A stretch of DNA of 64,000 bases from an uncultured Campylobacterales bacterium (GTDB lineage: Bacteria > Campylobacterota > Campylobacteria > Campylobacterales > Sulfurimonadaceae), in NCBI GenBank assembly GCA_903892995.1, contig CAITKP010000092.1:62001-126000 (forward strand), given 5' to 3'. Below, piece after piece: positions 1 through 64,000 of the stretch. Below the pieces are notes generated by a model. The model was not told the DNA's origin and made no database searches. It saw only the letters and a list, made by a program, of their open reading frames with translations. A program made the position numbers and the translations under genes. Every line of letters begins with the position of its first letter. Position 1 is the first letter of the stretch.

Positions 1-555
1 CTCTACCTGTACATCATTTGCGACTATGCCTAGATCATTTCTCAAAAGATCCACGATCATCACATGCTCTGCCATCTCTTTTTCATTTTCTAAAATAATC
101 TCTTTAGCATTGTTGATAGAAGCGTCGATAGTGCCTTTCATTGGATAGGTTTCAATGATATTGTCTTTGATTGTGATAAATCGCTCGGGAGAAAAACAGA
201 GAAACTCCTCTTTGTAACGCAACTTAAATGGTGCGTTTGCATAGGTGAAAATCTCTTTAAAACTATGCTTACATGTAAGCTTTGTAGGTGCTGTGAGATT
301 GAAAAGATAGCTGTTTCCGCTTTTGATATTTTCTATCACTTTATCAAATTTTTTTTTATACTCTTCAAATGAGAGAGGAAATTTTAAAAGCGAAAGATTG
401 TGTTTTTTATAAGTAAAATTTTCATCGAAACTAAATTCTATATCATGTTCTGCAAGAGAGTTTAGTTCAAAAACATGAAAGTGGGAAGCTTTAAAATCGG
501 TAAAAAAGAGAAAGGGTTCTCCAGCAGATGCCAGAGAATCAAGTTTATCAAGCAT
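1..555 (-). CDS. pabB: Aminodeoxychorismate synthase component I (partial)
   Basis: Converts chorismate with glutamine-derived ammonia to 4-amino-4-deoxychorismate, the precursor of p-aminobenzoate and folate. The first 185 residues are visible; the gene runs off the left edge. Visible chorismate-binding-enzyme motifs are [10 protein letters not shown] (about residue 80), [14 protein letters not shown] and [17 protein letters not shown]. The SYLFNLT context is typical of PabB rather than TrpE. The start codon is ATG at 555, overlapping the 3' end of pyrB by 8 bp, so the two are probably co-translated. A CTTACATGTAAG palindrome at 268-279 encodes LTCK. The function is secure; only the C-terminal half (including any fused lyase domain) cannot be judged. 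Confidence 0.88.
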
Positions 556-1423
556 TATGTATCAGTTTTTTCAGCACGGCCATACGGATATTGACCCCAT
601 TTGCAACCTGTTGGAGCACTTTACATCGCTCATCAGCTAAAAGTGCATCATCAATATCGATGTTTCTGTGTACAGGGCCAGGGTGCAGAACGATAATATT
701 TTTCTCTCCTAAAAGCTCTTTTGTAATACAAAAATCGCTTGCATAATCTTTGAGTGAAGCATAGTTTTGAGAAGAATGGCGCTCTGTTTGTGTGCGAAGA
801 GACATAATCGCATCCACATTTTCTATCGCTTCTTTAAGATTGTGCGTTGTATGCAGAGATGTTTTTGGCAAAAATTGCGGCGGAGCGACTAAAATCACTT
901 CCATACCAAAACGAGTGAGGAGTTCGATATTTGAGTTTGCTACGCGTGAGTTTTTGATATCTCCGACAATCGCGATACGTTTGCCTCTCACATCACCAAA
1001 ATGCTCTTTTAAAGTGTAAAGATCTAAAAGTGCCTGCGTTGGGTGCGCATGAGCGCCATCGCCTGCGTTGATGATAGAGGCTTTTGTATGGTTTGAGAGA
1101 ATCTTTGGAACTCCCGCATTTTCATGGCGTACGATGATGGCATGAGGGCCCATCGCATCGAGGTTCATCGCCGTATCTACAAGCGTTTCGCCTTTTTTTG
1201 TCGAGCTTTTTGAAACATCAAGATGCACCATCTCAGCGCCAAGACGTTTTGCAGCGATCTCAAAAGAGCTGCGTGTTCGCGTGGAGTTCTCAAAAAAGAG
1301 AGTGATAATGATTTTATCTTGGAGTATTCTATCAAATCTACCATCGCTAAAGCGTTTTGCATCTGCTAAAATAGCCTCTACTTCTTGTGTAGAAAAGTCA
1401 TCAGTACGGATTAAATGTTGCAT
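548..1423 (-). CDS. pyrB: Aspartate carbamoyltransferase catalytic subunit
   Basis: Cytosolic enzyme condensing carbamoyl phosphate and aspartate to N-carbamoylaspartate, the first committed step of pyrimidine synthesis. The carbamoyl-phosphate loop [13 protein letters not shown] (about residues 45-57) and the [12 protein letters not shown] motif are intact, as is HPGPVHR near the C-terminus. The 291-residue length matches the family. The ATG at 1423 is chosen over an upstream in-frame ATG at 1486 because it is preceded by an AAGAAGA ribosome-binding site, fits the family N-terminus and avoids overlap with bioD. No pyrI regulatory subunit gene is adjacent. Confidence 0.95.
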
Positions 1424-1463
1424 TATTGTCTTCTTTATATCTATTTTATTTTCGAGATTTACA

Positions 1464-2111
1464 TTAAAGATTATACAAGAGTTCACATATCAAATCAATA
1501 TCATCATCCACTTTTAGCACTTGTTGTTTTGTGTGCTCAAAATAGGGCAGAGAAACAGTAGAAAAATTTTCATCATTTTCACGGCAGTTAAAGGCTACTA
1601 AATGCTCTACATGTAAGCCCTCAAGCGCTTTTTTGCTGAGTAAAGTATCGTTGATGCAGCCAAGTGAGCAGTGCGTAACCAAGAGCACTTTTGCATCTAG
1701 CATCTTTATGAGATCGATCATCATCGTATTTGCATCGATGGGGACATATAAACCTCCAGCGCCTTCGATAAGTACGATATCACAAGAAGCTTCCATCGCT
1801 TCAATCGCACGCAAAACAGATTTGAGATCAAAAGCGGTGTTTGAAGAAGCGACAAAAGGAGCCGCAGGGAGCTCATAGGTAATGGGCACGATATCTTCCA
1901 CTTCAAGCGACCAAAGTTTTGGATTGAGAGCCTTAGCACACTCTAGGAGCTCTTCGCCATCTGGTGCATAGCCATCGCTTACTCCAGTTTCAATGGGTTT
2001 GATAACTCCAACTGCCAATCCACGGGCTGCAAAAGCCTTTAAAAGTCGTTTTGTTGTGTAAGTTTTTCCAATATTTGTATTCGTTGCAGTTATAAATATT
2101 CTCTTTTTCAT
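1464..2111 (-). CDS. bioD: Dethiobiotin synthetase
   Basis: ATP-dependent carboxylation of 7,8-diaminopelargonic acid to dethiobiotin in biotin synthesis. The N-terminus carries the family P-loop ([12 protein letters not shown], residues 9-20), followed by KPIETG and [10 protein letters not shown], all characteristic of BioD. Length 215 residues is normal. It heads the minus-strand cluster bioD-pyrB-pabB, 40 bp upstream of pyrB; no other bio gene is nearby. A TACATGTA palindrome at 1608-1615 encodes Leu-His-Val. Confidence 0.92.
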
Positions 2112-2126
2112 CTATCAACTTTTTGT

Positions 2127-2132
2127 TATAAT
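2127..2132 (+). promoter_or_regulatory. Probable -10 element (TATAAT)
   Basis: A perfect TATAAT lies 27 bp upstream of the ATG at 2159 in the short intergenic space divergent from bioD. No clear -35 box is present, which is common for housekeeping promoters in this phylum. Confidence 0.5.
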
Positions 2133-2158
2133 GTTGCAATTTTATACTAGGTTTACTT

Positions 2159-3394
2159 ATGAATCGTTTTGAGAGTTTTTGTACAAAGTTTGTGCAGTCA
2201 GTGGGAAAAAAAGAGGGTGCAATAAGCCCCTCGATCACAGGTTCTGCTTCATTTGCTTATGGCGATAGTGAGAGCGCTGAGGGGATTTTTGATGGAAGTG
2301 TGAAAAAACCTCTTTATGCACGCGTAGGCAATCCTACTTCAGCGCAGTTAGAGTCTATCTTAGCAGATATGGATGGCGGAGTGGGCGCTGTTGTGACAAG
2401 CTCTGGAATGGCTGCGACAAGTTTAGCCTGTATGTCACTTTTAAAAACGGGTGATGAGATCGTAAGCATCGGCGGGCTTTTTGGCGGGACTTACTCTTTT
2501 TTTAGTGAAACTTTGAGCCGTTTTGGTATTACAACTACTTTTTTTGATGTTGATGAACTGGAAAATATTAAAAATGCACTTACAGACAAAACAAAGATTA
2601 TCTTTTTAGAGAGTGTCGGTAATCCAAATATGCGCCTTCCAGATATCAAAGCGCTTGCAGATATTGCCAATGAAGCGGGTATTGTTTTGATGGTAGATAA
2701 CACGATCACGCCACTGAGTGTTGCGCCACTTGCATTGGGAGCGGATATTGTCGTGTATTCTACGACAAAAATCATCAGTGGAAACGCTTCAGCACTTGGT
2801 GGCGCGGCGGTGTTTCGTGCTATAAATGAAGGCGAAGATAAGTTTAAAACTCCGCGTTATGAAGAGGTGCATAAGTTTATAAAAGGGATGGGCAAGATGG
2901 CGCTCATTGGCAATGCAAAAAAACGTGCAATGCGTGATTTTGGTATGAGTGCAAGTGCCTATAATAGCTACCTTACAATGCTTGGACTAGAAACTTTACC
3001 GCTGAGAATGGATAGAATCGTAGAGAGTGTAGAAAAAATTGTCAAAGGACTCAACGAAAGAGGCTACCATGTAAACCATCCATGCCTCTCATTTCATCCT
3101 CATCATGCACGTTATGTAAGTGATTTTTCCAATGGATGCGGGACACTTTTTACCATCGATATGGGAACAAAAGAGAGAGCTTTTAAATTTTTAAATACTA
3201 CAAAACTAGCCACAATTACAGCAAATATCGGCGATAGCAGAACACTGGCTTTGCATATGGCTTCTACGATTTATAGAGATTTTGATGAAAAAACAAGAGA
3301 GTTTTTAGGGATCACCGAGGGACTTATCCGTGTTTCTGTTGGACTTGAAAATCCGCAAGATATTATTGATGATTTTTTAAACGCGGCGAAATAG
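2159..3394 (+). CDS. PLP-dependent Cys/Met metabolism enzyme (O-acetylhomoserine sulfhydrylase / cystathionine gamma-synthase family)
   Basis: Member of the Cys/Met metabolism fold-type I PLP family, which acts on activated homoserine or cystathionine. The motifs YARVGNPTSAQLE (about residue 55), TSSGMAAT and DNTITPLSVAPLALGADIV are diagnostic. The PLP lysine is in YSTTKIISG (about residue 205). The C-terminal IRVSVGLENPQDIIDD is the usual family ending. At 411 residues it is closest in size to the O-acetylhomoserine sulfhydrylase branch, but substrate choice (sulfide or cysteine) cannot be set from sequence alone, so no symbol is given. It is the first gene of the plus-strand run leading to clpS. 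Confidence 0.85.
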   Translation: MNRFESFCTKFVQSVGKKEGAISPSITGSASFAYGDSESAEGIFDGSVKKPLYARVGNPTSAQLESILADMDGGVGAVVTSSGMAATSLACMSLLKTGDEIVSIGGLFGGTYSFFSETLSRFGITTTFFDVDELENIKNALTDKTKIIFLESVGNPNMRLPDIKALADIANEAGIVLMVDNTITPLSVAPLALGADIVVYSTTKIISGNASALGGAAVFRAINEGEDKFKTPRYEEVHKFIKGMGKMALIGNAKKRAMRDFGMSASAYNSYLTMLGLETLPLRMDRIVESVEKIVKGLNERGYHVNHPCLSFHPHHARYVSDFSNGCGTLFTIDMGTKERAFKFLNTTKLATITANIGDSRTLALHMASTIYRDFDEKTREFLGITEGLIRVSVGLENPQDIIDDFLNAAK

Positions 3395-3466
3395 CCAAAG
3401 AGTTTAAGCCAAGAAATACAAAAAAATAGGTAAAGTCGATTTTCAAAAGCTATTTTAGGAACTATT

Positions 3467-3766
3467 TTGAATACCAAAAACGATCAACAAAGCGCCCTAG
3501 AGCTTTCTGTGGCGCTTCCAAAAAAATATAAAGTTTTTCTCTTAAATGATGATTACACCTCAATGGATTTTGTCATCGATATTTTGATGAATGTTTTTCA
3601 TAAAAACTACCAACAAGCCGAGATTATTATGCTTGCTATTCACAAAGAGGGGCAGGGATTGTGTGGCGTTTACAGCCATGAGATCGCTGAGACAAAAGTG
3701 ATGCAGGTGCAAAAACTCTCACGAGAGCAGGGTTTTCCGCTTAAAGCTATTATGGAAGAGGAGTAA
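3467..3766 (+). CDS. clpS: ATP-dependent Clp protease adaptor ClpS
   Basis: Adaptor that binds N-terminal hydrophobic residues (N-degrons) and hands substrates to ClpA. The core YKVFLLNDDYTSMDFV (about residues 21-36) contains the conserved NDD that contacts the substrate amino terminus, and HKEGQGLCGVYSHEIAETK matches the family. The start is TTG at 3467, supported by AGGA six bases upstream; no in-frame ATG fits. Only 3 bp separate it from clpA, so the pair is translationally linked. 99 residues, normal size. Confidence 0.95.
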   Translation: MNTKNDQQSALELSVALPKKYKVFLLNDDYTSMDFVIDILMNVFHKNYQQAEIIMLAIHKEGQGLCGVYSHEIAETKVMQVQKLSREQGFPLKAIMEEE

Positions 3767-3769
3767 AAA

Positions 3770-5950
3770 ATGATTAGTGCAGAACTTAATTCCATTTTCC
3801 AACAATCTCTTACTTATGCAAAAGATCAACGACACGAATATCTCACAATTGAGCATGTTTTTTTTGCGCTTCTTGGTTCTGAGGAGGGCATATCTATCAT
3901 AAAAGAGTGTGGAGGTGATCCGCACCATATGCGCCAAGAGTTAGCAGAGTATATTTTAACAAGTATGGATAAACTTCCCGAAGATATTATCTCCGATCCT
4001 TATGAAACAGTTGCGCTCTCACGCCTTATAGATAAGATGATACGCCATATTCAAAGCGCACAAAAACAAGCTGCTGATGTTGGTGACTTGCTTGCTGCGA
4101 TCTATGAGGAACCCTCCTCATATGCATGTGCACTTTTAGAATCTTATGAGATTGAGCGAGTCGATATTTTAGCGGCAATTTCGCATCGTGATACTCCAAG
4201 TGCAACTGAAGAGACCCAAGAAAGCGCACTTGAAAAATATACGGTCAATCTTTTAGAAAAAGCGCGTGCTGGTATGATTGACCCAATTATTGGAAGAGAT
4301 AACGAGATAGAGCGAGTGATCCAAACACTCTGCCGCAGAAAGAAAAACAATCCTTTACTTGTGGGTGAGCCAGGAGTTGGAAAAACTGCCATTGCAGAGG
4401 GGCTTGCTCTTCGTATCAGCGAAGATAATGTTCCAGATATTATCAAAGGTGCGCCTGTTTTTGGACTTGATCTTGGATCTTTGCTTGCTGGCACAAAATA
4501 TAGAGGCGACTTTGAAAAGCGTCTCAAAGCGGTGATAGATGAGTTAAAGAGCATAAAAAATGCGATCCTTTTCATCGATGAGATTCATACTATTGTTGGT
4601 GCAGGCTCTGTTAATGGCGGTGGGATGGATGCTTCCAATCAGCTCAAACCCGCTCTTGCATCAGGTGAGCTTAAATGTATGGGAGCGACCACATACAGTG
4701 AGTTTAGAAATGGTTTTGAAAAAGATAAAGCACTCGCACGCCGTTTTGCAAAGATCGATGTAGAAGAGCCGAGTTTAGAAGACAGCTATCTTATTTTAAA
4801 AGGTTTAGCGCCAAAATATGAGAAGCATCATGGGATCAAATACACAGATAAAGCGCTCCGCGTGGCAGTTGATCTCTCCAAAAAATATATTACAGACCGT
4901 TTTTTACCTGATGTGGCGATTGATCTTATGGATGAAGCTGGTGCTTCTTTTCATCTGCATAAACGAAAACGTCAAACTGTAACCCCACATGATATTGAAG
5001 CAATTATCTCTAAAATTACGGGTATGCCGACTTCAAAAATAGGCGAGGGCGATAGTGAAAAGTTACGTTCTTTAGAAGAGGATTTAAAAGCTCTTGTTGT
5101 CGGTCAAGATGAAGCGGTTAAAAAAGTAAGTGAAGCAGTAAAACGCTCACGTGCTGGCTTAAGCGGGGAAAATAAACCTATTGCATCATTTTTATTTTCA
5201 GGGCCTACGGGTGTTGGAAAAACAGAACTTTCCCGCGCTCTTGCTGATGTTTTGGGTGTGCATTTTGAGCGTTTTGATATGAGTGAATATATGGAAAAAC
5301 ACGCCCTCTCACGTTTAGTGGGTGCACCTCCTGGATATGTGGGATTTGAACAGGGCGGGCTTTTAACTGAAGTTGCACGAAAGCATCCATATATGGTTTT
5401 GTTGCTTGATGAGATAGAAAAAGCGCATCCTGATCTTATAAATATTTTGCTTCAAGTTATGGACTTTGCAACACTCACAGATAACAATGGTTTTAAGGCA
5501 AATTTTAAAAATGTTATTGTGATTATGACCTCCAATGTTGGAGCGACAGAGCGCAATGTTATGGGCTTTAATGCAGATAGTTCTCTCTCTCGCGGCGAAG
5601 CATTAAAATCATTTTTTACACCTGAATTTAGAAACCGTCTTGATGCTCTTATAGAGTTTAAACCTCTTGGAAGTGAGATCGTAGAGCGCATCGTAGAGAA
5701 GTTTATAAACAATATCAATAAAGAGTTAAGCAAGAAAAAAATAACCTTACATGTAAGCCAAAAAGCGGTTGGTTATATTGCTGTGATGGGTTATGATAAA
5801 GCCATGGGCGCGCGTCCTTTGGTGCGTTTTATCCAAGAGAATGTCAAAAATCCTCTTACAGATGAGATGCTTTTTGGAAAACTAAAATATGGCGGGCGTG
5901 TTGAGATCGATTTTGATCAAAAACTTACCTTTGAGTTTTTTGAGAAATAA
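3770..5950 (+). CDS. clpA: ATP-dependent Clp protease ATP-binding subunit ClpA
   Basis: Hexameric AAA+ unfoldase that feeds substrates to ClpP. An N-terminal Clp repeat domain (residues 1-140) is followed by the D1 module with Walker [10 protein letters not shown] (about residue 205) and the D2 module with GPTGVGKTE (about 480). It lacks the long middle coiled coil of ClpB. The ClpP-docking loop, IGL or IGF in ClpA/ClpX proteins, appears to be MGF (in ERNVMGFNADS, about residue 600). It sits between clpS and aat with 3-bp gaps. Palindrome at 5746-5757 (TLHVS). clpP itself is not in the window. Confidence 0.96.
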   Translation: MISAELNSIFQQSLTYAKDQRHEYLTIEHVFFALLGSEEGISIIKECGGDPHHMRQELAEYILTSMDKLPEDIISDPYETVALSRLIDKMIRHIQSAQKQAADVGDLLAAIYEEPSSYACALLESYEIERVDILAAISHRDTPSATEETQESALEKYTVNLLEKARAGMIDPIIGRDNEIERVIQTLCRRKKNNPLLVGEPGVGKTAIAEGLALRISEDNVPDIIKGAPVFGLDLGSLLAGTKYRGDFEKRLKAVIDELKSIKNAILFIDEIHTIVGAGSVNGGGMDASNQLKPALASGELKCMGATTYSEFRNGFEKDKALARRFAKIDVEEPSLEDSYLILKGLAPKYEKHHGIKYTDKALRVAVDLSKKYITDRFLPDVAIDLMDEAGASFHLHKRKRQTVTPHDIEAIISKITGMPTSKIGEGDSEKLRSLEEDLKALVVGQDEAVKKVSEAVKRSRAGLSGENKPIASFLFSGPTGVGKTELSRALADVLGVHFERFDMSEYMEKHALSRLVGAPPGYVGFEQGGLLTEVARKHPYMVLLLDEIEKAHPDLINILLQVMDFATLTDNNGFKANFKNVIVIMTSNVGATERNVMGFNADSSLSRGEALKSFFTPEFRNRLDALIEFKPLGSEIVERIVEKFINNINKELSKKKITLHVSQKAVGYIAVMGYDKAMGARPLVRFIQENVKNPLTDEMLFGKLKYGGRVEIDFDQKLTFEFFEK

Positions 5951-5953
5951 TCT

Positions 5954-6628
5954 TTGCAGATTCCACATCTTAGTTATCAGCTGATTTTCCCTGATCCAAG
6001 AGATGCAAATGAAGATGGCATCGTCGCTTATGGCGGCGATCTCTCTCCTTCTCGTCTTCTTCGTGCGTATCAAAATGGTATATTTCCTTGGTATGCCAAG
6101 GGTGACCCAATCCTTTGGTGGTCGCCTGATCCACGACTTATTTTAGAACTCAAAGATTTTAAACTCCGACCTTCACTTAAAAAGCGGATGAAACATTTTA
6201 CATATAAGTTTGACACTGCTTTTTTAGAAGTGATTACGGAGTGTTCCAAAGTTCCAAGAGAGGGACAAAACGGAACTTGGATACAGCCTGAGATTATAGA
6301 AGCTTATAGCGTTTTACATGATATGGGAAAGGCACACAGTGTGGAAGCTTACCTTGATGGAAAACTAGTCGGCGGAGCGTATGGCGTGGTCGTTGGTGGC
6401 GTGTTTTGCGGAGAGAGTATGTTTGCGCGCGTCAGTGATGCTTCAAAAGCCGCCTTTGCCGTTTTGGTAGAGCACTTAAAAATGTGGGGATATGATTTTA
6501 TTGACTGCCAAGTTCCAACTCCTCATTTAAAAAGTTTAGGTGCAAAAGAGGTGTATAGAGATTACTTTTTGATGCGCTTAGAAAAAAGTGTGTTTGATAA
6601 AAAAGCGCATGAGTGGAGAGTTGAGTAA
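5954..6628 (+). CDS. aat: Leucyl/phenylalanyl-tRNA--protein transferase
   Basis: Adds Leu or Phe from aminoacyl-tRNA to proteins with N-terminal Arg or Lys, creating primary N-degrons for ClpS-ClpA. The family core YGGDLSPSRLLRAYQNGIFP and WWSPDPR (residues 25-62) is intact, as are the GGAYGVVVGGVFCGESMF stretch and DCQVPTPHLKSLGA. 224 residues. Start TTG at 5954, 3 bp after the clpA stop. Its position directly after clpS-clpA places tagging and recognition in one transcription unit. Confidence 0.95.
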   Translation: MQIPHLSYQLIFPDPRDANEDGIVAYGGDLSPSRLLRAYQNGIFPWYAKGDPILWWSPDPRLILELKDFKLRPSLKKRMKHFTYKFDTAFLEVITECSKVPREGQNGTWIQPEIIEAYSVLHDMGKAHSVEAYLDGKLVGGAYGVVVGGVFCGESMFARVSDASKAAFAVLVEHLKMWGYDFIDCQVPTPHLKSLGAKEVYRDYFLMRLEKSVFDKKAHEWRVE

Positions 6629-6632
6629 AATT

Positions 6633-6881
6633 TCAAGAAATCTCGTCAAAAAAATCACAAATATTGACATCTAAAGCTTTAGAAATTTTGTAAAGATGTT
6701 CGATGTTGAAGTGTTTTTTGTTATGGTAGAGTTCTGCGACAGAAATAAGTCCTACCGATTTCAACCCAATAGACAAGGCAAGTTCGAGCTGTGTCATCCC
6801 CTTTTCTTTACGAATACGCATAACATTTAATCCGACAATTTTATGAAGCGCATCAATATCTTGAGATGTTATATCCTGCAA
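6633..6881 (-). CDS. XRE-family helix-turn-helix regulator
   Basis: An 82-residue single-domain DNA-binding protein. The HTH_XRE fold spans about residues 16-79: GLNVMRIRKEKGMTQLELAL, then GLISVAELYHN as recognition-helix region and LYKISKALDVNICDFF as the closing helices. The only start that leaves a complete domain is TTG at 6881; no clear ribosome-binding site is present, so the start is uncertain. It is convergent with aat (4-bp gap) and divergent from two lipoprotein genes, with inverted repeats between them. The target is inferred to be its own promoter and the lipoprotein pair. The stretch looks richer in A+T than its neighbours, suggesting acquisition by transfer. Confidence 0.8.
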   Translation of the reverse strand: MQDITSQDIDALHKIVGLNVMRIRKEKGMTQLELALSIGLKSVGLISVAELYHNKKHFNIEHLYKISKALDVNICDFFDEIS

Positions 6882-6891
6882 AAAAACTACC

Positions 6892-6948
6892 TATAGTTAA
6901 ACTTTATGTAAGTTTAATAGTAATAAAATCTGATATCAACTAACTATA
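6892..6948. promoter_or_regulatory. Operator-like inverted repeats between the XRE gene and the lipoprotein genes
   Basis: Two inverted repeats lie in the 150-bp divergent region: TTAAACTT (6897-6904) with AAGTTTAA (6910-6917), a perfect 8-bp repeat with a 5-bp spacer, and TATAGTTA (6892-6899) with TAACTATA (6941-6948). GTAAGTT at 6908 is also inverted at 6952 (AACTTAC). The arrangement is what an autoregulating XRE repressor would bind; binding is inferred. Confidence 0.45.
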
Positions 6949-7031
6949 AATAACTTACAAAAATTGCTTTTGATACAATAAAAGAATTTGAAGTTTCTAA
7001 ATTGGTAAAATTTAATATATAAAGGTTAAAC

Positions 7032-7559
7032 ATGAAGAAAATGAGCATTGCTATTGCAAGTATTGTAATAGTTTTATTAAGTGGTTGTAGTGTAAAAAAT
7101 AATTTTGATGTAAGTTTCCCTTCTAATTTTCAAGTTCTTCAAAAGAATTATAAATTATCAGCAGTAAATGCCCAATTAGCTTCAGAAAACAAAAAAACTG
7201 GTGATTTAGATGTTTTTGATCCTGAATATACACAAAAATTTGAAATTTCACTCTTGAAGGCATTAAAAGATACAAAATTATTTGATGATACTTCACACAG
7301 CTCTTTACAAATTAAAGCGGTAATATTACAAAATGATACCCCATCTCTGGGATTAAATATGACTGTTTATACTGATATCTTATATGAAATAAAAAATCAA
7401 GAAGGAAAAGTTTTATATAGTAAATCGATTCAAGCTGAAGGTCTAGCAACAATAGGAGATGAATTTGTTGCATTTAAGCGCATGGTACTTGCAAATGATC
7501 GATCTGTGCAAAATAATATTAAACTATTTATAGATGATATCAAATCTAAAAAATTCTAA
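7032..7559 (+). CDS. Putative lipoprotein of unknown function (first of pair)
   Basis: 175 residues with a type II signal peptide: positively charged start MKKMS, hydrophobic stretch to about residue 16, and lipobox LLSGC with the acylated Cys at about 19. The mature part is a small mixed alpha/beta domain with no family I recognise. An AAAGG ribosome-binding site precedes the ATG. It is 11 bp upstream of a second lipoprotein gene and divergent from the XRE regulator. The sequence is notably A+T-rich and lacks the TACATGTA palindrome. Likely an envelope protein; function unknown. Confidence 0.75.
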   Translation: MKKMSIAIASIVIVLLSGCSVKNNFDVSFPSNFQVLQKNYKLSAVNAQLASENKKTGDLDVFDPEYTQKFEISLLKALKDTKLFDDTSHSSLQIKAVILQNDTPSLGLNMTVYTDILYEIKNQEGKVLYSKSIQAEGLATIGDEFVAFKRMVLANDRSVQNNIKLFIDDIKSKKF

Positions 7560-7570
7560 GGACTTAAAAT

Positions 7571-8140
7571 ATGAAAATAAATACATTAATCATTAAAGTG
7601 GCTCTTACATTTATACCAGTTTTCGTTATGACTGGCTGTACTAAATATTATTCTAGCGCACCAGTGACCTACAATACACAATCGATAGATAAAAAGATTC
7701 CCGTGAACGTGGAATTAACTCAAAAAGATTGGAGCATAGTTATTAAGCTTCCAGATGCAACTGTTCAAAAGAATGTAACAGATGTATTGTTTGATAATCC
7801 TGTATTTGTTGAGGAAACTAATGCTACAAAAAAGATGAAAATCGATATATTGCATCATAATGATAATGGTAGTGTTGAAATCGTAGGTGCTATGTTAACT
7901 GGAGCATCTTTTTATGTGATTCCTAGTCGTACAGATAGTGATGTAGATATTACAATTAGTATGGATGATATTACTACAAAGTACACTGGAGAAATGGGTG
8001 TAGTGGGTGGATTGGTAGCTAGCAGTCTGATTGATGAAAAAAAATACACTAAAGATAACCCCATGAATTTAATGAAAAATTTAATTAAAAATGCGGTAGG
8101 GCAATTTACAGAAAATTATTTAAAACAGCATAAGTTGTAG
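7571..8140 (+). CDS. Putative lipoprotein of unknown function (second of pair)
   Basis: 189 residues; signal peptide with hydrophobic core LTFIPVFVM and a lipobox-like MTGC with Cys at about residue 23 (Met at the -3 position is tolerated but unusual). The mature protein has a central glycine-rich stretch (VGAMLTGASFYVIPS and GVVGGLVASSLI). No homology to the first lipoprotein is obvious. The pair are probably co-transcribed (11-bp gap). I do not recognise the family. Confidence 0.72.
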   Translation: MKINTLIIKVALTFIPVFVMTGCTKYYSSAPVTYNTQSIDKKIPVNVELTQKDWSIVIKLPDATVQKNVTDVLFDNPVFVEETNATKKMKIDILHHNDNGSVEIVGAMLTGASFYVIPSRTDSDVDITISMDDITTKYTGEMGVVGGLVASSLIDEKKYTKDNPMNLMKNLIKNAVGQFTENYLKQHKL

Positions 8141-8156
8141 TAATCCATTAAATGTT

Positions 8157-8246
8157 TTGATAGATACAATTGACTGGTCTTTAATTGAAACTATTTTATC
8201 TAAGTTTAATTCTGACAATATAGATCGTCCTGTGAAGTGGTATTAG
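8157..8246 (+). pseudogene. Remnant of an IS5-like transposase N-terminus
   Basis: Read in the frame from 8157, the stretch gives LIDTIDWSLIETILSK then FNSDNIDRPVKWY and a stop at 8244. The pattern 'acidic residue-x-x-IDWS-x-IE-x-x-L...RP' resembles the N-terminus of IS5-group transposases, where RP is followed by a YPP motif. Only about 30 codons remain and no terminal repeats are seen. This is recognition from a short piece, so confidence is moderate. It would mark the right border of the foreign-looking islet between aat and tal. Confidence 0.45.
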
Positions 8247-8304
8247 CGTTTCAAATTTTATTTTTTTAGAGCGATAATTAATAAAATAAATTCCTTTTGA
8301 TTTC

Positions 8305-8332
8305 TTACTTCCTTTGGAATAAATGCTATAAT
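8305..8332 (+). promoter_or_regulatory. Extended -10 promoter upstream of tal
   Basis: TGCTATAAT (TATAAT at 8327-8332 with an extended-10 TG at 8324-8325) lies 28 bp upstream of the tal ATG. A weak -35 candidate TTACTT is at 8305-8310 with a 16-bp spacer. Confidence 0.55.
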
Positions 8333-8360
8333 CTACAAAACTAGATTGTAGGGTATTTAC

Positions 8361-9341
8361 ATGTATATTGAAGAATTAAAATTTTCTTTGTGGGCTGATT
8401 TTATAGAACGTGATTATTTGGATAATGAGTTTAAAGAGTTGATAGATAAGGGCATCATCAATGGTGCGACGAGTAATCCTGCTATTTTTAAAAGCGCTAT
8501 TCTTACTTCACCTGCTTATAAAGAACAGCTTGCATCTTTGAGTCATCTTGGAGCAAAAGAGAAATATGAAGTGTTAGCGATTTTTGATATCCAAAAAGCA
8601 GCTGATATTTTAAGACCCTTATATGACGCGGGTGACGATGGCTATGTCAGCATCGAAGTTGATCCCTTTTTATGTGATGACGCCGAGGCGACTATTGCAG
8701 AGGGAAAACGCTTACATGTAAGCATAAATAGACCAAATGTTATGATAAAAGTTCCAGCAACACAAGCGGGATATGAGGCGATGGAAGAGCTTGTAGCATC
8801 AGGCATTGCAGTCAATGCAACGCTAATATTTAGCAAAGAGCAAGCCCTTTCTTGCGCTAAAGCCTTTGAGAGAGGAATGGCACGTTCAAACAACAGTGTG
8901 GACACGGTTATAAGTGTTTTTGTTAGTCGAATCGATAGAGCGCTTGATGCAGTTTTGGAGTCTAAAGGTATAGCTTCTGCGCTTGCTGGAAACTATAACG
9001 CTGCTTCTATTTATAACGCAATTGAAGCCTTAAATGTAAAGAGATGCCGCACGCTTTTTGCAAGTACAGGAGTTAAAGGGGATACGCTTAGAGCCTCATA
9101 CTATGTGGATGAACTTTTAGCCCCTCATAGTGTCAATACTGCTCCAGTAGAAACTATAAAAGCCTATGTCTCAGGTGGCGATAAAAGTGCAAAACTTCCT
9201 ATTGCAGAGGAAAAAATAGCTGCTTTTTTTCAAGAGATAAAAACAGCCGGAATCGATTTTGAAGCGCTAATAGATACGCAGATCAAAGATGGATTAGAAG
9301 CATTTAAAGTCGCATTTACGGAGATATTGGAGAGTTTATGA
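8361..9341 (+). CDS. tal: Transaldolase
   Basis: Transfers dihydroxyacetone units between sugar phosphates in the non-oxidative pentose phosphate pathway. The N-terminal NGATSNPAIFKSAI (about residues 34-47), the Schiff-base lysine in MIKVPATQAG (about residue 132) and FVSRIDRALD (about 190) are family signatures. 326 residues. The ATG at 8361 sits inside a TACATGTA palindrome (8358-8365), and a second copy lies at 8713-8720 (LHVS). The stop overlaps the next start by 4 bp (ATGA), an odd pairing with a pilus motor gene. Confidence 0.93.
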   Translation: MYIEELKFSLWADFIERDYLDNEFKELIDKGIINGATSNPAIFKSAILTSPAYKEQLASLSHLGAKEKYEVLAIFDIQKAADILRPLYDAGDDGYVSIEVDPFLCDDAEATIAEGKRLHVSINRPNVMIKVPATQAGYEAMEELVASGIAVNATLIFSKEQALSCAKAFERGMARSNNSVDTVISVFVSRIDRALDAVLESKGIASALAGNYNAASIYNAIEALNVKRCRTLFASTGVKGDTLRASYYVDELLAPHSVNTAPVETIKAYVSGGDKSAKLPIAEEKIAAFFQEIKTAGIDFEALIDTQIKDGLEAFKVAFTEILESL

Positions 9342-10540
9342 GTTCAGGACCGATGGATAAAACTATAGATATATCACTGCTGACTTTTGAGACTCTTAAA
9401 AAAATAAGAGCTTATCTCAAAAGAATGATCGATGCGGGTGGGAGTGACTTACATGTAAAGGCAAACTCTGTGATTCGCGCTCGTATCAATGGAGAGATTA
9501 TTCCTCTTTCTGGTGAAATATTTTCTCATGAAGACTCTTTAACTTTTGCAAAAGAGCTTTTACGTGGAAGATTTGGAGAGTTTGTTGAGAATAAAGAGTT
9601 AGATCTTGTTTATCCTTTTGATGATAGAAATCGTTTTCGTGTCAATATTTTCTTTCAAATGGATGGAGTTTCTGCTGTTTTTCGTCTCATCCCTATTCAA
9701 ATTTTAACTGTTGAAGAGCTGCTACTCCCAAATGTAGTACACCGTTTTACAGAAGCAGAACGGGGGCTTATATTGGTCACCGGAGTAACAGGAAGTGGAA
9801 AATCAACGACACTTGCTGCTCTTATCAATGAGATTAACTGGTCAAAACGCAAACATATTATTTCTATTGAAGATCCAATCGAGTTTGTGCATAAAGATAG
9901 AAAATGTATTGTCAATCAAAGAAGTGTAGGACAAGATACAAAATCTTTTGCTTCAGCTCTTCGCGCGGCACTTCGTGAAGATCCAGATATTATCCTAGTT
10001 GGAGAGATGCGTGATAGAGAGACCATAGAAATCGCACTCCATGCTGCTGATACTGGACACCTTGTTTTTTCAACTCTGCACACACTTGATGCTAAAGAAA
10101 CAGTAAATCGTATTATTTCCACTTTCCCTACAAATGAGCAAAATAGAATCCGTTTAACACTTAGCGGGGTTCTCAAGGGCGTCATCTCTCAGCGTCTTAT
10201 TCAAACTGTGGACAACAAGCGTATTGCTGCACTTGAAGTTTTGGTGCGTACACCGCGTATTGAGCAGCTTATCAAAGAAAATCGTGATGATGAGATCGTA
10301 GATACGATGGCAGAAGGAAAAGAGATTTACGGCTCTCAAACTTTTGATCAGGCTATTTTGGATCTTTATAAAGCGGGTAAGATAACGCAAGAAAAGGCAT
10401 TTGAAAATGCAACATCCGCCGCAGACTTAAAACTTAAAATGGAGGGTTTGAATGATAAAATCCTTGTTCCAGCTTCAAATAATAGTGCAAAAATGAAAAA
10501 TGAGTATAGGGATGATGAAATATTTGCATTAAAAGAGTGA
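9338..10540 (+). CDS. pilT: Type IV pilus retraction ATPase PilT
   Basis: Hexameric secretion-type ATPase that powers retraction of type IV pili (twitching, DNA uptake). Walker A is GVTGSGKST (about residues 148-156); the Asp box region is IEDPIEFVH, Walker B EDPDIILVGEMRD, and the His box HLVFSTLHTLDAKETVNRI. 400 residues, slightly longer than typical PilT because of a C-terminal tail. No other pilus gene is in the window. Palindrome at 9450-9457 (DLHVK). PilU is the main alternative; the AIRDGE-type PilT motif is not clearly present. Confidence 0.85.
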   Translation: MSSGPMDKTIDISLLTFETLKKIRAYLKRMIDAGGSDLHVKANSVIRARINGEIIPLSGEIFSHEDSLTFAKELLRGRFGEFVENKELDLVYPFDDRNRFRVNIFFQMDGVSAVFRLIPIQILTVEELLLPNVVHRFTEAERGLILVTGVTGSGKSTTLAALINEINWSKRKHIISIEDPIEFVHKDRKCIVNQRSVGQDTKSFASALRAALREDPDIILVGEMRDRETIEIALHAADTGHLVFSTLHTLDAKETVNRIISTFPTNEQNRIRLTLSGVLKGVISQRLIQTVDNKRIAALEVLVRTPRIEQLIKENRDDEIVDTMAEGKEIYGSQTFDQAILDLYKAGKITQEKAFENATSAADLKLKMEGLNDKILVPASNNSAKMKNEYRDDEIFALKE

Positions 10541-10557
10541 ATTTTATATTTTTTTGC

Positions 10558-10563
10558 TATAAT
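10558..10563 (+). promoter_or_regulatory. Probable -10 element upstream of rplY
   Basis: TTGCTATAAT with a perfect TATAAT lies 31 bp before the rplY ATG, preceded by a T-rich stretch as is usual for promoters in this phylum. Confidence 0.5.
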
Positions 10564-10593
10564 TCCACCCATTTTTAAAAACAAGGATTTAGT

Positions 10594-11130
10594 ATGTTAG
10601 AAGGCATTGTTAGAGAGAGTATCGGTAAACGTGGTACAAACGCGTTGCGTCGTGATGGATATCTAATTGCAAACATTTACGGAAGAGGATTAGAAAATAT
10701 CCACGCTGCATTTAAACAAAATGAGTATATCCGTACTGTTCGCAACAAAGAAACTATCGCATTCCCAGTAAAAGTTGGCGGAAATGAGATGAATGTTGTT
10801 GTTCAATCATACGAATCTCACCCAGTAACAGGTGAACTATTACATGTAGATTTAATGGTAGCTCAGGCTGGTATTAAAGCGCATTATTTCATCCCTGTAA
10901 AAACTACAGGTATAGCGTTTGGTCTTAAAAACAAAGGTATGGTAAATATCTCTAAAAGACGTTTACGTGTTAAAGCTGCTGTTGAAGATCTTCCAGCTGC
11001 AATCGTTGTTGATGTTACAAAAATGGATGTTGGCGATTCAAAAATGATTCGTGACCTTGATCCAATCGCAAATGTAACTTTCACAGACTCTGATCGCGTT
11101 GCTGTAGTATCTGTAATTAAAGCGAAATAA
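10594..11130 (+). CDS. rplY: 50S ribosomal protein L25 (CTC/TL5 family)
   Basis: Binds 5S rRNA in the large subunit; long CTC-type L25 with an N-terminal 5S-binding domain (residues 1-90) and a C-terminal beta domain (about 95-178). Family features are the [14 protein letters not shown] stretch near residue 20 and HVDLMVAQ at about 87-94. 178 residues. It is 2 bp upstream of pth, a pairing found widely in bacteria. Palindrome at 10841-10848 encodes LHV. Confidence 0.93.
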
Positions 11131-11132
11131 TT

Positions 11133-11681
11133 ATGCTTATCGTCGGACTTGGAAACCCAGGTTCGACATATGCACATACACGCCATAACATCGGTTTTAT
11201 GGTGATTGACGAACTTGTTCGTAGAACCTCTGCAACTCCTATTTCAAAAGCCTCATTTGAGGGTGAACTTTTCAAACACAAAGAAAATTACTATTTAAAA
11301 CCTATGACTTTTATGAATCTCTCTGGTCGCTCTATTATTGCGGTTAAAAATTTTTATAAAATTGATAAAGTTTTAGTAATTCATGATGATCTCGATCTGC
11401 CTTTTGGTGCACTTCGATTTAAGTTTGCAGGCGGTCACGGCGGTCATAATGGACTCAAATCGACTGATGAAGCGATATCAAAAGAGTACGCACGTGTGAG
11501 AATGGGAATCGGAAAACCTTTCCATAAAGGCGAAGTTTCTTCTTTTGTTTTGGCTCCTTTTTCGTCTGATGAAACAAAGCATTTAGAAAAATGGATCGCC
11601 CATGCAGCAGATGCTATCATGAAACTTGAAACGATGAACTTTGATGATGTTTCATCACAATACTCTATAAAACAAATTTAG
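11133..11681 (+). CDS. pth: Peptidyl-tRNA hydrolase
   Basis: Releases tRNA from peptidyl-tRNA that dropped off ribosomes. The N-terminal GLGNPGSTYAHTRHNIGFMV (residues 4-23) contains the catalytic His, and KPMTFMNLSG and IHDDLDLPFG (catalytic Asp) are intact, as is GGHGGHNGLKS. 182 residues, standard size. Follows rplY after 2 bp. Confidence 0.96.
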   Translation: MLIVGLGNPGSTYAHTRHNIGFMVIDELVRRTSATPISKASFEGELFKHKENYYLKPMTFMNLSGRSIIAVKNFYKIDKVLVIHDDLDLPFGALRFKFAGGHGGHNGLKSTDEAISKEYARVRMGIGKPFHKGEVSSFVLAPFSSDETKHLEKWIAHAADAIMKLETMNFDDVSSQYSIKQI

Positions 11682-11694
11682 ATACAATACCAAG

Positions 11695-12759
11695 ATGTTG
11701 GCATTTAAATATATCTCTTTTCATTATCTTAAATATTTTTTCATTATTATGACTGCGCTCATTATGTTTTTAGTCGGTTTTGATTATCTTCAAAATGTAA
11801 ATGATCTTCCAAAATCTGCAAATATACTTTTGATCTATCTTGTTTATAGAGTGTTTTTTGCAATAGATATGCTCCTTCCACTGGCTCTTGTTTTTGCGAT
11901 GATAAGTACAAAAATCCATCTTATCCGAAGCAACGCACTTGTGTCATTTTATTCTCTTGGATACTCTAGAATCGATGTATTAAAGCCATTTATAGCTGTT
12001 TCTACAATCATAGTTATTCTTTTTATTACAGCACACTCGACAAACTTTGCAAGAGCTGATGAATTTGCAAATAATATTCGTAAAACACAACAATATCTCA
12101 ATCCTACAAAAGATCTTTTTTTCACCTATGAAGATAAATATATCTATTTTGCTGAGCTTTCTCCCCTGCAAAAAAAAGCGACAGATGTTCGAGTTTTTTC
12201 GATGAATGATAGAAATTTAGTTGAGATGATAAGCTCAAAAGAGGCTTTTTATAGAGATGGAGAGTGGCATTTAAAAGATGCTTATATTATGAAAAAACCA
12301 AAAAATATAGTGGGTGCCAATAATGGTTTAGAGATGTTACATGTAAGCGATTTGGCAATGCTGCGTGATTTTAAACCAAAGATATTAGATCAGGTATATG
12401 AGGGTAAAGTCAATTTTACCATCGGAGATGCAGTTGATGCTTTGTATCTTTTTCATAATCAAAAGATAAATATTTCGCAAATAAAAAGCTCACTTTATAA
12501 AATATTTATCTATCCATTTTTTGTGCCAGCTTTGATTGTTATCATCTTTTTCTTTGTCCCAACAAGTGGAAGATTTTTAAATGTATCACTCTTTAGTTTT
12601 GCGGCGATACTTTCTACGCTTGTTGTCTGGGGAATAATCTTTATGATGATTGAGTATGCAAATAATAAAACAGTCTCAAGTGAAATTGGAATTATTCTAC
12701 CTGTTTTTATTCTCTTTTTGGTTTCAATACTTCAGTACAAACGTTTTAATATCCGCTAA
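11695..12759 (+). CDS. LptF/LptG-family lipopolysaccharide export permease
   Basis: Inner-membrane permease of the YjgP/YjgQ family, part of the LptB2FG transporter that extracts LPS. 354 residues with the family's six-helix layout: three helices in the first 110 residues (FIIMTALIMFLVGF, a second at 40-65, a third near 100), a periplasmic jellyroll region (about 120-265), then three C-terminal helices. Only one such gene is here; the partner is elsewhere, so LptF and LptG cannot be told apart with confidence. Palindrome at 12338-12345 (MLHVS). Confidence 0.85.
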   Translation: MLAFKYISFHYLKYFFIIMTALIMFLVGFDYLQNVNDLPKSANILLIYLVYRVFFAIDMLLPLALVFAMISTKIHLIRSNALVSFYSLGYSRIDVLKPFIAVSTIIVILFITAHSTNFARADEFANNIRKTQQYLNPTKDLFFTYEDKYIYFAELSPLQKKATDVRVFSMNDRNLVEMISSKEAFYRDGEWHLKDAYIMKKPKNIVGANNGLEMLHVSDLAMLRDFKPKILDQVYEGKVNFTIGDAVDALYLFHNQKINISQIKSSLYKIFIYPFFVPALIVIIFFFVPTSGRFLNVSLFSFAAILSTLVVWGIIFMMIEYANNKTVSSEIGIILPVFILFLVSILQYKRFNIR

Positions 12760-12820
12760 AACCTTAGAGATGCTCTTAAGCAAATTTTGGATAAAATCAA
12801 AAAAAAATTAGGAATTTTTA

Positions 12821-14035
12821 GTGATTAATTTTCAAGAATTGGCAGATAAATATAAAACTCCTTTGTATGTTTATGATTTTGATTATATGAAGGCGCAGTT
12901 TGAAGGACTAAAAGAGGCTTTTAGAGGGCGTAAATCTCTTTTGGCATATGCTGTAAAAGCAAATTCAAATCTTAGCGTAGTGCAGCATTTTGCATCTCTT
13001 GGCAGTGGCGCTGATTGTGTTTCTATTGGCGAAGTGAGACGCGCATTGATGGCTGGTGTCCCATCATACAAAATTCTTTTTAGCGGTGTTGGTAAGCAAG
13101 ATGATGAGATACAAGAAGCAATTGAGCATGATATTTTATATATCAACGCAGAGAGCATCGCAGAGCTAGAACGCATCGATCTTATCGCAAAAAAAATCGA
13201 TAAAGTGTGTCGTATTAGTGTTCGCGTCAACCCAAATATCGATCCAAAAACACACCCATATATCTCAACAGGGCTTAGTGCTAACAAGTTTGGTGTGGAT
13301 ATAGATAGTGCAAAACGCATGTATATTTTTGCAAAAAACTCTTCTCATCTTGATCCTGTTGGAATCCATTTTCACATAGGAAGCCAACTTACAGAGTTAG
13401 AGCCTATTCGTGAATCAGCTGTCATTGTTGCTGACTTGGTTCGTTCTTTACATGTAATCGATATTGATCTGAAATTTTTTGATATCGGTGGCGGGATAGG
13501 CGTTGTGTACAATGATGAAGTTACAATTACACCTTATGATTACGCACAGGCGATTTTATCTACTTTAACTGGATTGGATATGACGATAGTGTGTGAACCG
13601 GGGCGATATTTGAGTGCAAATGCTGGCTACTTTTTGACACGAGTTTTATATGAAAAAACAAATAAAGAGAAGCGTTTTGTTATCGTAGATGGGGCTATGA
13701 ATGATCTTATTCGTCCAAGTCTTTATAATGCATATCATAAGATTGAAACACTTAAAAAAGATGGCGAGATATCAAAAGCTGATGTTGTTGGTCCTGTGTG
13801 TGAAAGTGGTGATTTTTTAGCAAAAGATTATGAACTTCCTTCACTTGAACATAATGATCTCTTAATCGTGCATAGTGCAGGTTCATATGGTTTTGGAATG
13901 GGAAGCAATTACAACACACGCGGACGTAGTGCTGAAATCGCTGTTGAGCAGGGTGAAGACAGAATCATTCGTAAACGTGAAACTTTTGAAGATATTATCG
14001 CTTTAGAAAAAGATTATTTAAAAGAAGTAAAATAA
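12821..14035 (+). CDS. lysA: Diaminopimelate decarboxylase
   Basis: PLP enzyme making L-lysine from meso-diaminopimelate. The PLP lysine is in AYAVKANSN (about residue 47); HFHIGSQL, FDIGGGIG, EPGRYLSANAG and CESGDFLAKD carry the remaining cofactor and substrate contacts. 404 residues. The GTG start at 12821 is supported by AGGA seven bases upstream. Palindrome at 13449-13456 (SLHVI). Heads a tight run with the HAD-like gene, pheA and hisC. Confidence 0.95.
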   Translation: MINFQELADKYKTPLYVYDFDYMKAQFEGLKEAFRGRKSLLAYAVKANSNLSVVQHFASLGSGADCVSIGEVRRALMAGVPSYKILFSGVGKQDDEIQEAIEHDILYINAESIAELERIDLIAKKIDKVCRISVRVNPNIDPKTHPYISTGLSANKFGVDIDSAKRMYIFAKNSSHLDPVGIHFHIGSQLTELEPIRESAVIVADLVRSLHVIDIDLKFFDIGGGIGVVYNDEVTITPYDYAQAILSTLTGLDMTIVCEPGRYLSANAGYFLTRVLYEKTNKEKRFVIVDGAMNDLIRPSLYNAYHKIETLKKDGEISKADVVGPVCESGDFLAKDYELPSLEHNDLLIVHSAGSYGFGMGSNYNTRGRSAEIAVEQGEDRIIRKRETFEDIIALEKDYLKEVK

Positions 14036-14040
14036 CAAAT

Positions 14041-14844
14041 ATGAGCAGCCTTCTTATGCAAAAAGCCTATTTTATTGATGTTCAAGGTACTTTGATCTGT
14101 GATGAGCAGAGACTTCCTATCCGTGGAAGCAAAGAGTTTATTGCTCAGCTTAATGAGCAAAAAACTCCCTATATGATCATCACAAATAATACAAAACATG
14201 CAAGTTCAAGTTTTTTAAAATATCTTCAAAGTATCGGCTTGGATATTAAGAAAGAGCACTATTTAGACCCTTTGATGCTCTTAGAAAGTAAGCTTGATAA
14301 GCTTGAAGGTTTAGCAGCATATGGGACACAAGAGTTTTTGGATGTACTTGTTACAATGGGGTATAGTTTAGATTATAACAATCCAAAAACGGTTTTAATT
14401 TCGATAAAAAATGATTATACTTCAGAAGAGTATGCGCATATCATCGATCTTTTACTCGCAGGTGCAAAACTTGTCGGGATGCATGAAACAACGCTTTATG
14501 CTAAAAATAAAAAAAGATATCCAGGTGTTGGTGCAATTCTTCAAATGTTATCATTTGCCACATCCACTCCTTATGAAGTTGTTGGAAAACCAAGTGATAA
14601 TTTTTACAAAGAAGCCTTAAAACAGATCCAAAAACAAGACGCTACAATAGCTTTTGAAGATATCGTGATTATTAGCGATGATGTCAAAGGTGATTTAAAT
14701 GGAGCAGCCATTTTTGGTATGAAAACAGTGTTTGTATTGAGCGGAAAATACAAAAAAGCTGATGAAATTATCCCTTTGCTCAAAGAGAGTGAAAAACCAG
14801 ATTTTGTATTTATGGATATGCAAGAAGTGATGGAGCAGTTATGA
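14041..14844 (+). CDS. HAD-superfamily protein (NagD-like, class IIA) with altered catalytic motif
   Basis: 267 residues resembling class IIA HAD hydrolases such as NagD. Motif I should be DxD; here it is FIDVQGTL (about residues 12-19), so the nucleophile Asp is present but the general acid/base Asp is Gln. Motif II (MIITNNT, about 44), motif III lysine (VGKPSDNFYKEAL) and motif IV (IISDDVKGDLNGA) look intact. The substitution suggests weak or changed phosphatase activity, for example a binding role; this is inference. It lies between lysA (5-bp gap) and pheA (4-bp overlap), amid amino-acid biosynthesis genes. Confidence 0.8.
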   Translation: MSSLLMQKAYFIDVQGTLICDEQRLPIRGSKEFIAQLNEQKTPYMIITNNTKHASSSFLKYLQSIGLDIKKEHYLDPLMLLESKLDKLEGLAAYGTQEFLDVLVTMGYSLDYNNPKTVLISIKNDYTSEEYAHIIDLLLAGAKLVGMHETTLYAKNKKRYPGVGAILQMLSFATSTPYEVVGKPSDNFYKEALKQIQKQDATIAFEDIVIISDDVKGDLNGAAIFGMKTVFVLSGKYKKADEIIPLLKESEKPDFVFMDMQEVMEQL

Positions 14845-15929
14845 AGACACTAGAAGAGTGCAGAGCACGTATTGACACGATTGATGATGAGATATTAGAA
14901 CTTTTAAACAGCCGTATGAAAGTTGTTGAACGTGTAGGAGAGATCAAGCATCAAACAGGCGGGGCAATATATAGACCTGAACGTGAAAAAGCGATCATTA
15001 AGCGTCTAAGTATAAAAAATAAAAAAGAGAATGGACTCTTAAACGATTCCGCAATCGAAGCAATCTATCTTGAAATATTTGCAGTTGCACGCAATCTTGA
15101 ACTTCCAGAGCGTATCGCATATCTTGGCCCTGAGGGGAGTTTTACTCATCAAGCAGCAGAGAGCCGTTTTGGAGCGATGAGCAACTACCTTTCTCTTAGC
15201 TCAATAGACTCAGTGTTTAAAACGCTTGAAGCAGGACGCGCAAAATTTGGTGTTGTTCCTATTGAAAACTCTCGTGATGGCGTTGTGGGTGAAACACTTG
15301 ACAGACTTGCAAAATCGCCAATAAAGATTGTTGCTGAGCTTTATATGCCTATTCATATGGCATTTGCAACCAAAGCAAAAGAGCTAAAAGATATCAAGCG
15401 CATCTATTCAAAAGATAAGGGCTTTGGGCAGTGTAGAGAGTTTTTGCAAGAACATGAACTCAACAATATGGAACTTATCCCAGTTGAATCAACTGCAAAA
15501 GCAGCGATTTTAGCTTCAAATGATCCTGAATCTGCAGCTATTTGTAGTCATATTGCCGCAAAACTTTATGGTGTTCCTACCCTATTTGAAAATGTGCAAG
15601 ATACTGTGGATAATACGACGCGCTTTATCGTTTTAAGTGATTTTAAAAACGGCGTAAGCAAGGATGATAAAACATCGATTTTAGTAAAATTGAAAGATAC
15701 ATTAAAAGCGGGTGCGCTTATGAACTTTCTTAAAGATTTTGATGATGAAAAGATCAATCTTTCTAAAATTGAATCACGCCCTTCAAAAGAGAAAGGGAAA
15801 ATGGGATATTGGTTTTTTATCGATTTCTTTGGACATATTGATGAAGAAGCGGTACAAAGAGTCATAGCAAAACATCCAAAAGAGGTCACATGGCTTGGAA
15901 GTTATGTAAAGGAAAAGTATGGAATTTAA
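14841..15929 (+). CDS. pheA: Bifunctional chorismate mutase / prephenate dehydratase
   Basis: Two-step conversion of chorismate to phenylpyruvate for phenylalanine synthesis. Chorismate mutase domain at residues 1-85 ([20 protein letters not shown]), prephenate dehydratase at about 93-275 ([35 protein letters not shown]), and a C-terminal ACT domain with the ESRPSKEK motif that binds phenylalanine for feedback control. 362 residues. Overlaps the HAD-like gene by 4 bp and hisC by 11 bp. Confidence 0.95.
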
Positions 15930-17013
15930 TAAACATTTAGCAGATATCAAAAGTTATGAAGCTGGAAAGCCAATAGAATTAGTTGTTAGAGAGTTTGGAA
16001 TCGATCCAAAAGATATAGTCAAACTAGCAAGTAATGAAAACCCTTTTGGTTGTTCACAAAAAGTTCAAGATGCTGTCACTCAAATTGTAAAAAATATGGC
16101 TTTGTATCCAGATGATTCAATGCTTAAGCTCAAAAATGCTCTTGCAAAAAAATATGAAGTAGAGACAAAAAATATCATTATCGGTTCTGGAAGTGATCAA
16201 GTTATTGAGTTTTTAATTCATGCAAAAGCTATAGATAATGCTACGGTGCTTATGAATAGTGTAACTTTTGCGATGTATGAGATCTATGCAAAACAAGTTG
16301 GCGCAAAGATTGTTAGAACAGCTTCTCAAGAGCATAATATGGATGAGTTTTATGAGCTTTATAAAGAGCATAAACCTTCAGTTATTTTTTTATGTACTCC
16401 AAACAATCCAACAGGTGATGCTATTGATGCTGCTGCACTTAAAGAGTTTCTTGCAAAGATAGATGATGATACTTTAGTGGTGATTGATGGGGCGTATATG
16501 GAGTATGCGATCGGCAAAGATATCTCTAAAAAGTTCACTCCAAAAGAGGTGTTAGAGGGTTTTAATAACACGATTTACTTAGGTACGTTTTCAAAAGCTT
16601 ATGGTCTTGGTGGTATGCGTGTTGGTTATGGAATCGCACCTGAACATATTATAGAAGCACTCTATAAACTGCGTCCACCATTTAACATCACAACGCTTTC
16701 TCTTGAAGCTGCAAGTATCGCTCTTGAAGATGAAGCATTCGTCACGATGAGTATAGAAAATAATTTTAAAGAGATGAAAAGATATGAAGAGTTTGCACAA
16801 AAGCACTCTTTAAAAATAATAGATAGCTATACAAATTTTGTGACATTGTGTTTAAATGAGGGGCAAAATTCTACGCTCTTAGCTGATTCTCTGCTTAAAA
16901 AGGGTATGATAGTAAGAAATTTAAGTGGGTATGGTCTCAATGCTATCCGTGTAACAGTCGGGACACCTTCTCAAAATGATAAATTTTTCGAATTGACATC
17001 ACAACTCATATAA
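15919..17013 (+). CDS. hisC: Histidinol-phosphate aminotransferase
   Basis: PLP aminotransferase of histidine synthesis; in this phylum the same enzyme often also serves aromatic amino-acid transamination, which fits its position directly after pheA. Motifs: [10 protein letters not shown] (about residue 36), TPNNPTGD, the PLP lysine in [17 protein letters not shown] (about residue 222) and IRVTVGTP near the end. 364 residues. Overlaps pheA by 11 bp. Confidence 0.93.
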
Positions 17014-17022
17014 TGGGCAGAT

Positions 17023-18747
17023 ATGGATTTTAAGGTACTTTTTTCGCAGCTTGCATTAGTTTATACCAAATTAACTAAAACTCAGCGTATTATTATTGGT
17101 AGTGCAATTGCAGGTATTATCGCTTTTTTTGCTTTTTTGATTGTTTTTAGTGCAAAGACAGAAGTAAAAGATAAGAACTACGATATTTTGTTTGAAAAAC
17201 TTAGTAGTGAAGACGCTTCAAAAGTTTTACAACAACTTGATAAAGAGAAAATACCATACACAGTTGGTGAAAATAATACCATTAAAGTTCCAAAAGAGAT
17301 GGTTTATAAACAGCGTATCTCAATAGCTTCAATGGGAATTCCTTCAAATAAGGGTGTTGGTTTTGAGCTCTTTGATACACAGGAGTTTGGAGCAACAAGC
17401 TTTGATCAAAATGTAAAATATCTCCGAGCTCTAGAAGGAGAACTTTCACGAACAATCTCCGCACTTGATCCAGTAGAGGGAGCGAGTGTTTCGCTTGCAA
17501 TTCCAAAAGAGACTCTTTTTGTCGCAAAACAGACAGATCCAACAGCATCTGTGGTCATAAAACTCAAAGAGGACAGAACACTGACTCCTCAACAAATTCG
17601 TGGGATTAAAAATCTTGTTGCTTCGGCAGTTCCTAAACTTAACATTGAAAATGTTGCGATGATTGATGGTAATGGAGATATTTTAGGTGATAATGATGAA
17701 TCAGCACAACTTGGTGAACTTTCTGCAGTAGAGCAGAAGTACAAGGCAAAAGAGGAGAAAAAAAGTGAGCAAAAGATCGTTGAGGTTTTAGCTCCCTTTT
17801 TAGGCGGCGATAATCACGTCGTTGCAAAAGTAACTATCGAGTATGATTTCTCACAAAAAAGTTCAACCTCTGAGACTTTTGATCCTGAAAATGTCGTAAG
17901 AAGCGAACAAACTTCAGAAGAGAAACGTGAGGGAAGTACTCCAGTGGCTGATGCAGGTGGTGTTCCTGGAACGGTGAGTAATATCGGTCCTGTTCAGGGT
18001 ATAGATGCTAATAAAACAAGTACAGAAAAGTATCAAAAAACTACAGGTACGACAAACTATGAGATATCAAAGACAGTTTCTACTGCTAAAGATCAGTTTG
18101 CTAGAATTAAAAGAATCACAGCCGCAGTTGTTGTAGATGGAAAATACCAACATAAAATGGATAAAAATGGTATTCCAACAGATGAGATGGAATATGTAGC
18201 GCTCGACCAAGCTCAGATAGATTCAATTAACCAACTTGTAACACAAGCGATAGGTGTCTCTGCTGAAAGAGGGGATCAAGTTTCTATTAAAAACTTTGAG
18301 TTTAAAAGCTCAAGTGATGCTATGAACAAAGATGGAGCAGCGAAAATCTCAGGATTTATGGATAAGTACATTACTCCTTTTGGAGAAATATTTAAATATC
18401 TTTTTGTAGTGATTACACTTTTTATTCTTTACAAAAAAGTTATTGCTCCATTTGCACAAAAGATGCTCGAAGTTTCCAAAGAAGAGGATGAGATCGAAAA
18501 ACCTATTCTCCATATTGAAGGTGATGAAGATGATGACCTCGTAGAAAGAGTTCAGGAGATGCGTAAGCGTGTCGAAGATCAGCTTGGTGTTGGAGAAAAT
18601 TTCAATGAAGATGCATTGAAATATGATGTCTTATTGGAAAAACTCCGCGCTATGGCAGATGATCACCCTGATGATATAGCATTGCTGATTCAAAGTTTAG
18701 TTTCTGAAGAGGCAAGCGGAATTGTACAAAAACCATCGGAAGGCTAA
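17023..18747 (+). CDS. fliF: Flagellar MS-ring protein FliF
   Basis: Forms the inner-membrane MS ring of the flagellar basal body. Two transmembrane helices flank the periplasmic ring-building region: about residues 24-45 (IIIGSAIAGIIAFFAFLIVF) and about 458-475 (YLFVVITLFILY). The central YscJ/FliF domains (residues 50-240) and a charged C-terminal cytoplasmic tail that binds FliG are present. 574 residues. Directly followed by fliG and fliH (3- and 2-bp gaps). Confidence 0.96.
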   Translation: MDFKVLFSQLALVYTKLTKTQRIIIGSAIAGIIAFFAFLIVFSAKTEVKDKNYDILFEKLSSEDASKVLQQLDKEKIPYTVGENNTIKVPKEMVYKQRISIASMGIPSNKGVGFELFDTQEFGATSFDQNVKYLRALEGELSRTISALDPVEGASVSLAIPKETLFVAKQTDPTASVVIKLKEDRTLTPQQIRGIKNLVASAVPKLNIENVAMIDGNGDILGDNDESAQLGELSAVEQKYKAKEEKKSEQKIVEVLAPFLGGDNHVVAKVTIEYDFSQKSSTSETFDPENVVRSEQTSEEKREGSTPVADAGGVPGTVSNIGPVQGIDANKTSTEKYQKTTGTTNYEISKTVSTAKDQFARIKRITAAVVVDGKYQHKMDKNGIPTDEMEYVALDQAQIDSINQLVTQAIGVSAERGDQVSIKNFEFKSSSDAMNKDGAAKISGFMDKYITPFGEIFKYLFVVITLFILYKKVIAPFAQKMLEVSKEEDEIEKPILHIEGDEDDDLVERVQEMRKRVEDQLGVGENFNEDALKYDVLLEKLRAMADDHPDDIALLIQSLVSEEASGIVQKPSEG

Positions 18748-18750
18748 AAT

Positions 18751-19776
18751 ATGAATATGTCAACAAGTCAAAGAGCACAGTTTGAAGAGATGTCGATGGC
18801 AGAAAAGATTGCGATTTTATTGCTTCAGCTTGGAGAAGATATAACGACGAATATATTTTCGCATTTGAGTGTTGATGCCATTACAGAAATTTCAAAATAT
18901 ATAGCTTCAAGCAGAAGTATAGATAAAGCTGTTGCTGCAAATATTTTAGAAGAGTTTCATGCAATTGTACAATCAAGTCAATATTTGACCGCTGGAGGTA
19001 TGGAGTATGCAAGAGAGTTGCTATACCGTACTTTAGGACCAGAAGAAGCGAAAAAAGTTTTAGATAAACTCTCAAAAAGTATGCAAAACTCTCAAAATTT
19101 TGCATATCTTTCAAAAATTAAGCCGCAGCAGCTTTCTGACTTTATTGTCAATGAACATCCACAGACTATTGCGCTCATCTTAGCACACATGGACCCATCT
19201 AATGCCGCGGATGTCCTCGTGTTTTTTTCTGATGATCTTCGTGCTGAAGTCGCTATGAGGATGGCAAAGTTAGGAGATATATCTCCATCAGTTATTAAAC
19301 GCGTTAGTGCTGTACTTGAATCTAAACTTGAATCACTTGCAAGTTATAAAGTTGAAGTGGGTGGACCTCGTGCGGTTGCTGATGTATTTAATAGACTTGG
19401 TGCAAAAGCATCTAAAGCAACACTTACTTCTATTGAGCAGATCGATGAAGAGTTGGCAAGTGCAATTAAAGAGATGATGTTTACATTCGAAGATATTGCA
19501 AAACTTGATGGCAATGCAGTCAGAGAGATTCTCAAAGTATCTGATAAACAGGATCTTATGCTTGCGCTTAAAAATGCTCCTGAGGATCTTAAAGAGAAAT
19601 TTTTCACAAATATGTCTCAGCGTGCGAGAGAAACATTTGAAGAAGAGATGCAGTTTATGGGTGCAGTGAAAATGAAAGATGTCGAAAATGCACAGCGTAA
19701 AGTTGTTGAAGTCGTAACACAACTATCTGAACAAGGACTTGTGCAGATGGGTGAATCTGAAGAGATGATCGGTTAA
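18751..19776 (+). CDS. fliG: Flagellar motor switch protein FliG
   Basis: C-ring protein that couples stator force and switching to rotor rotation. Recognised from the AEKIAILLLQLGED N-terminal domain, the EHPQTIALILAHM middle-domain motif (about 134) that binds FliM, and the torque helix region FEDIAKLDG with following charged residues (about 246 on). 341 residues. The ATG at 18751 follows fliF by 3 bp; an ATG two codons later is an alternative. Confidence 0.96.
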   Translation: MNMSTSQRAQFEEMSMAEKIAILLLQLGEDITTNIFSHLSVDAITEISKYIASSRSIDKAVAANILEEFHAIVQSSQYLTAGGMEYARELLYRTLGPEEAKKVLDKLSKSMQNSQNFAYLSKIKPQQLSDFIVNEHPQTIALILAHMDPSNAADVLVFFSDDLRAEVAMRMAKLGDISPSVIKRVSAVLESKLESLASYKVEVGGPRAVADVFNRLGAKASKATLTSIEQIDEELASAIKEMMFTFEDIAKLDGNAVREILKVSDKQDLMLALKNAPEDLKEKFFTNMSQRARETFEEEMQFMGAVKMKDVENAQRKVVEVVTQLSEQGLVQMGESEEMIG

Positions 19777-19778
19777 GG

Positions 19779-20567
19779 ATGAAGACATTAATCACGACAG
19801 ATAATCTCGTGAACCACTCTGTAGATAAATATAGATTTAAAGTCTTTTCTAGCAATGGCATCGATGAGATTATGAGTTTAGAAGAATCGACAGAACCTCT
19901 TCATGAACATTTTCAGCCTTCTAGTATGGAGTTTGAAAATGAAACGCCCATCGAGATGAGCAATAAAGATGAACTCGTAGAATCATTACTCAAAAAAACA
20001 GATGAGATGACATCCAACTTTATAAAACTTCAAATGAAGCTTGAAGCGCAAGAAGATGAGTTTAAAGCTAAGGTGGAAGTGGAAAAAAAAGAGGCTTATG
20101 AAAAGGGAATGCAAGATGCAAAAGAGCAGGGTCTTGAAAAACTAGATAGCGATAAAGTTGTTGCAATCGCTCAATTCGCAGATTCGATTAAAGCTCTTGA
20201 AAATAGTGCAAACGAGTATAAAACAGCTTTAGAAAGTATAAAAAAAGAGCTTTTAGAAGCAGCTTTGGATATTGCAAAAGAGGTTATTGAGGTGGAACTC
20301 AGTTCCAACTCTTCAAAAGTTGCATATACCTTGGCCTATGAATTGATTAAAGATTTGCAAAGTGCGAGTAAGATCAAACTTAAAGTTAACCCAAATGATC
20401 ATGGCTGGCTTTCTGAAAAAATCGGGTCTTTAGGAAATATAGAGATAATATCAGATAGAGCTGTCAGTCCTGGCGGAGTTGTGGCCATTAGTGACGCTGG
20501 AAATATCGACGCACAGATACTTAACCGTTATGAGAGAGTAAAACAAGCTGCATTGCAAGAAGATTAG
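19779..20567 (+). CDS. fliH: Flagellar export ATPase regulator FliH
   Basis: Regulates the FliI ATPase and tethers it to the export gate. A long charged coiled coil with glycine-spaced repeats (EAYEKGMQDAKEQGLEK, about residues 103-119) is followed by a C-terminal V-ATPase E-subunit-like domain (KIKLKVNPNDHGWLSEKIG, GNIEIISDRAVSPGG). 262 residues. Placement after fliG matches the order known in Helicobacter. Confidence 0.92.
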   Translation: MKTLITTDNLVNHSVDKYRFKVFSSNGIDEIMSLEESTEPLHEHFQPSSMEFENETPIEMSNKDELVESLLKKTDEMTSNFIKLQMKLEAQEDEFKAKVEVEKKEAYEKGMQDAKEQGLEKLDSDKVVAIAQFADSIKALENSANEYKTALESIKKELLEAALDIAKEVIEVELSSNSSKVAYTLAYELIKDLQSASKIKLKVNPNDHGWLSEKIGSLGNIEIISDRAVSPGGVVAISDAGNIDAQILNRYERVKQAALQED

Positions 20568-20573
20568 GAAGTT

Positions 20574-22409
20574 ATGAAAAAAGATATAAAGTCATATAGT
20601 ATTGAACAATTAAACCAATTATGCCAAGATATTCGTGGAAGAATCTTAGAAGTCGTGAGTAAAAATGGCGGACATTTAAGTTCTACTCTTGGTGCGACAG
20701 AGCTTATCGTTGCTATGCATAGGGTGTTCGATTCTTCAAAAGACCCTTTTATTTTTGATGTTTCTCACCAAGCATATGCTCATAAACTTTTAACAGGGCG
20801 CTGGGATGAGTTTGACACGCTTCGAGAGTTTGGCGGGCTTAGTGGTTATACAAAACCATCCGAGAGCGAAGATGATTATTTTGTAGCAGGGCATAGCTCA
20901 ACCTCTATATCTTTAGGTGTTGGTGCTGCAAAAGCGATTGCGCTCAAAGGCGAGCAAGACTCAAGAGTGCCAGTTATCATGATAGGCGATGGTTCTATGA
21001 CTGCTGGAATGGTGTATGAAGCGCTTAACGAACTTGGTGATAGAAAATATCCGATGATTATTATTTTAAATGACAACGAGATGAGTATCGCTGCGCCAAT
21101 AGGTGCACTCAGTCGAATGCTGAGTTCTGCAATGGCATCCCCTTTTTATCAGAAGTTTAAAAAAAGAACAGAAAACTTTGTCGATAACTTCGGTGAAGGT
21201 GCGAGATATATCGCAAAAAGGTTAGAGGAATCTTTAAAACTGATTACTCCGGGTATTATTTTTGAAGAGATGGGTGTTGATTATATCGGCCCAGTAGATG
21301 GGCATGATATAAAATCACTCATAGAGGTCTTAGAACTTGCCAAGGGGATGAAAAAACCAGTTATCATCCACGCTCAAACCCTTAAAGGTAAAGGGTATGA
21401 GATCGCTGAGGGAAAACATGAAAAATGGCATGGAGTCGGTCCATTTGATCTGCAAAGCGGGGAAGGTTTTAAAAAATCTCCCGCAAAATCAGCAACACAA
21501 ATCTATACAGAAGCACTCTTACATGTAGCCGATAAAAATGAAAAAATAGTAGGTGTTACAGCAGCGATGCCAAGCGGTACGGGATTAAGCAAACTGATGG
21601 AAAAATATCCAACTCGCTTTTGGGATGTTGCAATCGCAGAACAGCACGCTGTTACCTCTATGGCTGCTATGGCAAAAGAGGGATTTAAACCATTTTGTAC
21701 GATCTATTCTACCTTTTTACAACGCGGGTATGACCAAGTGATTCATGATGTTTGTTTGATGGATCTGCCTGTTGTTTTTGCACTTGATCGCGCTGGAATT
21801 GTGGGTGAAGACGGAGAAACGCATCAAGGAACATTTGATATCAGCTTTTTAAGAGCCATACCAAATATGACACTTTTAGCACCACACGATGAAAAGTCAT
21901 TTCATCAAGCTGTAGGCTTTGCCTCAACATATACGCATCCATGTGCGATTCGTTATCCTCGAGGTTCTTTTATAGAAACAGCGCTTCCAGAATCACTTCC
22001 ATTTAAAGCTGGTAAATCTCAGCTAATGATCTCAAACGCAAGCGATATTTTATTTATTGGTTATGGAAATGGTGTTGGTCGTGCCTACGAAACGATGCAA
22101 GAACTTGATTTTGAAGTCTCACTTTTGGATCTAAGATTTGTAAAACCTCTTGATGAAGAGATGCTTCAAGCGCTTACATGTAAGCATAAAAAGTGGTTTG
22201 TCTTTAGTGATAGTGCAAAAGCAGGCGGAGTTGCAAGTGCGATTTTAGAGTTTTTGGCGGAACAAAGTATCTTACATGTAAGTGTTGTGAGTTTTGAATA
22301 TGAAGATAGTTTTATCAAACATGGCAATACCACTCTTGTTGAAGAGAGTTTAGGTATAGGCCCAAAACAGCTTGCTGCAAGAGTAAAAAAACTCCTTGGC
22401 AAACTCTAA
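20574..22409 (+). CDS. dxs: 1-deoxy-D-xylulose-5-phosphate synthase
   Basis: Thiamine-diphosphate enzyme joining pyruvate and glyceraldehyde 3-phosphate; first step of the MEP isoprenoid pathway. Motifs: GHSSTSISLGVGAAKA, GDGSMTAGMVYEALNELG (ThDP/Mg site, about residue 143), GPVDGHD, and DRAGIVGEDGETHQGTFDIS in the pyrimidine domain. 611 residues. ATG at 20574 has AGGAAG upstream. It is the fourth gene of the fliF-fliG-fliH-dxs run. Carries three TACATGTA palindromes (21520, 22175, 22273), read as LHV, LTCK and LHV. Confidence 0.97.
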   Translation: MKKDIKSYSIEQLNQLCQDIRGRILEVVSKNGGHLSSTLGATELIVAMHRVFDSSKDPFIFDVSHQAYAHKLLTGRWDEFDTLREFGGLSGYTKPSESEDDYFVAGHSSTSISLGVGAAKAIALKGEQDSRVPVIMIGDGSMTAGMVYEALNELGDRKYPMIIILNDNEMSIAAPIGALSRMLSSAMASPFYQKFKKRTENFVDNFGEGARYIAKRLEESLKLITPGIIFEEMGVDYIGPVDGHDIKSLIEVLELAKGMKKPVIIHAQTLKGKGYEIAEGKHEKWHGVGPFDLQSGEGFKKSPAKSATQIYTEALLHVADKNEKIVGVTAAMPSGTGLSKLMEKYPTRFWDVAIAEQHAVTSMAAMAKEGFKPFCTIYSTFLQRGYDQVIHDVCLMDLPVVFALDRAGIVGEDGETHQGTFDISFLRAIPNMTLLAPHDEKSFHQAVGFASTYTHPCAIRYPRGSFIETALPESLPFKAGKSQLMISNASDILFIGYGNGVGRAYETMQELDFEVSLLDLRFVKPLDEEMLQALTCKHKKWFVFSDSAKAGGVASAILEFLAEQSILHVSVVSFEYEDSFIKHGNTTLVEESLGIGPKQLAARVKKLLGKL

Positions 22410-22456
22410 TCAGTGAAAAAATGAGCTTGCAGTTGCATCCTTTTAGGCCTTTATAG

Positions 22457-24436
22457 ATGACATATAGTGTAAAACTCTATCTCTCTATCTTTTTGGGCGT
22501 TTTCTTTATGATCTTCCCACTCTATTTGAGTTTGCAAAGTATGGCAACTACCCAAAGGAGTATAGATTTTATCGCTTACGATCAGATGAAAATCTCTGCA
22601 TTTGCAAGCAAACTTGATAATGATATCAAGATAAATAATTCTGATGTTTTAGCAGCTCTTGTGCTAAACAACGAAAGCTCACACACTGCTATGAACTTCT
22701 CTTTTTATAATATTAAAAAAGATGTGGTGCAAATAGATGATCTTTTAGAAACTTTAAAACTCCAAAGTCCCGAGTTAAAAGAGCGTTTAAATATTATTAA
22801 ACGAAGAGTAGTAGCGTATGAAACTCTCAACAATTCTCTAGGTGCCGTCTTACAAAGAGGAGATAAAGAGGAGATTAAAGATGCTTTACTGGAATTTAAC
22901 AGTATCAACAAAAAGTTTACACAAGATACGGGAGCGCTTGTAGATTTAGTAAAACAGGAGCTTATAAAAGAGATAGAGGAGCTCAAAAGTTTTAGTGATG
23001 ATATGAAGGTGAGAATACTTCTCTCGTTTTTTACATCATTTATTATTATTCTTTTTACACTTTATAAGCTTGTTTCTTTAAACAGAAAAGTAAATATTCA
23101 GCTCAAACGTGCAGAAGATGCTCAAAAAGAGCAGGGCTATTTAAGGGCTGAGCTTGCCAAATATAATGAAGATCTCGAAGCAGAGATAGAGAAAAAAACA
23201 GCACAACTTCACTCTAAAATCTATACAAACCATATCAGTTCACTTCCAAATCGTAATCAACTGCTTTTGGATATGCATAAACATAAATTTTCAACTTTAG
23301 CGATTCTTGATATCGATAAGTTTCAGCAATTTAACGATATTTACGGCGAAGAGATGGGAAATAATGTTTTACGTTTAAGTGCTGACTTTATTAAGAGATT
23401 TGTGCTGGAATATGGATGTGAAGTGTACCATATCAGTGGCGATGAGTTTGTTGTTGCGCAAAAGGAGCAAATAGGTTCCAAGACAGATTTTATAACAATG
23501 ATCGAAGATCTTCTTGAAAGATATAAGCAAAATGTGTTTCGATATGAAGAGAAAAGTTTTAATATCAATATAAGTGCTGGACTCTCATTTTCGGGAGATG
23601 CAAAGATGTTGGCGTATGCTGATATGGCACTCAAAGATGCTAAAAAACGCAACATTTCCATAGAAGTTTTTGCAGAAGATAAGAAGATAGAAGAGGAACA
23701 TATCAAGATACTTGATTGTTATAACACGCTTTTGCGCTCTTTTGAAAACAACGGTGTTATCTCCTATTTTCAGCCTATAGTTCCACTACAAGAGGGTGCA
23801 AAAGCTACGAAATATGAGTCTTTGGTGAGACTCTTCGATAGGGATGAGATTATTGCACCATCTCTTTTTATTGATGTGGCAAAAAAACATAGACTCTATG
23901 AAAAACTGACCCGTAAAGTTATAGAAAACACCTTACATGTAATCAAAAATTATCAAGTTCCATCTTCGATCAACATCTCTGTCGATGACATCACAAACAA
24001 ATCGACTCTCGATTTTATCTATAAACAGCTTGAACTTTTTTCCTATAACCATCTTTTAACCATCGAACTTTTGGAGACAGAGGATTTTAAAGATTATGAA
24101 GAGGTGGTAAACTTTTGTAAAAAAGTACGCTCTTATGGTGCAAAGATTGCACTTGATGACTTTGGAAGCGGATATTCAAACTTTTCACACGCACTCAACC
24201 TTCCAATCGATTACATCAAAATAGATGCTTCACTTATTTCAAATATCGATAGAGATAAAAATTCGCAGATTATGGTGCAAACCATTGTAGAATTGGCAAA
24301 GAAGATGAATGTTCAAACCATTGCAGAGTTTGTTTCCTCTGTTAAGATATACGAGACAGTAAAATCCCTTGGCGTTGATTATGGACAGGGGTTTTATATC
24401 GGCAAGCCTGAGCCAATAACATTTTATATAAAGTAG
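22457..24436 (+). CDS. Membrane-bound GGDEF/EAL cyclic-di-GMP protein
   Basis: 659 residues. Two transmembrane helices (about 5-27 and 183-206) enclose a helical periplasmic sensor domain; a short coiled coil (210-250) leads to a GGDEF domain whose active loop reads SGDEF (about 327-331), an accepted active variant. The C-terminal EAL domain has YESLVRL at the EAL position, NISV, ELLE, LDDFGSGYSN, IKID and QGFYIGKP, so most metal and substrate ligands are present. It could make or degrade c-di-GMP. Its location just after the flagellar/dxs operon suggests a motility role, but it is followed 4 bp later by ovoA. Palindrome at 23934. Confidence 0.88.
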   Translation: MTYSVKLYLSIFLGVFFMIFPLYLSLQSMATTQRSIDFIAYDQMKISAFASKLDNDIKINNSDVLAALVLNNESSHTAMNFSFYNIKKDVVQIDDLLETLKLQSPELKERLNIIKRRVVAYETLNNSLGAVLQRGDKEEIKDALLEFNSINKKFTQDTGALVDLVKQELIKEIEELKSFSDDMKVRILLSFFTSFIIILFTLYKLVSLNRKVNIQLKRAEDAQKEQGYLRAELAKYNEDLEAEIEKKTAQLHSKIYTNHISSLPNRNQLLLDMHKHKFSTLAILDIDKFQQFNDIYGEEMGNNVLRLSADFIKRFVLEYGCEVYHISGDEFVVAQKEQIGSKTDFITMIEDLLERYKQNVFRYEEKSFNINISAGLSFSGDAKMLAYADMALKDAKKRNISIEVFAEDKKIEEEHIKILDCYNTLLRSFENNGVISYFQPIVPLQEGAKATKYESLVRLFDRDEIIAPSLFIDVAKKHRLYEKLTRKVIENTLHVIKNYQVPSSINISVDDITNKSTLDFIYKQLELFSYNHLLTIELLETEDFKDYEEVVNFCKKVRSYGAKIALDDFGSGYSNFSHALNLPIDYIKIDASLISNIDRDKNSQIMVQTIVELAKKMNVQTIAEFVSSVKIYETVKSLGVDYGQGFYIGKPEPITFYIK

Positions 24437-24440
24437 TCCC

Positions 24441-26567
24441 ATGTTAGATAGATATCATACTGTTTCTCCGCTTTTAAGTGGAGAGGATGTGCAAAGCAAA
24501 CGCGAAGAGATTCGTAAATATTTTCACAATAGTTTCTCTCTTTTTGAGAGAGTTTTTGATCTTTTAAAAGATGATGAGGTCTTTTATAGGCAGTCAGAAC
24601 CAACCCGCCATCCGATGATCTTTTATTTTGGTCATACGGCTACTTTTTTTATCAATAAACTTATTTTAGCCGGTCTTATACAAGAGCGGATCAATCCAGA
24701 GTTTGAGTCAATATTTGCAATCGGTGTTGATGAAATGGCTTGGGATGACCTAGAGAGTGTTGCAAAAAGATGGCCTAAAGTAGATGAAGTAAGAGCGTAC
24801 AGAGCAAAAGTGAGAAGCGTTGTGGATCAGCTGATTATGACACTTCCGCTGAAACTTCCTATCGCTTGGGAAGACCCTTTTTGGATTATCTTAATGGGGA
24901 TCGAGCATGAACGTATTCATATAGAAACCTCTTCTGTTTTACACCGCCAAATGCCCTTAGAGTTTATCAAAGAGGTAAGTGAGTTTGATATCTTTGATGA
25001 TGCGAGTGAGAGCTTTGCACCTAACTCTCTTGTTAAAATAACAGGCGCTACACTCACTTTAGGAAAAGATCATACCCACCATCTTTATGGCTGGGATAAT
25101 GAGTATGGAACGCTTACATGTAAGCTCGAAGATTTTGAAGTTTCAAAATTTTTAGTGAGTAATGGCGAGTTTATGGAGTTTGTCCAAAATGGCGGTTATG
25201 AAGATGAGCGTTTTTGGGACGCGGAGGGCAGAAAATTTCTTCAACTCACAGGCGCAAAGCATCCGACTTTTTGGGTGAAAAATGCAGCAGCGTTCAGTTA
25301 CAGAACACTGAGTCGTGAAATAGAGATGCCACTGAACTGGCCTGTGGATGTCAATGTATTAGAAGCGCAGGCGTTTTGTCGCTATATCTCTTTGCGTGAT
25401 GGTGTGAGTTATACACTTCCAAGTGAAGCGCAGTGGTATAGGCTTTATGAATATGCAGGACTTGAAGATGTGCCAAACTTTGATGATACAGCGGCAAATA
25501 TCAATCTTTGCCATCATATGAGCGCTTGTAGCGTAGATCGATTTGCATTTGGGGAAGTTTATGATGTTGTTGGCAATGTTTGGCAGTGGACAAAAACCCC
25601 AATCGACGGATTTGATGGGTTTCGTGTGCATGATGCGTATGATGATTTTTCAACCCCAACCTTTGATACAAAGCACAATATCTTAAAAGGCGGTTCATTC
25701 ATAAGCACTGGAAATGAGATGACAAAACACGCTCGTTACGCATTTAGAAGACATTTTTATCAGCATGCAGGATTTCGTTATGTGATCGATTCACAAGAGC
25801 CTCCGTTGCAAAAGAGTGATATTTATGAGAGTGATGAGCTTGTTTCTCAGTATTGTGAGTTTCAGTATGGCGATGAGTATTTTGGTGTGAAAAATTTTGC
25901 CATAGAGTGTGCGACAAAGGCGGCATCTTTTGCTGTGCATACTACAAAAGCACTCGATTTGGGATGTGCGACAGGACGAGCCTCTTTTGAGTTGGCAAAA
26001 TATTTTGATGCTGTTGAGGGAGTTGATTTTTCAGCACGTTTTATCTCTGTCGCAACGCGTCTCAAAGAAGAGGGCTACATCGCTTATCACTCAAAAGAGG
26101 AGGGTGAACTCTATAGTTTAAAAAGAGTTACACTAGAGGAGTTGGGCTATAAAGAGCTTACACCCACAGGGGATTTCACATCTAAGGTTGATTTTTGGCA
26201 GGGTGATGCGTGCAATCTCAAATCAAACCTGAGTGGATACGATCTTATTATGGCAACAAATCTCATAGATAGACTCTATAATCCGCTCCTGTTTTTACAA
26301 GATATTGCCCATCGTTTAAATGAAAATGGAACACTTGTTTTAACCTCTCCATACACTTGGCAAGAGAGCTCTACAAAAAAAGAGTTATGGCTTGGTGGCT
26401 ATAGAGATGAAAATGGCAAAGAAGTGAGAACTCTCGAAAAATTACAAGAGATACTGAGCGAGCAGTTTGAACTCTTACATGTAAGCGATATTCCTTTTGT
26501 CATCAAAGAGAGTGCTAGAAAATATCAACACACCATTGCACAGATGAGTATTTGGAGAAAAAAATGA
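24441..26567 (+). CDS. ovoA: 5-histidylcysteine sulfoxide synthase with C-terminal methyltransferase (ovothiol synthesis)
   Basis: Iron-dependent sulfoxide synthase that couples cysteine to the C5 of histidine, fused to a SAM methyltransferase that would N-methylate the thiolhistidine, giving ovothiol A. The N-terminal DinB-like part has RHPMIFYFGHTATFFINKL (about 55) and the iron-binding HX3HXE motif in EHERIHIETS (about 155), diagnostic of OvoA. A formylglycine-generating-type lectin domain (about 190-450; GNVWQWT, LKGGSF) follows, then the methyltransferase (LDLGCATGRASFELA at about 505). 708 residues, full length. Overlaps the next gene by 4 bp. Palindromes at 25115 and 26476. Confidence 0.93.
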   Translation: MLDRYHTVSPLLSGEDVQSKREEIRKYFHNSFSLFERVFDLLKDDEVFYRQSEPTRHPMIFYFGHTATFFINKLILAGLIQERINPEFESIFAIGVDEMAWDDLESVAKRWPKVDEVRAYRAKVRSVVDQLIMTLPLKLPIAWEDPFWIILMGIEHERIHIETSSVLHRQMPLEFIKEVSEFDIFDDASESFAPNSLVKITGATLTLGKDHTHHLYGWDNEYGTLTCKLEDFEVSKFLVSNGEFMEFVQNGGYEDERFWDAEGRKFLQLTGAKHPTFWVKNAAAFSYRTLSREIEMPLNWPVDVNVLEAQAFCRYISLRDGVSYTLPSEAQWYRLYEYAGLEDVPNFDDTAANINLCHHMSACSVDRFAFGEVYDVVGNVWQWTKTPIDGFDGFRVHDAYDDFSTPTFDTKHNILKGGSFISTGNEMTKHARYAFRRHFYQHAGFRYVIDSQEPPLQKSDIYESDELVSQYCEFQYGDEYFGVKNFAIECATKAASFAVHTTKALDLGCATGRASFELAKYFDAVEGVDFSARFISVATRLKEEGYIAYHSKEEGELYSLKRVTLEELGYKELTPTGDFTSKVDFWQGDACNLKSNLSGYDLIMATNLIDRLYNPLLFLQDIAHRLNENGTLVLTSPYTWQESSTKKELWLGGYRDENGKEVRTLEKLQEILSEQFELLHVSDIPFVIKESARKYQHTIAQMSIWRKK

Positions 26568-27745
26568 GTTATGATTTTTCTCGCAGTGCAAGCAGAGAAA
26601 AATCAAACGCAGAGAAATATCAACTCAAAGAAAAGCTGTTTCACACAACAGATCTGCTTCCGATGTGGGTTGCTGATATGGATATTGACACTCCAGATTT
26701 TGTGATAGAGGCGGTGCAAAAAAGATTAGAGCATCCAAACTTTGGCTATGAAGAGATGCCATCTTCTGCTTTTTTAGCGCAAATAGCGTGGCTCAAACGC
26801 CATCATGATATTGTGTTTAAAGAGGAAGAACTTTTATACTCTCACTCGGTTGTAGCAAGTATGAATGTCGCTATCGAAGCTTTTAGCGAGGTCGGCGATA
26901 AGATTATTGTGCAATCACCTGTGTATCCGCCATTTTTTAAAAGTGTGACGCAGCATAACAGAAAAGTTTTGTTCAATCCTCTCAAAAAAGATGTCTCAGG
27001 GGAGTATAGATTTGACTTTGATGATCTGCGCTCAAAGATAGATAAGGACACAAAACTTCTTCTTCTTTGCTCACCGCACAATCCCCTTGGGCGTGTTTGG
27101 AGAAGAGAGGAGCTCTTGGAATTAGCCGATATCTGTTTGGAGCATAATATCGTTGTTTTCTCAGATGAGGTTCATAGTGATCTTGTTTTTGCACCAAATA
27201 AACATATCCCGTTTGCATCTTTGAGTGAAGCGGTTCGCGAAAACACTCTCACTGCTTTTGGTGTGGGAAAAAGTTTTAATCTCGCTTCATTTGCTATAAG
27301 TACAGTCGCAATTTCAAATAAACTGCTTCGAGAAAAGTACCAAAAAGTCTATGATAAGATCCATTTTGCTCAAGGCACAGCTTTAGGTCATGTGGCATTT
27401 GAAAATGCTTACATGTACGGCGATGTTTGGCTTTGTGAGCTAAAAGAGCATTTGCAAAAAAATATCGTTATGCTTGAAGAAGTTTGTAAAAAACATAATG
27501 ATAAAATCTCATTTATTGCGCCGCAGGGAACATATCTTGCATGGCTTGATTGTTCAAATATGCATCTTCATGAGAGAGAGTTGAGAGATTTTTTTGTAAA
27601 AGAGGCAAAACTTGGACTCTCTGCTGGCATCTCATTTTCAAAAGAGGGCAGCGGCTATATGCGTCTAAACTTTGCAGTCTCTACGGAGATTATGAAAGAA
27701 GCGATGGCGAGATTGGAACTTGCATTACAAAGGTTGAAAAGATGA
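26564..27745 (+). CDS. ovoB: PLP-dependent C-S lyase (MalY/PatB type), probable OvoB
   Basis: 393-residue fold-type I aminotransferase-like enzyme of the MalY/PatB cystathionine beta-lyase group: LPMWVADMDIDTPDFV (about residue 34), NFGYEEMP, SPVYPPFF, CSPHNPLGRVW and SDEVHSDLV are group markers; the PLP lysine is in FGVGKSFNLA. The ATG at 26564 overlaps the ovoA stop (ATGA) and has GGAG upstream; the TTG at 26552 is less likely. Ovothiol synthesis needs a PLP lyase to cleave the sulfoxide made by OvoA, so this gene is the natural OvoB. That assignment is inference from context. Palindrome at 27410. Confidence 0.85.
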   Translation: MSYDFSRSASREKSNAEKYQLKEKLFHTTDLLPMWVADMDIDTPDFVIEAVQKRLEHPNFGYEEMPSSAFLAQIAWLKRHHDIVFKEEELLYSHSVVASMNVAIEAFSEVGDKIIVQSPVYPPFFKSVTQHNRKVLFNPLKKDVSGEYRFDFDDLRSKIDKDTKLLLLCSPHNPLGRVWRREELLELADICLEHNIVVFSDEVHSDLVFAPNKHIPFASLSEAVRENTLTAFGVGKSFNLASFAISTVAISNKLLREKYQKVYDKIHFAQGTALGHVAFENAYMYGDVWLCELKEHLQKNIVMLEEVCKKHNDKISFIAPQGTYLAWLDCSNMHLHERELRDFFVKEAKLGLSAGISFSKEGSGYMRLNFAVSTEIMKEAMARLELALQRLKR

Positions 27746-27990
27746 TTGAGATCGATTGGGAAGAGTATAAATTTTATAAAAAGACAAGACACCAAAAGCT
27801 CCAATCCAAAGATAATTTTGATATTTTGATAGAGTTTTTAAAATATCACTATAAATTAACCGCCGCACAAGAGATTTTTGAAACCATAAAAGCGGATGAA
27901 ACGGGAGCGATGATGCTCAAAAAAAGAGAACTCGCAGAGAATGAACTTTTTGAAAAATATCTTTTTAAAGATATAAAATTTGATGACTGA
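27742..27990 (+). CDS. Small conserved-looking protein of unknown function
   Basis: 82 residues, highly charged and predicted helical, starting MIEIDWEEYKFYKKTRH and ending in an acidic tail. No cysteine, no signal peptide and no family that I recognise. AAGG precedes the ATG, which overlaps the upstream lyase stop by 4 bp; the 3' end overlaps the next gene by 8 bp. Translational coupling on both sides supports a real gene in the ovothiol operon. Confidence 0.6.
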   Translation: MIEIDWEEYKFYKKTRHQKLQSKDNFDILIEFLKYHYKLTAAQEIFETIKADETGAMMLKKRELAENELFEKYLFKDIKFDD

Positions 27991-28408
27991 TAATTTAGAA
28001 AAAATAGAGAAGTTTTTAGCAAAACACCATACTCTTTCGCTCTCTACATGTAAGGATAATATCTGCTCCACTTGCACGCTTTTTTATGCGTATGATAAGG
28101 AAGAAAACTGCTTTATCGTCGCATCAGATGAAAAAACAGAGCATGTCCAAAATCTTTTTTTCAATCCAAATGTCTCTGGAACTATTCATCTAGAAACTGA
28201 GCTTGTAGGAAAGATTCAAGGTGTTCAATTTAAGGGAAAAATGCTTACATGTAAGGATGAAAAGCGAATCTATTTAAAGCGATTTCCTTACGCTTTAGCT
28301 ATGAATCCTACACTTTGGAAAATAGAAGTGGAGTTTTTTAAGTTTACAGACAACCGTCTTGGATTTGGAAAAAAGCTTATTTGGCAGCGGGAAGCGGTTT
28401 CTCACTAA
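27983..28408 (+). CDS. UPF0306 (YhbP-like) flavin-binding split-barrel protein
   Basis: 142 residues of the pyridoxamine 5'-phosphate oxidase-like split-barrel superfamily. The order of motifs matches E. coli YhbP: FLAKHHTLSLST, EKTEHVQNL, GKIQGVQFKGKM and the terminal KFTDNRLGFGKKLIWQRE. YhbP biochemistry is undefined; the fold usually binds flavin or heme. The ATG at 27983 is preferred to the TTG one codon upstream. Last gene of the ovoA-ovoB run. Carries two palindromes (28045, 28246), both read as S/L-T-C-K. Confidence 0.82.
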   Translation: MTDNLEKIEKFLAKHHTLSLSTCKDNICSTCTLFYAYDKEENCFIVASDEKTEHVQNLFFNPNVSGTIHLETELVGKIQGVQFKGKMLTCKDEKRIYLKRFPYALAMNPTLWKIEVEFFKFTDNRLGFGKKLIWQREAVSH

Positions 28409-28556
28409 AATAAGCACACTCGATGCCTGAACTTTGTTTTACAACCATAGAAGGAATCATCTTAGACTTAAAACCGTATGCTTTGCAACCATGAGGCTGT
28501 GAAGCATTCCATGTCACAAAATAATATAAGCATCTTCTACAGTTTATACGTTGCAT
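28377..28556 (-). CDS. Small Cys-rich protein (possible metal-binding)
   Basis: 59 residues starting MQRINCRRCLYYFVTW. Four cysteines: a CxxC pair near the N-terminus, one in PHGCKAYGFKSK and one in SSGIECAYF, a spacing that suggests a single zinc or Fe-S site. I recall proteins of this pattern as short conserved proteins in proteobacteria, sometimes annotated as uracil-DNA glycosylase without clear basis; I would not use that name. The ATG at 28556 has an AAGAAG site upstream. Convergent, overlapping the YhbP-like gene by 32 bp. The MITE-like element begins 50 bp upstream. Confidence 0.7.
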   Translation of the reverse strand: MQRINCRRCLYYFVTWNASQPHGCKAYGFKSKMIPSMVVKQSSGIECAYFSEKPLPAAK

Positions 28557-28605
28557 AAATTGAACTTCTTTTAGTGGATTTTTGCAAAATTTTAGCATAA
28601 TAAAG

Positions 28606-28875
28606 TTATACAAAGTTCAATTAATCCAACATACACTAAATAAAAAAGAAGCTATTAGATACAAGGCAAATCTTTGTAGGACTAGCTTTAGCTAATCCAA
28701 AAAGATTTAACGAAGCTAGATGATAGCTTCTTTTTTACCCTTTGGGCGAGCATATTGCATCATCTTACTTCGTTGAAAATACTTGAAGCTACGAGTAGCG
28801 ACTGCGTTTTTTCGCCTTGCAATCTGACGCAATATACTCGTTTAGAGTATGTTGGATTAATTGAACTTTGTATAA
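28606..28875. mobile_element. 270-bp MITE-like element with 29-bp perfect terminal inverted repeats
   Basis: The ends 28606-28634 and 28847-28875 are perfect inverted repeats of 29 bp (outer ends TTATACAAAGTTCAATTAAT), extending to 35 bp with one mismatch. Inside are two nested structures. One is a perfect 14-bp inverted repeat, AAAAAAGAAGCTAT (28642-28655) with its complement at 28723-28736. The other is an imperfect long hairpin with GAGCATATTGC (about 28748) facing GCAATATACTC (about 28829). No open reading frame lies within. It occupies nearly all of the 350-bp gene-free stretch between the Cys-rich gene and dut. No certain target-site duplication is visible. Non-autonomous transposition is the likely origin. 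Confidence 0.65.
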
Positions 28876-28906
28876 AATACACCACTAGTTTTTATAAAGG
28901 TTTTTC

Positions 28907-29596
28907 ATGGATAAAATAGTATTGATGTTAGAGCTTCAGCAACAGTTAAATGATGCTACAAATGGTGCCCAGTGGACCAGTGGAGTGACAAAAAATGGTA
29001 AAGAGATCAACTGGAAACGATGCATTTATATGGAATGCGCAGAGATGATCGACTCGTTTGCATGGAAACACTGGAAAAATATCGCCGCAGAGCCTGATTG
29101 GGACAATCTCAAAATCGAAGTTGTAGATGTCTGGCATTTTATCTTGAGTCAAGCGATTGAAGAAAATGCAAAAGTTGGCAAGCTTAGTTTTGAAGATTTG
29201 GCAAATCAAAGTTGTGCAGTTTCTTCTTATGCGGGCATTACAAAACAAAACACCCTTTACGCATCTCAAAAAGAGATTATTGAACAAGTAGAACTTTTAA
29301 TGCTTGATGCACTCGAGCGTGATGGCTTTCATCTTTCTAAAATGATGGAACATTTTTTCACTTTAGTGAAAATGAGCGGGCTTGATATAGGTACGCTTTA
29401 TCGTCTATATGTTGGAAAAAATATTCTCAATCAGTTCCGTCAAGATCATGGATATAAAGATGGTTCTTATATAAAAATATGGAATGGAGTTGAAGATAAT
29501 GTTGTGATGAAGGGGATTTGGGAGGAAAATGGCGATATCGCTCCTGAATTTTTATATGAAAAACTTGAAGCACATTATGAGATTTTAGAGGCGTAA
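28907..29596 (+). CDS. dut: Dimeric dUTPase (all-alpha NTP pyrophosphatase type)
   Basis: Hydrolyses dUTP to dUMP and pyrophosphate, keeping uracil out of DNA. 229 residues of the all-alpha MazG-related fold known from Campylobacter and trypanosomatids, not the trimeric type. Metal-binding acidic motif YMECAEMIDSFAWKHWK (about residues 42-58) and EVVDVWHF (about 71) are intact; NQFRQDHGYKDGSYIK is the typical C-terminal motif. The promoter region is the right end of the MITE-like element. 2 bp before proA. Confidence 0.92.
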   Translation: MDKIVLMLELQQQLNDATNGAQWTSGVTKNGKEINWKRCIYMECAEMIDSFAWKHWKNIAAEPDWDNLKIEVVDVWHFILSQAIEENAKVGKLSFEDLANQSCAVSSYAGITKQNTLYASQKEIIEQVELLMLDALERDGFHLSKMMEHFFTLVKMSGLDIGTLYRLYVGKNILNQFRQDHGYKDGSYIKIWNGVEDNVVMKGIWEENGDIAPEFLYEKLEAHYEILEA

Positions 29597-29598
29597 AT

Positions 29599-30831
29599 AT
29601 GGAAAACTTTTTAAAAGAAGCAAAGCACTCTAGCCGTGTTTTAAATGAACTCAGCGGTGCGCAAAAAAATAAAATCTTGCATCAAATGGCGGCATCCCTG
29701 CGCTCAAACACTATGAATATCATAGAAGCAAATGCCCTTGATATGAGAGATGCTGAGGCGAATGATCTTTCATCCGCACTAAAAGATAGACTCTATTTGG
29801 ATGAGAAACGTATCGAGGCGATGGCTGTGGCTTTAGAAGAGATCGCAGCTTTAAAAGAGCCTGTAGGACGTGTCTTGGATGGCTGGGTCACAGAAGATGG
29901 TCTTAAAATCGAGAAGGTTTCTATTCCTATTGGCGTGATTGGTATCATCTATGAATCTCGCCCAAATGTTACAAGTGACACAGCAGCTCTTTGTTTTAAA
30001 AGCTCAAATGTATGCGTACTCAAAGGCGGCAAAGAAGCTGAAAATTCAAACGTGGCAATTGCAGATGTTTTACGTTCTGTCTTGCTTCAAAATAATCTTC
30101 CAGCCTCTATGATCTCTTTGTTGCCAGACTCTTCGCGTGAGGGTGTCGCAAAGCTTATCAAAATGGATAAATATGTGGATCTTATCGTACCTCGTGGCGG
30201 AGAGGGTTTGATCCGCTATGTGTGTGATAATGCAAGCGTTCCTGTGGTCAAACATGATAAAGGACAATGCCACACCTACATCGATAAAGATGCCATTATG
30301 GAAGACGCGATCAAAATAGCGATCAATGCAAAAGTCTCTCGTCCAGGAGTTTGTAACGCAATGGAAACTCTGCTTGTGGATAGAGCGATAGCAAAAGAGA
30401 CGCTGCCAACACTAAAAACAGCTTTTGATGAAGCGGGAACATCACTCAAAGGGTGTAGCGCAACACAAGAGATCATCACTGTTGCAGATGCAAGTGATGA
30501 GGATTTTGATACAGAGTACTTGGCAAATATTCTCAATATTAAGATCGTTGATGGCGTGGATGGTGCGATTGAGCATATCGTGCGATTTGGTTCTGGACAC
30601 TCAGAGGCGATCATTACGCAAAATATCAGTGTGGCTGAGAAGTTCTTAAACGCTATTGATGCCGCAGCTGTCTATCTCAACGCTTCTACTCGCTTTACTG
30701 ATGGCGGAGCTTTTGGTTTTGGCGCGGAGGTTGGCATTAGCACCAACAAACTTCACGCTCGTGGACCGATGGGCATAGAGGGACTCACAACATATAAATA
30801 TAAAATTTATGGTTCAGGTCAGATTCGTTGA
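29599..30831 (+). CDS. proA: Gamma-glutamyl phosphate reductase
   Basis: NADPH-dependent reduction of gamma-glutamyl phosphate to the semialdehyde, second step of proline synthesis. Aldehyde-dehydrogenase fold: IYESRPNVTSD (about 114), KGGKEAENSN, PRGGEGLI, and catalytic Cys in KVSRPGVCNAMETL (about residue 255). The C-terminal RFTDGGAFGFGAEVGIST is intact. 410 residues. proB is not in the window. Its stop overlaps the TTG of the following ABC gene. Confidence 0.96.
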   Translation: MENFLKEAKHSSRVLNELSGAQKNKILHQMAASLRSNTMNIIEANALDMRDAEANDLSSALKDRLYLDEKRIEAMAVALEEIAALKEPVGRVLDGWVTEDGLKIEKVSIPIGVIGIIYESRPNVTSDTAALCFKSSNVCVLKGGKEAENSNVAIADVLRSVLLQNNLPASMISLLPDSSREGVAKLIKMDKYVDLIVPRGGEGLIRYVCDNASVPVVKHDKGQCHTYIDKDAIMEDAIKIAINAKVSRPGVCNAMETLLVDRAIAKETLPTLKTAFDEAGTSLKGCSATQEIITVADASDEDFDTEYLANILNIKIVDGVDGAIEHIVRFGSGHSEAIITQNISVAEKFLNAIDAAAVYLNASTRFTDGGAFGFGAEVGISTNKLHARGPMGIEGLTTYKYKIYGSGQIR

Positions 30832-31403
30832 GAGAAAAAGTCTTACATGTAGAGGCACTTAGCTTTGGATATACAAAGCAAAAAATGCTCTATAAAGATT
30901 TCAATCTTTCCCTGCATGCTGGAGAAATTAAAGCGATTGTTGGAGAGAGCGGGGTTGGCAAATCGACTCTCTTTGAGCTTATTTTAAAGAACTTAAAACC
31001 CATCAAGGGAACGCTTACATGTAAGAGAGTTTCGCAGGTTTTTCAAGATCCTTACAGCTCTTTTCATCCAAGTTATAAAATAATCGAGCAGATAAAAGAT
31101 GTTGCAGAAATAGCTGAGATTGATAAATATTTAGAGAGTATGAATCTAGATGGCTCGCTTTTAGAGAAATATTCACATGAACTCTCAGGCGGACAACTAC
31201 AACGTGCTTCTATACTGCGTGCACTGCTGATGAAGCCCCAACTGCTTCTTTTGGATGAGCCGACATCCGCTCTTGATAATATTATCGCACTTGATGTGAT
31301 GAGGATGCTTTTAACGCATTTGGATCAGATGGGGATGCTTCTTATCACGCACGATAAAGATCTAGCCTCTTGGTGCAGTGATGAAGTGATAGAGATCAGC
31401 TAA
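30828..31403 (+). CDS. Orphan ABC-transporter ATPase (peptide/nickel importer type)
   Basis: 191 residues: Walker A GESGVGKST (about 37-45), Q-loop VFQDPYSSFHPS (a spacing typical of the Dpp/Opp/Nik class), signature LSGGQLQR (about 123), Walker B LLLLDEPTSALD and H-loop LLITHDKD. It is shorter than full Dpp ATPases because the C-terminal oligopeptide-binding extension is missing. Start TTG at 30828 overlaps the proA stop by 4 bp. No permease or binding protein is adjacent, so the partner is unknown. Palindromes at 30844 and 31016. Confidence 0.85.
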   Translation: MREKVLHVEALSFGYTKQKMLYKDFNLSLHAGEIKAIVGESGVGKSTLFELILKNLKPIKGTLTCKRVSQVFQDPYSSFHPSYKIIEQIKDVAEIAEIDKYLESMNLDGSLLEKYSHELSGGQLQRASILRALLMKPQLLLLDEPTSALDNIIALDVMRMLLTHLDQMGMLLITHDKDLASWCSDEVIEIS

Positions 31404-31800
31404 GAGAGGGTTTTATAAGATACTTTGCAAGATAAAAACCACTTCCTGCCATAAACACTGCTCCTATTGCACTCAAGCTGATATTTAAAAGAGCCAAACC
31501 AATACTGCCACTTTCTAAAAGAAGAAAGCTCTCTATCGCAAAAGTAGAGTAGGTAGTAAATCCACCAAGAATCCCAGTTGTAAGAAAACTCTTTACATGT
31601 AAAGGAAAAAGAGTCGTGTACATGAAGTAAGCGATTAAAATTCCCATGATAAAACTACCAAAGAGGTTGACTCCAAGTGTTCCAAAAGGGAGATCATGAG
31701 GTAGCTTGTTGGAAATAAGTCCATTGACGTAAGAGCGAAGCACAGCGCCTATGAAACCGCCGCTACCTATTGCGAGTATTGTTTGCCAACTCATCGTCAT
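31396..31800 (-). CDS. crcB: Fluoride efflux channel CrcB/Fluc
   Basis: 134-residue membrane protein with four helices. GGFIGAVLRSYVNG (about 14-27), GTLGVNLFGSFIMG (about 42-55) and GGFTTYSTFAIES (about 80-92) are the conserved Fluc motifs, including the pore-lining Asn and the sodium-site glycine-threonine stretch. Overlaps plsC upstream by 38 bp and converges on the ABC gene with an 8-bp overlap. It is last in a long minus-strand run, so no dedicated fluoride riboswitch is visible. Confidence 0.92.
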   Translation of the reverse strand: MTMSWQTILAIGSGGFIGAVLRSYVNGLISNKLPHDLPFGTLGVNLFGSFIMGILIAYFMYTTLFPLHVKSFLTTGILGGFTTYSTFAIESFLLLESGSIGLALLNISLSAIGAVFMAGSGFYLAKYLIKPSLS

Positions 31801-32461
31801 ACACCTTTTGCATTTTTACTCGCAAGTTGTCCATCCATGCTGGATCCTCTTTATCTGCGATAAAAGAGTCTAAGAAAATAACTTTTATTTTGCGTGGTCT
31901 ATAGTAATATTTTTTTATGTTGTAACATGAAGCAGTAGCTATAAGCACGATTGGCTGGACACGCAGGGCGTATTTGTCCGCGACGATCTTTGCTCCAGGT
32001 TTAAAAGGAAGCATTTTACCGCTTGTACTTCTTGTGCCCTCAGGGAAGATCGTGATAACACGACCCTCATCAAGTCTCTCTTTACTCGCTTTTAGAAGTT
32101 TTACAAGAGAAGTTTTACTCTCTCGCTCAATTGGTATATCGTTTGGTAAGCGTAGTGTGAGTCCAAAGAAAGGGATATCAAAAAGCTCTTTTTTTGCGAC
32201 CCATGCGAGATCACGCTTGGAGACAAGCTCCATCACGCCAATATCAAGATCACTTTGGTGGTTGATTAAAAACATCTGTGCATTTGGGTCCTCTTGACCT
32301 ATTTTTTCAAAAGACCAAAAAGTGAGGAGCTGTATAAATTTTGAAGCTATTTTTTGTGCATGAGGCTTTGGTACGAACTTGAAGATAAGTATCATCAAGC
32401 TCATGCCGCTAAAGATTATAAATGTTGCGTATGCCCAACTAATTCGAGCAAGCATCTGCAT
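31763..32461 (-). CDS. plsC: 1-acyl-sn-glycerol-3-phosphate acyltransferase
   Basis: Acylates lysophosphatidate to phosphatidate at the inner membrane. The HX4D catalytic motif is NHQSDLD (about residue 67), and the glycerophosphate-binding motif is FPEGTRS (about 139). N-terminal membrane helix at residues 6-28. 232 residues. Overlaps the upstream membrane-protein gene by 23 bp; an ATG two codons in is an alternative start. Confidence 0.92.
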   Translation of the reverse strand: MQMLARISWAYATFIIFSGMSLMILIFKFVPKPHAQKIASKFIQLLTFWSFEKIGQEDPNAQMFLINHQSDLDIGVMELVSKRDLAWVAKKELFDIPFFGLTLRLPNDIPIERESKTSLVKLLKASKERLDEGRVITIFPEGTRSTSGKMLPFKPGAKIVADKYALRVQPIVLIATASCYNIKKYYYRPRKIKVIFLDSFIADKEDPAWMDNLRVKMQKVYDDELANNTRNR

Positions 32462-33572
32462 TTTTTATCCATCCAATTTTATCAGTGCTGAGTTTTACTT
32501 TTTTAAACTCACCGCTTTCACCCTCGATTTCAAGCTTCTCTTCTGTGACCGTTTTGTAAAAGATCGTTCCATTGTTCAAAGGAAGTAGATATACATTTGA
32601 ACCCTGTTTTACACACATAAGTTCTGATGGTTTCATGATAGAAACAATATATCCAATTGGAAGGATTAGGATGATAAGCAGTTTGTATTTTTTCTTCCAC
32701 ATTATCAAAGCAAACATTACAATTAAAAATATAATTGCCACTGTGAGTTTTAATCCAGTGAGTTGTTGATCTTTTGGTGAAAGATCGCTTTGAGTAACAA
32801 CGCTATCATCATCGATAATAATAGGAATAGATATTTTTTCAAACTCTTGATTTTTGAGATTGAAATAAGTAAAATCAAAGCTCTCAACACCCTTTTTTAT
32901 AATCGCATAATAGGTGATTTTTGGACTCATAAAACTATTGTCGATAGACTCTATACCTTGTTTTTCGACGTTTTGCATCTTCATACGACTTAGATCAGAT
33001 CTTGTTGCTGTTGCTGTAAATAAGACAATATTATTATTTTTATCGTAGCTTGTGATCTTGTGTGTGAGAAGATTAAAATCCTCTGCAACAATATTAGAAA
33101 AATCAGCTCTTGGGTTAAGTGTAATAACATTGAGTCTCTGACCACTTAGTCTAGTTGGTACAGGATAAGCATTTTCTGAATCATCGGATGCGGTTGCTAC
33201 GACATCAGGAAGTGAAGCATTTGAGCCTGTCACTTGAAAGTAGAAGGTATCAATAAAATAGTTACCCTCTTTTGTTTGTGTCGTTTTATCATCGATAAGG
33301 ATGATGTGATACCCTTTTTCAAAATTAAAAGAGATATCTTGATAGTTTGGATCAGTTGAGAGTGATTTTATTGTGACCGAAAATATCTCACCATTGACAA
33401 CTCTATGTGGCACACTGCTGTATGCAAGCTGTACGATTTGAGGTCCAGAAGGTGCTTGTGATCCCGCTGTATCAGCGACTACATCTGTAGGGGTTGATTC
33501 TACAGATGCATTGTTTTCTTCAGCAAAAGAGGTGTGGAAAATGAGCAAAAATGCAAGGAGTAAACGTATCAC
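32439..33572 (-). CDS. Exported membrane protein with C-terminal SH3-like region, unknown function
   Basis: 377 residues. A cleavable signal peptide ([19 protein letters not shown]) is followed by a large beta-rich periplasmic part (about 45-270), a pair of closely spaced transmembrane helices (about 276-293 and 299-312), and a C-terminal region resembling a bacterial SH3 domain ([20 protein letters not shown], ending [11 protein letters not shown]). The two-helix hairpin puts both soluble regions on the periplasmic side. The gene overlaps purQ by 4 bp and plsC by 23 bp. I do not recognise the family; a cell-envelope role is inferred. Confidence 0.72.
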
Positions 33573-34243
33573 GCGCTTAAAAAGCCCTCAAGCATTTTGA
33601 CACCGTCATCACTTCCTAAAATCAGCTCCATAGCACGTTCAGGATGTGGCATAAGACCAAACACATTTTTTTCTTTATTGCAAATTCCTGCAATAGAATC
33701 GATTGAACCGTTTGGATTTGATTCATTTCCATTTTCATCTGTATATTTTAGTAAAACTTGATTGTTCGCATAAAGATCTTTAAGACCTACTGGATCAATA
33801 AAATAGTTTCCATCATGATGCGCAATTGGAATATTGACAACGTCGTTAAGAGTTAGTTTCTCTAAAAATATATTGTCATTATTGATTACTTTCAAGTTAT
33901 GGTGGCGAGAGATAAAGTGAAGTGACTCATTTCTCTTTAGTGCTCCTGGAAGTAATCCAGCTTCTGTTAAAACTTGAAAACCATTACAGATACCAAGTAC
34001 TTTTCCACCACTGTTTGCATACTCTTTAACAGCTTTCATAATAGGTGAAAATTTTGCGATAGCACCACTTCTAAGATAATCTCCATAACTAAATCCACCT
34101 GCTACGACAACAAGGTCGATATCAGTTGGAAGAGCTGTTTCTTTATGCCAGATTATTTGAGTCTGGGCTCCGAGTTTTTTAAAGGCATAAACTGTATCAT
34201 ATTCACAGTTTGTGCCTGGAAATTGAAGTATTGCTACTTTCAT
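33569..34243 (-). CDS. purQ: Phosphoribosylformylglycinamidine synthase subunit PurQ
   Basis: Glutamine amidotransferase subunit of the three-part FGAM synthase (PurLQS), step four of purine synthesis. Nucleophile Cys in [11 protein letters not shown] (about residue 86), [16 protein letters not shown] before it, and MPHPERA with the catalytic His near the C-terminus. 224 residues. Overlaps purS by 4 bp. Confidence 0.96.
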
Positions 34244-34482
34244 TTGATCAACTCGATATCGTAATCTTCAATAACTGTGTTTGCAAGAAGATCTTCACAC
34301 ATTTGTGTTACATCCGCACGAACTTTGTCATGGTCATCATTGTCAATTTTCAGAATGATCTGTTTACCGACTCTAACATCTTTGATCCCTTCAAAATGAA
34401 GAGAATCTAGAGCGTGATGTACTGCTTTTCCTTGTGAATCAAGAACGCCGTTTTTAAGTGATATATTTACTATTGCTGTCAT
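34240..34482 (-). CDS. purS: Phosphoribosylformylglycinamidine synthase subunit PurS
   Basis: 80-residue subunit that docks PurQ onto PurL and helps channel ammonia. Begins MTAIVNISLKNGVLDSQGKA and has the family's ALDSLHFEGIKDVRVGK. purL is not in the window. Lies between purC (2-bp gap) and purQ (4-bp overlap). Confidence 0.94.
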   Translation of the reverse strand: MTAIVNISLKNGVLDSQGKAVHHALDSLHFEGIKDVRVGKQIILKIDNDDHDKVRADVTQMCEDLLANTVIEDYDIELIK

Positions 34483-34484
34483 TG

Positions 34485-35198
34485 TTATTTTCCTAATATT
34501 CTATTTAAAACTTCTTCATAAGCCATTTTAAGACCGCCTAAACCTTGACGAAAACGGTCTTTATCCATTTTTTCGCCTGTATTCATATCCCAAAAACGAC
34601 AGTTATCTGGAGAAATTTCATCAATTAAGATGATATTGCCATTACTGTCTTTTCCAAATTCAAGCTTGAAATCTACAAGATTTAATCCTTTATCTGCAAA
34701 ATATGGACGTAAAATATCATTGATTTGGCGAGCCATACGACGGATTTTGTCCAACTCATCTTGATACTCTACAAGCCCTAAAATAAGTGCATGTTGGTCA
34801 TTGAGTTTTGGATCTCCAAGATCATCGTTTTTATAATCAAATTCGACTAAAGTAAATGGAAGTACTTTTCCATCCTCAATACCAAGGTTTTTGCTCAAAC
34901 TTCCTGTTGCGATGTTGCGAACGATTACTTCAATCAAAATAACTTCAGCTTTTTTATGTAGCATATGATTGTCATCTATCATTTTAACAAAGTGCGTCGG
35001 AATCCCTTTTTCGCTAAGCATTTTAAATAGTTCAGTAGAGATTTTATTATTTAATGCGCCTTTGCCTGCTTCACTTGCTTTTTTAAGTCCGTTAAATGCA
35101 GTAAGGTCATCTTTAAATTCAGAGATCACCAAATCTTTATCATCTGTCAAATAAAGTTTTTTAGCTTTTCCTTCATAAAGAAGTTCACGTTTTTCCAT
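34485..35198 (-). CDS. purC: Phosphoribosylaminoimidazole-succinocarboxamide synthase
   Basis: ATP-dependent joining of CAIR and aspartate to SAICAR in purine synthesis. N-terminal [36 protein letters not shown] and [12 protein letters not shown] are family signatures. 237 residues. It precedes purS and purQ and follows ctpA by 3 bp, so purine genes are read through from a protease gene. Confidence 0.96.
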
Positions 35199-35201
35199 TT
35201 T

Positions 35202-36530
35202 TTATCCTTTTGTTATGATGAGAGCTTTGAGTATTCCAAAAGCTTCTTTGAGTTGTATATCTTTATACATTTGCTCTTTAGTGATGATTGTGTCATCTTT
35301 TTGTTTTTCTTTTGTTTCTTCTGCTTTTCCAGAATCTTTTTGAAGCTCTTTTTCAAGATGTTGCTTGAGGTCAGCCTCTTTTATTGCAAAGTCATTATTA
35401 TCATTTGCTTTAATCTCACCCTCGTTCACTTCAATATCTGGAGTTACTCCAACAGCTTGAATCGTGCGTCCACTTGGGAGGTAATATCTTGCAATTGTCA
35501 GTTTAATTGCTTCCTCTTCTGAAATTGGAAGCACTACTTGAACACTTCCTTTTCCAAAACTTTTTGTGCCTACTAAAACTGCACGTTTATGATCTTGAAG
35601 CGCTCCTGAAACTATCTCGGATGCACTTGCACTTCCAGCATTTATAAGAACGACCATAGGCATTTTTGTAATTGTAGAGCTTGAACTTGCATTATAAGTT
35701 TTATTTTCAGACTCAGAGCGTCCTTTTTGAGAGACGATGACACCTTTATCTACAAAAAGATCTACAAGACCAACAGCTTGATCTAAAAGCCCACCTGGAT
35801 TATTTCTAAGATCTAAGATGATTCCCTTATCTTTGTTTTTGTATTGATTGATCGCTTTTTTAACGCCTTCAACTACTTTTTTATCAAAGCTAGTGACTCT
35901 TATATAGAGAATAGAATCATCTATTTGTTTTGTATAAACAGATTGAATGTCAATTTTTCCGCGGATGATGTGAAAGTGAAGAGGTTTTGTTTCGCTTTTT
36001 CGAACAACTGTGATGTCAATAGGTGTTCCAACATCGCCTCGCATAATCGATACAGCATCATCAATAGTCATATTAAGTGTAGATTTATCGTTAATTTTTA
36101 AGATAATATCTTCTGCTTTTATCCCGACTTTATCAGCAGGCGTTCCCTCCATAGGAGCAATAACTGTCAGTGCGCCATCTTTCATTCCAACCGTAATACC
36201 AAGTCCGCCAAATTCACCATCTGTTTGAACTTTTAAACTGTCAAAACTTTTTTTGTTCATGAAAGCAGAATGCGCATCAAGGTTTGTCATAAGACCTTGC
36301 AGTGATTTATCGACAAGCTCATTAAGTGTGACATCATCTACATTGTATTGCTCGACTATATCTAAAACTTTTGTAAACTTTGCAAGGGCTTCAAGTCTTG
36401 AAGCTTCAGTTGCAGGTTTTTTTACAGTTTTAAGTGTCGGTGTACCCGCAAATAGTGATGGTGAAAGGAGTAGACCAATGGCAGTTGCAGTTGAAAGAAA
36501 GCCTAAGGTCATGAATTTTTTATTGAGCAT
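35202..36530 (-). CDS. ctpA: C-terminal processing peptidase (S41 family)
   Basis: Periplasmic serine protease cleaving C-terminal tails. N-terminal signal/anchor at residues 8-28, a PDZ domain (about 95-180; GGLGITVGMKDG), and the catalytic Ser-Lys pair in NAGSASASEIVSG (about residue 309) and SFGKGSVQ (about 332). C-terminal low-complexity charged tail. 442 residues. First gene of the minus-strand run, divergent from clpB. Confidence 0.93.
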   Translation of the reverse strand: MLNKKFMTLGFLSTATAIGLLLSPSLFAGTPTLKTVKKPATEASRLEALAKFTKVLDIVEQYNVDDVTLNELVDKSLQGLMTNLDAHSAFMNKKSFDSLKVQTDGEFGGLGITVGMKDGALTVIAPMEGTPADKVGIKAEDIILKINDKSTLNMTIDDAVSIMRGDVGTPIDITVVRKSETKPLHFHIIRGKIDIQSVYTKQIDDSILYIRVTSFDKKVVEGVKKAINQYKNKDKGIILDLRNNPGGLLDQAVGLVDLFVDKGVIVSQKGRSESENKTYNASSSSTITKMPMVVLINAGSASASEIVSGALQDHKRAVLVGTKSFGKGSVQVVLPISEEEAIKLTIARYYLPSGRTIQAVGVTPDIEVNEGEIKANDNNDFAIKEADLKQHLEKELQKDSGKAEETKEKQKDDTIITKEQMYKDIQLKEAFGILKALIITKG

Positions 36531-36655
36531 TATTTACCTAGTTTCAGAGTTGAATTTTAAAGTTGGATATTATACTTAAAACTCATTTATATAACAATAG
36601 ATTTTAAAATGCATTTGAAATATTTTAAAATAGTTATGCATAATGACTAAATTAA

Positions 36656-36676
36656 CTTGACAACAAGTGACTCAAA
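36656..36676. promoter_or_regulatory. HAIR-like operator (HspR site) in front of clpB
   Basis: CTTGACA-N7-ACTCAAA at 36656-36676 matches the HspR-associated inverted repeat CTTGAGT-N7-ACTCAAG at 11 of 14 positions with the exact 7-bp spacer. It covers the -35 box of the clpB promoter, the right position for repression. HspR is known to control heat-shock genes in Campylobacter and Helicobacter; that it acts here is inferred. Confidence 0.6.
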
Positions 36677-36686
36677 TTGATATAAT
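36657..36686 (+). promoter_or_regulatory. Consensus housekeeping promoter of clpB
   Basis: TTGACA at 36657-36662, an 18-bp spacer and TATAAT at 36681-36686, both hexamers perfect. The start codon is 30 bp further on, with AAAGGAAA as ribosome-binding site. So complete a promoter is unusual for this phylum, where -35 boxes are usually absent, and is consistent with control by a repressor. Confidence 0.75.
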
Positions 36687-36715
36687 TATTCTATCTTTAA
36701 AACAAAGGAAAAACA

Positions 36716-39295
36716 ATGAATAATATTTTTGAAAAACTAACACACAATATGACAGAAGCGATAGAGTCATCTTTCTCTTTGGCACTGCACAATAAAAACA
36801 TGGAGGTTGATCCTATCCACTTTTTATGGGCACAATTAACAAATACAAACTCTGTTCTAAATCAAGCATTGAACAAAATGAATGTGGATAAAACAGCGAT
36901 TGAACTTGATATAAAAAGTATGGCAAACAAGTTTTCTACCTCTTCATCTGTAAATAGAGAAAATATCAAAATTTCTAAAAAGTTTGTAGATTTTTTACAG
37001 CGTGGTGCAGGCGAGATGACAAAAAATGGGGATTCATTTTTAGCAGTCGATAGTTTTATTATTGCAAACTTAAAAGAATCTCCATTTAGTGAGATTATAG
37101 GAAAATATGTAAATATCATCGATTTGATAAAAACTTTGGAATCATTTCGTGCAGGACAAAAGATAGATTCTCAAACAGGTGACGAAAACCTTGAAGCACT
37201 CTCAAAATATGGGATTGATCTTACAAAACTAGCAGCTGAGGGAAAACTTTCTCCTGTCATCGGGCGAGATGAAGAGATCAACCGTGCAATGCAGATACTT
37301 ATCCGTAAAACGAAAAATAATCCTATACTTTTAGGTGAACCGGGGGTTGGAAAGACTGCATTAGTTGAAGGATTGGCGCAGCGAATTTTCAATAAAGAAG
37401 TACCACTTTCACTGCAAAATAAACGACTTATCGCTCTTGATATGAGTGCGCTTATAGCTGGAGCAAAATATCGTGGGGAGTTTGAAGACAGACTAAAAGC
37501 AGTGATTGATGAAGTGAAAAAAAATACAAATATCATTCTTTTTATAGATGAGATTCACACAATTATCGGTGCTGGTGCAAGTGAGGGAAGTATGGATGCG
37601 GCAAATATCCTCAAACCTGCTCTTGCACGTGGTGAACTTCGAACAATAGGTGCGACGACTTTAAAAGAGTATAGAAAATATTTTGAAAAAGATGCAGCAC
37701 TTCAAAGACGTTTTCAACCGATTCGTGTGGATGAACCAAGTATAAATCAAGCCTTACAGATACTTCGCGGTATAAAAGAGAATCTTGAAGCGTACCATAA
37801 TATTACCATCACTGATTCTGCGTTGGTAGCGGCTGCAAAGCTAAGTGAGCGTTATATTACAGATAGATTTTTGCCAGACAAAGCGATAGATTTGATCGAT
37901 GAAGCAGCGGCAGAACTGAAAATGCAAATCGAAAGTGAACCAAATGCATTAGCTGCTATAAAAAGAAAGCTCCAAGAGTTACATGTAGAGCGTGAAGCCC
38001 TTAAAATGGAGGAGTCAGCAAGTAATACAAAAAGAATCGAAGAGATAGTAAAAGAGCTTGCAGATGCTGAGGAACAAAGAAGAACATTGGAGTCTCAGTT
38101 TAACCATGAAAAAGGAATTTTCGAGCAAATTGCAACGATAAAATCTGAAGCTGAAAATAAAAAGAGAGAAGCTGAACTTGCAAAAAATAGCGGAGATTAT
38201 AATAAAGCTGCAGAGATCGAGTATGGAACAGTTCCAAAACTTTTAAATGATGAAAAAGAGTTGCAAGAGAAATGGAAAGAGATGCAACGCGAGGGAACAC
38301 TGCTTAAAAATAGTGTGGATGAAGATGCTATTGCTTCAATTGTGAGCAGATGGACAGGAATTCCTATTAATAAAATGCTTCAAAGTGAGAAGGAAAAGAT
38401 CTTACATGTAGAGAATGAACTCAATCTCTCAGTCATAGGTCAAGAGCGCGCTGTACATGCAGTGGCTCGAGCGATTAAACGCAATAAAGCGGGACTAAGT
38501 GATAAAAATAGACCGATAGGAAGCTTTTTATTTCTTGGACCAACGGGTGTTGGAAAAACGCAAACTGCTAAGACTTTGGCGAAGTTCTTGTTTGACACAG
38601 AAGAAGCGATGGTGCGAATCGATATGAGTGAATATATGGAAAAACACGCTGTTTCACGCCTTGTTGGTGCACCTCCAGGATATGTGGGTTACGATGAAGG
38701 CGGACAACTTACAGAAGCGGTGCGTCGCAAACCATATAGCGTTGTACTTTTAGATGAGGTCGAAAAAGCACATCCAGATGTGTTTAACATCCTGCTTCAA
38801 GTGCTTGATGATGGTCGTTTGACGGACAATAAGGGTGTGACAGTAGATTTCACAAATACGATTATCATTATGACAAGCAATATCGCAAGCGATAAGATTA
38901 TGTCTCTAAATAGTGAATATGACAAGATGCGTGATGCGGTAATGGGTGAGCTAAAACTCTCTTTTAAACCTGAATTTTTAAACAGACTCGATGATATTAT
39001 CATTTTTAATCCGCTTGGAAGTGATCAGATCAAAGGAATTGTGGATCTTTTCTTTAGTGAAATCGTCAAAAAAGTACAAGAGCGCGATATTACGATTACT
39101 CTTAGCGATGCTGCAAAAGAGCTTATTGCTGAGGCTGGATTTGATCCCATTTATGGAGCAAGACCACTAAAACGTGCACTCTATGAGATCGTTGAAGATA
39201 GATTAGCTGATTTGATACTAGGTGGCGAAATAGAAGAGGGTTCAAGTGTGTTATTTGATGCAGATGGCGATGAGATCAAAGTCACTGTATCGTAA
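36716..39295 (+). CDS. clpB: Protein disaggregase ClpB
   Basis: Hexameric AAA+ chaperone that works with DnaK to dissolve aggregates. N-terminal Clp domain (1-145), D1 with Walker [10 protein letters not shown] (about 208), the long middle coiled coil (about 400-520) that separates it from ClpA, and D2 with GPTGVGKTQ (about 608). 859 residues, full length. It has a HAIR-like operator, fitting heat-shock control. Palindromes at 37980 and 38403, both ELHVE/ILHVE. Confidence 0.97.
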
Positions 39296-39320
39296 ATAAA
39301 AATAAAGTTATAATTTTTAC

Positions 39321-39668
39321 ATGAAAATAGTAACTTTAATTCTTCTAACTTATAGTTTTTTGGTGGCGTGTACGGGTGATTGCCTTACATGTCATCCAAA
39401 ACTTCTTCCAACTATCAACACTGATACTAGGCATAAACCGATGCTTACATGTATAAAATGTCACTCCGCAGATCCACAAAAAATGGCTGATTGTGGAAGT
39501 GATTGTTTTGCTTGTCACAGTATAGAAAAAATAGAAAAGCCAAAAGTGCAGGAGCACAAAGTGATTCGTGGCTGTAGAGATTGTCATATGAAACTCAGTC
39601 AAGAACTTCTCAGTGCACCTCCACAGCAGTCATACGAACAATCTTTGAGAAACTTTTTAAACCTTTAA
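39321..39668 (+). CDS. Small periplasmic tetraheme c-type cytochrome
   Basis: 115 residues with a short signal peptide (MKIVTLILLTYSFLVAC) and four CxxCH heme sites: CLTCH, CIKCH, CFACH and CRDCH, plus extra His residues that could be distal ligands. The size and spacing resemble NapB/cytochrome c3-like electron carriers, but no exact family is recognised. The Cys at the end of the signal could also be a lipobox-like residue. It starts 25 bp after clpB and may be read through from it. One palindrome (39446) and one near-copy (about 39404) encode the LTC part of two heme motifs. Confidence 0.85.
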   Translation: MKIVTLILLTYSFLVACTGDCLTCHPKLLPTINTDTRHKPMLTCIKCHSADPQKMADCGSDCFACHSIEKIEKPKVQEHKVIRGCRDCHMKLSQELLSAPPQQSYEQSLRNFLNL

Positions 39669-40189
39669 GCGTAGAGCTCTTTTGTAAGTTTGTTGAACTC
39701 AGAGAGTGTTTTATCTAGAAGTGCTTGCATTTGATCGATCACTTTTGGTGCTTCAGTCACCGTTTTTAAGCTCTGATCGAACATATCGACGATACTATTT
39801 TTTGTAAAATTCTTTGTATTTTGATCTTTGCTTTGCATTGGTTCAAAAATATCAGCAATCTTTTTTGCGACCTGATTTATAGGTGAACTATTTTTTTGAT
39901 CTTCTAACTCTTTTGTAAATTTATCAAGATAGGGTTGCGCCAATTTCATAAAACCAGCTATCTCTTTTTTATCTTGTTCATCAATACCATTACTTTGCAC
40001 AGAAAATTTAAATGATTGCATAGATGAAAATGAGAGTTCAGTTTTACTCTCCTTTTGATTTTGTTCATTTGAGAGTGAGATAGATTCCTTGTTGGAGAGA
40101 TCAAGATTGATGATATCTCCGCTAGAAGTTTTCATCATAATGCTTAAATCATGTGATCTGTATGCATCCATTGAAAGTGAACTACTCAT
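39665..40189 (-). CDS. Conserved-looking cytoplasmic protein of unknown function
   Basis: 174 residues, no signal peptide or membrane segment, Ser/Lys/Gln-rich N-terminal half and helical C-terminal half (about 85-170) with heptad-like spacing. I recognise no domain; the start (MSSSLSMDAYRSHDLS) and the presence of a purine-rich site upstream support a real gene. It converges on the cytochrome gene with a 4-bp overlap and is divergent from rpmH. Confidence 0.65.
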   Translation of the reverse strand: MSSSLSMDAYRSHDLSIMMKTSSGDIINLDLSNKESISLSNEQNQKESKTELSFSSMQSFKFSVQSNGIDEQDKKEIAGFMKLAQPYLDKFTKELEDQKNSSPINQVAKKIADIFEPMQSKDQNTKNFTKNSIVDMFDQSLKTVTEAPKVIDQMQALLDKTLSEFNKLTKELYA

Positions 40190-40328
40190 TTTATAATCCT
40201 TTTGAGTTTAAAAAGTTTTAACATTATCGGCAGAGGAATGAATTTCTTTATAGTAGAGTATACTTAACCCTTGTTTAAGTAAGCTTTTTGTACTATTGCG
40301 GACTTAAAATTTTAAAAGAGGATTTGGC

Positions 40329-40463
40329 ATGAAAAGAACATACCAACCGCATAAGACACCAAGAGCACGTACTCATGGTTTCAGAGCTCGTATGGCTACA
40401 AAAAACGGCCGTAAAATAATTAACGCTCGTCGCGCTAAAGGTCGTAAATCATTGACTGTTTAA
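40329..40463 (+). CDS. rpmH: 50S ribosomal protein L34
   Basis: 44-residue basic protein [18 protein letters not shown]... ending KGRKSLTV, the complete bL34. AGAGGA lies just upstream as the ribosome-binding site. It is the head of the conserved rpmH-rnpA-yidD-yidC-jag-mnmE run. dnaA and an origin, which flank rpmH in many bacteria, are not present here. Confidence 0.97.
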
Positions 40464-40477
40464 GTCAATTTTCATTA

Positions 40478-40795
40478 TTGAAACGTCATAAAGAGTTTCA
40501 ATATATTTATAATAAAGGTAAAAATGCACACTCTAACAGTGTTGTGCTTTTCTATCTTCCAGCTAATGGAGTCAAGAGAGTAGGGTTTACAGCAACCAAG
40601 AAGATTGGTAATGCAGTGGTTCGAAATCGATCTAAACGAAGATTTAGAGCTCTTTTTAGTGAATTTTCTTCTCTATTAAATGATGGCACATATATCTTTG
40701 TTGCCAAAGTCGCTCTAGCAGAGACTTCTTATCTTTCCCTACAAAATGATTTCAAAAAAGTTTTAAAAAAAGCTGGTTCGCTTCGTAATGATTAA
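40478..40795 (+). CDS. rnpA: Ribonuclease P protein component
   Basis: Protein subunit of RNase P, which trims the 5' ends of pre-tRNAs. The RNR motif region GNAVVRNRSKRRFRALF (about 45-61 from the TTG) is diagnostic. The start is uncertain. TTG at 40478 has no ribosome-binding site, whereas the open frame extends to an ATT at 40451 inside rpmH, preceded by AAAGG, which would add the residues LSQFSLLK that align with the family N-terminus. No ATG or GTG is available between. The 3' end overlaps yidD by 8 bp. Confidence 0.9.
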   Translation: MKRHKEFQYIYNKGKNAHSNSVVLFYLPANGVKRVGFTATKKIGNAVVRNRSKRRFRALFSEFSSLLNDGTYIFVAKVALAETSYLSLQNDFKKVLKKAGSLRND

Positions 40796-41114
40796 AAAAA
40801 TTCTTCTCTCTTTTTTAGCTTACTATCAAAGGTTTTTTACACTTTTGGGGTATGGAAGTTGTAGATATTACCCAACTTGTAGTGAATATGCGAAATGGGA
40901 GTTTGAAAATAACAAAATTTCAAGTGCTTTTTACCACACTTTGATTAGAATACTTCGTTGTAATCAACTTTTTGAGGGGGGAATAGATTATCCATTATTG
41001 GATAAACTCTCTTTGAATCCCAAAAAAATGGGAGTTGATGATATAAAATTTTGGTTGGTTCCAAATAAAAAAAACCGTTTTTATATAATTAAAAATTTTG
41101 CTTTTAAAGGGTAA
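40788..41114 (+). CDS. yidD: Membrane protein insertion efficiency factor YidD
   Basis: Small membrane-associated protein that assists YidC-dependent insertion. The Cys-rich core CRYYPTCSEYAKWEFENN (about 22-39) and ILRCNQLFEGGIDY are the UPF0161 signatures. 108 residues, somewhat longer than average because of the C-terminal basic tail. Overlaps rnpA and precedes yidC by 2 bp. Confidence 0.95.
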   Translation: MIKKILLSFLAYYQRFFTLLGYGSCRYYPTCSEYAKWEFENNKISSAFYHTLIRILRCNQLFEGGIDYPLLDKLSLNPKKMGVDDIKFWLVPNKKNRFYIIKNFAFKG

Positions 41115-41116
41115 AT

Positions 41117-42712
41117 GTGTTTGATAAATTGACTTCAAATCAGAGATTGTTGGTAGCTGTTGGGCTATCGTTTGTATTTTTTATAGGTTATACCACAATA
41201 TTTCCACCAAAACCTGTCAGTAGTGAAAACAATGCCACAAAACAAACAAGCTCGGCATCTGTTGGTGTAAAAGAAAAAACTGTTGTTGTTGCAGATCCAT
41301 CTGCAAAACTTGACAATACGCTTACAACAGGCGCAAAAGAGGGACTTGTTACAGTTAAATCAGCTGATTTTATTTTAACACTTGACACCTTGGGCCGTAT
41401 ATCGTCAAACATACTTTTAGAGAAAAAGTATGACAAAGCTGAAGGACAACATGCAGAGCTTATTGATGCAAATAGTGTAAAACCTCTTCTTGTTAGGTTT
41501 GCTGATAGTGCGCTCAATGATGAAGCGACAAAAGTTCCTTATACTGCAAATGTTTCATCTATTATTTTGGATGAAAAGCCACAAACTATAGTTTTGACAC
41601 AGCAACTTTCAAAATTAACAGTAACAAAAACTTTTACTTTTTACAAAGATGGTCATTATGATATGAAAGTCGGCTTGTCAAATGAAGCACGCTACTATTT
41701 AGACTTGGGTCAGCGTCCAAAGATTGAGACAAAAATGATGACTGTAGCTGGAGCTATGGTTTATTATGGAGAGGGCAAGACTACGATTTTTCAAGATGGT
41801 GATGTAGAAGGACGTTCTACCTTTACTGATGTACACCTGATCTCTGCGTTTGATCAATATTTTGCAAATATTCTTTATGGATTTGATAAAAATCTTAATG
41901 TTTTAGTAGATCGCGATACAAACGGTGACGCTCGTACATATATTGATGCTCCTAAAGAGATGATACTTCATGGATATAGTGGGCCAAAAACATTCGCAAC
42001 ACTAAAATCGATTGATCCAGTGTTGGTTAATGCTATTGAATATGGTTGGTTTACATTTGCGTCCCGTCCACTTTTTGCAGTGTTAGCATGGTTGAATTCA
42101 ATCTTTGGAAACTGGGGATGGGCTATTATTGGTCTAACTGCACTGGTACGTTTTGTTTTATACCCTTTGACACACAAGGGTATGGTTTCTATGCAAAAGA
42201 TTAAGCAAATCTCTCCAAAAATCAAAGAACTTCAAACAAAATATAAAGGCGATCCACAGCGCATGAATGCAGCTGTAATGGAAATGTATAAAAAACATGG
42301 TGCAAACCCACTTGGTGGATGTTTGCCTATGCTTTTACAAATTCCTGTATTTTTTGCAATGTATCGTGTGTTTTTAAATGCTCCAGAACTTCAAGGTGCT
42401 CCATGGATACTTTGGGTACAGGATCTTTCACGTATGGATCACCTCTTTATACTACCATTGTTAATGGGTGCTACGATGTATTATCAACAAAAAATTACTC
42501 CAAGTAATTTTACAGATCCATTACAAGAAAAAGTGTTTAAATTCCTGCCTGTGATCTTTACATTTTTCTTTGTAACTTTCCCAGCTGGACTTGTTCTATA
42601 CTGGTTTGTAAATAACCTTTTCTCAATCGCTCAGCAGTTTCTTGTAAATAAACAGTTTGCAGCAGCAGAAGCTATCGTTGCAAAGAGTGAATTGGAGAAA
42701 AAAGATGATTAA
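41117..42712 (+). CDS. yidC: Membrane protein insertase YidC
   Basis: Inserts and folds inner-membrane proteins with or without Sec. N-terminal helix (about 10-25), a large periplasmic beta-sandwich (about 60-310), and the C-terminal insertase core with five helices (about 315-515), including GCLPMLLQIPVFFAMYRVF and the FPAGLVLYWFVNNLFS motif. 531 residues. GTG start at 41117. Overlaps jag by 8 bp. Confidence 0.96.
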   Translation: MFDKLTSNQRLLVAVGLSFVFFIGYTTIFPPKPVSSENNATKQTSSASVGVKEKTVVVADPSAKLDNTLTTGAKEGLVTVKSADFILTLDTLGRISSNILLEKKYDKAEGQHAELIDANSVKPLLVRFADSALNDEATKVPYTANVSSIILDEKPQTIVLTQQLSKLTVTKTFTFYKDGHYDMKVGLSNEARYYLDLGQRPKIETKMMTVAGAMVYYGEGKTTIFQDGDVEGRSTFTDVHLISAFDQYFANILYGFDKNLNVLVDRDTNGDARTYIDAPKEMILHGYSGPKTFATLKSIDPVLVNAIEYGWFTFASRPLFAVLAWLNSIFGNWGWAIIGLTALVRFVLYPLTHKGMVSMQKIKQISPKIKELQTKYKGDPQRMNAAVMEMYKKHGANPLGGCLPMLLQIPVFFAMYRVFLNAPELQGAPWILWVQDLSRMDHLFILPLLMGATMYYQQKITPSNFTDPLQEKVFKFLPVIFTFFFVTFPAGLVLYWFVNNLFSIAQQFLVNKQFAAAEAIVAKSELEKKDD

Positions 42713-43673
42713 GATTGAATCAGCTACTCTGCAGGATGCTTATGAAAAAGCAGCTATGCATTATAGTTGCTCTGTCACCGAACTTCAAGTTGAAGTTTTA
42801 CAACATCCAAGCTCTGGTTTTTTAGGGTTTTTCAAAAAATCTGCAATTATTGTAGCTTCATGTAAAAAAATCTTTACACAAGCAGAAGCTCAACCTGAGG
42901 TTAAAGTTAAAGCAAGCGTAGAAGTTAAGCCTCCTCTCAAAGAAGAGAGTGTTCAAGAAAAAGTAGAAGAGGTCGATTCGCCTCAAGAAGTAAAAACTGA
43001 AAATACTCATGTTCCTAAGAAAAAAAGCTATATCAGTGAACAAAAAATTCTCAATGACACGATTTTACCAACGTCATTTGTAAGCGATCAAGATGAAGAA
43101 TATTTAGAAGAGGAACTCTCAGCAGACCAATACAAAAATAGATATACAAATGAGTTAGATAAAAATTATTTTCAAGATGAGGATGAGAATGAAGTTATTC
43201 ATGAATACTCTGCAGATGAGATAGTTAAGAGTGTTAAAGAAGATATCAATAAATTATTTGAGCTAATTTGTTTTGATATTGATACTATTGATGTGAAACT
43301 TTATGATGATGTTACCCTTTTAGTGGAGATATCTGGCGAGGATTCAGCTTTGTTGATCGGTAAAGAAGGTTACAGATACAAGGCACTCTCTTATATGATT
43401 TTTAATTGGATTAATTCCAAATATCAACTGCAACTTCGTTTAGAAATAGCAGAGTTTTTGAAAAATCAAGAGGAGTCAGTCTCTCGTTATCTTGTTGGAG
43501 TTTGTGAAACAATAGAAAGAGAAGGGCGTGCCCAAACGAAAATACTTGATGGTGTTCTTGTTCAAATCGCTCTTAAACAGCTTCGTGAGACCTACCCAGA
43601 TAAATATGTTGCTATCCGTTCAACAAGAGATGGACTGAAGTTTATCATTATTAACGATTATAACGGATATTAA
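42705..43673 (+). CDS. jag: Jag/SpoIIIJ-associated RNA-binding protein
   Basis: 322 residues: Jag-N domain (1-52, with HPSSGFLGFFKKSA), an acidic low-complexity linker (about 55-175), a KH domain with LIGKEGYRYKALSYMIF (about 220-240) and a C-terminal R3H-like region (RYLVGVCETIEREGRA onward). The ATG at 42705 is chosen over an upstream in-frame start inside yidC because it begins with the conserved MIKIES... N-terminus. Role in cell-envelope growth is known in other bacteria. Confidence 0.9.
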   Translation: MIKIESATLQDAYEKAAMHYSCSVTELQVEVLQHPSSGFLGFFKKSAIIVASCKKIFTQAEAQPEVKVKASVEVKPPLKEESVQEKVEEVDSPQEVKTENTHVPKKKSYISEQKILNDTILPTSFVSDQDEEYLEEELSADQYKNRYTNELDKNYFQDEDENEVIHEYSADEIVKSVKEDINKLFELICFDIDTIDVKLYDDVTLLVEISGEDSALLIGKEGYRYKALSYMIFNWINSKYQLQLRLEIAEFLKNQEESVSRYLVGVCETIEREGRAQTKILDGVLVQIALKQLRETYPDKYVAIRSTRDGLKFIIINDYNGY

Positions 43674-43674
43674 G

Positions 43675-45018
43675 ATGCAAGACACCATTAGTGCCGTTGC
43701 TACGGCACATGGGATAGGTTCTATTGCCATTGTCAGAATCAGTGGCGATAAAGCCTTGGAAATCGCAAAAGCACTTTCTCATAGATCTGATTTTAAAGTC
43801 AGATATGCAACCCTCACACCAATATACAATCAAAAAAATGAGCTCTTAGATGAAGCACTTGTTATATATTTTAGGGCTCCTCAAAGTTTTACCGCTGAAG
43901 ATGTAATAGAGATACAGTGTCACGGTGGTATTATCGTCGCAGAACTTATTTTAAGGGCGACTCTTGAAGCGGGTGCAAGACTTGCAAATCCAGGAGAGTT
44001 TAGTAAACGTGCATTTTTTAATGGTCGTATCGATCTAAGCAAAGCAGAAGCGATCTCAAAACTCATAGAAGCAAAGAGTGAAGATGCGGCAAAGATACTT
44101 GCGACGCAGATGATGGGCTCTTTAAAAGATTATGTCGAAGAGGTTCGTGATGAGATGCTTCATATTTTGGCTTATTCGGAAGTGAGTATCGATTATGCTG
44201 AAGAGGATCTGCCTCAAGATTTAGTGGATCAAATTATTGCTAAGCTTGATGCCTTACATGTAAGACTTTTTGCTACACTCAAAGCGAGTGAATCAAGACA
44301 GGGTTTGATGCAGGGATTTAAAGTTTCCATTATCGGAAAACCAAATGTCGGTAAGAGTTCACTTTTAAATATGCTCCTTAATTATAATCGTGCAATTGTC
44401 AGTGAGATAGCCGGCACAACGCGTGATACCATAGAGGAACAAGTCAGAATCGGCACACATCTAATCCGTATTATCGATACAGCAGGTATCCGTGATGCGA
44501 GCGATGAGATTGAACGTATTGGAATAGAGCGATCCATTGAAGCGATAGAAAAAAGTGATATCGTTGTAGCACTTTTTGACAATTCAAGGGAAGTTGACGC
44601 AGAGGATGGCGTGATCCTAGATTGGCTTGATAAGTATAAAGAGAGTAAGGAAATTATTGTTATTCTCAATAAAACAGACCTGCCATGTAAGTTCGAAAAC
44701 TCTAAACTTTTGGCTTATGATTATATTGAGCAAAACTCTAAAAAAAGTGCAGATAAATTGCTCGAGAATTTAGAAAAAATCATTGATAAAAATAACTCAT
44801 CAGATGAGATTATGTTGATATCTCTGCGTCAAAGTGAAGCGGTAAAAAAAACTTTAAATGCTATTGTTGAAGCAAAAGAGCCTCTTGTGGATGGAGAGTT
44901 GGAAATATTTTCATTTCATATGATAGAAGCGATTAATGCGATGAGCTCTATTACAAGAGTATTTGAAACCGATGAGATGCTTGACAAGATGTTTGGTAGC
45001 TTTTGTTTGGGCAAATAG
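43675..45018 (+). CDS. mnmE: tRNA uridine-5-carboxymethylaminomethyl modification GTPase MnmE
   Basis: With MnmG modifies the wobble uridine of several tRNAs. N-terminal folate-binding domain (1-115), helical domain, and an inserted G domain with G1 GKPNVGKSS (about 223), G3 DTAG, and G4 NKTD. The C-terminus is CLGK, the catalytic Cys motif (usually CIGK). 447 residues. Palindrome at 44255 (ALHVR). Confidence 0.96.
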   Translation: MQDTISAVATAHGIGSIAIVRISGDKALEIAKALSHRSDFKVRYATLTPIYNQKNELLDEALVIYFRAPQSFTAEDVIEIQCHGGIIVAELILRATLEAGARLANPGEFSKRAFFNGRIDLSKAEAISKLIEAKSEDAAKILATQMMGSLKDYVEEVRDEMLHILAYSEVSIDYAEEDLPQDLVDQIIAKLDALHVRLFATLKASESRQGLMQGFKVSIIGKPNVGKSSLLNMLLNYNRAIVSEIAGTTRDTIEEQVRIGTHLIRIIDTAGIRDASDEIERIGIERSIEAIEKSDIVVALFDNSREVDAEDGVILDWLDKYKESKEIIVILNKTDLPCKFENSKLLAYDYIEQNSKKSADKLLENLEKIIDKNNSSDEIMLISLRQSEAVKKTLNAIVEAKEPLVDGELEIFSFHMIEAINAMSSITRVFETDEMLDKMFGSFCLGK

Positions 45019-45019
45019 T

Positions 45020-45421
45020 TTGAAATATATTGCAATCGATCTTGGACTTAAGCGTATAGGTGTTGCGTACTCTCCAGATGGTAAAATGGTTTCTCCGCTT
45101 GATGCAGTAGAACGTAAAAATCGTGACCAAGCTTCTAAAGCCGTAAAAGCAATTATTGACGAATGGGACGCTGATGCAGTTGTGGTTGGCATTCCAATGG
45201 GTGGAAGTTCCGAAGATGAGATGCGCCGTCGTGTAGCGCATTTTATGAATCTTGTGGATTTTAAAGGGGAACTTTTTTACCAAGATGAGAGCAACTCCTC
45301 ACTTGAAGCAGAAGCTCTTATGCGGGGACAAATAAAATATAAAAGAGATGGAAGGATCGATTCCATCTCGGCGATGATTATTTTAGAGCGTTTTTTGGCA
45401 AGAAAGATTAAAGAACTTTAA
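45020..45421 (+). CDS. ruvX: Putative Holliday junction resolvase / pre-16S rRNA nuclease (YqgF/RuvX)
   Basis: 133-residue RNase H-fold nuclease. IAIDLGLKRIGVAY (about residues 4-17), VVGIPMGG and YQDESNSSLEAE carry the conserved acidic residues. The start is TTG at 45020, two bases after the mnmE stop; the longer frame reaching into mnmE is a by-product of overlap. Converges with the next gene (14-bp overlap). Confidence 0.88.
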   Translation: MKYIAIDLGLKRIGVAYSPDGKMVSPLDAVERKNRDQASKAVKAIIDEWDADAVVVGIPMGGSSEDEMRRRVAHFMNLVDFKGELFYQDESNSSLEAEALMRGQIKYKRDGRIDSISAMIILERFLARKIKEL

Positions 45422-46055
45422 AATACTCTGCTGCTTCGAGTTCATCTTCATTGAGTGATTCTTTGGCATAATCTTCATCTTTTTCAATAAGGTTTTTTAT
45501 CTTCTCTTGGCAATAAGCGTAAAGAAGATCATACGCAAGCTTATCATCATCAATAAATCCGAGTCCGCTAAATTGATAAGGTTCAAGTTGCTCAATACAT
45601 AGCAGCTTTCCATCGCATTTCTCTTCGATAAGTTCTACAAGTTCTCTATAGCTGATGTTAAACTCAGTCGCATGCCAGCCTAGATCTTCAAGCTCTTTGT
45701 TTGAAAATTCTGAGATTCCATCGCCTGTTGTATCATCATATGAAGCTCTTAAAACATTGAGTTTTATGATACTTTGCCATGCGGGAGAGGCTTTTATAAG
45801 AATTCTATCATCATCAATGACAACTCTTAGATCTTTACCTAAAACAGTTTCTAAGTTAAGTGGTTTTGCCACTACAATAGCACTGTTTTGCGCTTGATGT
45901 TGCCCTTCATAGATAAGCATCTCATGATTTGAATAGGGTGGATATATGACTTTACCATCTGTGTTGATTCCAAAACTCTTTGAAGAATTAAGTGCCTTGA
46001 GTAACTCGGATTTGTCCACTACTATGATTTCGTTAAAAAGATTAAATTTTTTCAT
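45408..46055 (-). CDS. Conserved-looking protein of unknown function
   Basis: 215 residues, soluble, acidic C-terminus (YAKESLNEDELEAAEYFKVL). The ATG at 46055 has a strong AGGAGA site; the in-frame upstream ATG at 46118 is ignored. No motif is recognised. Divergent from ilvC and convergent with ruvX. Probably a lineage-specific cytoplasmic protein. Confidence 0.7.
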   Translation of the reverse strand: MKKFNLFNEIIVVDKSELLKALNSSKSFGINTDGKVIYPPYSNHEMLIYEGQHQAQNSAIVVAKPLNLETVLGKDLRVVIDDDRILIKASPAWQSIIKLNVLRASYDDTTGDGISEFSNKELEDLGWHATEFNISYRELVELIEEKCDGKLLCIEQLEPYQFSGLGFIDDDKLAYDLLYAYCQEKIKNLIEKDEDYAKESLNEDELEAAEYFKVL

Positions 46056-46087
46056 AAAACTATCTCCTAAATTTATTGGCATTATAA

Positions 46088-47185
<1,098 letters not shown>

Positions 47186-47215
47186 AATAGCGGCGCACTT
47201 GTTGCGTTGCTTTTC

Positions 47216-47236
47216 CCCAAAGGCACTTCCTTTGGG
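47216..47236. terminator. Hairpin after ilvC
   Basis: CCCAAAGG (47216-47223), loop CACTT, CCTTTGGG (47229-47236): a perfect 8-bp stem 30 bp after the ilvC stop. No U-run follows directly, so it is either an RNA-stabilising hairpin or a weak terminator. The following bases share short words (CTCGTAGC, CCTTGCAA) with the MITE-like element, without convincing alignment. Confidence 0.45.
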
Positions 47237-47336
47237 CATACTCGTAGCGTAAAAAACCGCTTCCACATTATGCACCTTGCAACTACACCACTCTTTTAGC
47301 TTTTATGATTGTAACTCTTACATGTAAGGAACTGTT

Positions 47337-48086
47337 TTGGATAATCTTTTTATTTTGAAAAAAATCGTCTCATTTTTTGTTGAACCTCTTGGGTTTACTC
47401 TCCTGCTTCTTTTTATGGGAATTTTTGCTCTTTACAGAGGTCGTGTATCCAAAGCAAAACTCTATCTTTCTTTTACATTTATATTTATTCTTCTTTTTTC
47501 ATACCCACCGTTTTCAAATATTTTAGTCAATAATCTAGAATATGTTTATCCGAAATTTGATGAAAAGGATGCAAATATATCCTATATTCATGTTCTAGGA
47601 AATGCAAATAATGATGACATGACGCAGCCGATTTCGAGTATGTTGAGTGAAGCAAGTATGAAGCGAGTAGTTGAGGGCGTATTAATCCATAAAAAATATC
47701 CAAATACAAAATTGATATTTACGGGTTATGCAGGTGAGACAGATTTGGCAAATGCACAAGCAAATGCTGCTTTAGCGCGCGCTCTTGGCGTTGATGAGAA
47801 AGATATGATTATCAACCCTGCACCAAAAGATACAAAAGAGGAGGTTCTTTTTGCCAAATCAATTGTAGGCGAGAAACCTTTTGTAGTTGTAAGTTCTGCA
47901 TCACATCTATTGCGTGTAATTAAGCTTTATAAAGATCAAGGCCTCGATCCTTTTCCCGCTCCAACAGATTATAAAAAGCGAAATATCGAGTCATATCTGA
48001 TGAAACCTGATATGGAGAGTTTTAAAAACTCTCAAGTAGCAATTCATGAATATATCGGCCTTCTTTGGGCCGCTTTTGTGCACTAG
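47337..48086 (+). CDS. DUF218 (SanA/ElyC/YdcF-like) membrane protein
   Basis: 249 residues with two N-terminal helices (about 15-32 and 41-58), then the DUF218 fold: HVLGNANNDD, FTGYAGETDLANAQANAALARALGV, NPAPKDTKEEVLFAK and VVVSSASHLLRVIKLYKDQG. The order matches ElyC, which affects peptidoglycan precursor lipid use in E. coli. Start TTG at 47337, supported by AAGGA that is part of a CTTACATGTAAG palindrome (47317-47328). Converges on the ankyrin gene by 4 bp. Confidence 0.85.
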   Translation: MDNLFILKKIVSFFVEPLGFTLLLLFMGIFALYRGRVSKAKLYLSFTFIFILLFSYPPFSNILVNNLEYVYPKFDEKDANISYIHVLGNANNDDMTQPISSMLSEASMKRVVEGVLIHKKYPNTKLIFTGYAGETDLANAQANAALARALGVDEKDMIINPAPKDTKEEVLFAKSIVGEKPFVVVSSASHLLRVIKLYKDQGLDPFPAPTDYKKRNIESYLMKPDMESFKNSQVAIHEYIGLLWAAFVH

Positions 48087-49468
48087 ATATTATTTGCACC
48101 ATACTCTTTGAGCAGACCTATAATTTGCTCATTCTTTTTTTGCATAGCTATTTGTAAAATGCTCTGTCCGCTGTGTGTGATGATTGATATATCACTATTT
48201 GCATCAAGTAGCACTTTTACAACCTCCTCATGTGAGTAATAAATTGCAAAGATAAGAGCGCTCCATCCAAAATTATCCACCAAATCAACATCTGCATAGT
48301 TTTCGATAAGTCTTTGTATATAGGTTTTATTTGCAACAGAAGCCGCAAGCATTAAAGCTGTTCTACCGTTGAGATCTGCTTTATTTGGGTTTGCTCCAAG
48401 TTGGATCAAAACTTCAAAATGATCTTTGATGATAGGCAGCTCTTTTTGGGTGACACAATGCATTAGAGGAGTCCATTTTAGTTTATTGATTGGTATCTCA
48501 ACAGTTGCTCCTTTTGCAATCAGTTTTGTTTGAATAGCTCTAAATTTATCCACAACATCTTCAAACGTATGAATAGCAAAGTGGCAGAGTGTTAAAGAGG
48601 TGTTAATATTTTCTGTCGTATTGACATTAGCACCAAAATCAATGAGAAAATCGGCGATTTCATGCAGACCAAGTTTGAGACTTGTGAGTAAAGGAGATTC
48701 TCCATACGTATTTTTTACTTCAATACTTGCACCTTTATGGCATAAAAATTTGATTACATGTAAGGGCGCAGATGTATGAATTGCATATAAAAGAGGTGTA
48801 TTTCCTTTGCGATCAAGACCATCAATTTCAAGCCCTTTATTGAGAAGATAGTTGATAAGCTTGCTGTTGCCTGTTAAAATAGCAGTGTAAATATAAGATT
48901 GATTGAGTGGATTTTTTTGAAATAGGTCACTTTTTTGTTTGAGATTTGATGAAAGTTCATAAAGTTTTGCATGCTGGATCGACTCCGCAACAGTATGGTA
49001 TATAAGAGGGATGCTTAGGGTTGTGTCTAAAAGTTTGATGCTTTTTTTATCTTGATACTTATGTGCATAATCAAGAGGGGAAAGGTCATTATGATCTTTG
49101 ATTGAACTATCTGCGCCATATTTTAAAAGAAGATAGATAAGCTCATAAAGACAAAGATTGATCGCATAATGCAGTGCTGTAAGTCCATTTTTATCACAGA
49201 TATTTATATTGGCACCATTTTCTAAAAAGAGCTTGATACAATCAACACGGTTATGAATAGTCGCATAGATGATAGCTGGAATATGGTGTGAACTGACAAG
49301 GTCAACATCATATCCATTGTATATTTTTTCTTGAATTCGTAGCGTGTTGTTTTGTTCGATCGCTTTATAGATTTTTTTCTCTGGATGCTCGATGATATTT
49401 GTTTCATAAGTATGGTGCAGTGATGTTTTTAAAATAAGAGCACTTTGAACTCTTTGCATAAATGGCAT
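48083..49468 (-). CDS. Ankyrin-repeat protein
   Basis: 461 residues made of about ten ankyrin units: examples are NGLTALHYAINLCLYELIYL (about 96), GNTPLLYAIHTSAPLHVIKF (about 220), YGESPLLTSL, NGRTALMLAA and FGWSALIFAI. No signal peptide or membrane segment, so cytoplasmic protein-protein interaction is likely; partner unknown. The ATG at 49468 has AAGGA formed by the right half of a CTTACATGTAAG copy (49477-49488). A further copy lies at 48755. Confidence 0.88.
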   Translation of the reverse strand: MPFMQRVQSALILKTSLHHTYETNIIEHPEKKIYKAIEQNNTLRIQEKIYNGYDVDLVSSHHIPAIIYATIHNRVDCIKLFLENGANINICDKNGLTALHYAINLCLYELIYLLLKYGADSSIKDHNDLSPLDYAHKYQDKKSIKLLDTTLSIPLIYHTVAESIQHAKLYELSSNLKQKSDLFQKNPLNQSYIYTAILTGNSKLINYLLNKGLEIDGLDRKGNTPLLYAIHTSAPLHVIKFLCHKGASIEVKNTYGESPLLTSLKLGLHEIADFLIDFGANVNTTENINTSLTLCHFAIHTFEDVVDKFRAIQTKLIAKGATVEIPINKLKWTPLMHCVTQKELPIIKDHFEVLIQLGANPNKADLNGRTALMLAASVANKTYIQRLIENYADVDLVDNFGWSALIFAIYYSHEEVVKVLLDANSDISIITHSGQSILQIAMQKKNEQIIGLLKEYGANNI

Positions 49469-49540
49469 TAAAAATCCTTACATGTAAGCCTATGTAATAG
49501 TATCGGAATTTTTTTAAATAAAATGAAAAAAGGAGAGATA

Positions 49541-49555
49541 AAAAAAGGGGGGGGG
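49541..49555. repeat. Homopolymer tract A6-G9
   Basis: Nine consecutive G (49547-49555) preceded by a run of A, in the spacer between the rpsR terminator and the ankyrin gene. Long G/C tracts are slippage-prone in this phylum and often drive phase variation; this one is outside coding sequence, 60-70 bp upstream of the ankyrin start. Confidence 0.8.
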
Positions 49556-49561
49556 TAAAGA

Positions 49562-49583
49562 TTAGAGTGCAAAAGCACTCTAA
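49562..49583 (-). terminator. Probable terminator of rpsF-ssb-rpsR
   Basis: A perfect 9-bp stem TTAGAGTGC / GCACTCTAA with a 4-base loop, 10 bp beyond the rpsR stop. On the minus strand the stem is followed by TCTTTA, then nine C and a run of T. Confidence 0.65.
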
Positions 49584-49592
49584 AAAATCTGC

Positions 49593-49856
49593 TTAACGAA
49601 GATTTTCGAAAGGTGCAGTTACAACTGTTTTACGAGTTACAGTATATGGCACTAATGCAGCAGCACGAGCACGTTTGATTACTGTAGAGATCATATCTTG
49701 GTGACGTTTACAGTTACCTGTTAAACGACGTGGCATAATTTTGTAACGCTCTGAAAGAGAGAAACGTAGAGATGCAACATCTTTATAGTCCATGAAGTCT
49801 GTTTTTGCTTCACAATATTTACAAAATCTTTTTTTGTATTTTCTTTTTTCTGCCAT
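49593..49856 (-). CDS. rpsR: 30S ribosomal protein S18
   Basis: 87-residue S18. The [17 protein letters not shown] motif (about 37-53) and [11 protein letters not shown] near the start are characteristic; the Cys pair is the ancestral zinc-type (C+) form. Last gene of rpsF-ssb-rpsR, the usual bacterial order. Confidence 0.97.
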
Positions 49857-49878
49857 TGTTTTTTCCTTCTGTTATTTT

Positions 49879-50424
49879 CTAAAATGGAATTTCATCTTCA
49901 TCGATATCGATGACTGGAATATTTGGCTCAGGCATCATTTTTCTTGGCTGTTGAGCAGGCTGCTGGCGAACTGGTTCAGCATATTTTTGCTGAGGCGCGC
50001 TAGACGGGTATGCTTGAGTTGGTTGAGAATAACTTTGTGGCTGAGCATAATCTTGTTCAAAATCATTATTTGAAAAAGATCCTCCCGCTGCGCTGTTATC
50101 TCCTTTGCTATCAAGCATCTGCATTGTTTCTACAGTCACTGAATGCTTTGAGCGTTTCTGTCCGTTTTGATCTACCCATTGCTCCAATGTTAGTCTTCCC
50201 TCTACTAGGATTTTACTCCCTTTGCGAAGGTACTGGTTTGCAACTTCAGCACTACGTCCAAAGAAAGTGATATCAACAAAACAAACTTCCTCTTTTTTCT
50301 CTCCGTTAGTTGAGAATTTACGAGATGTAGCAAGAGCTGCTTTTGCAATGCCCATTCCTGTTTGTGAATATCTAAGCTCGATGTCGCGAGTTAGGTTGCC
50401 TACCAGTATGACTTTATTAAACAT
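49879..50424 (-). CDS. ssb: Single-stranded DNA-binding protein
   Basis: 181 residues: OB fold at 1-108 (MFNKVILVGNLTRDIELRYS, VDITFFGRSAEVANQYL), Gln/Pro-rich linker, and the acidic tail IDIDEDEIPF that recruits replication and repair proteins. Lies between rpsF and rpsR. Confidence 0.96.
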   Translation of the reverse strand: MFNKVILVGNLTRDIELRYSQTGMGIAKAALATSRKFSTNGEKKEEVCFVDITFFGRSAEVANQYLRKGSKILVEGRLTLEQWVDQNGQKRSKHSVTVETMQMLDSKGDNSAAGGSFSNNDFEQDYAQPQSYSQPTQAYPSSAPQQKYAEPVRQQPAQQPRKMMPEPNIPVIDIDEDEIPF

Positions 50425-50440
50425 GGATATATCCTTTTAA

Positions 50441-50833
50441 TTACGCTTGTGTTTCTTCTGTAACAGCTGCTACTTCTTCTTTAGCTGGAGCTTTTTTAGG
50501 GTTGTTAACTTTGTCAACAAGTTGGTTCCATGCTGTAACTTCACGTTTTGTGTCATATTTGATTGTAACGAAACGTAAAAGTTCTTCGTTAATTCTAAAA
50601 CGTCTTTCGATTTCGCTGATTGCAGCTGGTTGGATTGTGTAGTAGATTACATAAAAGTATCCACGCTCATTTTTAGCGATTGGGTATGCAAGTTTGCGAA
50701 TTCCCATTGCGTCACGTGCAGAAATCTCTCCGCCGTTTGATGTGATCACTTCTTCAACAGCTGCAATAGTGTTTTTGATCTCTTCTTCAGTTAGTGTTGG
50801 TTTTACGATTACTAGGTTTTCGTAATGTCTCAT
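50441..50833 (-). CDS. rpsF: 30S ribosomal protein S6
   Basis: 130 residues, begins MRHYENLVIVKPTLTEEEI, with KLAYPIAKNERGYFY (about 47-61) and a C-terminal Ala/Glu/Pro-rich extension. AGGGGAG is the ribosome-binding site. S6 binds S18 on the ribosome, matching co-expression. Confidence 0.97.
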   Translation of the reverse strand: MRHYENLVIVKPTLTEEEIKNTIAAVEEVITSNGGEISARDAMGIRKLAYPIAKNERGYFYVIYYTIQPAAISEIERRFRINEELLRFVTIKYDTKREVTAWNQLVDKVNNPKKAPAKEEVAAVTEETQA

Positions 50834-50946
50834 AGAGTATGGTCTCCCCTTGGAATTTAGGCCTTAATTAGGCTTTTGTTTCCCTTTCGGATATCAATAC
50901 ATCGCATCATATGTGCAATACAAAGAGAAAGGAACTCGGAATTCTA
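50834..50946 (-). promoter_or_regulatory. Possible promoter and leader of rpsF
   Basis: On the minus strand TAGAAT (50941-50946) is a -10 candidate that would give a leader of about 100 nt containing CCGAAAGGG and the short hairpin GCCTAATTAAGGC. Leaders of this operon often bind the S6-S18 complex; I cannot fold it, so this is only a candidate. Confidence 0.3.
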
Positions 50947-51050
50947 CCAAAATTTCTCTTAATTCTACTTTTACTCAATCTATCTCTAATATAAGTTGCA
51001 AGATGAAATAATAAGTGGTTTCTAATCTCTATTTTGCTCTAATACTGCTC

Positions 51051-52253
51051 ATGAAAAAGAAACAAACACATAAAAGTAAAAATACTACCAATAAAATGTT
51101 AAAAAGATGGACGTGGGGATTTATCGCTTTTTTGGCACTGATCGGATTTGTTGGTGTTGGATACTACATCGGATATGTAGAAGCGTCAAAATATACGACA
51201 CCAAAAACTCCCGCTCCTAAAAAAACTCCTACTCAAGAAGTAGTTCCAAAAGAGGTGCCTACAAAAGAGGTGCCAAAAAAAGAGGAACCAGATAAAGAGC
51301 CTGTTTTAAAAGAACAAATGTTGCCAGAAGTACCAAAACAGACACTTTCCCTAAAAAAAGATGAAGATAATATAAAAGAGAGATTAAAATCTATATTAGA
51401 TGCGGAGCAAAACAAGTACGCGCAAAAGGGTGCTTCGCATGAATATGAGGGCGATCCGAAACTGTTAAATAAATCTCTTAAAGAGGAGACAGTAAAAAAG
51501 GTAGAACCAGCTTCTAAAATAAAAGAGAAAACATCTAAAAAAACTGAAGAAAATGCTGAAAAAGAGGAATCTGATGTAGTCCCTAAAAAGAGTGAAACAG
51601 TTCAAAAGAGTGGCAGCGCAAAATTAGCGATTATTATTGATGATGTCTCTTTTGATAATGAGGTGAGCGCGATTAAAAAATTAAATTTGAATCTTACAAT
51701 GTCCTTTTTACCTCCAAATAAGATACATCCAGATTCTGCTGTTTTAGCTGCTAAAGAGTCTTTTTATATGGTTCACCTCCCTATGCAAGCGGTAAGTTTT
51801 ACAGGCAATGAACCACTCACTTTAAATGTAGATGATTCTCAAGCTGTAATCTCACAAAGAGTAGATGATGTCGTAAAACTTTTTCCAAGAGTTAAATATA
51901 TCAACAACCATACAGGAAGTAAATTTACATCTGATGAAAGTGCGATGAACAAGCTTATCTTTTCACTCAAAGCACATAATATAGAGTTTATAGATAGCCG
52001 TACAATCGCACAAACAAAAGTGCCAAAAGTGATGCGGGCGTTTGGAGAAAGATATGTTAGCAGAGATATATTTTTGGATCATGTCATGGATATTGCATCT
52101 GTGAAAAAACAGATTAAAGAAGCTGTCAAACTTGCAAAAAAACGTGGATATGCCGTGGCAATTGGTCACCCGCATCCAAATACACTTGCTGCTCTTCGAG
52201 AATCAAAAGATATTCTCAAAGATGTTGAATTGGTTCAAATCAACAGGATATAG
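51051..52253 (+). CDS. Divergent polysaccharide deacetylase (DUF610/YibQ family)
   Basis: 400 residues. N-terminal anchor helix (about 23-45), then a long Lys/Glu/Pro-rich linker with repeats such as KEVPTKEVPKKEE (about 60-190), then the YibQ-type domain: LAIIIDDVSFDN, LTMSFLPPN, HLPMQA, NNHTGSKFT, FIDSRT and AIGHPHPNT. Likely acts on periplasmic glycan, but family activity is unproven. The ATG at 51051 is preferred; GTG at 51015 gives a hydrophobic extension without a ribosome-binding site. Followed at 3 bp by dprA. Confidence 0.82.
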   Translation: MKKKQTHKSKNTTNKMLKRWTWGFIAFLALIGFVGVGYYIGYVEASKYTTPKTPAPKKTPTQEVVPKEVPTKEVPKKEEPDKEPVLKEQMLPEVPKQTLSLKKDEDNIKERLKSILDAEQNKYAQKGASHEYEGDPKLLNKSLKEETVKKVEPASKIKEKTSKKTEENAEKEESDVVPKKSETVQKSGSAKLAIIIDDVSFDNEVSAIKKLNLNLTMSFLPPNKIHPDSAVLAAKESFYMVHLPMQAVSFTGNEPLTLNVDDSQAVISQRVDDVVKLFPRVKYINNHTGSKFTSDESAMNKLIFSLKAHNIEFIDSRTIAQTKVPKVMRAFGERYVSRDIFLDHVMDIASVKKQIKEAVKLAKKRGYAVAIGHPHPNTLAALRESKDILKDVELVQINRI

Positions 52254-52256
52254 GTG

Positions 52257-53036
52257 ATGCGCGGTTTTTTGAAGGAAAAAATAGATTCTCTTGATATTAT
52301 GAAAAAGTATCCAGAAAAACTTATGTATAGTGGAAACTTAGAACTTTTAAAGAGAAAGAAAATCTCCATCGTCGGCACACGAAAACCTATTCAATATACG
52401 AAAACCCTAACGCATAATCTAAGCAGTGCGCTCTCTAAAGTTGGTGTTTGCATTGTTAGTGGCGGTGCAATGGGCGTTGATGCGATTGCACACAATGGAG
52501 CAAAAAGTTCAAACACAATCGCAGTTTTGCCAAACGGACTAGATCATAAATATCCCGCAATCAATAAAAATCTCCTTACCTCAATCGAGCAAGAGGGTTT
52601 GCTTTTGAGTCAGTTTGAAGAGGATTTTAAAGCAACGCCATGGAGTTTTGTGGTTAGAAATGAGTTAGTAGTCGCTCTTGGAGATGCTTTGATCGTCACA
52701 GAAGCTGATCTTGGGAGTGGGAGTATGAGAAGCATAGAGTTTGCACTTGCAATGGAGAAAAAAATTTATGTTTTACCCCATCGTTTGGGTGAGAGCAGTG
52801 CTACAAACTGGCTTTTACAAGAGAATAAAGCCCAAGCAATTTTTGATATAGAAAAATTTATCGTACAAATCACGGGAGATGTTTTACAAGAGAAAGTCGA
52901 AGATGAATTTATCGATTTTTGCAAATCCTCTCCAACATATGATGAAGCGTTAAATCGATATGGTGAAAAGGTTTTTGAGTATGAACTCGAGGGTGAAATT
53001 GAAATTCTTAATGGACGCGTTATAGTAGTAAAGTGA
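52257..53036 (+). CDS. dprA: DNA-processing protein DprA
   Basis: Loads RecA on incoming single-stranded DNA during natural transformation. Rossmann-like core: ISIVGTRKPIQYTKT (about 35-49), VSGGAMGVDAIAHNGA, VLPNGLDHKYP and RNELVVALGDALIVTEAD. 259 residues, short for the family, with a small C-terminal domain. The GTG one codon upstream is an alternative start. Its presence shows a capacity for transformation and bears on whether the TACATGTA palindrome is an uptake signal. Confidence 0.92.
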   Translation: MRGFLKEKIDSLDIMKKYPEKLMYSGNLELLKRKKISIVGTRKPIQYTKTLTHNLSSALSKVGVCIVSGGAMGVDAIAHNGAKSSNTIAVLPNGLDHKYPAINKNLLTSIEQEGLLLSQFEEDFKATPWSFVVRNELVVALGDALIVTEADLGSGSMRSIEFALAMEKKIYVLPHRLGESSATNWLLQENKAQAIFDIEKFIVQITGDVLQEKVEDEFIDFCKSSPTYDEALNRYGEKVFEYELEGEIEILNGRVIVVK

Positions 53037-53038
53037 GA

Positions 53039-54070
53039 TTATAAAATCAACATCGCATCGCCGTACGAGTAGAATCTATATTTGTTTTCAATAGCTTCGC
53101 TATAGAGAGAAAGAGCTTTTTCTACTCCTACAAATGAGGCAACAAGCATTAAGAGTGTTGATTTTGGTAGGTGAAAATTGGTCAAGAGATGATTCACTCT
53201 TTTGGGTGGATTGTTTGGATGTAAAAAAAGATTCGCTTCACCGCTAAGATGTTTACCGTGTTGCACAAAGTACTCGACTGTTCGTGTCGAGGTAGTTCCA
53301 ACACAAAGAATAGCTCTGTCTGAGTCTAGTATCTGCTGAGCCTCTTTTGAAATATTGTAGTATTCAGAGTGCATTGGATGGTTTAGTATTGCCTCTGTAT
53401 CGACTGGTTTAAAGGTGCCAGCGCCTACATGTAATGTTATATAAGCATGTTTAAACTCTTTGCAGATTCTCTCATGTTGCTCATTTGTAAAGTGAAGTGA
53501 AGCTGTTGGTGCTGCAACTGCACCCTCATATGAGGCAAAAACACTCTGATAATCTTGTGCGTCTGCATCATCATCTTCACGTGCTAGATAGGGTGGAAGA
53601 GGGATGTGACCTATTTTTTCAATGATAGGTAAAAGCTCCTCAAAGCGTAATTTTTTCTCATTTTGGAAAAAAAAGATATCGCGTGAACCATCTTCATGTA
53701 GCGCAAAAACTTTTGCACTCAGCTCATCATCAAAATCGATTTGAGTGTCAACTTTGACTTTTCCTCTTATATAAACATTGATTAACGAGGCATCTAGTGG
53801 ACGATTGATAAGAAGTTCTATTTTACCGCCACTCTCTTTTTTCCCATAAAGCCGAGCTTTTATCACTTTCGTATCATTGAAGATGAGCGCACAATCTTTT
53901 GGAATAAACTTTTCAAGATCATAAAAATGGGCATGAGTTATTTTATCTGTTGCTCGTTCATACACAAGCATTTTTGCATGATCTCTGGGTTCTACTGGAT
54001 GAGTTGCTATGAGTTCATCTGGAAGGATAAAATCATAGCTGGAGGTTAAAAAGGGATCGAGATTATTCAC
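53039..54070 (-). CDS. queA: S-adenosylmethionine:tRNA ribosyltransferase-isomerase
   Basis: Adds the epoxyqueuosine ring to tRNA. Signatures: YDFILPDELIATHPVEPRD (about 13-31), HVGAGTFKPV, GTTSTRTVE and NFHLPKSTLLMLVASF. 343 residues. Overlaps tatC by 8 bp. Palindrome at 53426 (TLHVG), part of a conserved family motif, showing that the palindrome can fall on functional residues. Confidence 0.96.
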   Translation of the reverse strand: MNNLDPFLTSSYDFILPDELIATHPVEPRDHAKMLVYERATDKITHAHFYDLEKFIPKDCALIFNDTKVIKARLYGKKESGGKIELLINRPLDASLINVYIRGKVKVDTQIDFDDELSAKVFALHEDGSRDIFFFQNEKKLRFEELLPIIEKIGHIPLPPYLAREDDDADAQDYQSVFASYEGAVAAPTASLHFTNEQHERICKEFKHAYITLHVGAGTFKPVDTEAILNHPMHSEYYNISKEAQQILDSDRAILCVGTTSTRTVEYFVQHGKHLSGEANLFLHPNNPPKRVNHLLTNFHLPKSTLLMLVASFVGVEKALSLYSEAIENKYRFYSYGDAMLIL

Positions 54071-54851
54071 TCAAAACTTCATTTTTTGGTTCTAGCTCTT
54101 TTTCCTCTTCCAATTTTGAAGCAGGATTAACAAACTTTACTATCAAGATAGAGATACCATACAAGATTACAAGAGGAATAGCCATTAAAAGCTGTGTCAT
54201 AACATCTGGAGGTGTCAGGATTGCTGCGATTATAAAGATTAAAACGACTGCATATCTGAAAAAATCTATCAATGTTCTATCTGTAATAAGACCTAAAAGT
54301 GCCAAGAAATAGGCAAAGATAGGAAGTTCAAAAGCTATACCAAAACCAAACATGATCTTTGTGAAAAATCCAACATAATCTTCAATATTTATCATCGGTG
54401 TAAAAGTTAAACTTCCAAAAGTGATAAGAAAAGTAAATCCAAAAGGGGTGACGACATAGTAGGCAAACGCAACACCTACAAGAAACATAAATGTCCCACC
54501 AACGACAAAAGGAATCAGCATTTTTTTCTCATTTTCATATAAACCTGGAGCTACAAAAAGCCAAATTTGTGAAAGTATAATAGGCAAAGATGCAACAATA
54601 GTAGCAAAAAATGCTACTTTCATAGCAACAAAAAAAGCTCCTCCGACTTGATTGGTTGTCATCATTCCCTTTGCAGCCAAAGGAGCTATCTTGCCAACAT
54701 CCACAAGAGCAGTTTGTAGGGGCGCACTCATCCACTCTAAAAGAGGATGATTATAAGCAAACATTACCATAAAAATAATGACGAATGAAAGTACAGAAAT
54801 AGTGAGTCTTTTTCGAAGTTCTATAAGGTGGGGTCTTAAATCATCTAACAT
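54063..54851 (-). CDS. tatC: Sec-independent protein translocase TatC
   Basis: Receptor of the twin-arginine pathway. 262 residues with six helices; LRPHLIELRKRLTISV at the N-terminus binds the signal peptide, and TPMINIEDYVGF and FELPIFAYFLALLG are conserved. Overlaps tatB by one base and queA by 8 bp. Charged cytoplasmic C-terminal tail (EEEKELEPKNE). Confidence 0.96.
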   Translation of the reverse strand: MLDDLRPHLIELRKRLTISVLSFVIIFMVMFAYNHPLLEWMSAPLQTALVDVGKIAPLAAKGMMTTNQVGGAFFVAMKVAFFATIVASLPIILSQIWLFVAPGLYENEKKMLIPFVVGGTFMFLVGVAFAYYVVTPFGFTFLITFGSLTFTPMINIEDYVGFFTKIMFGFGIAFELPIFAYFLALLGLITDRTLIDFFRYAVVLIFIIAAILTPPDVMTQLLMAIPLVILYGISILIVKFVNPASKLEEEKELEPKNEVLSE

Positions 54852-55255
54852 TAAATACTCTCAACTTTAGGTTTAATTTCTTGTTTTGTGAAACTTATCT
54901 CTTCACTTTTTGGATATTCTATTTTTGGAAGCTCTGCTGTTGTTTGTACCTCTTTTGGTACATGTTTTTCAACGCTTACTTCATAAAGATCTTTTTGGAT
55001 ATTTGTAATCGGATTGACACTTTTTATCTCATCTGCTGTGTCCATGAGCTCTTTTTTATACGCAAGGGCTTCATTTTTTATTTCAGCGAGATGGAGTTCA
55101 CTTTCGATGGAATCTTTCGCATCTGCAATCGTACTTTTTACCTTTTTAAATGTTTTTGCAATCTGTACCATTGCCTCAGGCAATTTATCAGGTCCCAAAA
55201 ATATTATTGCCACAATAGCAATTAAAATTAATTCACCAAGCCCCATACCAAACAT
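54851..55255 (-). CDS. tatB: Sec-independent protein translocase TatB
   Basis: 134 residues: N-terminal helix MGLGELILIAIVAIIFLGPD followed by the KLPEAM motif and an amphipathic helix, then a long acidic-basic tail. The length and the glutamate in the helix indicate TatB rather than TatA; tatA must be elsewhere. Confidence 0.93.
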   Translation of the reverse strand: MFGMGLGELILIAIVAIIFLGPDKLPEAMVQIAKTFKKVKSTIADAKDSIESELHLAEIKNEALAYKKELMDTADEIKSVNPITNIQKDLYEVSVEKHVPKEVQTTAELPKIEYPKSEEISFTKQEIKPKVESI

Positions 55256-55323
55256 TCTAATTCCTCATAAAAAATTTCGCTATTCTATCTTAAAACAGTT
55301 TTTGTTCAACTTATGGGATTTTA

Positions 55324-56379
55324 TCAGTTTAAGATAAACAGGGCTATTTCGTCGCTTAAAAGATAGTTGGGATTAAAAAATCTGCTATCTTTCTTTGTCA
55401 ATTTTCTCTCGTTTGTTAGGAGTTCTGCTCTTTGGAGTTCCTCACAGTTTAAAACATTTTCATCGACTCCGACTCTACTTCTTAGACCTAAAAAGAGCTT
55501 TTCAGCTTTTTGTTCCTCTGCGCTGAGGTTTTCTTCGCTTACATGTAAAGGGTTTTGGATATAAAAATCGATATCTGTTGCTGGATAATAGCGAACGCCA
55601 TCTTTGCATCCAACAGCTCCGCTTCCAGCACCGATGTAGTTTTTATACTGCCAGTATCCAAGGTTATGGGCACTTTGGTAGGTTCCAAAATTAGAGATCT
55701 CATATTGAGTAAATCCATATTTTTTTATTTGCCCAAATACAAAATTTGTAAGTGAAAGTTTCTCCTTGGCGACCTCTGGAGTTTTTTGAAATGCGGTTCC
55801 CTCTTCAATTGTCAAAGCATAAGCGCTGATATGGTTGATCGGCAAAGCAAAAGCTTGTTTTAAATCTTTATCTAAAAGCTCTTTTGTATCCATCGCAGTT
55901 GCATAAATAAGATCAAGAGAGATATTTTTAATCCCAATATGGTAAGCATCGTTGATGGCACGAATGGCATCTTGACTATTATGCGCGCGATTAAGAAATT
56001 TGAGCTTTTTATCATCGAAACTTTGCACTCCGAAGCTGATGCGATTGACACCGAGATTTTTCATACCCTCCAACCAAGCAAGCGTAGCACTGTTTGGATT
56101 TGCTTCAGTGGTGATCTCTGCATTATCTATGAGATAGGGATATAAAAGTTTAAAAATGGGCTTGTAAAGCTCTGGTGAAACTGTTGAGGGAGTTCCCCCA
56201 CCGATAAAAAGTGTTTCAATGCTTTTTGCTTTAGCATCAAATCTTTTAAGTTCAAATTTGAGTTGCTCTAAAAGAGATTGCATATAATTTTCTCGAAGTT
56301 GAAACTTGTCAACATAGGAGTTAAAAGAGCAATATGAGCACTTAGAGTCACAAAATGGGATATGTATATAGATTAGCAT
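55324..56379 (-). CDS. hemW: Heme chaperone HemW (radical SAM, HemN-like)
   Basis: 351 residues. The radical-SAM cluster motif is CDSKCSYCSF (about 9-18): CX3CX2CXF marks HemW, while true HemN has CXC at the end. GGGTPST, RISFGVQSF and NLGYWQYKNYIGAG are family motifs. It likely inserts heme into respiratory proteins rather than oxidising coproporphyrinogen. Palindrome at 55540 (PLHVS). Divergent from rppH. Confidence 0.92.
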   Translation of the reverse strand: MLIYIHIPFCDSKCSYCSFNSYVDKFQLRENYMQSLLEQLKFELKRFDAKAKSIETLFIGGGTPSTVSPELYKPIFKLLYPYLIDNAEITTEANPNSATLAWLEGMKNLGVNRISFGVQSFDDKKLKFLNRAHNSQDAIRAINDAYHIGIKNISLDLIYATAMDTKELLDKDLKQAFALPINHISAYALTIEEGTAFQKTPEVAKEKLSLTNFVFGQIKKYGFTQYEISNFGTYQSAHNLGYWQYKNYIGAGSGAVGCKDGVRYYPATDIDFYIQNPLHVSEENLSAEEQKAEKLFLGLRSRVGVDENVLNCEELQRAELLTNERKLTKKDSRFFNPNYLLSDEIALFILN

Positions 56380-56422
56380 AAAGGAAGTATATCAGTTATA
56401 GAATTTTTAAACCCTTTTTTAC

Positions 56423-56428
56423 TATAAT
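56423..56428 (+). promoter_or_regulatory. Probable -10 element of the rppH-lysC-hobA run
   Basis: ACTATAATCAC with TATAAT at 56423-56428, preceded by T-rich sequence; 25 bp before the rppH ATG with AGGA between. Confidence 0.5.
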
Positions 56429-56453
56429 CACGAAATTAACTTTAGGATGTTTT

Positions 56454-56924
56454 ATGACAAACACAAAACCGTATCGTCCAAATGTCTGTGCGATCATCGT
56501 GTCCAATGCTTATCCTGAGAAAACTGAAATTTTTATCGCTGAGCGTTCGGATATAAAAGATGTTTGGCAGTTTCCTCAAGGTGGTATCGATAGAGGTGAA
56601 TCACCAGAAGAAGCGCTTTTTAGAGAGCTTGAAGAGGAGATCGGTACAGATAAAGTAAAAATCATTGCAGAACATCCAGAGTGGATAGCGTATGATTTTC
56701 CAAAACATGTCAAAGAGTCGATGAAACCTTTTTATGGTCAAACTCAAAGATACTATCTGGTACGTTTAAAGAAAAAAGCAGTGATCAATCTTGACACAAA
56801 ACATCCTGAGTTTGTTCAATATAAATTTGTCTCGTTGGATGAAGCTATGGAGATGATGGCGGAGTTCAAAAAACCTGTTTACACGAAAGTGATTGAATAT
56901 TTTAAAGCAGAGGGTTACTTATAA
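56454..56924 (+). CDS. rppH: RNA pyrophosphohydrolase
   Basis: Nudix hydrolase that converts 5'-triphosphate mRNA to monophosphate, starting decay. The Nudix box is complete (GIDRGESPEEALFRELEEE, about 41-59), preceded by VWQFPQGG. YRPNVCAIIV at the start is the usual N-terminus. 156 residues. Stop overlaps the lysC start by one base. Confidence 0.95.
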   Translation: MTNTKPYRPNVCAIIVSNAYPEKTEIFIAERSDIKDVWQFPQGGIDRGESPEEALFRELEEEIGTDKVKIIAEHPEWIAYDFPKHVKESMKPFYGQTQRYYLVRLKKKAVINLDTKHPEFVQYKFVSLDEAMEMMAEFKKPVYTKVIEYFKAEGYL

Positions 56925-58135
56925 TGTTAATTGTACAAAAATTTGGAGGCACAAGCGTTGGGGATTTAGAGAGAATCCAAAATGTGGCAAATCGTGTCAG
57001 TAAAACTGTAAAAGAGGGACATCAAGTTGTTGTTGTCGTTTCAGCGATGAGTGGAGAGACAAATAAACTTGTAGCGTATGCGGAACATTTTAGTCAAAAT
57101 CCTGCGCGTAATGAAGTAGATATGCTTTTGAGCTCAGGTGAGCGAGTTACAGCAGCACTTCTTTCAATCGCTTTAAATGAGATGGGCTTACCAGCAGTCT
57201 CCATGAGTGGTCGCCGTGCGGGAATAGTTACTGACAATATCCATACAAAAGCGAGAATTGAGAGTATCGATCCCACAGGTATGTTTGATGAGTTAAACAG
57301 CGGTAAAGTTGTAGTTATTGCAGGTTTTCAAGGTGTTGATGATAATGGCAATGTAACGACGCTAGGACGCGGTGGAAGTGATCTCTCTGCAGTTGCAATC
57401 GCTGGAGCTCTCGAGGCTGATCTTTGTGAGATTTATACTGATGTAAGTGGAATTTATACAACTGATCCACGCATTGAACCAAAAGCGAAAAAACTTGACC
57501 GTATCTCTTATGATGAGATGCTTGAACTCGCAAGTCTTGGGGCAAAAGTACTTCAAAACCGTTCAGTAGAACTTGCAAAAAAACTCAATGTCAATCTTGT
57601 CACTCGTACAAGTTTTACAGATGAAGAGGGAACATTAATCACAAAGGAAGAAAACATTATGGAAAAACCACTTGTAAGCGGAATCGCATTAGATAAAAAT
57701 CAGTCTCGTATCTCTTTAATGGGTGTAAAAGATCGTCCAGGAATCGCGTCTGATATCTTCAATAAACTTGCAGAAAACAATGTAAACATCGATATGATTA
57801 TCCAAACTGTTGGACACGATGGAATGACAAATCTTGATTTTACAGTTCCAAAAAATGAAGTTTTAGATGCAAAAGAGGTAATGGATAAATTCTTAGAAGC
57901 GCATGAAATCCAAGATATCTCTTATGATGACAGTATCTGTAAAGTATCTATTGTTGGTGTTGGAATGAAGTCTCACACAGGTGTTGCGGCAAAAGCATTC
58001 TCAACAATGGCAGCAGAAAATATCAATATCCTCATGATCTCAACTTCGGAGATTAAAGTTTCTATGGTTATCAGTGAAAAGTATGCTGAACTCGCAGTTC
58101 GTTCACTCCATAGTGCGTACGCTTTAGACAAGTAA
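56924..58135 (+). CDS. lysC: Aspartokinase
   Basis: Phosphorylates aspartate, opening lysine, methionine and threonine synthesis. N-terminal KFGGTSVGD (about 5-13), LLSSGERVTA, GRGGSDLSAVA and YTDVSGIYTTDPR make up the kinase domain; two C-terminal ACT domains (about 260-403) bind feedback effectors. 403 residues. An internal start at 57659 could yield a separate ACT subunit. Overlaps rppH by one base. Confidence 0.96.
   Translation: MLIVQKFGGTSVGDLERIQNVANRVSKTVKEGHQVVVVVSAMSGETNKLVAYAEHFSQNPARNEVDMLLSSGERVTAALLSIALNEMGLPAVSMSGRRAGIVTDNIHTKARIESIDPTGMFDELNSGKVVVIAGFQGVDDNGNVTTLGRGGSDLSAVAIAGALEADLCEIYTDVSGIYTTDPRIEPKAKKLDRISYDEMLELASLGAKVLQNRSVELAKKLNVNLVTRTSFTDEEGTLITKEENIMEKPLVSGIALDKNQSRISLMGVKDRPGIASDIFNKLAENNVNIDMIIQTVGHDGMTNLDFTVPKNEVLDAKEVMDKFLEAHEIQDISYDDSICKVSIVGVGMKSHTGVAAKAFSTMAAENINILMISTSEIKVSMVISEKYAELAVRSLHSAYALDK
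57659..58135 (+). CDS. Probable internally initiated aspartokinase beta subunit
   Basis: An in-frame ATG at 57659 is preceded at 8 bp by AAGGAAG (57644-57650), a stronger ribosome-binding site than that of the full-length gene. It begins MEKPLVSGIAL, the exact boundary of the ACT-domain region, and gives 158 residues. Class II aspartokinases of Bacillus and Corynebacterium make such an alpha2beta2 enzyme from one gene. Expression here is inferred. Confidence 0.6.
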   Translation: MEKPLVSGIALDKNQSRISLMGVKDRPGIASDIFNKLAENNVNIDMIIQTVGHDGMTNLDFTVPKNEVLDAKEVMDKFLEAHEIQDISYDDSICKVSIVGVGMKSHTGVAAKAFSTMAAENINILMISTSEIKVSMVISEKYAELAVRSLHSAYALDK

Positions 58136-58142
58136 ATCGATT

Positions 58143-58688
58143 ATGCAAAGTTTTGAGAAATGGACACTTGATGCTATTAGAAGTGATGGCGCAAGTCTGA
58201 GTTGGCTTGAAGAACACAGATTTGACTGGACAACCGTGGCTGAACTCGCTATTTCTCAAATAATGGAGGGCAAAACCATTGTTCTTATCACAGATCGTGA
58301 GAGAAAATGGTTTGAATCCTATATTAGAGCTTCTTTAAATAAACTTAACGCTGATCGTCCTATTATTCCTATTGTCAGTATAGACAGTGCTTTTTCTTAC
58401 TATGATGATATTTCAGGTGCAAAGATGATCGATATGATCGATGATATGCTCTCTATCTCCTATAAAGATGACTACTTTTTTTGGTACATAGGCAAAGGCG
58501 AAGATAAGCGAGTTGATATTGCAAAGCGTAAAGATAATAGTTTTTTATGGATTCTTGATGAGGAGTTTCATAATGCATTTACGATGAAATCGTATGATCC
58601 TCAACTTGATATAAAACTATTACAACTCTTTACTCTTTTTAATATCTCTTTGAGTGCCGTACTCTTTGGAGAGGTAGATGCCCAGTAG
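58143..58688 (+). CDS. hobA: DnaA initiator-associating factor HobA
   Basis: Campylobacterota-specific factor that binds DnaA and helps start replication (a structural relative of DiaA). 181 residues. Matches Helicobacter HobA in layout: SWLEEHRFDW near residue 20, ERKWFESYIRASLN (about 56), FFWYIGKGED and the C-terminal DIKLLQLFTLFNISLSAVLF. Overlaps holB by 11 bp; hobA-holB-folP is a conserved order. Confidence 0.93.
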   Translation: MQSFEKWTLDAIRSDGASLSWLEEHRFDWTTVAELAISQIMEGKTIVLITDRERKWFESYIRASLNKLNADRPIIPIVSIDSAFSYYDDISGAKMIDMIDDMLSISYKDDYFFWYIGKGEDKRVDIAKRKDNSFLWILDEEFHNAFTMKSYDPQLDIKLLQLFTLFNISLSAVLFGEVDAQ

Positions 58689-59301
58689 CATAGGCTCGCA
58701 TATTATTATTGATGCCCAGCTTGAGACAAGAGTTGCCACCCTTTTAAACGATTTAGAGGGTTCAAGAGTCGTTACTTTTATAGAAGATGATTTTAAGATT
58801 GAGCATGCAAAGGCTGTGATTGGCGAAGCCTATATAAGTGAAGAAAATCTCAAAACTCTTATCATCGCAACAAAAAATTTTAGTCCTATCTCGCAAAATA
58901 CTCTGCTAAAGATCTTTGAAGAACCTCCAAGAAATATTGTATTTATCCTTGTTGTTCCAACAAAATCGCTTCTGCTCCCAACTATCCGCTCACGTTTGCC
59001 AATACTTAAAAAACTAGAACACCATCAATCTAAAGTATTAGATTTTAATTTTTTAGAGATCGATAATGCGGCGATATTCTCTTTTTTAAAAGAGCATGAA
59101 AGAGCAAGTAGGCATGAGGCAAAAGAGTTGCTCGAAGCTCTTTTCGCTAGAGCGATAGTAGTTGATAGGCTTATCTTAAGTGCTTATCAGCTTGAGTGTT
59201 TTGATAAAGCGTATCGACTTTTAGAAGTCAACTCTAGGCCTTTGAGTGTACTTGCTTTGGTGCTTATGAGTTTTATGGGAGGCAAAGATGGAGATTTTTA
59301 A
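58678..59301 (+). CDS. holB: DNA polymerase III subunit delta'
   Basis: Clamp-loader subunit. 207 residues, much shorter than the usual 300 or more; the Walker A region and zinc module of full-length delta' are absent, as in other members of this phylum. Recognised from NFSPISQNTLLKIFEEPP and LLPTIRSRLPIL (about 70-108). Overlaps hobA (11 bp) and folP (14 bp). Confidence 0.9.
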   Translation: MPSSIGSHIIIDAQLETRVATLLNDLEGSRVVTFIEDDFKIEHAKAVIGEAYISEENLKTLIIATKNFSPISQNTLLKIFEEPPRNIVFILVVPTKSLLLPTIRSRLPILKKLEHHQSKVLDFNFLEIDNAAIFSFLKEHERASRHEAKELLEALFARAIVVDRLILSAYQLECFDKAYRLLEVNSRPLSVLALVLMSFMGGKDGDF

Positions 59302-60427
59302 ACTCTCAAACGATATCGATTTTAAAAAAACTCTTCAAACTTTGGGTGTTGATGGAGGCGGTGTAGATATCTTAGCTTCAAAGATGCAACACCATCTTTT
59401 TTATATAAAAGATTTACATGTAGGCGCTGCAAATATCCTCAAACAAGACGCGCTCTCTATCGGTGGCGATTTAGCAGTTCCAAGAGGTACGGTCATTGCA
59501 CAGCATAAAAGTGTGGACGCAATTTTGATCGTAACGCAACAACAACTTCTTGAGTTAAGTCGTAAAGAACTAGCTCAGCCTTTTGGACTTAAAGAACTAG
59601 CGCATCAGCTCAAACTCTTTTCTAAAATTGCAAAGCCAAAAAAAGTCGAGATTATGGGGATCATCAATGCAAACGATGATAGTTTTTTTCAAGAGAGCCG
59701 ATTTTGTGACACAAACGCGGTTACAAAGATAGAGCAAATGATACAAGAGGGTGCTTCTATCATCGATATCGGTGGCGTTTCTTCTCGTCCAGGAAGCTAC
59801 CAAGTAAGTGCAGATGAGGAACTCTCTCGTATAAAACCTATTGTTGATGCACTCTATGAGCAAAAAATCTATGAAAAAACTGTTTTAAGTATCGATAGCT
59901 ATGAGCCAAGTGTGATCTCCTACGTGCTAGAACACGGATTTAAAATCGTCAATGATATTACAGGTTTAAAAAACGATGAGGTGTGCAAACTTTGTGCTGA
60001 GTACAATGCAAAAGCTGTGATTATGCATATGAAGGGCACTCCAAAAGATATGCAAAATGATCCTAGTTATGAAAATGTACTCTTACATGTAGAGGATTTT
60101 TTCAAAGAAAGAGTTGCAAAGGCAAAGGGTTTTGGAGTCAAAGATATAGTTTTGGATGTGGGTATTGGATTTGGTAAAACGCTTGAACATAATCTTCAAT
60201 TGATTAAAAATTTAGAACATTTCCTTTCTCTTGGATATCCACTTTTAGTCGGGGCAAGTAGAAAATCATTGATAGATCAAATCACTCCATCCTCTGTACA
60301 ACAAAGAATCGCTGGAACTTTGGCTCTTCATCTCAAAGCAGCCGATAACGGAGCTTCAATTTTGAGAGTTCATGACGTTTATGAACATATTCAAGCCTTA
60401 CATGTAAGAGATGCACTGCTCAATTAA
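59288..60427 (+). CDS. folP: Dihydropteroate synthase
   Basis: Joins pterin pyrophosphate and p-aminobenzoate in folate synthesis. 379 residues: a 115-residue N-terminal extension typical of this phylum precedes the TIM barrel, whose motifs are altered but recognisable: MGIINANDDSFF (usual MGILNVTPDSF), IIDIGGVSSRPGS, IVNDITGL, VLDVGIGFGKTLEHN, LVGASRKSLI and LRVHDV. Three TACATGTA palindromes (59415, 60084, 60399), each LHV. Overlaps the converging CZB gene by 8 bp. Confidence 0.92.
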   Translation: MEIFKLSNDIDFKKTLQTLGVDGGGVDILASKMQHHLFYIKDLHVGAANILKQDALSIGGDLAVPRGTVIAQHKSVDAILIVTQQQLLELSRKELAQPFGLKELAHQLKLFSKIAKPKKVEIMGIINANDDSFFQESRFCDTNAVTKIEQMIQEGASIIDIGGVSSRPGSYQVSADEELSRIKPIVDALYEQKIYEKTVLSIDSYEPSVISYVLEHGFKIVNDITGLKNDEVCKLCAEYNAKAVIMHMKGTPKDMQNDPSYENVLLHVEDFFKERVAKAKGFGVKDIVLDVGIGFGKTLEHNLQLIKNLEHFLSLGYPLLVGASRKSLIDQITPSSVQQRIAGTLALHLKAADNGASILRVHDVYEHIQALHVRDALLN

Positions 60428-60878
60428 TCGCATCTAAGGCTGCTCTTGGAAGCAGAGCTATATGTTTTTCAAGAAACTCTAAAAGATTGAGAAGATCATT
60501 TGAAATCTCTTGGAGATTTTGAAATGAGCGTTTTGCAAGTTGTTCGTCACTATAAAATATGGTAGGTTTTGTATTGAAAAGCTTTCCAAAAAAAGATCTA
60601 TCATCGTGTGCAAAGTAGATGTTGTATATTTTTCTATACTCTTCGTGGAGCTCTTGGTGTTTCTTATCAATTTGCTCAATATAATTGAGTTTATCAAGCT
60701 GAGCTAGTTTCACTCCATCGCTATAAAACCAGCGTCCAAAATTACACTCTGTATGTTTGACTGGAATATCATTTTTTTCTACTTTCATACCACCAACAAT
60801 GGAACGCGCACTTTCAACCCATTTTTGATGAGCATGTCTTGCACCTTTAATATGATCTAAAATATCTGTTCTATCCAC
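60420..60878 (-). CDS. CZB-domain (chemoreceptor zinc-binding) protein
   Basis: 152 residues, entirely a CZB-type four-helix domain: AHQKWVESARS (about 17-27) supplies one zinc His, and HTECNFGRWFYSDG (about 42-55) is the diagnostic C-x-FG-x-W motif. CZB domains usually sit at the end of chemoreceptors or cyclases and sense zinc or redox state; this one stands alone, so it may act as a soluble partner. A single-gene unit between folP and holA. Confidence 0.85.
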   Translation of the reverse strand: MDRTDILDHIKGARHAHQKWVESARSIVGGMKVEKNDIPVKHTECNFGRWFYSDGVKLAQLDKLNYIEQIDKKHQELHEEYRKIYNIYFAHDDRSFFGKLFNTKPTIFYSDEQLAKRSFQNLQEISNDLLNLLEFLEKHIALLPRAALDAIN

Positions 60879-60939
60879 TTAAACTCCTTTGTAAACTTTA
60901 GTAATTCTTCTTATGTAAATCGGTAACTTTGAAAAAAAA

Positions 60940-61905
60940 CTATATAATTTTTTGCAGTTTTAAAAGTGTAGAAAAAAGAATAGATTCTTTATCGATATTA
61001 CTAGATTTGAGCTTGAGTTCCGCGCTAAGAAGGAGATCGAGCATATTTTTATAGATAAGCGGTTTAAATTTTAGAGAAAAAGTTGCTCTCTCTGTAAGCA
61101 CGAATTGTGGAAGGTTATAGCCCAAAATCTCCACAGAATTTGGTGCTCCATTGACACGAATATAGATATTAAAAAGATAGAGTTGTGTCACAAAATTGCT
61201 AAGAGCTGTGATGATTTTGATCTCATCCTCTCCACTTTGTAGAACTTGCTCCAAACTTTTTTTAAAATCCTGCTTTAAAAGAATCTTGTTGATGAGCTGT
61301 TCAAGTGTTATTTGCGCTAAGCCATACACAAGAATATCTATATCTTTTGTTGTGATCTCTCGGTTGAAGAGTTGGAGTTTTTGGAGTTCAGAAGTGGCAA
61401 GTGAAAGATCATTGTTTTGCGCTTGCAAAAGATGGATGAGTGCATATTTATCGATTTTTAGCCCAATACGCTGTGCTTCTTCTACTAAAAAACTGATCGC
61501 TTCATTTTGGTTTGGTGAAAAAAATCGTACACTCATTGCTGTGTTTTTAATATTAAAAGATTTATCGCTTGTTTTAAAATCACTTCCATAATAAGCGTAG
61601 ATAAAGCGGTTTGTAGGATTTTTTTTGCAGAGTTCTACAAGCTTATCCAAATCGACTTTAGGAATTTTTTTTTCACTTTTAATGATAAGCAGATTCGCAT
61701 CACCAAAGAGTGAAGCTTGGGAAAGATGTGCAAAAGCTGCTGAAAAGTTATACTCATCATGATAGAGAGTGAGTTTTGAAGCATCTTCAATCTCGCTCAA
61801 AAGTGCTGTATAGCGATCGATGAAGAAGTGGCTCTCTCCAAAAAACATCAGAGCGTTAGAAAAACTGTTTTTTGCAAGATACTGATCAAACTCTCTTTTA
61901 TACAT
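60940..61905 (-). CDS. holA: DNA polymerase III subunit delta
   Basis: Clamp-opening subunit of the polymerase III clamp loader. 321 residues: MYKREFDQYLAKN start, SQASLFGDANLLIIKSEKK (about 58-76), then ALIHLLQAQNNDLSLATSELQKL (family helix-turn-helix region, about 155) and a C-terminal collar domain. Weakly conserved family, hence recognition is by overall layout. 5 bp downstream of rnr, a pair also found in Helicobacter and Campylobacter. Confidence 0.88.
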   Translation of the reverse strand: MYKREFDQYLAKNSFSNALMFFGESHFFIDRYTALLSEIEDASKLTLYHDEYNFSAAFAHLSQASLFGDANLLIIKSEKKIPKVDLDKLVELCKKNPTNRFIYAYYGSDFKTSDKSFNIKNTAMSVRFFSPNQNEAISFLVEEAQRIGLKIDKYALIHLLQAQNNDLSLATSELQKLQLFNREITTKDIDILVYGLAQITLEQLINKILLKQDFKKSLEQVLQSGEDEIKIITALSNFVTQLYLFNIYIRVNGAPNSVEILGYNLPQFVLTERATFSLKFKPLIYKNMLDLLLSAELKLKSSNIDKESILFSTLLKLQKII

Positions 61906-61910
61906 AAAAT

Positions 61911-63851
61911 TTATTTCTCAAGTTTTTGTACGACATTGACATTGATTTTTGTAGTGGCTAGATCAACCTCTTGGATAATCACTTCCACGTCATCAAAAAG
62001 AATAATTGGAATTTGAGACTTTACATGTAGGGTTGCGCCCACGATCTCATCGCTCAGTTTCGCTATGATATGAGGATCAGTTGCTTCGATGCGTGCTTTG
62101 AACTTTTTGCCAATATTTTTCTTTGCCCAGCGCGCATATTTTCTATCCATAAAGCGAAACTCAACATCCGCACTTTCTCGCTCTTTTTCACTCACTGCAA
62201 TCGTTAAAGATTCAATATTGCGAAGAACATAAGAGCCTTCCTCTGTATTATTTGCTTTGATCGCTTTGATGAGTCTATGCACGATAAGATCTGAATATCT
62301 GCGAATAGGCGAAGTGAAATGGGTATATTTTTCAAATCCAAGTCCAAAGTGTCCATAGTTATCAGGCGAATAGCGTGCACGGCGTTGCGCTTGGATGATG
62401 AGGGTATCTACATCTGATTCTATGCCCATTTCACGTGCTTTTTGCTGGATAAAACTGATTGTTTCTTTCATATTTTCTTGCGGTTCGACAAAGATGCCGA
62501 TTCCTGCGAGCTCATTGTAAAGTGCTTGAATTTTTGTTTGAGATGGTGGTTCATGGATACGAAAAACACCACGTTCATACATATTTGCCGCGGCTTTGTT
62601 AGCTAGAAGCATACAATCTTCAATAAGAGAATGCGATGGTGTTTCGACAGAAATAGTCGTTGCAACAATCTCGCCATTAGCATCGAGCTCCATATCAATC
62701 TCATCAGAGCGAAAATCAAATCCCGTTTTGAGTCTTTTTTCTCTTAGACGGTCGGTGATCTTACGAAGAGGATTGATAGTAGCTAAAACCTCTTTTTCAT
62801 CATCATTTTTTGCTTGCAATTTACCCTCAAAAAACTCATCGATCTCTTCGTAATTGAATCTTCTTTTTGAATGGATAATCGCTTCATAGACATCACTGTG
62901 TGTTACTTCTAAAGTATCTCTATCTAAATGGAGTTCAAAGGTATAACTGAGCCTATCAACATGAGGCTGCAAAGAACAAAGCGTTTCACTGAGTTGGCGA
63001 GGCAACATCGGAATAGAGCGGTGTGGCAAGTAGATAGAAAAACCTCGGTATATCGCTTCAGCATCGATTGGACCAAAGGGTTTTACATACTCACTCACAT
63101 CTGCGATGGCGACATAGAGAATATAGTTTTCATCATCCCAGCAGACCGCATCATCATAATCTTTTGCAGTCACAGGATCGATAGTACAAAAAGGAAGATG
63201 GCGCAGATCTTTTCTTGTCGGATAATAAGCTGCATCCACCTCTTCAAAAGAGGTGGCAAGTTGGAGCACTTCATCGCTAAAGGCATCATGTTTGTTGTAT
63301 TGCGCTAAAACGATCTTTTCATCCACAAGCGGGTCTTCGAGATTTCCAAGCACTTCCATAATGGTCGCTGTGAGATTATCTACTTTAAATACTGTGCCTA
63401 TTTCATAGCTATTGAGTTCATCTAAACTCATAACAACGCCAGCTGGATGGAGAGTTTTGATGTCAAGCAGGGCTTTATGGTTCTCTTTTAAGGCGATGAA
63501 AGCCACGCTATAAGTTTGCGCACGTCCGACGACTTCGACTACTTTAGCACTTGGATTGCCACGTTTTGCAAGTAGGCGTTTAGCGATGACAAGATCACCG
63601 TTTTTAGCTTCGCCAAGATCTCCAGTATCGATAAAAAGATCTTTGATATTGAGACCGATGTTATTTAGATATGCTGTTTGATTTTGAGCAAGCGTGATCT
63701 CGCCAGCACGATATTTGGAATGAAATCTATAAAGATTTCCTTCTTGAAGCAGATACCCTTTTTCAAGCCACTGCTCTACATGTAAGCGTTCATCGGAAGT
63801 GATGTCTTGGTCATGAAGACCAAGTGTGAGGCGAATAAGAAGAGATTTCAA
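61911..63851 (-). CDS. rnr: Ribonuclease R (VacB/RNB family)
   Basis: 3'-5' exoribonuclease for structured RNA. 646 residues: short cold-shock-like N-terminal part, RNB catalytic domain with TIDPVTAKDYDDAVCW (about 218-233, metal-binding Asp residues), LPHRSIPMLP, YSPDNYGHFGLGFEKYTHFTSPIRRYSDLIVH, then an S1 domain at the C-terminus. Shorter than E. coli RNase R. Start is TTG at 63851, 3 bp after the upstream stop. Palindromes at 62022 and 63777 (LHV). Confidence 0.93.
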   Translation of the reverse strand: MKSLLIRLTLGLHDQDITSDERLHVEQWLEKGYLLQEGNLYRFHSKYRAGEITLAQNQTAYLNNIGLNIKDLFIDTGDLGEAKNGDLVIAKRLLAKRGNPSAKVVEVVGRAQTYSVAFIALKENHKALLDIKTLHPAGVVMSLDELNSYEIGTVFKVDNLTATIMEVLGNLEDPLVDEKIVLAQYNKHDAFSDEVLQLATSFEEVDAAYYPTRKDLRHLPFCTIDPVTAKDYDDAVCWDDENYILYVAIADVSEYVKPFGPIDAEAIYRGFSIYLPHRSIPMLPRQLSETLCSLQPHVDRLSYTFELHLDRDTLEVTHSDVYEAIIHSKRRFNYEEIDEFFEGKLQAKNDDEKEVLATINPLRKITDRLREKRLKTGFDFRSDEIDMELDANGEIVATTISVETPSHSLIEDCMLLANKAAANMYERGVFRIHEPPSQTKIQALYNELAGIGIFVEPQENMKETISFIQQKAREMGIESDVDTLIIQAQRRARYSPDNYGHFGLGFEKYTHFTSPIRRYSDLIVHRLIKAIKANNTEEGSYVLRNIESLTIAVSEKERESADVEFRFMDRKYARWAKKNIGKKFKARIEATDPHIIAKLSDEIVGATLHVKSQIPIILFDDVEVIIQEVDLATTKINVNVVQKLEK

Positions 63852-63854
63852 AAT

Positions 63855-64000
63855 TTACGCAAGTACGTTTTCGACAGCTTTAAGAAAGCTATCCATATCA
63901 AGAGCATATTGGTTAACAAGTAGTTTTGCTTGTGCGATACTTTCTTGCGTTATGCTGCCATTGAGTGCTACTGCTACACGAGCTACATGTAAGCTTTGTG
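63855..64000 (-). CDS. C-terminal part of an unidentified protein (partial)
   Basis: The last 47 codons of a gene entering from the right edge, ending SFLKAVENVLA and a TAA at 63855. Residues such as NGSITQESIAQAK and LLVNQYALDMD look helical and are not assignable. It is 3 bp upstream of rnr, so it is probably co-transcribed. Palindrome at 63984 (SLHVA). Confidence 0.6.
   Translation of the reverse strand, partial: QSLHVARVAVALNGSITQESIAQAKLLVNQYALDMDSFLKAVENVLA

Follow-up and report, generated by a model that had tools for sequence, protein, structure and literature searches.

What is the palindromic stretch that separates a small Cys-rich gene from dut in a Sulfurimonadaceae genome, and how did it come to lie there? 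The window analyzed here comprises 64,000 nucleotides of contig CAITKP010000092.1 from an uncultured Campylobacterales bacterium, and the initial annotation placed in it a MITE-like element of 270 bp with 29-bp perfect inverted ends (35 bp with one mismatch), two hairpins, and no reading frame. Our repeat search recovered the same terminal inverted repeats (28606–28640 and 28841–28875; 35 nt, one mismatch, outer 29 perfect). The 270-bp stretch is real, but its outermost 3 bp at either end (TTA on the left, TAA on the right) belong to the target-site repeat, and the element proper measures 264 bp (28609–28872). The hairpins are two arms that lie side by side within the inverted repeats (28641–28737 and 28746–28841), separated by a small CCCTTTGGG palindrome, and no open reading frame was found in the 264 bp. 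The fold energy corresponds to a z-score of -11.9 on the plus strand and -14.5 on the minus strand, none of 200 shuffled sequences being as stable. The features of the locus are as follows.

28377–28556, minus strand: Cys-rich small protein gene, a neighbor outside the element (tblastn in L207–L212, L214, and L216)
28606–28608, no strand: left copy of the target-site repeat, TTA today and ancestrally probably TAA (empty site AAAG-TAA-AATAC in G005)
28609–28872, plus strand: whole mobile element, TACAA...TTGTA (full-length match to covariance model R1, 245.8 bits)
28609–28640, plus strand: left terminal inverted repeat, 5' side of stem P1 (repeat search; pair count)
28640–28737, plus strand: left arm P2, which folds on the plus strand (match to covariance model R2, 87.0 bits)
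28664–28667 and 28709–28712, plus strand: invariant left-arm motifs AGGC and AACG, respectively (conservation among copies)
28738–28746, no strand: central mini-palindrome CCC-TTT-GGG (sequence; CCCNNNGGG in most copies)
28746–28841, minus strand: right arm P4, homologue of the left arm (R2 match on the minus strand, 80.0 bits)
28814–28817 and 28771–28774, minus strand: invariant right-arm motifs AGGC and AACG, respectively, as complements of these positions (R2)
28841–28872, plus strand: right terminal inverted repeat, 3' side of stem P1 (repeat search)
28873–28875, no strand: right copy of the target-site repeat, TAA (empty-site comparison)
28907–29596, plus strand: dut-like dUTPase gene, a neighbor outside the element (PF08761, dUTPase_2, E 4.5e-33)

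The history of the site was read from relatives. The element sits where it had been annotated; about 52 bp separate its left end from the conserved start codon (ATG, 28556, minus strand) of the Cys-rich gene, and 34 bp separate its right end from the dut ATG. The Cys-rich gene, whose product had no match in Pfam and NCBIfam searches, adjoins dut in most relatives examined, and in five congeners (G005, G006, G003, G007, and G001) it still lies beside dut at a locus free of the element. When the 264 bp and one 3-bp repeat are removed, the window aligns gap-free to G005 (..AAAG TAA AATAC..). Counting against a simple duplication, the flanks in the window are not identical (TTA and TAA), and the ends read TACAA...TTGTA rather than the TACCA...TGGTA of the family consensus; we infer that one substitution has probably changed the left repeat to TTA since insertion. 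Among copies with TACCA...TGGTA ends in relatives, 28 of 33 have identical 3-base flanks (14 TTA and 14 TAA). A direct repeat at 28547–28567 looks like the element end but belongs to the host: relatives without the element largely have it too. The same genome carries a second dut-like gene (G000:C81:3566–4189, L227), 46% identical to that in the window. Farther upstream, the translations at 24441–27745 look like an ovothiol (ovoA-ovoB) pair: a sulfoxide synthase fused to a methyltransferase, and after it a PLP enzyme.

The annotation had proposed a genome search for other copies, and such copies are present. The assembly (2.43 Mb, 107 contigs) contains four left and three right flanks of further copies, which gives at least four besides that in the window. 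These are approximately 73% identical to the window copy and 98–100% identical among themselves, and almost all lie at contig ends, as expected because recent repeats break assembly. Matches were obtained by blastn in 90 of the 228 genomes of the taxonomic family. The covariance model R1, built from 28 copies (alignment A1), extended this to 114 of the 228 genomes and 13 of 18 genera, and in a sample of 397 genomes spread evenly over the phylum it matched 51 (19 of 68 genera) from several families of the order; the arms were found in nine families of the order in the phylum-wide sample. The R1 matches are almost always full length (~257–271 nt). Short, non-coding, bounded by terminal inverted repeats, dispersed in multiple copies, and accompanied by target-site duplication and empty sites, the element has the general properties of a MITE, as had been suggested.

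Most of the named records in which the arm motif occurs are Sulfurimonas MAGs; R1 gave no match to an Anaerosporobacter bin with the motif, which is probably a chance occurrence. Searches of plasmid and phage collections returned no match to the element, and Rfam at permissive thresholds gave only chance-level matches (~20–21 bits against gathering scores of 70 or more). A description of the element was not found in the literature on Sulfurimonas or Epsilonproteobacteria with IS630 or miniature inverted-repeat elements. The family is previously undescribed and order-wide. Several genomes also hold truncated single ends and tiny two-end palindromes of ~35–64 bp (L175, L177, L180, and L182 in G004 and others; G031:C5:3986–4049; G085:C1:578226–578260), which seem to have arisen from the element by decay or deletion. 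Three copies (L080, L083, and L162) bear an extra palindromic insert of ~20–35 nt within an arm, for example GCACCCCAGG..GGGCGCC, possibly another small mobile repeat. Three identical copies in G275 (L136, L137, and L138) also agree in the 15 bp on either side, so the segment duplicated there must be larger than the element itself.

What these copies have in common is above all their interior. RNAalifold on A1 gave 103 pairs, 73 of them with both sides changed in at least one sequence. Read inward, the two arms are homologous and follow the pattern ..CAAGGC-[stem]-GCAGGA-[hairpin]-TTCAA-[stem]-AACGAAG... A single-arm covariance model (R2, built from alignment A2) found the arms in six genomes as a plus-strand match followed by a minus-strand match ~105 bp away; the strong matches were inverted doublets, and single-arm matches were mostly at contig ends or weak. 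In 114 arms representing all end types, 94.3% of the cells are paired, the covariation score is 0.816 against 0.11–0.16 with the partners slid, and AGGC and AACG are 94–100% conserved though largely unpaired. The inner half of the terminal stem varies freely yet stays complementary. The aligned copies show the predicted core to be one hairpin module present twice, face to face around CCCNNNGGG; it is no remnant of the insertion sequence (IS) that shares the element's ends.

The folds are also strand-specific. With fixed wobble columns removed, and bearing in mind that these counts come from related, non-independent sequences and are not probabilities, A1 contains 44 G-T against 5 A-C cells in the left arm on the plus strand and 51 against 7 in the right arm on the minus strand, whereas the terminal stem (13 G-T, 20 A-C) has no strand bias. 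In the inner helices of alignment A3, read inward and with the usually-G-U column left out, the ratio is 80 to 5, and the pattern persists in distant families whose stems have diverged. The inward strand folds more stably than the opposite strand in 70 of 73 left arms and 71 of 73 right arms, with mean advantages of 7.7 and 10.8 kcal/mol, respectively; DNA folding parameters give the same preference in 70 of 73 for both arms. Because of the inward G-T bias, the invariant loops, and the covariation, each arm is best read as selected for its fold on the inward-reading strand, be it as RNA or as single-stranded DNA. Since the modules are inverted, each strand has exactly one correctly folding arm in either insertion orientation. 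The terminal stem is no such selected single-strand fold, and its symmetry may be due to palindrome correction or to a requirement that the two ends be equal.

The ends point to a mobilizing enzyme. Single ends in G004, G123, G295, G361, and G224 were mostly truncated or decayed copies, except for three in G123, which led to an IS with TACCAATCCCCACTAA ends. A full-length relative of this IS in G103 (L197, 590–1711) has TACCAATCCCCATTAA ends with TTA on both sides, and its transposase, in two reading frames, matches DDE_3 and the NCBIfam family transpos_IS630. The complete genome G102 contains a second IS630-family IS whose ends, AAGTACCTATCCAAAAATAAAACCAATTAA, match 29 of 30 bp of an element copy in the same genome (L155, of the different, AAGTACC end type). 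Overlap with the element is ~17 bp for one IS and ~30 bp for the other. At least two end types thus correspond to two different IS630-family transposases, out of about six types in all; GGGCACCTCTAA, TTACCGCACC, AACTGACC, and AGACTTCTTGC had no IS match. The full-length transposon with the same ends that the annotation had envisaged therefore exists in relatives (L197), but none was found in the element's own genome, where a search of the assembly for IS630-family transposases was likewise negative. The complete genome G295 holds more than 10 copies with GGGCACCTCTAA ends; for these GGGCACC-type ends, neither a PF13358 transposase match nor two ends spaced as in an IS were found there, and no partner was assigned. 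The two IS630-family transposases (L197, 602–1656; L228, 1396–2437) are both split into at least two frames, which may reflect programmed frameshifting or decay.

The target duplication fits this partner less neatly. IS630 elements normally duplicate TA rather than TWA; copies with TACC-type ends duplicate 3 bp, TWA, and AGT-type copies, read by eye, mostly fit a TA duplication. A 3-bp TWA duplication is as expected for PIF/Harbinger- or IS5-type elements, but the partner transposase found belongs to transpos_IS630/DDE_3, and the ends shared with IS630-family elements of relatives are those of an IS630-mobilized MITE.

Based on these comparisons, we propose, with a probability of about 0.8, that the element is a non-autonomous DNA transposon (MITE) with IS630-family ends and a conserved folded two-arm core. 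An IS630-type transposase acting in trans would excise it and insert it into a TWA target, with duplication of these 3 bp; mobilization in trans is inferred from the shared ends, and the TACCAANCCC ends are the proposed substrate of the L197 transposase. The copy in the window would have been inserted at a TAA directly upstream of dut. A correctly folding arm would be the binding site of a factor that recognizes nucleic acid in single-stranded form. As different copies have different ends, two of which match different IS630-family elements, the core seems to be the lasting part, paired over time with the ends of different transposases. There is an even chance, in our estimate, that the copies form an order-wide superfamily in which the two-arm core is inherited, the terminal repeats are swapped, and one arm is recognized per strand.

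The genomic context bears on how the arms might be used. None of the 71 copies with genes on both sides lies within a reading frame: 36 are between divergent genes, 27 between tandem genes, and 8 between convergent genes, compared with 15 divergent among 67 comparison gaps of 30–200 bp at comparable loci. Orientation relative to tandem genes has no clear preference (11 vs 16). Because most copies sit between divergent genes, transcripts that run inward should be uncommon; this counts against an exclusively RNA role. The bases outward of TGGTA are TAAT or TTAT at 31 of 66 ends, giving an extended -10-like sequence on either side. In the window, the initial suggestion of outward promoters was not borne out by a sigma-70 consensus scan at the element, which found no -35/-10 pair, although the element ends create TGGTATAAT/TGGTATTAT-like -10 sequences. 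Outward promoters are only suggestive, and -10-like ends could make insertion in 5' regions tolerable. A bidirectional terminator, also suggested, was not recovered: the terminator-like pattern occurs on the plus strand only (28712–28730), inside the left arm.

Recognition of the arm as RNA is our leading reading, at roughly even odds. The arms may instead be single-stranded DNA hairpins exposed on the lagging strand at the replication fork, where they would be recognized for excision or insertion as in REPINs; we regard this as a tentative alternative that comes a close second, given the divergent placement of most copies. G-T is the best-tolerated mismatch in DNA too, the strand preference is retained under DNA parameters, and one functional arm per strand suits random orientation. 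REPINs, too, are inverted doublets in which unpaired bases are conserved and changes on one side of a stem are compensated on the other (PMC3116915). Such a route is harder to reconcile with the 3-bp duplications and IS630-type ends, which point to double-stranded cut-and-paste, and with an end-sharing IS630-type element that lacks the arms. It is unlikely that the complementarity was never selected, template switching in quasi-palindromes having copied arm onto arm and made the stems perfect by mutation. A symmetric process of this kind predicts the unbiased G-T and A-C counts of the terminal stem, and the variable yet complementary inner half of that stem agrees with it, but the 80:5 bias of the arms, the invariant unpaired AGGC and AACG inside paired stems, and the near-constant length across families are left unexplained. 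Template switching is largely refuted for the arms and is possible for the terminal stem.

MITEs often arise by internal deletion of an IS, and the ~17 and ~30 bp held in common with the two IS elements would suit a functionless derivative whose folds are leftovers of palindromic IS ends. This origin is very improbable for the present family: neither IS has arms in its interior, so simple internal deletion of either does not account for the MITE; the same arms accompany several end types, and they recur in nine families of the order. That the stretch is a regulatory region or structured RNA native to the dut locus, as the strong fold directly upstream of dut might have suggested, is scarcely credible. 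A single copy conserved in all relatives, named at the outset as the finding that would indicate such a region, is contradicted by the empty site in the five congeners and by the presence of the element elsewhere in many genomes, and no Rfam family reaches its threshold.

A non-autonomous DNA transposon with a folded core can be set beside known small repeats. The MITE-like repeat bcr1 of the Bacillus cereus group has a proposed conserved RNA fold, is 155 bp long, and differs in TSD and host; we know of no paired inverted arms in it. SINEs keep their core and change their tails, an analogy for a conserved core with exchangeable ends. Correia/NEMIS and ERIC repeats have a conserved TIR sequence and one main hairpin, whereas the present family combines variable TIRs with conserved arms. 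REPINs, to our knowledge, make no target duplication. Correia/NEMIS and ERIC are similar in being TIR-bounded, foldable intergenic repeats that can affect neighboring transcripts (PMC2229807, PMC10969869). The CIR elements of Caulobacter and Brucella likewise have two inverted-repeat arms and a linker (PMC2229807) but are ~110 bp long, carry a GANTC motif, and belong to another lineage and sequence. REPIN/BIME repeats (REP doublets, RAYT) share the inverted imperfect-hairpin doublet, the conserved unpaired bases, and the compensatory changes (PMC3116915). Unlike the arms described here, which are 96 nt long, lack the tag typical of REPs, and lie inside an IS630-type shell with a target duplication, REPIN hairpins measure ~20–40 nt and have no IS-type ends. 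RUP, the repeat unit of pneumococcus, is a small intergenic repeat mobilized in trans by IS630-Spn1, and an IS630-family IS with matching ends occurs in the same genome or in a related one, as is the case here (PMC2229807). RUP is 107 bp long, confined to one species, and inserted at TA, with no described two-arm conserved core; the present element is 264 bp long and order-wide, with a 3-bp TWA target and exchangeable ends. By analogy, it behaves as RUP does at its ends, while its inverted doublet of folded arms recalls a REPIN.

What is new, as far as alignments and predicted folds can tell, is a core of two homologous facing arms with invariant AGGC and AACG and a strand-specific G-T bias. 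Bacterial MITEs are usually viewed as passive IS leftovers defined by their ends, whereas in this family the ends vary and the interior fold is conserved across several bacterial families; that a nucleic-acid machine under selection is carried by some bacterial MITEs thereby becomes a testable proposition. The AGGC/AACG internal loop offers a concrete motif for finding the binding partner. With copies mostly in 5' regions, about half of them between divergent genes, the element may rewire promoters throughout the Campylobacterales.
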